Assembly (NCBI GenBank): GCA_030625965.1
Contig: DAOUPV010000016.1
Coordinates: forward strand, 1-37,100
DNA from: Clostridia bacterium
GTDB taxonomy: Bacteria; Bacillota; TC1; UBA5767
DNA: 37,100 nucleotides
Reading direction: 5' to 3'
Shown here: positions 1 through 37,100 of the stretch, piece by piece
How the letters are laid out: each line of letters begins with the position of its first letter
Numbering within the stretch: the stretch's first letter is position 1
The notes under the pieces: model-generated
What the model was told of the DNA's origin: nothing
The model's database searches: none
The model's input: the letters and a program-made list of their open reading frames with translations, nothing else
Program-made: the position numbers and the translations under genes

Positions 1-148
1 TGGGGAATGCATCTTCTGCCTCTTCTGCCACGTCATCTTCTACATCCGATTCCGCTGCTGCTTCTTCAGAACCTGCACTACAACCGGTTAATCCGATGGC
101 CAACGCCAGCACCATAACCATAAATATCATCCAAAATCCCTGCTTCAT
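1..148 (-). CDS. Lipoprotein, N-terminal part only (runs off the window)
   Basis: The visible 49 codons start at an ATG preceded by GGAGG eight bases upstream. They encode a lipoprotein signal peptide: a short positive start (MKQ), a hydrophobic stretch and the lipobox LTGC with the lipidated Cys at residue 23. A low-complexity acidic linker rich in Ala, Ser, Glu and Asp follows, typical of Gram-positive ABC-transporter substrate-binding lipoproteins. The functional domain lies outside the window, so the ligand is unknown. A solute-binding protein is the natural guess because an RpiR-type regulator and operator-like repeats lie just upstream, but that is inference. Confidence 0.8.
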   Translation of the reverse strand, partial: MKQGFWMIFMVMVLALAIGLTGCSAGSEEAAAESDVEDDVAEEAEDAFP

Positions 149-192
149 TAAACCCTCCTCCGCGGAACTAGGTTCCGCTCTTTAATTTTCAC

Positions 193-268
193 GAGAAACT
201 TTTTTTCTCATGACGATACACTTCGCCCTTTAAACCAGAAGTCCTGCCTGGTTTTGAAACTTTTTTTC
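193..268 (-). promoter_or_regulatory. Two identical GAAA-N5-TTTC sites upstream of the lipoprotein gene
   Basis: The 13-mer GAAACTTTTTTTC occurs at 195-207 and again at 256-268, with centres 61 bp apart (close to six helical turns). The first sits inside a longer inverted repeat, GAGAAA-N5-TTTCTC (193-209). Both are in the upstream region of the lipoprotein that starts at 148. A one-mismatch version, GAAACTTTTTTCC, is at 1861-1873 upstream of the RpiR-family gene. GAAA/TTTC half-sites are common in RpiR-family operators, so these may be targets of that regulator. An inverted repeat at 232-238/248-254 (AAACCAG/CTGGTTT) lies between the two copies and has no proper T-tract for a minus-strand terminator. 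Confidence 0.35.
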
Positions 269-306
269 TTTATTCTGCTTTTCTAGATATTTTTTTCCGT
301 ACTATC

Positions 307-906
307 CTACTTACGGGCTACCAGTTCCACCATCTCCGCCAATTTCAGCGCGACCTGGATTGCCGTCTTCATGCCGATCTCATCGGCTTCGGCACCTTCC
401 GCTCCCTGGTCTTTGGACCAGACCTTACCGCCATGGTAACCGAACACCTCATTGGCCACCACATTGATACCCCGGGACAACAGCAAGTTATTCATGGTGT
501 TGACCGCGATTTCCTGCCCGCCGTTACGGGTTCCACCGATTGCGATACTGGCACCCAGCATATGGCGGGTAACATCCTGGTAGACATGATGCAAGGGACG
601 CATGCGTGAAAACAGGGCCATCAGCTGGGGTGTGGGCTCCATCACATAGACTGGACTTAGCAACAGCAGGCCGTCGGCCGTCACGATGTCCTGAATCAGG
701 GAATTTCCCTCATCCTTCATGATGCACCAATCCTTCTTGCGCTTGCAGTAGTCGCACGCATTGCAGGGCTCCACTTTCTTGCCCTTGAGAGAGATCAGCT
801 GGGTCTCCATCTCTGGATACTTCTCCTTGATGCTGTCCAGCGCTTTTTGTGCGACATACTGGGTCGCCTTGTTCCGGGGACTCCCCGATACTGCAATAAT
901 CTTCAT
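307..906 (-). CDS. Iron-sulfur flavoprotein (flavodoxin-like NAD(P)H-dependent FMN reductase family)
   Basis: A 199-residue protein with the flavodoxin-like FMN-binding start: a beta strand followed by the phosphate loop SGSPR (residues 7-11). Four cysteines follow in the spacing C-x2-C-x2-C-x6-C (C48, C51, C54, C61), the compact motif that binds a 4Fe-4S cluster in iron-sulfur flavoproteins (Isf) of anaerobes. LLLLSPVYVMEPTPQLMALFSR is the usual second FMN-contacting region. Such proteins are small cytoplasmic electron carriers, in some species linked to oxygen or peroxide detoxification; the partner here is unknown. The start has GGAGG seven to eight bases upstream. It lies 39 bp after the RpiR-family gene and is probably co-transcribed with it. 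No convincing terminator follows. Confidence 0.8.
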   Translation of the reverse strand: MKIIAVSGSPRNKATQYVAQKALDSIKEKYPEMETQLISLKGKKVEPCNACDYCKRKKDWCIMKDEGNSLIQDIVTADGLLLLSPVYVMEPTPQLMALFSRMRPLHHVYQDVTRHMLGASIAIGGTRNGGQEIAVNTMNNLLLSRGINVVANEVFGYHGGKVWSKDQGAEGAEADEIGMKTAIQVALKLAEMVELVARK

Positions 907-945
907 ACTACCTCCGATTCCATCACTACTCCATTACCAATCTAT

Positions 946-1782
946 CTAATTCCAATCCTCAATAATCACTACCTTGGTCTTGTTGAGCATTTCCTCTACT
1001 TGCTGTCTGGGCATTACTTCCAGCAGCTTGTAGAATATGACATCCACGATATTCAAAAGGGAGATACGTGTTTCGCCCGTACCTGTGACATAGTTGTCCA
1101 TTTTCTGCCCCACACCGTAAAGGTGGGTCTGACCCACTTCCGCCAAGGACGAACCGATACCGCAACAGATGGTGATGACCTCAGTCCCACTCTCTTGGGC
1201 GGTCTTGGCCGCTTCCACAGTACCTCTGGCCTCCCCGGACAGATCGAAGGCGATCACCAGATCACCAGGACCTGAGACAGCTGCCTGCATCTTCTGCATA
1301 CGTCTTCCCTGATCGTAATGGCATACGATGCCCAACCGTAACATCTTCTGGTAGAAGTCGAGGATTACAGGAGCGATAGCCGAAGATCCCATCAGGAAAA
1401 TCCGCTTCGCACCACTGATGCTCCGAGCAACACCCTCTATCTTCTCGTCCTCTATCAGGTAGCGGGTATCAAAGCAAGCCTGGGCGTTGGCTCCGATGGT
1501 TTGCTGGATATAGTCCTCTTCTTCAGATTCTTCTTTTTTCGTCATGCTCTCCTGGGCCAGGTGCAGACTGAACTCTTTGAACCCCCCATAGCCCAAGCGC
1601 CGGCAGAAGCGACTAACGCTGGCCTTGCTGGTCTTGGTCTCCTTGGCTAAGGTATCAATATCGATTGAGGGGATCGTTTCGTTTTCCAGGATGTAGTCCG
1701 CAATTTTTTTCTCAGCGGGCAACAACGTCCCATAGCTGGTCTTGATCCTGAGCTGCAGTCCCAGGTCATTCTTATAATCCAT
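946..1782 (-). CDS. MurR/RpiR-family transcriptional regulator
   Basis: A cytoplasmic sugar-responsive regulator of 278 residues, normal for the family. The N-terminal RpiR helix-turn-helix spans about residues 5-80, with the recognition region TLAKETKTSKASVSRFCRRLG near 44-64. A SIS sugar-phosphate-binding domain follows from about 115 to 250 (FLMGSSAIAP loop). An in-frame ATG at 1797 exists, but the GGAGG lies inside that extension and is eight bases before the ATG at 1782, so 1782 is taken as the start. A perfect 21-bp palindrome lies 19 bp upstream of this start, suggesting autoregulation. The effector cannot be read from sequence; family members sense amino-sugar or sugar phosphates. The flavoprotein and partial lipoprotein downstream are candidate targets. 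Confidence 0.9.
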   Translation of the reverse strand: MDYKNDLGLQLRIKTSYGTLLPAEKKIADYILENETIPSIDIDTLAKETKTSKASVSRFCRRLGYGGFKEFSLHLAQESMTKKEESEEEDYIQQTIGANAQACFDTRYLIEDEKIEGVARSISGAKRIFLMGSSAIAPVILDFYQKMLRLGIVCHYDQGRRMQKMQAAVSGPGDLVIAFDLSGEARGTVEAAKTAQESGTEVITICCGIGSSLAEVGQTHLYGVGQKMDNYVTGTGETRISLLNIVDVIFYKLLEVMPRQQVEEMLNKTKVVIIEDWN

Positions 1783-1800
1783 TTTTCTTCCCTCCATATG

Positions 1801-1821
1801 GTATGGAAATTATTTCCATAC
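1801..1821 (-). promoter_or_regulatory. 21-bp palindromic operator candidate upstream of the RpiR-family gene
   Basis: The arms GTATGGAAAT (1801-1810) and ATTTCCATAC (1812-1821) are perfectly complementary around a single central base at 1811. On the minus strand the site lies directly downstream of a TACAAT-like -10 within GATACAATGAG, with TTTTCA 17 bp further upstream as a weak -35. It would therefore overlap the transcription start, the usual position for an autorepressor. A weaker related site (ATGAAA ... TTCCAT) is at about 1858-1875. Confidence 0.6.
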
Positions 1822-1875
1822 TCATTGTATCAAAGTTTCCTGTTTCTGAAAAGACTTCATGAAACTTTTTTCCAT

Positions 1876-1909
1876 AATAAAGAGGAACCCTGAAACTCAG
1901 GGTTCCTCT
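1876..1909 (-). terminator. Rho-independent terminator of the V-ATPase operon
   Basis: A perfect 13-bp stem (1881-1893 with 1897-1909, arm AGAGGAACCCTGA) has a 3-nt loop. On the minus strand it is followed by TTTATTAT, a modest U-rich tail. It starts 10 bp after the stop codon of the subunit D gene and separates the ATPase operon from the RpiR-family gene. Confidence 0.85.
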
Positions 1910-1918
1910 CCTATTCGT

Positions 1919-2596
1919 TTAAGCTTCTTTAGCGTACCGTGCCAAAACTTCTTGGCGATCCCGCTCAGCTATCATGTCTTTTACCTTCATCAGGCGGATT
2001 CTCGAGCCACGCTCGTCCTCATCCAGCTTCATTTTAATGTAGCGGATGGTATCATCCATCTGGGGTATCATGACATATTCCAGGGCGTTTACACGCCGTC
2101 TGGTCTTCTCGATCTCATCGGCCAGCAATTGGCAGGATTTCTCTTTTTCCGCCAGATCCAGCATGGCCGGCAAAATGCCTGACAGATTCTGAATCGCGCT
2201 GTCCAACTGTTCGGAGGTGCTGGAAAAGCTGTAGGGATACGGTGAAACGTCTGCATCGTACACTTCTCGGTATTGAATAACCGGGCAATAGACACTCATG
2301 ACGTTTTTCTTACCTACTTCAAGCTCTACGCTTCTGGTGGGAATCATAATGGCTTCCTCCAGCTTCTGCTCCGGGGTTACCGCCCGAGTAAGCACGAAGC
2401 TTTGAAGTGCCGCCGTGATCTTTACTTCCACCTGCTCTCTAAGAGCTCTGTTCTCCCTAACCAGCTCCAGAAACTGACGTACCATTTCGTCCCGCTTGTC
2501 CTTCAAGAGTTTGTGTCCCCTGCGGGCCACCTTTACTCTGGCTTTCAAGCGCGTCAGCTCCATTCTAGTTGGACTTACATTCAACCTTTGAGCCAT
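1919..2596 (-). CDS. ntpD: V-type ATP synthase subunit D
   Basis: Subunit D forms the central rotor shaft of the V1 part and couples ATP hydrolysis in the A3B3 head to rotation of the membrane ring. The 225-residue protein begins with the family signature LNVSPTRMELTRLKARVKVARRGHKLLK and consists mainly of long N- and C-terminal helices predicted to form an antiparallel coiled coil, with a short variable middle. It is the last gene of the operon, three bases after the subunit B stop codon, with GGAGATG just upstream of the ATG. A hairpin terminator follows immediately. Confidence 0.96.
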   Translation of the reverse strand: MAQRLNVSPTRMELTRLKARVKVARRGHKLLKDKRDEMVRQFLELVRENRALREQVEVKITAALQSFVLTRAVTPEQKLEEAIMIPTRSVELEVGKKNVMSVYCPVIQYREVYDADVSPYPYSFSSTSEQLDSAIQNLSGILPAMLDLAEKEKSCQLLADEIEKTRRRVNALEYVMIPQMDDTIRYIKMKLDEDERGSRIRLMKVKDMIAERDRQEVLARYAKEA

Positions 2597-2599
2597 AGG

Positions 2600-3991
2600 T
2601 TACTCATCTCCTTTACCGACCAATGAAGGCAGATATTTCTCGATGTATTCCTCGCGGATCCTTTTCAGCTCGCTCTTAGGCAGAATGTCCAACAGTTCCC
2701 AGCCCAGGGCCAGGGTGTCCTCGATGCTGCGGTTGGTCTCATACCCTTGAGACACGTAGCGAGTTTCGAACTCATCAGCGAATTTGGCGAACTTCTTGTC
2801 GGTATCCGACAATGCGCCTTCACCCAAGATTACCGCCAATTCTTTGGCTTCTTTACCACGGGCATAAGCAGCAAACAGCTGGTTCATGGTATCCGCATGG
2901 TCTTCTCTGGTCTTGTCTTTACCAATACCCTTGTCTTTCAGACGGGACAAAGACGGCAGTACGTTGATGGGCGGTTCAATGCCCGAACGGTGCAAGTCTC
3001 TGGAAAGAATAATCTGACCCTCTGTGATGTATCCCGTCAAGTCAGGGATGGGGTGGGTCTTATCGTCCTCTGGCATGGTCAGAATGGGAATCTGGGTGAT
3101 AGAACCCGAGTTGCCCTTGATTCTGCCGGCACGTTCGTACATGCTCGCCAAGTCAGTATACAGGTATCCCGGATAACCACGACGGCCTGGTACTTCTTTT
3201 CTGGCGGCAGACACTTCACGCAGAGCCTCTGCGTAGTTGGTGATGTCCGTCAGGATAACTAGTACGTGCATGCCCTTTTCGTAGGCCAGATACTCGGCCG
3301 CGGTCAGAGCCATACGCGGTGTCGCAATACGCTCAATGGCCGGGTCGTTGGCCAGGTTCATGAAAAGAACGGTACGTTCGATGGCGCCGGTTTTACGGAA
3401 GTCGGAGATGAAGAATTCCGCCTCCTCGTAGGTGATACCGATAGCACCAAATACTACTGCAAATTTACTATCGGAACCAAGGACCTTCGCCTGACGGGCA
3501 ATCTGCGCTGCCAGTTGTGAGTGGGGCAGTCCACTTCCGGAGAATATCGGAAGTTTCTGTCCACGTACCAAGGTGTTCAGTCCATCAATGGCTGAAATAC
3601 CAGTCTGAATAAACTCAGAAGGGTAGTCGCGGGACGCTGGATTCAGCGGCTCACCATTGATGTCTCGTCTGGCTTCCGCGATGATATCCGGTCCGCCATC
3701 AATGGGCGTACCCAGACCGGAAAAGACCCGACCTAGCATATCTTCAGACACAGCCAGCTCGATACCATGTCCCAGGAAACGGCATTTGGAACTGGAAATC
3801 TGCAGTCCCTGGGATCCCTCGAACAGCTGAACCATGGCTCTGTCTTCGTTTACTTCCAATACTCTACCCTGACGGATCTCGCCGTTTTTCTGCTCGATCT
3901 CCACCAGCTCGTAGTATTTGACGCCTTCTACACCTTCTACCAGCATCAAGGGGCCTACGACTTCTTTAATTGATTTATACTCTTTAAGCAT
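2600..3991 (-). CDS. ntpB: V-type ATP synthase subunit B (non-catalytic)
   Basis: The regulatory, non-catalytic subunit of the A3B3 hexamer, 463 residues as usual. It has the beta-barrel start ([24 protein letters not shown]) and the nucleotide-binding fold, with [18 protein letters not shown] where subunit A has its P-loop. The lack of a GKT Walker motif marks it as B rather than [24 protein letters not shown] and the conserved C-terminal helices are present. Its ATG overlaps the end of the subunit A gene by 8 bp, implying translational coupling and fixed A:B stoichiometry. Confidence 0.97.
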
Positions 3992-5756
3992 ACGGCAGAT
4001 CCCCCTTCGGAATTTGTTCTGATACCTGATCCTTGATTTCCTGTATCAGTTCATCAAGCTCAGCCATCCGCTCCTCACTCACGTACTTGGCACGACCGAT
4101 TTTCTCGCGTACCGGTACCTTGAGCAGGTCCTCGAATTCAGCACCTTCTCTGAAGGCAGCTTGCGCTTCGTTGTGGAAGGTCAGGATCAGATTCATCATT
4201 TTATATTGTTTTTCCAAACTGGTGAAGGTATCCACCTCATGGAATGCATTTTGGTGCAAGTAATCCTCACGGATGGAGCGGGCGGTTTCCATGACCAGAC
4301 GGTCCTCCAAGGAAAGTGCATCCACACCAACCAGACGTACAATCTCTTCAAGTTCCGCTTCCTTCTGCAACAGACCCATAGCTTCACGCCTCAGATCATT
4401 CCAGTTTTCTTCTGTTGCATCTCCCATCGCCTTGGACAAACGGTCGGTATACAGCGAGTAACTGTTCAGCCAGTTGATGGCTGGGAAGTGTCTTCTGTAA
4501 GCCAATGCTGCATCCAAGCCCCAGAACACCTTGACGATTCTGAGAGTACCCTGGGATACTGGCTCGGAGATGTCACCACCTGGAGGAGATACAGCGCCAA
4601 TGGCCGTAATGGCCGCTTCACGTTCATCCGATCCCAAACATAGCACACGTCCTGCACGCTCATAGAACTCAGCCAGACGGGAGGACAGATAGGCAGGGTA
4701 GCCTTCCTCACCAGGCATCTCTTCCAAACGACCTGACATCTCACGCAACGCTTCCGCCCAACGTGAAGTGGAGTCAGCCATGATGGCTACAGAATAGCCC
4801 ATGTCGCGGAAATACTCCGCGATGGTGATTCCGGTATAGATGGAAGCCTCACGGGCTGCTACCGGCATGTCAGACGTGTTGGCGATGAGCACAGTACGTT
4901 TCATCAAGGCTTCGCCTGTCTTGGGATCCTTAAGTTCCGGGAATTCCATCAGAACGTCTGTCATCTCGTTGCCCCGCTCGCCACAGCCTACGTAGACGAT
5001 GATGTCCGCATCAGCCCATTTGGCCAGCTGGTGCTGTACTACCGTCTTTCCTGATCCGAAGGGACCTGGAACCGCTGCAGTTCCACCTTTGGATATGGGG
5101 AAGAAGGTATCGATAACACGTTGTCCGGTTACCATCGGCACTTCGGGAGAAAGTTTAGTCTTGTACTTTCGACCGATACGCACGGGAGTCTTCTGACGCA
5201 TAATCACGTCCTTGATTTCTCCGTCATCGGTTTTCACCCGACAAACCGTTTCGATTACCGTGAAATCTCCTTCGAAGATTTCCTCAATGGTACCTTCGGT
5301 GCCTACAGGAACCATGATGCGGTGCTCAACAACAGGTGTCTCCTGGACGGTACCGATGATGTCGCCCGGCACTACCGCGTCACCTTTTTGTTTAACAGGC
5401 TTGAAAGCCCATTTTTTTTCTGTGTTCAGGGAGCTTACTTCTACACCACGAGTGATGCGGTCTCCCACCTTTGCGCGAATTTCAGTCAGGGGTCTTTGGA
5501 TGCCGTCGTAAATGGCTTCAATCAGTCCCGGTCCCAGCTCAACACTGAGCGGTTCTCCTGTTGATTCTACCATTTCTCCGGGTCCCAACCCAGCAGTTTC
5601 TTCATATACCTGAATCGATGCTTTGTCCCCACGCATTTCGATGATTTCACCAATCAATCGCTTTTCACTTACACGAACTACGTCGTACATCTTTGCATCG
5701 GCCATCCCGCTGGCTACAACCAACGGTCCTGATACTTTTTCTATCCTACCTTGCAA
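3984..5756 (-). CDS. ntpA: V-type ATP synthase catalytic subunit A
   Basis: The catalytic ATP-hydrolysing or ATP-synthesising subunit, 590 residues. The Walker A loop GPFGSGKT is at 231-238. The roughly 90-residue non-homologous insertion typical of V/A-type A subunits precedes it, including the conserved [10 protein letters not shown] near 158-167. [27 protein letters not shown], the catalytic-domain signature, is present. The start codon reads TTG, with GAGG eight bases upstream; no better in-frame start exists nearby. It lies 26 bp after subunit F and overlaps subunit B by 8 bp. Confidence 0.97.
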
Positions 5757-5782
5757 GGGGCGTTCCTCTCTTTCTGACAGAT

Positions 5783-6103
5783 TTAATCTTCCTTAAACAG
5801 AATATCTGTACCAATGGCCTTTTCAACGCTTTCCTTGATTGCCATCATACCGATGCCGGTCGAGCCTTTGGCTCCCGGAATCAGGATAATGGCAGGAAAA
5901 GGCCTGCTTGTATATTTGTCGATGGTCTCCTTGGCTTTCATAGCTGTTTCCTCGGTAATAAAAATCACCGCGTAGTCATTTCTGGCCAAGGTATTGAGTG
6001 TCCTGGAGATTTCTTCCTCTTCGTAGGCTGCGAAAACGTCAAGTCCTAAGGACTTGAAACCCAAAATGGCATCGCGCTCCCCTACTACTCCGATCTTATA
6101 CAT
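5783..6103 (-). CDS. ntpG: V-type ATP synthase subunit F
   Basis: A small central-stalk subunit that binds subunit D and modulates ATPase activity. The protein starts [16 protein letters not shown], the family start, and keeps the Rossmann-like features [11 protein letters not shown] and [20 protein letters not shown] three codons upstream (6112) is an alternative start and has AAGGA at a reasonable distance. The ATG at 6103 fits homologues better, giving 106 residues. It overlaps the 3' end of the subunit C gene. In Enterococcus nomenclature this protein is NtpG; in the general scheme it is subunit F. Confidence 0.92.
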
Positions 6104-7103
6104 AACACTCACGCAACCTTTCCTTGATAACTTCTTTTGCCAATCCGTTCAGTTTGCCTACCATGATGACGCGTACGGCTTTGGCTTCGTATTCCTTGGC
6201 GAGCAGATAACCGAGTACCGGTTCTATGCCCGCATAGTTGTTCTTGGACAGACGCTTGATTTCAGACAACATCGTATTCTGCACATTCTTTTCCAGGATG
6301 CTCAGATTGCTGCCGTCCCGATACAGGGCCAGACCTTCCACGAACAGGTCGCGGTATTCCGTACCACTTAGGGTGTCCAGCAGCAGATCCATGTTCTCGT
6401 CGATACCCTTCCAGAAGGCCCGTTCGCCAATGCTTCCACCGGGGATGAAGACTCCGGAGAAATACTGCGAACTGAATCCCGCCTTATGGGTCCGGAAGAA
6501 GGACATGATATTGATCCAATCGATTTCCCTGATGTAATACGCAAGAATGGTCGGTTCCTTCTCTTTCTTAGCGACTCGCAGTATCTCTGCATACATCGCC
6601 CGGTCGAGAATTACGTCCATCTTCTGGGGATCGACTTTCTCATCCATCCCTATGCGCACCTCGTCGATGGCCTCCTGCAGATACGCCGGCAATGCGGCGA
6701 AATCGTCATCCTTGAAGGCTGCGTTGAAGGTGTCCATATCCACGGTTCCGAATGTAGACAGAAACTCCGGGAATTCTCGATTAAGTGTTTTGGCTTTAAG
6801 CATCACTTTGACATTGTTGACGTCGTGGTGCATGAAAAACAAGTTGCTAACCGCCAGGTTGGGGGAAATCTTCTCAAGCAATTCCTTCAGAGATTTCATC
6901 TCAGCCTTCAGAACTTTCTCATATTCCCAAGGACCCTTCAATTCGGATAATACGGCACCATAGTCACCGCTTTCACCCAATATTTTCAGTGCGTCCCCGG
7001 CAGAAGCAGCCTCTACCATTCGCTCAAATTTCATTCTGTCCATTAAATTGGTCTCTAGCGCGTGTATTCTGGCCACGCTATAGGTGTTGCTAGGTTGAGC
7101 CAT
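6096..7103 (-). CDS. ntpC: V-type ATP synthase subunit C
   Basis: Subunit C is the d-type adaptor socket between the K ring and the D/F central shaft. The 335-residue product starts MAQPSNTYSVARIHALETNLM and is all-helical, with the repeated three-lobed pattern of the V-ATPase subunit C/d family. An ATG six bases upstream (7109) sits against the ribosome binding site (AGAGG) and is an unlikely start; the second ATG has correct spacing. The gene lies 24 bp after subunit E and overlaps subunit F, in the standard E-C-F order. Confidence 0.93.
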   Translation of the reverse strand: MAQPSNTYSVARIHALETNLMDRMKFERMVEAASAGDALKILGESGDYGAVLSELKGPWEYEKVLKAEMKSLKELLEKISPNLAVSNLFFMHHDVNNVKVMLKAKTLNREFPEFLSTFGTVDMDTFNAAFKDDDFAALPAYLQEAIDEVRIGMDEKVDPQKMDVILDRAMYAEILRVAKKEKEPTILAYYIREIDWINIMSFFRTHKAGFSSQYFSGVFIPGGSIGERAFWKGIDENMDLLLDTLSGTEYRDLFVEGLALYRDGSNLSILEKNVQNTMLSEIKRLSKNNYAGIEPVLGYLLAKEYEAKAVRVIMVGKLNGLAKEVIKERLRECYV

Positions 7104-7127
7104 GGGCATACCTCTCTTTCTAAAAAT

Positions 7128-7730
7128 CTAACTGAATAGGATGCCAGCGACTTCCGCTTCCAACTTCTTGCGCACAGTCTTTACCAAAGCATCCAGATTG
7201 CAGTTGATCTCAGAGAGTTCTCCCTCCAGAACAAAGCCCTTGGCGAACTCACCAGCCTTGTCAGCTAGAGTCAGTTTACCGGCTTTTCCCTGTTCCTCAA
7301 GTTTCGCGTTGACTTCTTTCAGAAATGACTCGTCCACCAGGCCTCGGTCTCCCTCGGACACCAGAACTGTCTCTTCTCCTGTTTCCGCATAAGCGAGCAT
7401 CAGGTCAGACAGCCACTGGCTGTATCTAGCTTTGTCCATTTCTTCAAAAGCTTCAACGACATTGGAGAATGCCACGTCAATGGTCTCTTGTTTGGCCGCA
7501 AGTCGCATTTTGCGCTCATCCAAAGAAGCGCCTGTGAGCATACGCCCCTTCTTCTTGCCAGCTTCTTCCGAATTATATTTTCGACGCGACGCAAGCTCTT
7601 TTTCCAGCTCACGTTTCTTGGCGGCTACTTTTTCTTCGGCACGTTCTTTGGCCAGTTGGATTTGCTTCTGCGCTTCAGCCCTAGCATCACGTAAGATTTC
7701 ACTTTTTATTGCTTTCAGGCTATTACTCAT
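7128..7730 (-). CDS. ntpE: V-type ATP synthase subunit E
   Basis: A peripheral-stalk subunit that pairs with G/H to hold the A3B3 head stationary. The 200-residue protein has a long charged N-terminal helix (about residues 5-75, rich in Glu, Lys, Ala and Arg: AQKQIQLAKERAEEKVAAKK) predicted to form a coiled coil with its partner. A globular C-terminal domain follows, with GEFAKGFVLEGELSEINCNLD, the usual E-subunit ending. The start is preceded by AAGGG. It follows the K gene by 11 bp. Confidence 0.93.
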   Translation of the reverse strand: MSNSLKAIKSEILRDARAEAQKQIQLAKERAEEKVAAKKRELEKELASRRKYNSEEAGKKKGRMLTGASLDERKMRLAAKQETIDVAFSNVVEAFEEMDKARYSQWLSDLMLAYAETGEETVLVSEGDRGLVDESFLKEVNAKLEEQGKAGKLTLADKAGEFAKGFVLEGELSEINCNLDALVKTVRKKLEAEVAGILFS

Positions 7731-7741
7731 TATATTTTCCC

Positions 7742-10124
<2,383 letters not shown>

Positions 10125-10125
10125 A

Positions 10126-10452
10126 TCAATGATGGCCAAGCGAATTCACAATCCTTTCCACGACCAGGTTGGTAGCCTGATCCAGATTTTGTTCTCCCGT
10201 CTTTCTAATGTCCTTGCATACGTTCTCGTTTTCCGCCTTAGATGATTCGATTGCCGTTTCTGCTTCCTTTTCGGCTAGCGAATCTTTCTGTCTGGCGTCG
10301 AGTTGTCCCTGTTCTGTGAAATCCAGCGTCATCGTAGCGATTTCTTCATCCGCTTTACGCATCAATTCTCTGGCTTCTTCACCAGCTTGCTTGATTATCT
10401 CTTCTGCTTCAGCTTCCGCTTGATGGATGGATTTCATCATTTCAAGAGCCAA
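10126..10452 (-). CDS. V-type ATP synthase subunit G/H (peripheral stalk)
   Basis: The first gene of the ATPase operon. It encodes 108 residues forming nearly one continuous charged helix rich in Glu, Ala, Lys and Gln (IHQAEAEAEEIIKQAGEEAR), as expected for the peripheral-stalk partner of subunit E. Sequence conservation in this family is weak, so the call rests on composition, length and its place before subunit I (ntpF in Enterococcus). The start is TTG, supported by AGAGGTGA six bases upstream; an ATG four codons later is the alternative. Confidence 0.85.
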   Translation of the reverse strand: MALEMMKSIHQAEAEAEEIIKQAGEEARELMRKADEEIATMTLDFTEQGQLDARQKDSLAEKEAETAIESSKAENENVCKDIRKTGEQNLDQATNLVVERIVNSLGHH

Positions 10453-10514
10453 TCGGAATCACCTCTTTTCCTATACAAATTGTAGGCACACTTAATGCCC
10501 ATATGAAAAATGAT

Positions 10515-10543
10515 ATCATATTGACCATTTAATTCAATAGCAA
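10515..10543 (-). promoter_or_regulatory. Sigma-A type promoter of the V-ATPase operon
   Basis: On the minus strand TTGCTA (10538-10543) and TATGAT (10515-10520) are separated by exactly 17 bp. The -10 matches consensus in five of six positions and the -35 in four. The site is about 60 bp upstream of the first ATPase gene and downstream of the rpsI terminator, so the operon has its own promoter. Confidence 0.6.
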
Positions 10544-10784
10544 AGCTTCCAAAGAATAGGGGTTTCGTTGTGTAGTTTTTAACAATCGCCACAAAGCCTG
10601 CGCCGGTCTGACTCATTTGCAGCCCCTAACCGCAAGCCTGTAGTCATGCAGACAGAGGGATGAAAGGTCTCACATAGTGCATTAATTCACTATCAGACCA
10701 ATATATCCATCATTTCACAGTCTGACTTCTTGCATGTCTGACTCATTCCTGCGCACCGCGACCCTGTTCACGTTTTGAATAGGT
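10544..10784. other. Gene-free spacer between rpsI and the V-ATPase promoter, with short repeats
   Basis: The full gene-free gap is 10453-10821. Apart from the promoter and terminator at its ends, no convincing open frame was seen. GTCTGACTCATT is repeated exactly at 10606-10617 and 10736-10747, with a partial copy (AGTCTGACTTCTTGC) at about 10719 and an inverted relative (ATCAGACC) at about 10692. CCTGCGC occurs beside both full copies. The function is unknown. Confidence 0.4.
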
Positions 10785-10815
10785 AAAAAAAAAGACCCGG
10801 GAAATTTTCCCGGGT
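10785..10815 (-). terminator. Rho-independent terminator after rpsI
   Basis: A GC-rich stem (ACCCGGGA at 10795-10802 with TCCCGGGT at 10808-10815) is followed on the minus strand by nine consecutive T residues after one C (the A-tract 10785-10793 on the plus strand). It begins about 6 bp after the rpsI stop codon. Confidence 0.93.
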
Positions 10816-10821
10816 TCATTT

Positions 10822-11214
10822 TTAACGTTTTGAGAACTGTGAAGCTTTTCTGGCTTTTTTCAAACCGTACTTTCTTCTTTCTTTCATTCTTGAGTCTCTG
10901 GTCAAGAAACCAGCTTTTTTCAGTGGTTTTCTCAACTTGTCGTCTGCTAGCAGAAGAGCTCTGGAGATGCCCAATCTGACTGCGCCTGCTTGTCCTCTTA
11001 CACCGCCACCGTGTACTTTAGCGATTACATCGAAGCGTGATGCATTCTCTGTCAATTCGAGAGGCTGCTTGACGATCATTTCCAGTGTCTTTTTGCCTAG
11101 GTACTCAGCCATGGGACGGTCGTTAATAATAACGCTTCCTTCGCCTGGAACCAATCTTACTCTAGCTACGGCGTCTTTACGACGTCCTGTGCCTCTGTAA
11201 ACTACGTTTGCCAT
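10822..11214 (-). CDS. rpsI: 30S ribosomal protein S9
   Basis: S9 is a small-subunit head protein whose C-terminal tail reaches the P-site tRNA. The 130-residue protein has the family start [19 protein letters not shown], the [20 protein letters not shown] core and the basic tail ending SQFSKR, whose final Lys-Arg touches the anticodon arm. It lies 15 bp after rplM, forming the usual rplM-rpsI pair, and is closed by a strong terminator. Confidence 0.98.
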
Positions 11215-11229
11215 TTTAACTCCCCCTCC

Positions 11230-11661
11230 CTAGCCTATTTCCAATACTTCAGGTTGCTGTGCTGTATGCGGATGCTCAGTGCCAGCATAGACTTTCAATT
11301 TCTTGATCATCTGGCTACCTAGCTTGTTGTGCGGAATCATACCGCGAACCGCGATGGAGATGATACGCTCAGGATGCTTTTTCATCATCACTTCGTATGG
11401 AATCTCCGTCAGACCACCTTGGTAACCTGAGTGTCTTCTGTAAAGTTTCTGGCTTGCTTTGTTGCCTGTAACCACAATCTTCTCAGCATTGATTACGACT
11501 ACGAAATCCCCCGTATCTACGTGAGGAGTATATATAGGTTTGTGTTTGCCTTTTAGTATGCTTGCAATTTCAGTAGCCAAGCGGCCTAAAGTTTTGCCTT
11601 CAGCATCCACGATATACCATTTTCTTTGCACATCTTGTGCCTTTGCCATAAAGGTACTCAT
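11230..11661 (-). CDS. rplM: 50S ribosomal protein L13
   Basis: L13 is an early-assembly large-subunit protein. The 143-residue sequence begins [29 protein letters not shown], the clostridial form, and has the [10 protein letters not shown] signature and [15 protein letters not shown] near the end. GGAGG lies upstream of the first ATG. It leads the rplM-rpsI operon and has its own consensus promoter and an approximately 90-nt leader. Confidence 0.98.
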
Positions 11662-11750
11662 GACTTATCCTCCAATTAATATTTCTTTTTTTACTTCTAT
11701 AGAAATCGTACAAACGGGGCTCTTGTTTATACAACCGCTACAAACAGCGA
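11662..11750 (-). other. 5' leader of rplM-rpsI, possible L13-type autoregulatory leader
   Basis: The transcript from the promoter at 11756-11784 would have a leader of about 90 nt. Small inverted repeats are visible in it (CGCT-N6-AGCG and TTGT-N4-ACAA on the minus strand). An L13-binding leader is known upstream of rplM in Bacillus and relatives. Match to that structure was not tested here, so the assignment is tentative. Confidence 0.3.
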
Positions 11751-11755
11751 ACTTA

Positions 11756-11784
11756 ATTATATTGGTTAACCACTTACTTGTCAA
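11756..11784 (-). promoter_or_regulatory. Perfect-consensus sigma-A promoter for rplM-rpsI
   Basis: The minus strand has TTGACA (11779-11784), a 17-bp spacer and TATAAT (11756-11761): both hexamers and the spacer match consensus exactly. It lies between truA and rplM, so the ribosomal pair can be expressed independently of the ecf-truA genes. Confidence 0.9.
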
Positions 11785-11798
11785 CCGTCACCAGTTGA

Positions 11799-12548
11799 TT
11801 ATTCAGCGTAATCCACTTGCAGCAGATACAATCCCTGGGGGGGGGCGGTCTCGCCCAGCAAGGAGCGCTCCCCAGAGCTCAGCGCCTGGCTAATCTGCTC
11901 TTCCATAATCCGTCCCTCAGAGACAGCCAGCAGGGTTCCAACGATGATGCGAACCATGTTGTAAAGGAAACCGTTTCCCTGTACGTCTATGTACACCCGA
12001 TCTCCCACCTTCTCGATTCCAAGATGGTAGATGGTTCGGGTGAAGGTCTTGGCCGAGCTGCCCGAAGAGCAGAATGCGCGGAAATCATGGGTGCCAACCA
12101 TCAAGCTGGCCGCCTGTTTCATGGCCGTAAGATCCAGTTTCCTGGAATATTCCAGACAACGCCCATTCAGGAATACGTCATGATTGGGTGCGTTATGGAT
12201 CATATAGCGATAAGTCTTTTTCTTAGCATTGGCGATGGTATGGAAATCATCATCCACCTGGCGCGCGTCCAGTACCCAGATATCATTGGGAAGCAAGCCG
12301 TTCAGGGCCCGCTGGAAGCGGTCGGTCGGCACGCCTGATGCCGTACGAAACATCACAGGCTGGTCCAGCGCGTGTACGCCGCTGTCGGTACGCCCTGAGG
12401 CGATGACCCGGATATCTTCTCTGCAGAGCACCTTAAGCGCATCCTCCAGAACCTGCTGCAATGTCGGTTTGGGGCTTCCACCCGACTGGACCTGCCAACC
12501 GCAGTAGCCACTGCCGTCATAAGACAGACGTAAAAGGATCTTTCTCAT
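11799..12548 (-). CDS. truA: tRNA pseudouridine(38-40) synthase TruA
   Basis: This enzyme isomerises uridines 38, 39 and 40 in the anticodon arm of many tRNAs to pseudouridine. The 249-residue protein has the N-terminal RLSYDGSGYCGWQ motif and the catalytic loop GRTDSGVHALDQ, with the nucleophile Asp55. YMVRIIVGTLL-type core (GFLYNMVRIIVGTLLAV) near the C terminus is typical. The ATG at 12548 has AGAGGTG just upstream; an in-frame GTG two codons earlier overlaps that site and is not preferred. It follows ecfT by 11 bp. Confidence 0.96.
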   Translation of the reverse strand: MRKILLRLSYDGSGYCGWQVQSGGSPKPTLQQVLEDALKVLCREDIRVIASGRTDSGVHALDQPVMFRTASGVPTDRFQRALNGLLPNDIWVLDARQVDDDFHTIANAKKKTYRYMIHNAPNHDVFLNGRCLEYSRKLDLTAMKQAASLMVGTHDFRAFCSSGSSAKTFTRTIYHLGIEKVGDRVYIDVQGNGFLYNMVRIIVGTLLAVSEGRIMEEQISQALSSGERSLLGETAPPQGLYLLQVDYAE

Positions 12549-12559
12549 GTACACCTCTA

Positions 12560-13351
12560 TTATAGAAAGAAAAAGGCCGCAACCATCGCCGAGCCCATGC
12601 CCAGCGTGACGATCAGGTCTGTTTTCCTGTAGACCAATTGCTTCATCCTAGTGCGTCCTTCACTACCTCGGTAGCATCTCGCTTCCATAGCCATAGCCAG
12701 TTCATCCGCCCTTCTAAAGGCGCTTACGAACAACGGCACCAGTATGGGGATCATGCTCTTGGCCCTTTGCCAGATGTTTCCGGATTCGAAATCCGCCCCC
12801 CTGGCCTTCTGGGCCTTCATGATCTTGTCCGTCTCATCGATCAAAGTGGGAATGAAGCGTAGCGCTATACTCATCATCATGGCCAGCTCATGGGCCGGCA
12901 GCCCCACTTTGGCGAAGGGTGCCAACAACTTTTCCAGTCCGTCGGTCAGGCTCATGGGCGCTGTAGTCAGCGTCAGAAGACTGGCAAACAATACCAGGAA
13001 GATCAGCCTTAGCGCCATGAAGGATGCCTTCATGATGCCCTCCAGTGTAATCGAGAGCGGTCCGATCTCAACCAGGATCTGGCCAGGCGTCAGAAACAGA
13101 TGCAACCCCACCGTAAAGATCAGTATGATGAAGATGGGTTTCAGTCCCTTTAAGAGATAACCCAGCGGTATCCTGGCAACCAGGATGACCGTCAACGTCA
13201 GTGCCAATACAAAAAGGTATGAGTACAGATGCTTCAGACCGAAGATGCCCACCATGAAGAAGAGCACCGACAAGATCTTGGTTCTGGGGTCTAGACGGTG
13301 TATGAAGCTTTCTCCCGGGAGGTATTGTCCAATGGTGATATCCCTAAACAT
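12560..13351 (-). CDS. ecfT: ECF transporter transmembrane protein EcfT
   Basis: The membrane scaffold of energy-coupling-factor importers, linking the two ATPases to vitamin- or metal-specific S components. The 263-residue protein has several transmembrane segments between about residues 25 and 130 and a cytoplasmic coupling region with the two conserved Ala-Arg-Gly-like motifs: ARG at 183-185 (KARGADFESG) and ARCYRG at 224-229. The chosen ATG overlaps the ecfA2 stop by 8 bp and has AGGGGG eight bases upstream; a GTG three codons earlier is not well placed. No S component is encoded in the window, as is normal for this shared (group II) module. Confidence 0.95.
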   Translation of the reverse strand: MFRDITIGQYLPGESFIHRLDPRTKILSVLFFMVGIFGLKHLYSYLFVLALTLTVILVARIPLGYLLKGLKPIFIILIFTVGLHLFLTPGQILVEIGPLSITLEGIMKASFMALRLIFLVLFASLLTLTTAPMSLTDGLEKLLAPFAKVGLPAHELAMMMSIALRFIPTLIDETDKIMKAQKARGADFESGNIWQRAKSMIPILVPLFVSAFRRADELAMAMEARCYRGSEGRTRMKQLVYRKTDLIVTLGMGSAMVAAFFFL

Positions 13352-14207
13352 GAGACGCACCCCCTTTGATCTTGAGAATCTCCTGCGCGGCTTCCTCTAT
13401 GGTGAATATTTCCGTATCCACATCGAAGCCCTTATTTTTCAGCTTGAGCATCAGCTTGGTCACCGAAGGGATGTCCAGACCCATGTCATAGAGCTGTTTG
13501 TATTCCTTGAATACTTTCCTGGGCACATCGTCAATCACGATCTTACCCTGATTCATGACCAGCACCCGGTCGGCGTGCGCCGCTATGTCATCCATGCTGT
13601 GCGAAACCAGGATGATGGTGATGTTCCGTTTCTCACGCAATAGGTCGATACGGGAGAGAATCTCTTCTCTGCCCTTGGGATCCAGTCCTGCCGTCGGTTC
13701 GTCCAGCACCAGGATCTTAGGCTGGGCTGCAAGCACACCCGCGATGGCCACTTTACGCATCTGTCCGCCGGATATAGAGAAGGGAGAGCGATCCTTGTAT
13801 TTCTCATAGGAAAGACCCACATCCTCCAAGGCATTCCTGACCTGTTCTTCCACCAGCCCGTCACCCAGATTGAAATTCTTAGGTGCAAAGGCCACGTCAT
13901 CGAAGATAGTCTCCTCAAACAGCTGGTCCTCCGGATACTGGAAGACCATGCCAACCTTCTTCCTAAGGTCCTTATTGGGTTTCTGCTGCGTAAAATATCG
14001 TATGCCGTCCAGCTGCATCTCCCCTTTGCTGGGAATCAGGAGTCCGTTCAAATGCTGCACCAAGGTCGACTTACCGCAACCGGTATGTCCGATGATGCCG
14101 ATGAACTCCCCTTCCTCTACGTTGAAGCTGATGTCCTGGATGGCGCTGGTTTCATAGGGTGTACCCGGTTTGTATGTATAGCATATGTCTTTCAATTCGA
14201 TCAACAT
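13344..14207 (-). CDS. ecfA2: ECF transporter ATPase EcfA2
   Basis: One of two ATP-binding subunits powering ECF vitamin or metal uptake. The 287-residue protein has Walker A GHTGCGKST (40-48), Q-loop FQYPEDQ (89-95), signature SISGGQ (144-149) and Walker B ILVLDEPTAGLD (165-176). YPEDQLFEETIFDDVAFAPKN is characteristic of EcfA2 rather than EcfA1. It overlaps both neighbours (ecfA1 by 7 bp, ecfT by 8 bp), so translation is coupled and equal subunit amounts are expected. Confidence 0.96.
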   Translation of the reverse strand: MLIELKDICYTYKPGTPYETSAIQDISFNVEEGEFIGIIGHTGCGKSTLVQHLNGLLIPSKGEMQLDGIRYFTQQKPNKDLRKKVGMVFQYPEDQLFEETIFDDVAFAPKNFNLGDGLVEEQVRNALEDVGLSYEKYKDRSPFSISGGQMRKVAIAGVLAAQPKILVLDEPTAGLDPKGREEILSRIDLLREKRNITIILVSHSMDDIAAHADRVLVMNQGKIVIDDVPRKVFKEYKQLYDMGLDIPSVTKLMLKLKNKGFDVDTEIFTIEEAAQEILKIKGGASHV

Positions 14208-15022
14208 AGCGCGTCCACCATCTCTTCCACTGTCAGTAAGGTCTTATCGACCTCCAGACCGGCTTCGTTAAGGATTGAAGCCAATTCGGTCATAGGGGGC
14301 ACATCCATGCGCAGTGACTTCAGGAGCTTCACCTGGGAGAAGATCTCTCTCGGGCATCCCTGGGCCACGATCTTGCCGTCCTCCATCACTACTACACGGT
14401 CGGCCTGGCTGGCCTCTTCCATATAATGGGTGATATGTACGATGGTCAGGCCCTCTTCCTTGTTCAGCCTGTGGATGGTCTCCATGACCTCCTGTCGGCC
14501 CCGGGGGTCCAGCATAGCGGTCGGTTCATCCAGTACTAGGTACTTGGGTCGCATCGCGATTACGCCGGCGATGGCCACCCGCTGCTTCTGTCCACCGGAA
14601 AGGTAATGCGGCTCCTTGTTGCCGAATCCGGCCATGCCCACCGTAGCCAGAGCGTCGTCCACGCGCGCGCGGATTTCCCCGGACTCGATGCCCAGGTTCT
14701 CGCAGCCAAAAGCCACGTCATCCTCTACCGTAGTGGCTATCAGCTGGTTATCAGGATTCTGGAATACCATGCCCACCCTGGAGCGGATGTTCCAGACCAT
14801 ATCCGGATCCGTGCTGTCCAACCCGTCAATCAGCACCTGCCCCTCGCTGGGAATCAGCAAAGTGTTCAGATGCTTGGCCAAGGTGGACTTGCCCGATCCG
14901 TTGTGACCGATGATCACCAGGAACTCACCTTCCTGGATATCCAAAGATATCCCGCACAGTGCCTGGACCTCTTCGTCCGAATGCTTTTTATAGGTATGTA
15001 TTACGTTGTCGATTTTTATCAT
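14201..15022 (-). CDS. ecfA1: ECF transporter ATPase EcfA1
   Basis: The partner ATPase of EcfA2, 273 residues. It has Walker A GHNGSGKST (39-47), Q-loop FQNPDNQ (87-93) followed by LIATTVEDDVAFG typical of EcfA1, signature LSGGQKQR (141-148) and Walker B YLVLDEPTAMLD (161-172). The ATG at 15022 has GAGG six bases upstream; an in-frame TTG four codons earlier includes that site and is rejected. It heads the ecfA1-ecfA2-ecfT-truA operon. In many Firmicutes this operon directly follows rplQ, but here an accessory block of about 6.3 kb lies between. Confidence 0.96.
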   Translation of the reverse strand: MIKIDNVIHTYKKHSDEEVQALCGISLDIQEGEFLVIIGHNGSGKSTLAKHLNTLLIPSEGQVLIDGLDSTDPDMVWNIRSRVGMVFQNPDNQLIATTVEDDVAFGCENLGIESGEIRARVDDALATVGMAGFGNKEPHYLSGGQKQRVAIAGVIAMRPKYLVLDEPTAMLDPRGRQEVMETIHRLNKEEGLTIVHITHYMEEASQADRVVVMEDGKIVAQGCPREIFSQVKLLKSLRMDVPPMTELASILNEAGLEVDKTLLTVEEMVDALC

Positions 15023-15068
15023 TGTTAACCTCAAGCCATCAGGCTTTTCACAAATTTCTAACTATACA

Positions 15069-15097
15069 ATAATACTCCTAAGAATCATGTCGTGCAA
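15069..15097 (-). promoter_or_regulatory. Candidate promoter for the ecf-truA operon
   Basis: On the minus strand TTGCAC (15092-15097), a 17-bp spacer and TATTAT (15069-15074) lie about 45 bp upstream of ecfA1. The -10 matches five of six positions; the -35 is weak. A separate promoter is needed because the accessory block and its terminators lie upstream. Confidence 0.4.
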
Positions 15098-15274
15098 GAA
15101 ATAACGGGATTGTACCCCTACTATGTAACATCAACCATAATTGTACCCCTACAATCTGAAACGTGCTATCTCAAAGGATAGCACTTGCTATACAATTACT
15201 ACAGACCAGGCCCTAACGCCGGTCCTGGCAGAGCCCTTGCCGATTGTACCGCTACACTTATCGAGGTGTACTAC
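15098..15274. repeat. Spacer with repeated 13-bp motif (ATTGTACCCCTAC family)
   Basis: No gene is seen in this stretch. ATTGTACCCCTAC occurs at 15109-15121 and 15140-15152; the second copy extends to a perfect inverted repeat, ATTGTA-CCCC-TACAAT (15140-15155). A variant, ATTGTACCGCTAC, is at 15243-15255. Related 13-mers lie just after the 3' end of the lipoprotein gene at 19500 (19470-19482 and, across the stop codon, 19491-19503). A separate hairpin, GTGCTATC-N6-GATAGCAC, is at about 15163-15184. Confidence 0.55.
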
Positions 15275-15484
15275 TCACTGTACGAGACCCAATCCGTTCT
15301 CCACCGTATTGCGATAATAGCTGAACAGAATCCGTCCATCCTCCAAAACACCCAGGATACAGACATTGGCCCCTTCCACGTTCACAATGTCCTCCTCAAG
15401 CTTCCAGGTGTCCAGGTTCTGCCTGTTTATATGGATCACCTTCATGTTATCCGTAAATGTCAGGAAGGCCACCTGGTTATTGTC
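15275..15484 (-). pseudogene. 3' relic of a third lipoprotein paralogue
   Basis: About 70 codons are homologous to the last part of the two complete lipoproteins in this block, from VAFLTFTDNMKVIHIN to the ending SYYRNTVENGLGLVQ, with a normal stop codon. It is closest to the gene at 17510-19216 in this region. There is no start codon, signal peptide or N-terminal domain: homology stops abruptly at about 15484, where the sequence changes to a copy of the rpsM 5' end. The 3' flank resembles that of the lipoprotein at 19500. This is a truncated, non-functional copy. Confidence 0.88.
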
Positions 15485-15620
15485 TTTTCTCTATGTAAGT
15501 CAACTCTAGAAATACGAGCCATTTAGCTATGCCTCCATAATTTCATTTAAATCTATGATTCCAACGCAACTAGGCCCCATAGGGCCATGAGCAGCAATCT
15601 TCTTCAGTCGGGAATTCAAA
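15485..15620 (-). pseudogene. Relic copy of the rpsM 5' end and leader
   Basis: This segment aligns with 24123-24257: the first 13 codons of rpsM, its ribosome binding site and the rpmJ-rpsM spacer. The codons read MARISRVDLHREK against [13 protein letters not shown] in the intact gene, then run out of frame into the lipoprotein relic and stop. By eye the first 70 bp are close to 90 percent identical; similarity is patchier after that and ends near a shared GTCGGGAATTCA. It carries two missense changes and cannot make S13. Confidence 0.85.
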
Positions 15621-15652
15621 ATTTCAGCAGTAAGGGGAAGACCCTGCTCCAT
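15527..15652 (-). other. Open frame of 41 codons over the rpsM-leader relic, probably not a gene
   Basis: A minus-strand frame starts ATG at 15652 and ends TAG at 15527, just before the relic rpsM start. It encodes a peptide beginning MEQGLPLTAEIL and containing AAHGPMGPSCVGIIDL. No good ribosome binding site precedes it, and the matching frame in the true rpsM leader is interrupted by a stop, so the reading frame is not conserved between the two copies. It is recorded because its residue composition is not obviously random. Confidence 0.2.
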
Positions 15653-15699
15653 GGTGCTAAACCATGATATCCATTAATCCGTCGATGTTGCTATCATGC

Positions 15700-15740
15700 A
15701 AAAAGAAAGCCACATTTCAAATCATGAAATGTGGCTTTCT
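15700..15740 (-). terminator. Rho-independent terminator downstream of ygeW
   Basis: A perfect 15-bp stem (15705-15719 with 15725-15739) has a 5-nt loop. On the minus strand it is followed by five T residues. It lies about 105 bp after the ygeW stop codon. Another perfect hairpin, GTACCCTTG-ATCA-CAAGGGTAC (15750-15771), sits between the two and has no adjacent T-tract on the minus strand. Confidence 0.88.
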
Positions 15741-15843
15741 CGATACTACGTACCCTTGATCACAAGGGTACCTGTTCAACTTCAATTTTTTTCGGCTAAG
15801 GTTCCGGATTTCCTCCTTCACCATCGCTCGATCTTATAGTATC

Positions 15844-17037
15844 CTATCCCTGAAATCTTTCAGTGCCTTTGGCCATCAGTTTTTCAATCATGGCAACAGG
15901 ATCTTTCGTTTTAGAGAGAAACATCATAGCTGCTATGATATATGGTTTGTAACTGGCTTCTTTATACAGTGGTACTCTGTAACGGTCAAAGACTGAAGCT
16001 TCAACTTCACCCTCTTCACAGCTTACACCTGTAATGTCAGCTGGTAGACAGTGCATATACAAGGCTTTACCGTCTTTCGTGCTGGCCATAAGTTCTTCAG
16101 TGCACTCCCAATCCTTATGGTTAGCATTTTGTGCAAGCAATTCTTGTTCCAATGCCTTGATACCGTCAAAATCGCCATTGCCATATAATTCAGTACGTTC
16201 TTCCATTGCTTTGAATGGCGCCCAGCTCTTTGGATAAACAATGTCTGCATCCTTGAAGGCTTCAGCCATGGAATTTGTCTTTACAAAACTGCCGCCAGTT
16301 GAAGCTGCATTTTTCTCTGCCACATCTTCTACATCTGACATGATTTCATAACCTTCTGGATGAGCCAGAACTACATCCATACCAAAGCGGGTCATCAGGC
16401 CAACGATACCTTGTGGTACTGAAAGAGGCTTACCATAGCTTGGAGAATATGCCCAAGTCATAGCGATTTTTTTGCCCTTCAGGTTTTCTACTCCGCCAAA
16501 TTCATTAATGATATGCAACATATCAGACATGGATTGAGTGGGGTGATCGATATCGCATTGGAGGTTGACCAAGGTAGGTCTTTGTTCCAGAACACCATCT
16601 TTGTGGCCTTCTACGACCGACTTGGATACTTCTTTCATATAGGTGTTGCCTTTGCCGATGTACATATCGTCACGGATACCAATGACATCTGCCATAAACG
16701 AAATCATGTTGGCAGTTTCTCTGACTGTTTCACCATGGGCAATCTGAGATTTTCCTTCATCTAAGTCCTGTACTTCCAGTCCTAGCAGATTACAAGCACT
16801 TGCAAAGGAAAAACGTGTTCTAGTTGACTGGTCACGGAATAATGAGATAGCCAGGCCACTGTCGAATAATTTTGTAGAAACATTGTTTTCTCTTAAGTCT
16901 CTTAAAATGTCTGCAACCTTGTGCACTGCAGAGATCTCATCATCTGTTTTTTCCCATGTCAATAAGAAATCATCATTGTACATGTTCTTGAAGTCTAAAC
17001 CTTTCAGTTCGCTGAGCAATTTTTTACTTTTTTCCAT
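15844..17037 (-). CDS. ygeW: Knotted carbamoyltransferase, YgeW family
   Basis: A cytoplasmic carbamoyltransferase of the aspartate/ornithine superfamily, 397 residues, matching the YgeW subgroup in length. It has the carbamoyl-phosphate-binding STRTR (71-75), HPTQ (165-168) and HCLP in MHCLPADITG near 328. The second substrate is unknown for the family; YgeW is usually encoded with purine-degradation and carbamate kinase genes. Here it stands alone between lipoproteins and the ecf operon. The ATG has GAGGGGG seven bases upstream, with TATAAT about 55 bp upstream. Its codon choice and its very AT-rich upstream region look unlike the neighbours, consistent with separate acquisition. Confidence 0.92.
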   Translation of the reverse strand: MEKSKKLLSELKGLDFKNMYNDDFLLTWEKTDDEISAVHKVADILRDLRENNVSTKLFDSGLAISLFRDQSTRTRFSFASACNLLGLEVQDLDEGKSQIAHGETVRETANMISFMADVIGIRDDMYIGKGNTYMKEVSKSVVEGHKDGVLEQRPTLVNLQCDIDHPTQSMSDMLHIINEFGGVENLKGKKIAMTWAYSPSYGKPLSVPQGIVGLMTRFGMDVVLAHPEGYEIMSDVEDVAEKNAASTGGSFVKTNSMAEAFKDADIVYPKSWAPFKAMEERTELYGNGDFDGIKALEQELLAQNANHKDWECTEELMASTKDGKALYMHCLPADITGVSCEEGEVEASVFDRYRVPLYKEASYKPYIIAAMMFLSKTKDPVAMIEKLMAKGTERFQG

Positions 17038-17509
17038 AGTGGTGCCCCCTCATTCTTTTTTTGGTCATGCTTTTATATTTTATTATACTTTTCAAATCAT
17101 AATTAGATTGAGTCGCATGCTGCTCCTGCTACTAATTAACATTTGGAAAGCATAACTTATATACCGACTCGTTAAATATCTATATGTCTAACATCTATAA
17201 AAATAATATCAATATTTTAACGAAATGTCTATTTCTCTTTGAAAGTTTTTAAGATGAATACCTCTGAGTAGTTCCCTTTGGAGTGTAAATCCGCCATTTG
17301 CGTTAATTAAGAGTGGTTACAGGGGTGTATAATCAGACACAGAAGAAAATGATATCCTTCTAGGTTTGTCAAGAAAGAGGTTATCAGCCTAATTTACTAA
17401 ATTAGAGCTAATTCCTAATACATTCTTATTATACACCCAACGTGGTTTGCATGCAGAACTATCCAACCATGATTTAATCTCGTGCTCATTAGGTGCACCA
17501 ATTTTAATA
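17038..17509. other. AT-rich spacer upstream of ygeW
   Basis: About 470 bp without a convincing gene. It holds the presumed ygeW promoter (TATAAT on the minus strand near 17086-17091, no clear -35). A 43-codon minus-strand open stretch without a start, ending at 17389, abuts the lipoprotein stop codon and contains KSWLDSSACKPRWVYNKN; it may be the tail of a lost gene or chance. CTAATTT-N3-AAATTAG is a small inverted repeat at about 17389-17405. From 17040 to 17440 the composition is clearly richer in A and T than the genes around it. Confidence 0.4.
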
Positions 17510-19216
17510 TCACCTAATCAGACACAATCCATTCTCCGCAGAATTACGGTAATAGCTGAAGAGAATGCTTCCATCTTCCAGAACACCCAAGATATAGACA
17601 TTGGCCCCTTCTACATTCACAATGTCCTCTTCAAGCTTCCAGGTGTCCAGGTTCAGTCTGTTTATATGAATCACCTTCATGTTGTCCGTGAAGGTCAGGA
17701 AGGCCACTTGGTTCTTGCCGTTGTAGACACTGTCCGGCCACCGGATATAGTCGACAGAAGTTTCAGCCAATTCCGCCTCTATTATATTGGTCTGACCGCT
17801 GGCGAAATCGTAGTAATACACATCAAAAAGACCATAGTCAGTAGGTATTTCCGCCTCGCCGGCTTCTCCCTCTCTATGTGCCTCAATCCAGGCCAGCATA
17901 CCGCTATCATAAAACTGGTTTTTGGTTGAGATACCTTCAAAATACTCTTCCACAAGCTGGAAGGTACCTGTCTCCAGCTCGTAACTGATAAATCCCGTAT
18001 TATAGTCATAACCAGCCAGCGTGGCGACTACCTTGTATCCTCCCGCCACGAAGCGCGGATGGTAGAAATAACGGTTTCTGATACCATCCGGTGGTTGACC
18101 CCTTCCCGGCAGCGTTCCCATCAGCAGCGACGAACTTCCACTTTCCAGATTATAGAGCTTCAAACCCTCCTTGTCAGAGTAGATGACGTTCTTTCGATCC
18201 GGTGACAGGTCTCGGCCAAAGACCTCATCCTCCCCCTCTGTTCTAAGTAGCGATGAAGGCAGTCCGATTTCCTCTTCAAATCGCAGTTCACTGTTATATA
18301 TTTCAATGCGTCCTTCCAGGTATAGGATGATATCCTCATCCTTAACCGTTCCAGGTCTTGTGTATTCAGCACCATCAGCTGAAAGCGCCCTTACCACTTC
18401 CAGAGTACCCTTGTCCAAAGCTAGAAGAGGCCTCTCTTCATCGTTCGTACTCATGATGACCCAGTCTGCCGTTTCCCCTATTATCCGCTTATATCCCGTC
18501 TCAAGAGGTCCCAGGTCAAGGTGATCACCTTGTATGGCAACTGTATCAATGTCCAGATACTGCCAGGTACCTCTACTGATGTAGTAGCTTCCGTCATCAC
18601 GGGGAATCAGGGTGCAAATGAATTCACGTTCCACCAGCTCATTACGTCCGTTGGCATTCTGCGCCAGGGTGGCGGTTATACTCCCATCCGTATGGCGAAT
18701 AGCCTGCTCCAGTTCTATACCCCATGCGTTCTCATCCCGGTAGGACAGGATTCTCCTCCCGTAGGCCGGGAAGGTGAATGCCCCTTTATTCACATCGTAA
18801 TATTCCTCTTGCATCAGCGAGAGGTCCAGTTCCCTAGTATTGAAATATTTCTCTACATAGTCCATGGCCGTTTCCATAGGGAAATACAAAGAGTTGCTTT
18901 CCTCGCTAACAGGCTCCAGAGTGGCTATCAGAGCCTCCTTGCCATTATCCGCCAGGTACTGGTCCCAGCAGTACTGGATAATATCGTTGGGATCGATATC
19001 CGCCGGAGAATTGTAGGTCTCGGTGTTCATAATTGTGGTGATGGCGAAATAAAGATATCCATCCCAGATTTCCGCCAGCTCAATGGGATCTGTTATTTCC
19101 ATATCTGTCAAAGGCTTTGGTTCTTCTTGTATGATTACTTCAGCTTCTTTACCGCAGCCGCTAATAAGGATTACCAGCAACGCCAGCATCATAGCCAGTA
19201 GCTTTCTGGTTTTCAT
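17510..19216 (-). CDS. Uncharacterised lipoprotein, paralogue A (probable beta-propeller C-terminal half)
   Basis: A 568-residue predicted lipoprotein: signal MKTRKLLAMMLALLVILISGC with the lipidated Cys at 21, then an acidic linker. Residues about 50-240 form an N-terminal domain with DGYLYFAITTIMNTETYNS, YCWDQYL and SYRDENAWG. From about 250 onward there are repeated beta-rich units (for example SPDRKNVIYSDKEGLKLYNL, ATLAGYDYNTGFISYELETG and FLTFTDNMKVIHINRLNLD) that suggest a TolB- or WD-like propeller. Strongly conserved with its paralogue are GRGQPPDG, HPRFV and ILGVLEDGSILFSYYRN. The ATG at 19216 has GGGAGG five bases upstream; a further-upstream start is spurious. The family is not recognised. 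It is likely anchored outside the cell membrane. Confidence 0.85.
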   Translation of the reverse strand: MKTRKLLAMMLALLVILISGCGKEAEVIIQEEPKPLTDMEITDPIELAEIWDGYLYFAITTIMNTETYNSPADIDPNDIIQYCWDQYLADNGKEALIATLEPVSEESNSLYFPMETAMDYVEKYFNTRELDLSLMQEEYYDVNKGAFTFPAYGRRILSYRDENAWGIELEQAIRHTDGSITATLAQNANGRNELVEREFICTLIPRDDGSYYISRGTWQYLDIDTVAIQGDHLDLGPLETGYKRIIGETADWVIMSTNDEERPLLALDKGTLEVVRALSADGAEYTRPGTVKDEDIILYLEGRIEIYNSELRFEEEIGLPSSLLRTEGEDEVFGRDLSPDRKNVIYSDKEGLKLYNLESGSSSLLMGTLPGRGQPPDGIRNRYFYHPRFVAGGYKVVATLAGYDYNTGFISYELETGTFQLVEEYFEGISTKNQFYDSGMLAWIEAHREGEAGEAEIPTDYGLFDVYYYDFASGQTNIIEAELAETSVDYIRWPDSVYNGKNQVAFLTFTDNMKVIHINRLNLDTWKLEEDIVNVEGANVYILGVLEDGSILFSYYRNSAENGLCLIR

Positions 19217-19363
19217 GGAAACCTCCCCTAATTCGTCATTCTGAATAATCATGCAAATTATATACTCGTTATAGATTTAGCGTATACCCATTACGTTCCT
19301 GGGTCAATGCTATGTTGCTCTATACTGGCGAGAATCTTGTGGTTTTCCAATCCCTGCAATAAC

Positions 19364-19408
19364 AAAAAGAGTGTTGTGTAACTACAGATACGTAGTAGCA
19401 CAACACTC
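19364..19408 (-). terminator. Rho-independent terminator between the two lipoprotein genes
   Basis: A long hairpin has a perfect 10-bp outer stem (19369-19378 with 19399-19408, arm GAGTGTTGTG) and an inner CTAC/GTAG pairing. On the minus strand it is followed by TTTTTG. It lies about 90 bp after the stop codon of the upstream lipoprotein, so the two paralogues are probably separate transcription units. TATAAT at about 19255 and TTGACC-N17-TACGCT nearby are weak promoter candidates for the downstream gene. Confidence 0.85.
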
Positions 19409-19499
19409 CCCCAAACCCTATCTTACTATCACCTAATCCTTATTTTGTATGACTTGTTAACTTCGGATAATTGTAACGCTACGCCTGACAACTGTTCCC

Positions 19500-21203
19500 C
19501 TACGGTATGAGGCCCAATCCATTCTCCGCTGGATTGCGATAGTAGCTGAACAGTATACTTCCATCTTCGAGCACACCTAAAATATTTAAACGGCCTCCTT
19601 GTAGTCTTAATAGGTCCAGCTCCACATCCCAAATGCTCAGATCCAACCGGTTAACATGAATGATATCTTGGTTGTCCGTGTAGGTCAAAAAGGCCACATG
19701 GTGCTTACCATTGTACAATGTAGAAGCAACTCTGACGTAATTAAGCGCCTCTTCTTTCAATGCCGTAGCAATGAGGTTGGTTTCACTACTGTAGAAATCG
19801 TAGTAGTACAATTCAAAGTACGGATTGTCCTGGACCTCTTCCTCTTCTCTTGCTAGTGACTCAATCCAGGTCAGCATTCCCGTATCCTGAAACAGATGTT
19901 CCGTAGACATCCCATCAAAGTACTCTTCAACCACCTGAGACGCTCCACTTTCCATGTCATAGCAGAAGAAGCCGGTGTTGTAGTCATAGCCAGCCAAGGT
20001 GGCAATCAGCTTGGTCCCATTACCCACGAACCTAGGATGGAAGTAATATCTGTTTTTCTTGCCATCCGGGGGCTGGCCTCTTCCTAGCATCGTGGGAGTC
20101 AGCAGGTGTTCCTGACCTTCTGTCAGATCGTAGATCTTTAGCCCTTCACGGTCAGCAAAAACCAATCGCTCGCCATCCTGCGACAGATCCAGTCCGAATA
20201 TCCTCTCCTCCTCGGTCTGGGGGATTAGACATTCCGGCAATGCTATCTTTCCCATAGGTTGCAAAAATAGGTCATATATTTCAATGCTATCCTCGAGATA
20301 GAGGGTGATTGTATCCCCATCTAGAGCAGGCAGGCGCAGGTACTCCGTTTGGGCATGGGATAACTCGTTTATCACTTCGAAGCTCTCCTTAGCCAGTACC
20401 AGAATAGGAGTCTCTGTCTCCTTGTTGCTCAGATACAGAGCAGTATCCGTCTCACCGATGACTCTTTCAAAACGCTTATCCAGGATTCCAAGTTCCCGGT
20501 ACGCCCCCTCCATAGAAATGGAATCGTTGTCCAGGAACCGCCAGCCTCCGCTCACAAAATATAAGCTGCCATCCTCCCGAGCGGCCAATTTAGCGGTAAA
20601 GACGCGCTCCACCATGTCTCTTCTGTCGGAGGCCATCTGATTTATCTCGACCTCAATACGGCCGTCCTCGTAGCGCAGCACCTTGCCCAGCTTCATACCC
20701 CAGGCATTGTCATCCCTGTATGAGGGTATCTCTCTCTCGCGTACTTTAAGGGTGAAGTATCTCCCATCCGGGTTATAGAGAGAATCACTCAGCTTGTCCA
20801 GTTCTATGTCACGGGTATCAAAATAACGCTCCACGTATTCCAATCCCGCCTCCAGTGGAAAGAGCCTTCTGGCACTGTATGGACTAGCAACTGCCAACTG
20901 CTGTTCCAGCTCCTGCGCTCCCTTCTCTTCCACGTACTGGTTCCAGCAGTATCGGATCATATATTTGGGATCTATCTCCGCCACAGAATCATACTGTTCT
21001 GTGTTCATGACGGTCGCTATTGCGAAAAAGAGGTAATCCCGCCAGAGGATCTCCAGTTCTTCCTGGTCAGTGATCTCCTCGGCCACTGAGATTACAGGTT
21101 CTTCTACATCCGCTATAGGTATTGGATTCGTGTCCTCTGACACTTCCTGGCAAGCAGCCAGGAAGAGCATCAGTACCAGTGACAGTGCAATCAAACGTTT
21201 CAA
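19500..21203 (-). CDS. Uncharacterised lipoprotein, paralogue B (probable beta-propeller C-terminal half)
   Basis: A 567-residue predicted lipoprotein, one residue shorter than paralogue A. The start is a TTG with AGGAGG seven bases upstream, giving signal MKRLIALSLVLMLFLAAC (Cys18). A frame extending 56 codons further upstream lacks a signal-like start and is rejected. The domain plan matches paralogue A: an N-terminal domain (DYLFFAIATVMNTEQYDS, YCWNQYV, SYRDDNAWG) followed by beta-rich repeats with GRGQPPDG, HPRFV, ATLAGYDYNTGFFCYDMESG and the ending ILGVLEDGSILFSYYRNPAENGLGLIP. Identity to A looks near half overall. The function is unknown. Confidence 0.85.
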   Translation of the reverse strand: MKRLIALSLVLMLFLAACQEVSEDTNPIPIADVEEPVISVAEEITDQEELEILWRDYLFFAIATVMNTEQYDSVAEIDPKYMIRYCWNQYVEEKGAQELEQQLAVASPYSARRLFPLEAGLEYVERYFDTRDIELDKLSDSLYNPDGRYFTLKVREREIPSYRDDNAWGMKLGKVLRYEDGRIEVEINQMASDRRDMVERVFTAKLAAREDGSLYFVSGGWRFLDNDSISMEGAYRELGILDKRFERVIGETDTALYLSNKETETPILVLAKESFEVINELSHAQTEYLRLPALDGDTITLYLEDSIEIYDLFLQPMGKIALPECLIPQTEEERIFGLDLSQDGERLVFADREGLKIYDLTEGQEHLLTPTMLGRGQPPDGKKNRYYFHPRFVGNGTKLIATLAGYDYNTGFFCYDMESGASQVVEEYFDGMSTEHLFQDTGMLTWIESLAREEEEVQDNPYFELYYYDFYSSETNLIATALKEEALNYVRVASTLYNGKHHVAFLTYTDNQDIIHVNRLDLSIWDVELDLLRLQGGRLNILGVLEDGSILFSYYRNPAENGLGLIP

Positions 21204-21341
21204 AACTTGCCTCCTCGCATGACCTACATCGCATATGCAATATATATTCTTTCTAAGTTCAGAATATACCCGGACAATGCCAAAGCCAACTAACTGCCCG
21301 TTTTTATTTGCATTCCCGGTCTCCTCCTGTGTGATATGCGC

Positions 21342-21368
21342 AAAAAAAGACTCCCTTTCGGGAGTCTT
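21342..21368 (-). terminator. Rho-independent terminator after rplQ
   Basis: A 9-bp stem (21347-21355 with 21360-21368) has a GAAA tetraloop on the minus strand and is followed by a run of T (plus-strand A-tract 21342-21348). It lies 5 bp after the rplQ stop codon and closes the ribosomal supercluster. Confidence 0.95.
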
Positions 21369-21373
21369 CATAA

Positions 21374-21715
21374 TTATTCTACCAATTCAAGAATCACCAT
21401 CAACGTAGCATCACCACGTCTGTGGCCCTTCTTAATAATTCTGGTGTATCCGCCATTTCTTTCAGCGAATTTGGGGGCTACTGTGTCGAACAATTTAGCG
21501 ACAACACCCTCTTCAGTGATATATGCCAAAGCTTGTCTTCTCGCGTGAAGATCGCCTCTTTTACCAAGAGTGATCATTTTCTCCGCGATTTTTCTCGCTT
21601 CTTTGGCCTTGGGCTCGGTGGTCTCGATACGCTCTTCTTTAATCAAAGAGGTAACCAGATTTCTCAAACAAGCCCTACGGTGACTGGAATCCATTCCCAG
21701 TTTACGGTATCCCAT
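21374..21715 (-). CDS. rplQ: 50S ribosomal protein L17
   Basis: L17 lies at the large-subunit surface near the exit-tunnel side. The 113-residue protein has the start [25 protein letters not shown] and the [21 protein letters not shown]-type segment ([16 protein letters not shown]), followed by [22 protein letters not shown]. It is the last gene of the alpha operon, 31 bp after rpoA, and a strong terminator follows directly. Confidence 0.98.
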
Positions 21716-21746
21716 GGCCTTATCCTCCTTCTTTAGAACTTAATTC

Positions 21747-22697
21747 CTACTCGTCGTTTGATTTCTTAAGCGAAAGGCCTAATTCGGCCAGTTTGTTACC
21801 TACCTCGTCAAGAGATTTCTTTCCAAGGTTTCTGACTTTCATCATGTCAGCTTCGGTTCTGGTAACCAGTTCCTCTACTGTGTTGATGCCAGCCCGTTTC
21901 AGGCAATTGTAGGAACGTACAGAGAAGTCCAGTTCCTCGATCGTAAGTTCGAGTACCTTGTCCTTCTGTTCTTCTTCCTTCTCTACCAAAGGTACTTCAG
22001 CAGAGTTTTCCTGTGACAATCCCATGAACAGCTGCAGGTGATCATCCAAAATCTTAGCACTGGCGCTCACTGCTTCTTCGGGACTGATGCTTCCGTCCGT
22101 CCATACTTCCAAAGTCAAACGATCGAAGTCCGTTTTCTCTCCCACACGTACATCGCCCACTTCATAGTGAACCTTGATGACCGGGGAATAGATGGAATCC
22201 ACATAGATGGTTCCGATAGGGTCTTCTTCTCTTTTATTCTTAGTACCAGCGACGTAGCCTCTACCTCTGCGCACATTGATTTCCATAAAGAGTCTGCCAT
22301 CAGCCTCTAAAGTGGCAATATGCATATCGGGGTCAAGAATCTCTATCTCGGGATCCGCAATGATGTCTCTTGCTTTGACCTCACCTTCACCCTCTGCTTC
22401 GATTCTTAATGTTTTCGGCTCAGAACTACTGCTTGCAAGGCGCAATGCCTTCATTGCCAAGATAAGGTCTGTAGTGTCCTCGACAACCCCTGGGATGGTA
22501 GAAAACTCATGTAGTACTCCGTCTATCTTAATAGAATTGACAGCGATTCCCGGCAGTGAAGACAATAGAAGTCTCCGAAGAGCGTTCCCCAGTGTAATTC
22601 CGAAGCCTCTTTCCAGAGGTTCCACCATGAATTTCCCGTAGGTCTTCTCATCGTTCCCTTCGACATAACTCACATCCGGTTTTTCTATTTCAAGCAT
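21747..22697 (-). CDS. rpoA: DNA-directed RNA polymerase subunit alpha
   Basis: The 316-residue alpha subunit nucleates RNA polymerase assembly. The N-terminal domain (1-230) has [24 protein letters not shown]. The acidic linker near 238-255 is rich in Glu and Lys. The C-terminal domain (from about 255) has [25 protein letters not shown] and GKKSLDEV, which bind UP elements and activators. It lies between rpsD and rplQ, the usual position. Confidence 0.98.
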
Positions 22698-22745
22698 ACA
22701 TGCCCTCCTTTTGATCCAGTGGTCTCAAAATAAGTAAACAACGAC

Positions 22746-23372
22746 TTATCTTGAATACAATTCAACAATCAGCTGTTCGTCGACTGGAATCACGATGTCT
22801 TCTCTCGCCGGCAGAGCAGTTACTTTGCCGAAAAGATCTTGGGCGTTAACGTCCATCCACTCGGGAGCCGTTTTGCTGGCTGCCAACTCGGACAGGGCGC
22901 TGAACTTCTCAGACTTCGCACTCTTCTCACGAACCCGGATTTCATCTCCGGCTTTCAGCAGGATGGACGAAATGTCCACTTTCTTGCCGTTCAGCTCAAA
23001 GTGAGCATGTCTGATTAACTGACGCGCTTCCGCTCTAGAAGAAGCGAAGCCCATGCGGAATACCACATTGTCCAGTCTTCTTTCCAAAAGCACCAACAAG
23101 TTGGAGCCGGTTACGCCTCTTTGTCTCTCTGCTTCTTTATAGTACAGTCTAAATTGTTTTTCCAAAATGCCATAGATTCTTCTTACAGCCTGCTTGGCTC
23201 TAAGCTGAGTACCGTATTCGGTTACTTTTACTCTACCTTGTCCGTGCATACCTGGGGCATAGGCTCTACGTTCCATGGCACACTTGTTTGAATAGCAACG
23301 ATCGCCCTTGAGATAGAGTTTCATACCCTCTCGTCTACACTGGCGACACACCGCTCCTGTATATCTAGCCAT
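22746..23372 (-). CDS. rpsD: 30S ribosomal protein S4, zinc-binding form
   Basis: S4 is a primary 16S rRNA-binding protein. The 208-residue sequence has four N-terminal cysteines (C9, C12, C26, C31), the zinc-binding C+ form, then the S4 RNA-binding domain ([37 protein letters not shown], about 97-133). The gene sits between rpsK and rpoA, unlike in Bacillus subtilis where rpsD is elsewhere, which supports a clostridial origin. Confidence 0.98.
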
Positions 23373-23386
23373 TCGCGCTATACCTC

Positions 23387-23776
23387 CTATACTCTTCTAC
23401 GTTTGGGGGGTCTGCATCCGTTGTGCGGGATGGGAGTTACGTCTTTGATCAACGTTACCTCGAGACCAGCTACCTGCATCGCTCTGATGGCAGCTTCTCT
23501 GCCGGATCCAGGTCCCTTTACATAACACTCTACTTGTTTCAAGCCATGCTCCATTGCGCCTTTGGCTGCCTTTTCGGCTGCCAATTGCGCAGCAAAAGGA
23601 GTACTCTTTCGTGAGCCTCTAAAGCCCATTCCACCAGCACTGGCCCAGGAAATCGCGTTACCGCTCTTGTCCGTAATGGTCACCAGTGTGTTGTTGAAAG
23701 TAGACTTGATGTGCACAACACCGTATTCGATGTTCTTTTTATCCCTTTTTCTCGTACGGGCTTGTCTTTTTGCCAT
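23387..23776 (-). CDS. rpsK: 30S ribosomal protein S11
   Basis: S11 is on the small-subunit platform and contacts the mRNA exit region. The 129-residue protein has [19 protein letters not shown], the [18 protein letters not shown] segment and the C-terminal [16 protein letters not shown], all diagnostic. It is 15 bp after rpsM and 14 bp before rpsD. Confidence 0.98.
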
Positions 23777-23791
23777 ATCAGTCTCCCCCCT

Positions 23792-24160
23792 TTACTTCTT
23801 TCTCGCAACAGCGCCACGCTTCGGACCTTTTCTAGTCCTGGCGTTGTTCTTGGTATTCTGTCCGCGTACTGGCAACCCTCTTCTGTGGCGCATTCCCCGG
23901 TAGGATCCAATCTCAATTAAGCGTTTGATGTTCAGTTGAACTTCTCTTCTCAGATCTCCTTCAACTGTAAAGTTCTTTGAAATACTTTCTCTCAGTTTAC
24001 TGACTTCATCTTCGGTCAGTTCTTTGACTCTGGTATCCGGATTGATGCCGGTTTCTGCCAGAATCTTCTGAGCTGTAGTTCTACCAATACCATAGATATA
24101 GGTGAGTCCAATTTCAACTCTTTTTTCTCTTGGTAAGTCAACTCCAGAAATTCGAGCCAT
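23792..24160 (-). CDS. rpsM: 30S ribosomal protein S13
   Basis: S13 forms small-subunit head bridges to the large subunit. The 122-residue sequence starts [26 protein letters not shown] and ends with the basic tail [16 protein letters not shown] frame extends 16 codons upstream, but GGAGG lies nine bases before the ATG at 24160, which matches the family start. The first 13 codons and upstream leader are duplicated as a relic at 15485-15620. Confidence 0.98.
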
Positions 24161-24284
24161 TAAGCTATACCTCCAATAATTTCTATTAAATCTATGATTC
24201 CAACGCAAGTAAGCCCCATCGGGCCCTTTATGGAATCGTGAACAGTCGGGAATTCACTTGCGTGATAGCCGCTCCCGGGTCTGA

Positions 24285-24646
<362 letters not shown>

Positions 24647-24650
24647 GTGT

Positions 24651-24947
24651 TTAACTCCTTTGTTCCAAATTACGATCTGTAACCAGCTCGTCGATGACCT
24701 TCCTAAGCTCTGTGTTGCTCGGAAAAGTCCCTCCTTGCAATTTTACACGTATATCGTTTTCTGTCAACCCTGTAAGGCTTAAATGTTTTATGTTTTTCCG
24801 TTTCGGATTGTCGAGACGTCTCAAATGTCCGTCGGCTACCAGGACCGTATTCTGGTCCACTTCCTGTATAACCAGATATGGTTTGCCGAAATCGCGGCCG
24901 GCGGTGGAGAATACCAACATGCCTAAACGGTCTTTCACTTCATCCAT
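24651..24947 (-). CDS. KOW-domain RNA-binding protein (L14e-like)
   Basis: A 98-residue protein with the KOW-type start [47 protein letters not shown], resembling eukaryotic and archaeal L14e-type domains. Proteins of this type lie between map and infA in many Clostridia and are annotated as RNA-binding, but their job is not established. The variable C-terminal third is charged. AAGGAT precedes the ATG. It ends 4 bp before infA, so co-translation is likely. Confidence 0.88.
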
Positions 24948-24957
24948 TTTTCTATCC

Positions 24958-25704
24958 TTAAAGTTCTGTCATGATTAGCGGTCCCTCGGCAGTGATCACT
25001 ATTGTATGCTCGAAATGAGCCGAAGGTTTTCCGTCTAAGGTCTTGACTGTCCAGCCATCCGAGAGTACCTTGACATGATGTTTCCCCAAGTTGACCATAG
25101 GTTCGATGGCCAAGGCCATGTTCTCCTGCAATCTCACACCGCGGTGCGGTGGACCGTAATTGGGTACCTGCGGTTCCTCATGAAGGTTTGCACCGATCCC
25201 GTGTCCCACATAATCCCGGACAACGGTAAATCCCTGCTTCTCACAGTGGCTCTGCACCGCGTGGGAGATATCCCCCAGGCGATTGCCGATCCTGGCCTGT
25301 TCAATTCCTTGATACAGTGACTCTTCTGTTACCTTGAGCAGTCTGGCTTTATCTTCATCGACATCGCCGACTGGTAAGGATATAGCTGCATCCCCGTGGA
25401 ATCCATCCAGATAGGCGCCGGCATCAATTGATACGATGCTGCCTTCCATCAGGATGCGTTCACCCGGTATGCCATGGACCACTTCATCATCAATGGAGAT
25501 ACACAGCCCTGCGGGAAATCCGCCGTAACCCTTGAAACTGGGTACTGCGCCCGCTTGGTAAATTAATTCCTCTGCTGCTTGGTTCAGTTCTCCGGTGCTG
25601 ATACCCGGTCTGACCATCTGTCGCATCAGATTATGTACTTGTGCCACGATGCGTCCGGCCTCTCTCATTTTCTTGATGTCTTCGTCTTTTTTTATTGCAA
25701 TCAA
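24958..25704 (-). CDS. map: Methionine aminopeptidase, type I
   Basis: Removes the initiator Met from nascent proteins. The product is 248 residues, the usual short bacterial length. Metal-binding residues can be seen in SIDAGAYLDGFHGDAA (two Asp), RDYVGHGIG (His), MALAIEPM (Glu) and ARFEHTIV-type SAHFEHTIV (Glu). The TTG at 25704 has AAGGGG seven bases upstream and gives MIAIKKDEDIKKMREAGRIVA; an ATG seven codons earlier lies inside the adk end and has no proper site. It starts 11 bp after adk. Confidence 0.95.
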   Translation of the reverse strand: MIAIKKDEDIKKMREAGRIVAQVHNLMRQMVRPGISTGELNQAAEELIYQAGAVPSFKGYGGFPAGLCISIDDEVVHGIPGERILMEGSIVSIDAGAYLDGFHGDAAISLPVGDVDEDKARLLKVTEESLYQGIEQARIGNRLGDISHAVQSHCEKQGFTVVRDYVGHGIGANLHEEPQVPNYGPPHRGVRLQENMALAIEPMVNLGKHHVKVLSDGWTVKTLDGKPSAHFEHTIVITAEGPLIMTEL

Positions 25705-25715
25705 TTTTCTACCCC

Positions 25716-26357
25716 TTAAAAACATCCTGACATAATGCGTTCGGTTGTTTCGTCAATCGATAGATTGCCTGCGATGGTACACAGCAACTTTTTCTGCTGG
25801 TAGAAATCCACCAATGGGCGGGTCGCATCGTTGTAGATGCTCAGCCGCTTCCGGACTGTTTCTTCAGTATCGTCTTCACGCTGCACGATTTTGCCACCGC
25901 ACAGGTCGCAGACACCCTCTTCACGAGGTATCTTTTCCTGCAAATGATAGACAGCACCACATACTCCACATATCCTTCTTGCTGTTAATCTAGAGACAAT
26001 GTCCTGTGTGGGTACATCCAGATAAATCACACAATCGATGTCGTTGCGTAAGTCGAGTAAAATGCTATCCAACGCTCGTCCTTGTGTAAGCGTCCGAGGA
26101 AATCCATCAAGAAGATAGCCCTTGCGGCAATCTTCCTGACCGAGTCGCTCTTTCACTATGGCCTCAGTAATCTCATCGGGAACCAGCTCGCCTTTGTTGA
26201 TGTAACGGGCGGCCAGCTCGCCGAGTTCCGAGCCCACTTTAATGGCATCTCTAAACATTTCTCCAGTAGATATATGAGCGATATTCAGTTTATCTGAAAG
26301 TATGGCCGCTTGAGTGCCCTTACCCGATCCGGGAGGACCCATCACCAGCAATCTCAT
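25716..26357 (-). CDS. adk: Adenylate kinase, zinc-binding lid form
   Basis: Interconverts ATP + AMP and 2 ADP in the cytoplasm. The 213-residue protein has the P-loop GPPGSGKGT (7-15), the AMP-binding region with LLDGFPRT (82-89) and a long LID with four cysteines (C130, C133, C150, C153) that bind structural zinc, as in many Gram-positive Adk. It is in its conserved place between secY and map. Confidence 0.98.
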   Translation of the reverse strand: MRLLVMGPPGSGKGTQAAILSDKLNIAHISTGEMFRDAIKVGSELGELAARYINKGELVPDEITEAIVKERLGQEDCRKGYLLDGFPRTLTQGRALDSILLDLRNDIDCVIYLDVPTQDIVSRLTARRICGVCGAVYHLQEKIPREEGVCDLCGGKIVQREDDTEETVRKRLSIYNDATRPLVDFYQQKKLLCTIAGNLSIDETTERIMSGCF

Positions 26358-26376
26358 ATCTCTTACCTTCTTTCGT

Positions 26377-27630
26377 CTAGCCCATGAAGCCTTTATAGTG
26401 TCTCATGAGCAATTGGCTTTCCAGCTGTTTCATGGTATCAAGCGCAACGCCGACCATGATCAGCAAGCTCGTACCACCGAATTGGAAATTCACTCCGGTA
26501 AAAGCCCACAGCATGTTAGGCATCAGCGCAATCATCGCCAAGAACACGGCACCTGAAAATGTTACCCGGCTAACTACTTTTTCAATGTACTCCGCCGTAT
26601 ATCTTCCAGGTCTGTAGCCAGGAATAAATCCGCCATGCTTCTTCAGATTGTCCGCCACATCTACCGGATTGAAACTCATAGCCGTGTAGAAATAGGTGAA
26701 GAACAGAATCAGCAAGCCGTATGCCAGCATATACCAAATTGAGGTGAAATCGAACGTCCTGCTAACCCACTGGGCGAAACCGCTTGCCGGGAACCAGGAT
26801 GCGATTGTTGTTGGAAACATCAGGATACTCATCGCGAAGATGATGGGGATTACACCCGCTTGGTTCACCTTCAGGGGAATGTGAGTGCTCTGTCCGCCGT
26901 AGATCTTTCTACCGATCACGCGTTTCGCATACTGCACAGGAATTCTTCTCTCCCCTTCATGAATGGCGATGACACCAATGATTACCACTGCGGCAACAAA
27001 CAGGAATCCAACCATTGCCACCCAGCTCAGTTCGCCGCTTCTCAGATACTGCACGGTGGACACGATGCCACTCGGCAGTCTGGAAACGATACCAGCGAAG
27101 ATGATAATAGAAATCCCGTTTCCGATGCCTCGCTCAGTGATCATCTCACCCAGCCACATCAGGAAAGCCGTTCCGGCAGTCAGTGTTACCACGACGACCA
27201 CGTAGCTCAGGATACTCTGCGACTTCAGCGCCGGTTTCAGATAAACCGTCATTCCGATGCCTTGCAGTGTTCCTAGGATTACGGTTCCGTAACGTGTGAA
27301 CTGGACCAGCTTCTTCCTGCCTTCCGCGCCTTCCTTAGAGAGATTCTCCAAGTAAGGAATAACTACGGTCAGCAGATTTAAGATAATGCTGGCGTTGATG
27401 TAAGGCATGATTCCCAGGGCAAATACGGTGAAGTTCTTGAAAGAACCACCCGACATGATGTTCAGGAATCCAAAGAAATCGCCTTGGAACATGGATTCCA
27501 GTACAGTTTTGTCGATACCCGGTACAGGAATCGCTGCACCAATACGGTAAACAAGGATCATCAGCAGTGTGAATATCAGCTTGTCCTTGATTTCCCCAAC
27601 TTTGAAAGCGTTCCGAAACGTTTCAAACAT
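26377..27630 (-). CDS. secY: Protein translocase subunit SecY
   Basis: The channel subunit of the SecYEG translocase. The 417-residue protein has about ten transmembrane helices, with the N-terminal GAAIPVPGIDK plug region, YINASIILNLLTVV, the long cytoplasmic loop with PVQYAKR, and GGFIPGYRPGRYTAEYIEKV. The ATG overlaps the rplO stop codon as TAATG, indicating translational coupling. Confidence 0.98.
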   Translation of the reverse strand: MFETFRNAFKVGEIKDKLIFTLLMILVYRIGAAIPVPGIDKTVLESMFQGDFFGFLNIMSGGSFKNFTVFALGIMPYINASIILNLLTVVIPYLENLSKEGAEGRKKLVQFTRYGTVILGTLQGIGMTVYLKPALKSQSILSYVVVVVTLTAGTAFLMWLGEMITERGIGNGISIIIFAGIVSRLPSGIVSTVQYLRSGELSWVAMVGFLFVAAVVIIGVIAIHEGERRIPVQYAKRVIGRKIYGGQSTHIPLKVNQAGVIPIIFAMSILMFPTTIASWFPASGFAQWVSRTFDFTSIWYMLAYGLLILFFTYFYTAMSFNPVDVADNLKKHGGFIPGYRPGRYTAEYIEKVVSRVTFSGAVFLAMIALMPNMLWAFTGVNFQFGGTSLLIMVGVALDTMKQLESQLLMRHYKGFMG

Positions 27631-28079
27631 TAGATCACCTCAGCTTTTCCACCTGCTGCTTCAATCTTTTCCACAGCTGATTTACTAAATGCATTAGCTT
27701 TAACGATGAGCTTTCTTTCAAGTTCTCCGCTACCCAGTATCTTCACGCCGTCGCCCAATTTCTTGATGGCGCCGCTCTCTTTCAAGAGTTCCGGGGTAAT
27801 CTCTGTGTTGTCTTCAAATCTGTTGAGCTTGTCAACATTGATACTAATTATTTTTTTGGCAAATACGTTTGTGAATCCGCGCTTTGGAATACGGCGGATC
27901 AAAGGCATTTGGCCACCTTCAAAACCAGGTCTCACACCACCGCCTGAACGGGACTTCTGTCCGTCTTGTCCGCGGCCGGCTGTTTTGCCAAGACCAGATC
28001 CTGCGCCTCTTCCCTTACGGGTAGCTTCGGTTCTGGAACCTTTGGCAGGTTTCATTTCATGAAGTTTCAAAGCATCCAC
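27630..28079 (-). CDS. rplO: 50S ribosomal protein L15
   Basis: A late-assembly large-subunit protein, 149 residues. It has [39 protein letters not shown] near the N terminus, the glycine-rich extended region that threads into 23S rRNA, and a globular C-terminal domain. It is 3 bp after rpmD and overlaps secY by one base. Confidence 0.98.
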
Positions 28080-28082
28080 CTC

Positions 28083-28271
28083 CTATTCGTTGATTTCTTC
28101 CACTTTTACCAAGTGGGCTACTTTTTTGATTTTGCCAACTATGTCAGGCGTAGTAGTCTGAATAGCTGAGCTACCCAGTTTCTTGAGACCAAGACTTTTA
28201 ACAGTCTCACCTTGTCTCTTAGTACGTCCGATGGTACTGTTCACGAGTGTAATTTTAACTTTATTCGTCAT
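28083..28271 (-). CDS. rpmD: 50S ribosomal protein L30
   Basis: A small large-subunit protein of 62 residues with the family core KITLVNSTIGRTKRQGETVKSLGLKKLGSS and a short C-terminal helix. It lies between rpsE and rplO, its conserved position. Confidence 0.97.
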   Translation of the reverse strand: MTNKVKITLVNSTIGRTKRQGETVKSLGLKKLGSSAIQTTTPDIVGKIKKVAHLVKVEEINE

Positions 28272-28282
28272 GACAATACCCC

Positions 28283-28786
28283 CTAACCCAACAGTTCTTC
28301 GACGGATTTACCGCGAAGCTTGGCTACACTCTCTGCTGTCTTCAAAGATTTCAAACCTTCCATGGTCGCGTATACCATGTTGTTTACGTTTGAGGATCCC
28401 AAAGACTTGGACAGAATGTTCTTGATACCAGCCAACTCCAATACCGCTCTTGCGGGGCCACCGGCAATAACTCCGGTACCTTCCGAAGCCGGCTTAAGAA
28501 GAACAGCTCCTGCGCCGAATTTACCAATAATTTCGTGCGGGATACTGGTGCCCTTCAACGGAACTGTGATTAGCTCCTTCTTGGCTTTGTCAATGGCTTT
28601 CTTGATGGCGGACGGTACTTCATTGGCTTTTCCGTACCCAACGCCTACACGGCCTTTTCCATCTCCCACTACTACCAAAGCGGTGAAGCTCATACGGCGT
28701 CCACCCTTAACTACTTTGGATACACGGTTGATGGAAACAACCTTTTCTTCAAATTCACTTTTTTCGCGCTTATCTCTTCTTTGCAC
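28283..28786 (-). CDS. rpsE: 30S ribosomal protein S5
   Basis: S5 takes part in mRNA unwinding and decoding fidelity. The 167-residue protein has the double-stranded RNA-binding-like N-terminal domain ([33 protein letters not shown]) and [23 protein letters not shown] in the C-terminal domain. AGGAGGGCAACCG precedes the start, which reads TTG or the following codons; no alternative upstream start is better. Confidence 0.97.
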
Positions 28787-28801
28787 TCGGTTGCCCTCCT
28801 T

Positions 28802-29170
28802 TTAAAATTCCAATCCGCCTTCTCTAGCACCATCAGCCAGAGCTTTGACTCTTCCATGGTACAAGAAACCACCACGGTCGAATACAACAGATTTCAATTG
28901 TTTTTCTACAGCTTTTTCAGCGACCAGCTTGCCAACGGCTGCCGCGGCTTCAATAGTACTGCTACTCTCCAGTTTGCCGGCATTGCTCAGCTCCTTGGTA
29001 GATGCAGCAACCAAGGTCACACCAGCTACGTCATCAATAAGTTGAGCATAGATGTGCTTGTTGCTACGGTGTACCGCAAGTCTGGGACGCTCAGGAGTAC
29101 CACTGATATTTTTTCTAACTCTTCTTCTTTTCTTGATTCGAAGAGCTTTCTTATCATCTTTCTTAAACAT
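28802..29170 (-). CDS. rplR: 50S ribosomal protein L18
   Basis: L18 binds 5S rRNA and helps attach it to the large subunit. The 122-residue protein has a basic N-terminal tail, then [31 protein letters not shown] and the C-terminal [28 protein letters not shown]. It is followed 15 bp later by rpsE. Confidence 0.98.
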
Positions 29171-29208
29171 ATTTACAGCTCCTTTAAATCGGATTTAGCA
29201 CCAGGCGT

Positions 29209-29745
29209 CTATGCGCCGGTCTTACCAACTTTTCTGCGGACATATTCGCCAGCGTATCTGATACCTTTGCCTTTGTAAGGCTCCGGGGGTCTTACTGCTC
29301 TGACGTTGGCCGCAAATGCGCCTACTTTAGCTTTGCTAATGCCTTTGATACTGATTTTTGTCGGTACAGGTACTTCCACCTGCAGATCATCACCCGGGTC
29401 CATCTCAACAGGATGCGAGTAACCGGCATTTACTACCAGTTTCTTGCCCTGTATCTGCGCCTTGTAACCAACTCCAACCATTTCCAGGTTCTTTTCGAAT
29501 CCCTGGGTCACACCGATCACCATGTTGTTGATCAGCGCTCTGGTCAAGCCGTGAAGAGCTCTGTGCTCTTTCTTGTCGCTAGGACGCGCAACAGTGATGA
29601 CACCGTCAGTTAGGTCAATTTTCATATCTTGATTGAATGTATCCTCCAAAGTGCCTTTCGGGCCTTTGACGGATACGTAATTCTTCTCGATTTTTACTTC
29701 GACTCCTGTAGGTACAGTAATCGGAGCATTTCCTATCCTTGACAA
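29209..29745 (-). CDS. rplF: 50S ribosomal protein L6
   Basis: L6 lies near the factor-binding site of the large subunit. The 178-residue protein has two repeated domains: [19 protein letters not shown] and [12 protein letters not shown] in the first, and [23 protein letters not shown] in the second. The C-terminal [25 protein letters not shown] is diagnostic. Confidence 0.98.
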
Positions 29746-29761
29746 TGTTTACACCTCCTGT

Positions 29762-30160
29762 CTACCACACGTAGCAGATGATTTCTCCGCCTACTCCAGC
29801 TTTTCTGGCCTGTCTATCGGTCATTACGCCATTGGAAGTAGTCAGGATTGCAATGCCCAAGCCATTCAATACTTGTGGCACATCATCTTTTCCTACGTGT
29901 ACTCTCAAACCCGGTTTTGAAATTCTCTTCAATCCGGATATTACATGTTCTCTGTTCTCACCGTATTTCATGTAGACTCTGATTACACCTTGCAACGAAT
30001 CTTCCACGAACTCCCAATTCTTGATGAAGCCTTCTTCTTTCAGGATTTCAGCCAAAGCTTTCTTCATCTTTGAAGCAGGAATTTCTACAGTAGCTTTCAT
30101 AGCTGTATTCCCATTTCGAATTCTGGTTAGAAAATCCGCTATTGGATCAGTCATTACCAT
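29762..30160 (-). CDS. rpsH: 30S ribosomal protein S8
   Basis: S8 binds the central domain of 16S rRNA and in many bacteria also represses spc operon translation. The 132-residue sequence starts [18 protein letters not shown] and ends [19 protein letters not shown]. The first ATG has GGAGG seven bases upstream and is preferred over the second, two codons on. Confidence 0.98.
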
Positions 30161-30181
30161 GATTCAACCTCCTTCTGGATT

Positions 30182-30367
30182 CTACCAGCTGGCCTTCTTA
30201 ACGCCAGGGATTTCTCCTTTGTATGCACGCTCACGGAAACAAATTCTGCACATGCCGAATTTTCTGATGTAGCCGTGAGGTCTGCCGCAAATAGCGCAAC
30301 GATTATACGCTCTTACGCTATACTTAGGAGTTCTCTGTTGTTTGGCGATCATTGATTTTTTTGCCAT
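30182..30367 (-). CDS. rpsZ: 30S ribosomal protein S14, zinc-binding (type Z)
   Basis: The short 61-residue form of S14 with a zinc ribbon: C24-x2-C27 and C40-x2-C43 in [25 protein letters not shown]. Type Z S14 is the usual form in Firmicutes; a zinc-free paralogue elsewhere in the genome may replace it under zinc limitation. It lies between rplE and rpsH. Confidence 0.97.
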
Positions 30368-30381
30368 CCCAAGTTTCCTCC

Positions 30382-30924
30382 TTATTTCTTCGTAAACGGC
30401 ATTCCCATGAACTCTAGAAGTCCGTAGGCTTCCTCATCCGTTTTAGCCGTTGTTACAAACGTGATATTCATTCCACGAATCTTGTCTATCTTGTCATAAT
30501 CAATCTCCGGGAAAATCAACTGCTCTTTAAGACCCATCGTGTAGTTTCCTCTGCCGTCGAATCCTTTGGCTGATACGCCACGGAAGTCACGGACACGAGG
30601 AAGCGACGCGTTGATCAAACGATCGGCGAATTCGTACATACGATTGCCTCTCATAGTGACTTTGGCACCAATCGGCATTCCTTCTCTTAACTTGAAGGTC
30701 GCGATGGATTTTTTCGCCTTGGTAACGATTGGCTTTTGACCAGTGATGGCCTCCAAATCAGCTACCGCCGCATCGACTACTTTGCTATTCTGGGTTGCTT
30801 CTCCAAGACCCATATTCACAGTAATCTTAGCCAGTCTAGGTACTTCCATTGGATTCTTGTAGCCGAATTTTTCCATCATCGACTCTTTAATCTCTCCAAG
30901 ACATCTGTCTTTCATTCTAGCCAA
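30382..30924 (-). CDS. rplE: 50S ribosomal protein L5
   Basis: L5 binds 5S rRNA and contacts P-site tRNA. The 180-residue protein has [84 protein letters not shown]. The start reads TTG with AGGAGG nine bases upstream; an ATG three codons later is too far from that site to be favoured. Confidence 0.97.
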
Positions 30925-30949
30925 GGCTGTTAGCCTCCTTTCAATCCTA

Positions 30950-31276
30950 TTACTTATCTACTACTTCGTTGCATTTCTTGCAAACACGGACTTTGGTACC
31001 GTTGTCCAAAATCTTGTGTCCCACTCTAGTGGCTGCGCCACAAGCCGGGCACACCAGCATTACATTCGAGCCGGCAATAGCTGCTTCCTTCTCGATGATG
31101 CCACCTTGTGGCATTTGCTGGGTCGGTCTTTGGTGTCTTTTTGCAACGCTAACTCCTTCAACGATTACCCGGCCGGAGCTGGTTACCACTGAAAGAATCT
31201 TTCCTTCTTTGCCTTTGTCTTTGCCTGCGATGACTTTAACCTTATCGCCCGCTTTGACGTGCATTTTCGGAGCCAT
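30950..31276 (-). CDS. rplX: 50S ribosomal protein L24, with C-terminal zinc-ribbon cysteines
   Basis: L24 initiates large-subunit assembly and lines the tunnel exit. The 108-residue protein has the KOW-type start [23 protein letters not shown] and [19 protein letters not shown]. Four cysteines near the end (C76, C79, C99, C102) form a likely zinc ribbon, common in Firmicutes and lost in some other groups. The ATG at 31276 has GGAGGTG six bases upstream; a GTG five codons earlier overlaps that site. Confidence 0.97.
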
Positions 31277-31303
31277 TGTATTCACCTCCACTTTTCTGCT
31301 GTT

Positions 31304-31672
31304 CTAAAGCACTTCAGGCGCCAAGGATACGATTTTCATGTATTCCCTGTCACGAAGCTCTCTGGCCACTGGGCCAAAGATACGTGTACCAACTGGTGTG
31401 CCGTCCTCTTTAATGATTACAGCTGCATTTTCGTAAAAACGGATATACGATCCATCCGCTCTTCTGAGCGGGCGTTTGGTGCGGACGATTACCGCTTTGA
31501 CGACTTCGCCTTTTTTTACAACGCCGCCGGGTGTTGCTACTTTAACGGCAGCGACGATTACGTCACCAACTCTTGCATATCTTCTTTTCGATCCACCTAG
31601 AGCTCGGATACATAGTACCTCTTTGGCTCCTGTATTATCTGCAATTTTTACTCGTGATTCCTGTTGAATCAT
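31304..31672 (-). CDS. rplN: 50S ribosomal protein L14
   Basis: A 122-residue protein at the subunit interface. It starts [27 protein letters not shown] and contains [43 protein letters not shown] and the family ending SLAPEVL. It lies between rpsQ and rplX. Confidence 0.98.
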
Positions 31673-31707
31673 CTCATTAACCCCCTCTTTGGCAGTCCTT
31701 TAGGCAA

Positions 31708-31974
31708 CTATATGGCCTTGCCCTTTTCAATGATTTCTATAACTCTCCATCGCTTGTCTTTGCTAAGGGGTTTGGTTTCCATCATTTTTACCTTGTCACC
31801 AATACCGCAAATATTGCCTTCGTCATGCGCTTTGTACTTCTTTGAAGTCTTTACACGACGGCCGTACAATGGATGTTTTTTGGAACTTTCAACGGTTACA
31901 ACCACTGTTTTATCCATTTTGTCACTTACGACGTAACCCACACGGGTCTTACGATTCGTATCTCTTTCTTCCAT
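31708..31974 (-). CDS. rpsQ: 30S ribosomal protein S17
   Basis: A primary 16S rRNA-binding OB-fold protein, 88 residues. It has [41 protein letters not shown] and [23 protein letters not shown], all diagnostic. It lies 36 bp after rpmC and 35 bp before rplN. Confidence 0.98.
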
Positions 31975-32010
31975 GGATAATCCTCCTTTTTCGTCTTTTC
32001 AACCTACCAG

Positions 32011-32217
32011 CTACATTGCTTTCGCTTGAGATACTTCCCTTTCTCTGAGAACGGTCTTTGCGCGAGCAATATCTTTCCTGACCTCTTTGATTCTCATCGG
32101 GTTATCTATTTGAGCAGTGGCCGCTTGGAATCTTAGATTGAAAAGCTCCTGTTTAAGCTCACCAACCTTCTGAACGATTTCTTCAGATGTCATATCTTTG
32201 ATTTCATTTGCTTTCAT
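32011..32217 (-). CDS. rpmC: 50S ribosomal protein L29
   Basis: A 68-residue, two-helix protein near the tunnel exit, where trigger factor and SRP dock. It starts [31 protein letters not shown] and has [17 protein letters not shown]. The ATG overlaps the rplP stop codon (TAATG), suggesting coupled translation. Confidence 0.97.
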
Positions 32218-32642
32218 TAACCTTCACCACCCGCTTCAGAACTTATAAACTTGCATTTGTTTGGTAATTTAGCAGCAGCAAGACGCAATGCTTCGCGTGC
32301 TACTTCTTCCGATACACCAGCGATTTCGAACATCACACGGCCTGGCTTTACAGGTGCTACCCAATACTCCGGGGAACCTTTACCTTTACCCATACGGGTT
32401 TCAGCCGGTTTAGTTGTGATGGGTCTGTCCGGGAAAATCTTGATCCAGACTTTACCACCTCTTTTGGTGTAACGAGTCATGGCGATACGAGCCGCTTCAA
32501 TCTGTCTGGAAGTAATCCAAGCAGGTTCTTGGGCTTGCAAGCCAAACTCACCGTAGGTAACCGTATTGCCTTTGTAGGCTTTGCCTGTCATTTTTCTAGG
32601 TCTATGCGGTTTACGGTATCTTACTCTTTTTGGCATCAACAT
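32217..32642 (-). CDS. rplP: 50S ribosomal protein L16
   Basis: L16 helps position A-site tRNA. The 141-residue protein starts [14 protein letters not shown] and contains [50 protein letters not shown]-type sequence ([21 protein letters not shown]) and [20 protein letters not shown]. The first ATG is ten bases after GGAGG and fits the clostridial MLMPKR start. Confidence 0.98.
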
Positions 32643-32644
32643 GA

Positions 32645-33304
32645 TTACTTAACCTCCTTTTGAACATCCTTACTGCTCTCAGGAAGTATTTCACCGTGAC
32701 AGATCCAGGTTTTCACACCAATCTTGCCATAGGTCGTGTTGGACACAGCAGTTCCATACCGAACGTCAGCACGGATGGTGTGCAGAGGCACTTTGCCTTC
32801 GCTTGCCCATTCGGTTCTGGCGATCTCAGCACCACCAAGTCTACCAGCTACCTGCACCTTGATACCCTCGGCGCCTTGTCTCATGGCTCTTTGGATGGCC
32901 TGTTTCACTGCTCTTCTGAAGGAAACTCTGCGCTCCAGCTGGAATGCGATGTTTTCCGCAACCAATTGTGCGTCGATGTCAACCTTCTTGACTTCCACGA
33001 TGTTCAAATTTACTTGACGATCGGTCATTTTTACCAATTCTTGTCTCAGTGCGTCCACTTCAGTGCCGCCTTTGCCGATAACTACGCCCGGTTTAGCAGT
33101 GTGAATGGTCACCTTAAGACGATTGGCGAAACGCTCAATCTCGATGCGGGAAATACCCGCTTCGTACAGTTTTTTCTTAATGTATTCACGAACCTTAACG
33201 TCTTCGTGAAGCAATTTTGCATAGTCTTTGTTTGCGTACCACTTGGCATCCCAGTCCTGGATCACACCAAGTCTCATGCTCTTTGGATGTACTTTCTGAC
33301 CCAC
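32645..33304 (-). CDS. rpsC: 30S ribosomal protein S3
   Basis: S3 lines the mRNA entry channel. The 219-residue protein starts [24 protein letters not shown] and has the KH domain with [14 protein letters not shown] (75-88). The C-terminal domain has [31 protein letters not shown]. It lies 4 bp after rplV and 2 bp before rplP. Confidence 0.98.
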
Positions 33305-33308
33305 GCTG

Positions 33309-33647
33309 TTATACCTCCCTTTCGCTAACTACCACAGTAATGTGGCTGGTTCTTTTGCGGATCATGTCCGCTCTCCCCATGGCTCTAGGCTTGAATCGTT
33401 TCATGGTCGGACCTTCATCGATGAAGATCGCCGAAACGAACAAGTTGTTGATATCCATTTCAAAGTTATTCTCGGCATTAGAAACCGCGCTTTTCAAGAC
33501 TTTTTCAATCAAGAATGCGCCTTTTCTCGGAGTGAACTTCAATATGCCATAGGCTTCTCCGACATTCTTACCTCTAATCGCATCGGCGACTGAACGTGCT
33601 TTGAGCGGAGAAATTCTTATATACTTTGCTACAGCTCTTGTTTCCAT
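33309..33647 (-). CDS. rplV: 50S ribosomal protein L22
   Basis: L22 forms part of the exit-tunnel constriction. The 112-residue protein starts [27 protein letters not shown] and ends [16 protein letters not shown] reading frame extends 35 codons upstream into rpsS, but AGGGGG lies eight bases before the ATG at 33647, matching the family start. Confidence 0.97.
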
Positions 33648-33666
33648 TACATAAGCCCCCTCTCTA

Positions 33667-33939
33667 CTATTTGCTGGTCTTGGAGCCAGCATGTCCTCTG
33701 TATGTTCTTGTCGGTGAAAATTCGCCCAGCTTATGGCCAACCATATCCTCACTCACATACACAGGAATATGCTTTTTCCCGTTGTGCACTGCAAAAGTGT
33801 GTCCTACCATCTGTGGAAATATGGTGGAACGTCTGGACCACGTCTTTACGATTTGCTTGCTGTCTACTTCGTTCATAGCCTCTACTTTTGCTAGTAGTTT
33901 CGGTTCGCAGTAAGGCCCTTTTTTTACTGATCTTGACAT
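33667..33939 (-). CDS. rpsS: 30S ribosomal protein S19
   Basis: A small-subunit head protein of 90 residues. It starts [24 protein letters not shown] and has [52 protein letters not shown]. It lies between rplB and rplV with tight spacing. Confidence 0.98.
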
Positions 33940-33957
33940 TGTCTGCTGCCTCCCCTC

Positions 33958-34791
33958 TTACTTAGCATAGCGTCTTCTTACAATAAACTTGTCAGAAGTT
34001 TTCTTTTTCCTTCTGGTTCTTGCGCCACGTGCAGGTTTGCCCCAAGGTGTTACTGGGTGCTTTCTACCTACTGGTGAACGTCCTTCACCACCACCGTGTG
34101 GGTGATCGTTCGGGTTCATTACAACACCACGTACGCTAGGTCTGATACCCAACCATCTAGAACGTCCCGCCTTACCGATGGTGATGTTCTCATGACTCAG
34201 GTTACCAACTTGGCCGATGGTGGCTCTGCAGCGGATGTGAATCATTCTCACTTCGCCGGACGGTAGACGCACTTGCGCGTACTTGCCTTCCTTAGCCATC
34301 AACTGAGCCACGGCGCCGGCTGTTCTAACAAGCTGGCCGCCTTTGCCTTCCTTGAGTTCGATGTTGTGGATCTGGGTGCCTACCGGAATGCTGCTCAAAG
34401 GCAGACAGTTACCCGGTTTGATGTCTCTTTCGCCACCAGAATAGATCGTGGTGCCAACTTTAAGACCTACCGGAGCCAGGATGTATCTCTTTTCGCCGTC
34501 TGCGTAGTGCAGCAACGCGATGTTGGCGGAACGGTTGGGATCGTATTCGATTGCCGCAACCTTAGCCGGGATATCGTCCTTGAGTCTCTTGAAGTCGATG
34601 ATACGGTATTGTCTTTTGTGTCCGCCGCCCTTATGTCGAACGGTTATTCTTCCCTGGTTATTACGACCGGATTTCTTTGGAAGCGGAGCAATCAATGATT
34701 TCTCCGGTGACGTTTTCGTAATTTCCTCAAACGTTGAAACGGTCATCGTTCTGATACCAGGGGAAGTAGGTTTGAACTTTTTAACTGCCAT
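33958..34791 (-). CDS. rplB: 50S ribosomal protein L2
   Basis: L2 lies close to the peptidyl transferase centre and stabilises subunit joining. The 277-residue protein has [53 protein letters not shown] and the C-terminal [36 protein letters not shown], with the His important for activity. Confidence 0.98.
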
Positions 34792-34816
34792 TTTTTATTC
34801 CTCCTTCAACTGATAT

Positions 34817-35104
34817 CTACAGGTTCTCGAACAGCTCAATTTTGCTGCCGGCCTTTAGCTTAACTATCGCTTTCTTGCGGTCAGAAGTTTTGCCCACGAA
34901 ACGACCCTGTCTTCTTTTCTTACCTCTGACTGTTACAGTGGTCACTTTATCCACATCAACATCAAATTGCTTCTTAACAGCATTCTTGATCTCGATCTTG
35001 TTGGCATCCGTATTAACGAAGAAAGTGTATTTGTTCTCTTCCATCATACTCAATGCTTTCTCGGTGACTACTGGACGAATCAGTACATCTTGAGGGTTAC
35101 GCAT
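34817..35104 (-). CDS. rplW: 50S ribosomal protein L23
   Basis: L23 is at the tunnel exit and docks trigger factor and SRP. The 95-residue product starts [28 protein letters not shown] and has [31 protein letters not shown] lies nine bases before the ATG at 35104; six further upstream codons in frame overlap that site and are excluded. It overlaps the rplD stop by 8 bp. Confidence 0.97.
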
Positions 35105-35723
35105 TTGCCAGCACCTCCTCAATTTTTTTAATAGCTTCTTCTGTCATAATCAATACATCTGCATTGACTATGTCATATACATTCATTTCATCCACAATGG
35201 CAGTCTTGATGCCTTTGATGTTGCTCGCAGAACGTACTACAGCGGGTTCTACAGCATTGGTAACCACCAACGCTTTTTTCTCCACTTTCAGGTTGCCAAG
35301 AACCTTGATCATCTCTTTGGTCTTAGGCTCCACGTTCAATGCATCCAACACAATCAGTTTTTCACTAGCCAATTTGTCAGACAAGACAGATCTCATCGCT
35401 ACTCTTCTAGCCTTTTTAGGCATGGTGTAGGAATAATCTCTGGGTTTGGGTCCGAATGCGACACCGCCGCCTTTCCAAATTGGGTTTCTTGAACTACCCA
35501 CTCTGGCACGGCCTGTACCTTTTTGTCTCCAAGGCTTTCTTCCTCCACCAGATACTTCTGCTCTGGTTTTGGTAGATTGCGTACCCTGTCTCTTGTTGGC
35601 CAATTGCATCACAACGACATTGTGTACAGTCGCTTCATTGAATTCAGCAGCAAATACAGAATCATTCAATTCCAAATCGCTTACTTTTTTCCCTTCAATA
35701 TTTACTACGGCTGTTTTAGCCAT
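35097..35723 (-). CDS. rplD: 50S ribosomal protein L4
   Basis: L4 reaches into the exit tunnel and in several bacteria autoregulates the S10 operon. The 208-residue protein has [60 protein letters not shown], the extended tunnel loop, and the C-terminal [24 protein letters not shown]. It lies between rplC and rplW. Confidence 0.98.
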
Positions 35724-35745
35724 GGTTTTTTCCTCCTTTCTCAGA

Positions 35746-36372
35746 TTACTTAGCCTTTACAGCGCTACGTACAGTTACCAAGCCCTTTTTAGATCCTGGA
35801 ATCGCACCTTTGACTAAGATAACATTTCTGTCAACATCCACTTTTGCAACCGTTAGATTCTGTACGGTTACTCTGTTGCCACCCATGCGTCCTGGTAATG
35901 GTTTACCTTTGAATACACGAGCTGGGCCCATCGCTCCCAGAGAACCAGGTTTTCTGTGAAACCTAGAACCGTGCGACATTGGTCCACGGTGGTAATTATG
36001 TCTCTTAATTACACCTGCGAAACCTTTACCCTTGCTTTTGCCGATCACGTCCACCATCTCGCCATCTTCAAAGATGTCCAGCTTGATTTCCTGACCTACA
36101 GTATAGTCCGCCACATTGTCCACTCTGAATTCTCTCAGGTAGCGCGTGGGTGCCACACCAGCTTTAGCAAAATGGCCTTTGGATGGTTTGTTGACATTCT
36201 TTTCCTTGACCGGAGAAAAACCGACTTGAATTGCGTCATAGCCGTCGTTTTCCTTGGTTTTGATTTGCGTGACTACGCAAGGCCCTGCTTCGATTACTGT
36301 CACAGGAATTACCTTACCGTCTTGGAAGATTCGCGTCATTCCAAGTTTTTTGCCCAAAATTCCTTTAGACAT
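35746..36372 (-). CDS. rplC: 50S ribosomal protein L3
   Basis: An early-assembly large-subunit protein of 208 residues. It starts [32 protein letters not shown] and has [31 protein letters not shown], whose loop approaches the peptidyl transferase centre, and ends SAVKAK. It lies 35 bp after rpsJ. Confidence 0.98.
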
Positions 36373-36407
36373 ACTTAAGCACCTCCATATCCTTTACTTT
36401 CTGTTGC

Positions 36408-36716
36408 CTACAGCTTGATTTCAATATCCACGCCTGCCGGTAGGTCAATTCTCATCAAAGAATCCACCGTCTTCGGTGTCGGCTGGATAATATCAATCAG
36501 TCTTTTGTGAGTTCTCATCTCAAATTGCTCTCGGGAATCTTTATTCACGTGAGGTGATCTGAGAATGGTGAAGATGTTCTTTTCCGTAGGCAATGGTACT
36601 GGACCGGATACTGATGCGCCAGTATTCTTTGCTGTTTCCACGATGTTGTTTGCACTTTGATCCAAAAGTCTGTGATCGAATGCCTTCAGTCTGATTCTGA
36701 TCTTCTCGTTCGCCAT
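36408..36716 (-). CDS. rpsJ: 30S ribosomal protein S10
   Basis: S10 is a small-subunit head protein that also acts as NusE in transcription antitermination. The 102-residue protein has [72 protein letters not shown]. It is the first gene of the S10 operon. GGAGG lies eight bases upstream of the ATG, after a 176-bp spacer from tuf. Confidence 0.98.
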
Positions 36717-36892
36717 ATTACTTCCTCCTTCGCCCGTATTTCATGCGGACATACTCAGTGGAAAAACCTAGATTCCTTTAGGAAAAGGGCTAGCAACCTC
36801 CCACATCATCGCATATCAAAACGTAGTTCTAAAACGTGGCAAGAGTCAGGGGCGCTTGGCCCCTGACTTTTTGCCGCAACATTGCTATTATA
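36717..36892 (-). promoter_or_regulatory. Structured tuf-rpsJ spacer, probable S10-operon leader
   Basis: A long hairpin spans 36838-36875: a 10-bp inner stem (AGTCAGGGGC at 36844-36853 with GCCCCTGACT at 36859-36868), extended by GGCAA/TTGCC across a small bulge. On the minus strand no T-tract follows, so it is not a canonical terminator for tuf; the T-run is on the plus-strand side. Nearer rpsJ is a small TTCC-TAAA-GGAA hairpin flanked by CTAG repeats. No strong promoter was found. It may be a leader or processing structure between tuf and the S10 operon. Confidence 0.5.
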
Positions 36893-37100
36893 CTACTCTG
36901 AAACAGAAGATACAACCCCTGCGCCAACAGTTCTTCCACCCTCACGGATAGCAAAACGCAGGCCGGGCTCGATTGCGATCGGAGTGATCAGCTCTACAGC
37001 CATCTCAACTCTGTCGCCAGGCATAACCATCTCGATACCTTCAGGTAGGTCAGCCATACCAGTTACGTCGGTAGTTCTGAAGTAGAACTGAGGTCTGTAA
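36893..37100 (-). CDS. tuf: Elongation factor Tu, C-terminal part (runs off the window)
   Basis: The last 68 codons of EF-Tu, which delivers aminoacyl-tRNA to the ribosome. The visible part is the end of domain 3: [61 protein letters not shown] and the ending SSVSE before the stop codon. The GTP-binding domain lies beyond the window. Its position before rpsJ is the conserved end of the str operon. Confidence 0.97.

Follow-up and report, generated by a model that had tools for sequence, protein, structure and literature searches.

A decayed rpsM 5′ end fused to a lipoprotein gene remnant between the alpha and ecf operons of a Clostridia bacterium, a possible footprint of gene entry into a stable cluster

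The alpha-ecf neighbourhood is among the most stable gene orders in Firmicutes, and how new genes enter this cluster without breaking its expression is debated. According to a reconstruction in Gammaproteobacteria and Bacilli, the ancestor of Bacilli had its alpha and ecf operons in concatenation, most alterations of the cluster start when genes are inserted between operons, and the proposed likely route for such insertions is segmental duplication followed by asymmetric gene loss (PMC8046335). This route is one proposal, and its traces are rare by its authors' account. In the genome of a Clostridia bacterium, a chimeric scar of about 340 bases was found between these two core operons, in which an rpsM 5′ end abuts the 3′ end of a lipoprotein gene on the minus strand. 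The locus raises the question of what this scar is, how it was formed, and whether it records the entry of new genes into the cluster. Positions given below are those of the window, the whole stretch of 37,100 nucleotides that was analysed, unless a contig is named.

The scar is located in a block of DNA that extends from the rplQ terminator to the region upstream of ecfA1 (15155 to 21342, as defined by the end points of homology to G002). Three relatives were compared, including two of the same genus and one of the same family (G001, G002, and G003), with G002 the closest. DNA homology to G002 was found to stop at 21342, just past the rplQ terminator, and to resume at about 15155 to 15107 upstream of ecfA1; in all three relatives ecfA1 comes directly after rplQ, about 160 to 255 bases away. 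Because the homology to G002 breaks off and the relatives have rplQ adjacent to ecfA1, the block is regarded as an insertion specific to this lineage among the genomes compared, and the alpha-ecf adjacency is broken in this genome only of the four. Neither the scar nor an intact duplication, for which an earlier note on this DNA had proposed a search of sister genomes, was detected in any of the three relatives.

Apart from the scar, the block includes two lipoprotein genes and ygeW, all on the minus strand: (i) lipoprotein gene A (19500 to 21212), which directly follows the rplQ terminator and has a likely TTG start after an AGGAGG near 21212 and the lipobox LAAC; (ii) lipoprotein gene B (17510 to 19252), an open reading frame with the lipobox LISGC that is the closest paralog of the lipoprotein half of the scar; and (iii) ygeW (15844 to 17037), which encodes a knotted carbamoyltransferase (TIGR03316, E-value 3e-236) and is positioned between gene B and the scar. 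The products of genes A and B (17510 to 21212) are about 570 to 580 residues in length and 47% identical to each other. They had no sequence match in Pfam, NCBIfam or the PDB, and a profile of the lipoproteins had no match among solved structures. A more distant homolog (34%) was detected by protein search on another contig of the genome, and distant homologs were found in a few other Firmicutes genomes; no relative of lipoprotein B was found in a search of named genomes, where a search with rpoA recovered more distant Firmicutes only. The ygeW gene usually sits elsewhere in genomes, and here it was observed between the alpha and ecf operons.

The structure of the scar was determined by BLASTN of positions 15040 to 15840 against the window. 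The rpsM half (15485 to 15618, minus strand) matched 24123 to 24256 at 83% identity over 135 columns with two gap positions (E-value 3e-33), and consists of a decayed rpsM leader, the ribosome binding site and the first 13 codons; its template is the corresponding leader portion and 13 codons of the intact rpsM gene (23795 to 24163, minus strand), an open reading frame encoding the S13 protein, which is 98% identical in the closest relative. The lipoprotein half (15285 to 15482) matched 17520 to 17717 without gaps at 87% identity (E-value 6e-67), a match that extends to 15285 to 15487 (against 17520 to 17722) under milder scoring and represents a C-terminal remnant of about 67 codons on the minus strand. 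In addition, 76 bases of the scar (15277 to 15352) matched the other lipoprotein gene at 19502 to 19577 (80%, E-value 3e-14). The stop codon of the lipoprotein half is at 15275 to 15277, and similarity to the 17510 gene reaches as far as 15285. The two homologies meet at 15485 to 15487 with an overlap of at most three bases, and at this joint the rpsM frame is out of the lipoprotein frame and, as read from the sequence, terminates after 20 codons. All matches of the scar within the window are on the same strand, and no further copies of the chimera or of its rpsM half were detected genome-wide (2.57 Mb, 148 contigs). These alignments bear out the earlier note in its description of the locus as a chimeric relic, namely a switch at about 15484/15485 from a lipoprotein 3′ end to copied rpsM sequence (leader, ribosome binding site and 13 codons), with rpsM upstream and the lipoprotein downstream in the minus-strand order of the chromosome. 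Both halves are decayed, and the scar is a double pseudogene fragment without supported function.

The rpsM half was compared with its active copy in the same genome and with the relatives. Its first 13 codons read MARISRVDLHREK, with two replacements relative to the intact gene, at a Gly and a Pro that are constant in G001, G002, and G003. When the relic, the resident rpsM and G002 were aligned, 17 changes were found only in the relic and one only in the resident gene, while five states were common to relic and resident versus G002; at four of these five G001 agreed with G002. Thus, resident and relic share four states that are absent from G001 and G002, versus one shared in the opposite way, though these sites are few. 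Based on the shared states and the 17 versus 1 changes, we conclude that the rpsM half was copied from the rpsM of this lineage after the split from G002 and then drifted freely. From the sequence comparison, such drift is what would be expected of a spare copy. The loss of constraint was also apparent in the predicted fold: the intact leader forms a 5′ hairpin and a second, compound hairpin, and of the base pairs in this resident fold, 21 of 21 were kept in G002 and 15 of 21 in the relic, with the 5′ hairpin of the relic broken.

These comparisons bear on two further explanations. An artefact of assembly might be considered since the genome is a draft of 148 contigs; however, the rpsM and lipoprotein halves differ by 17% and 13%, respectively, from every other copy in the genome, and the replacements at two conserved S13 residues indicate that the stub did not come from a functional gene that was joined wrongly, leaving this explanation highly improbable. 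The stub could instead have arrived by foreign recombination, in DNA from a related species, and not from the resident rpsM. This possibility would be in keeping with the presence in the insertion of ygeW, which is without a close match in the two genus relatives and is 85% identical in another genus of the family, yet the four positions that resident and relic share against G001 and G002 place the stub closest to the resident gene, and we regard a foreign origin as very unlikely.

The lipoprotein half displayed a different history. Compared with lipoprotein B, it has about 20.5 synonymous differences in 43.7 sites (dS 0.74) but 8.5 nonsynonymous differences in 157.3 sites (dN 0.056), and no stop or frameshift was present in this codon comparison. 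If the half were a spare copy that had been neutral since duplication, about two thirds of the 29 differences would be expected to be nonsynonymous, whereas about nine or fewer were seen; the probability of this outcome for a copy neutral from birth lies between 2e-5 and 3e-4, according to how strongly gene B is assumed to be constrained. Similarly, a half that matched the rpsM stub in age and freedom to change would be expected to show about 20 nonsynonymous differences versus the 8.5 observed (P = 0.002), and fewer synonymous changes than were seen (P = 0.01). Because dS is high but dN is low, the lipoprotein half is concluded to be the remnant of an older third paralog (gene C) that was functional or under selection for most of its history. 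The earlier note had proposed that the scar was formed by one tandem duplication, running from the rpsM leader through rpsK-rpsD-rpoA-rplQ to a lipoprotein gene, and one internal deletion; the lipoprotein half would then be a spare copy of the 17510 gene. The order and orientation of the two halves agree with that scenario, as does the closest similarity of the lipoprotein half to the 17510 gene; however, the half is both over-diverged at synonymous sites and over-conserved at nonsynonymous sites, so the claim that it arose in the same duplication is not supported and the scenario as a whole is considered improbable. On the relic branch, 17 changes in 134 sites were counted for the rpsM half versus at most seven in 157 nonsynonymous sites for the lipoprotein half (Fisher P = 0.017; few sites), which weakly suggests that drift of the rpsM copy may have been under way before the lipoprotein half was truncated.

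How the two halves were joined can be narrowed by the geometry of the joint. With rpsM upstream and the lipoprotein downstream on the same strand, this is a deletion-type joint. The rpsM 5′ end must have been present twice, because a deletion between sole copies would have removed the essential rpsM, rpsK, rpsD, rpoA, and rplQ genes. On balance we favour an account in which a segment was copied from the rpsM leader onward, followed by a deletion from rpsM codon 13 into lipoprotein gene C. The proposed steps are as follows: (i) the lineage-specific block, with lipoprotein genes A and B, the third paralog C and ygeW, would have arrived between the alpha and ecf operons; (ii) a direct-orientation copy of a segment beginning in the rpsM leader would have been placed immediately downstream of ygeW, before gene C; and (iii) a deletion from rpsM codon 13 into the last 67 or so codons of gene C would have joined the rpsM stub to the lipoprotein tail. 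That the copy was a segmental tandem duplication (e.g., one of about 8.6 kb with the rpsM leader and ygeW at its ends), and that the events took place in this order, we infer. The earlier proposal of a tandem duplication followed by deletion is retained in part, as the deletion-type joint and the need for a second rpsM 5′ end agree with it; the part in which the lipoprotein half stems from that duplication is not supported.

The extent of the duplication, including the span across rpsK-rpsD-rpoA-rplQ proposed in the earlier note, is not visible in the genome, since no second-copy fragment of rpsK, rpsD, rpoA or rplQ was found to survive in a whole-genome search. A 41-base match to the rplQ end and terminator was observed on another contig (G000:C40:108725-108768, L125; 82%, E-value 0.001) and is possibly merely a similar terminator. 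The survival of only 134 rpsM bases, and of no other alpha-operon fragment, would be accounted for by a single event if the scar were instead a one-step complex deletion with templated filler. Here, repair of a break downstream of ygeW would have removed most of gene C, with about 134 bases of the rpsM leader copied in by template switching and no larger duplication at any time. The resulting sequence would be almost identical to that left by a duplication and deletion. Under such an event, however, both halves would have become neutral simultaneously, which is at odds with the unequal counts of relic-branch changes given above; moreover, a source in the same operon cluster and a direct orientation of the copy are expected of a duplication but not required by filler. 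We judge the templated filler unlikely. Returning to the favoured account of a copied segment and later deletion, a further step would be to view the rpsM stub as a rare surviving trace of a core alpha operon duplication through which new genes came to be inserted between this operon and the ecf operon; this reading is put forward tentatively, as less probable than not.

Duplication with asymmetric loss would be expected to leave traces such as a decayed rpsM stub next to an insertion. If the stub were indeed the footprint of an alpha operon duplication, it would provide sequence-level evidence that this process breaks an ancient cluster; a single case from one draft genome is no proof of that route. 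In Psychromonas ingrahamii, a second alpha operon has been described that is complete (rpmJ2-rpsM2-rpsK2-rpsD2-rpoA2-rplQ2; PMC8046335), which is likewise a within-chromosome copy of the alpha operon, whereas here only a stub is present. In the SNAP paper, pseudogenes with matching active copies were named as possible remains of old duplications (PMC7055797). The scar resembles such a remnant in that a partial spare copy of the alpha operon, reduced to a pseudogene fragment, lies beside an insertion that breaks the alpha-ecf concatenation; it differs in that only 134 bases of the copy are left, in one genome. Overall, the scar agrees with the model in the literature, in which segmental duplication is followed by asymmetric loss, and is a small example of an already known kind. 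As a genomic fossil it is genuine but ordinary, and its modest interest lies in the possibility that it marks gene entry into a stable cluster.

Several roles for the scar and its surroundings were considered and rejected. The intact rpsM leader is at the same place as Alpha_RBS (Rfam RF00140), the S4-binding leader of the alpha operon, and matched it weakly over its full length (18.8 bits, with 21 to 22 bits in two relatives); however, the gathering score of 38 is far higher, most of the match comes from the region of the start codon, and the relic had no match to RF00140. For Clostridia, a different S4 leader motif is reported upstream of rpsM (PMC7247131), and no Rfam family for it matched here. 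A regulatory role of the relic is unsupported because it matches no Alpha_RBS or S4 leader family, and its function as a regulatory RNA or decoy was dismissed based on the broken fold, with 15 of 21 pairs left and the 5′ hairpin lost. The stub was also rejected as a promoter or start of the ecf operon, as the stretch conserved in G002 is nearer to ecfA1, at about 15050 to 15107, and outside the scar. An open frame of 41 codons across the stub (15652 to 15530, minus strand) matched nothing in Pfam, and none of 60 relatives had a homolog; it was discarded as a small gene and is probably due to chance. Finally, replacement of the alpha operon by foreign DNA was set aside: divergence at four-fold sites relative to G002 was 0.15 to 0.3 for the ribosomal protein genes versus about 0.57 for secY and map of the same cluster, as high as in the ecf genes, and the low divergence of the ribosomal protein genes is explained by codon bias.

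Other elements were noted in the window. The leader between rpmJ and rpsM (24168 to 24260) was found to be conserved across the genus and in part of the family, with a 5′ hairpin bearing the loop CCGACTG and a compound hairpin in which both strands of base pairs have changed; it is a candidate ribosomal-protein leader with only weak resemblance to Alpha_RBS. Upstream of ecfA1, three near-palindromes of the form TTGTAnnnnTACAA were detected at 15110, 15141, and 15244 (region 15110 to 15257), and a similar near-palindrome was present upstream of ecfA1 in G002. Palindromes of the TTGTAnnnnTACAA type with at most two mismatches had 28 matches in the whole window versus 14 expected. The elements upstream of ecfA1 may possibly serve as an operator of the ecf operon. 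An S10-Clostridia ribosomal protein leader (RF03136) was identified above its gathering score at 36730 to 36818 on the minus strand.
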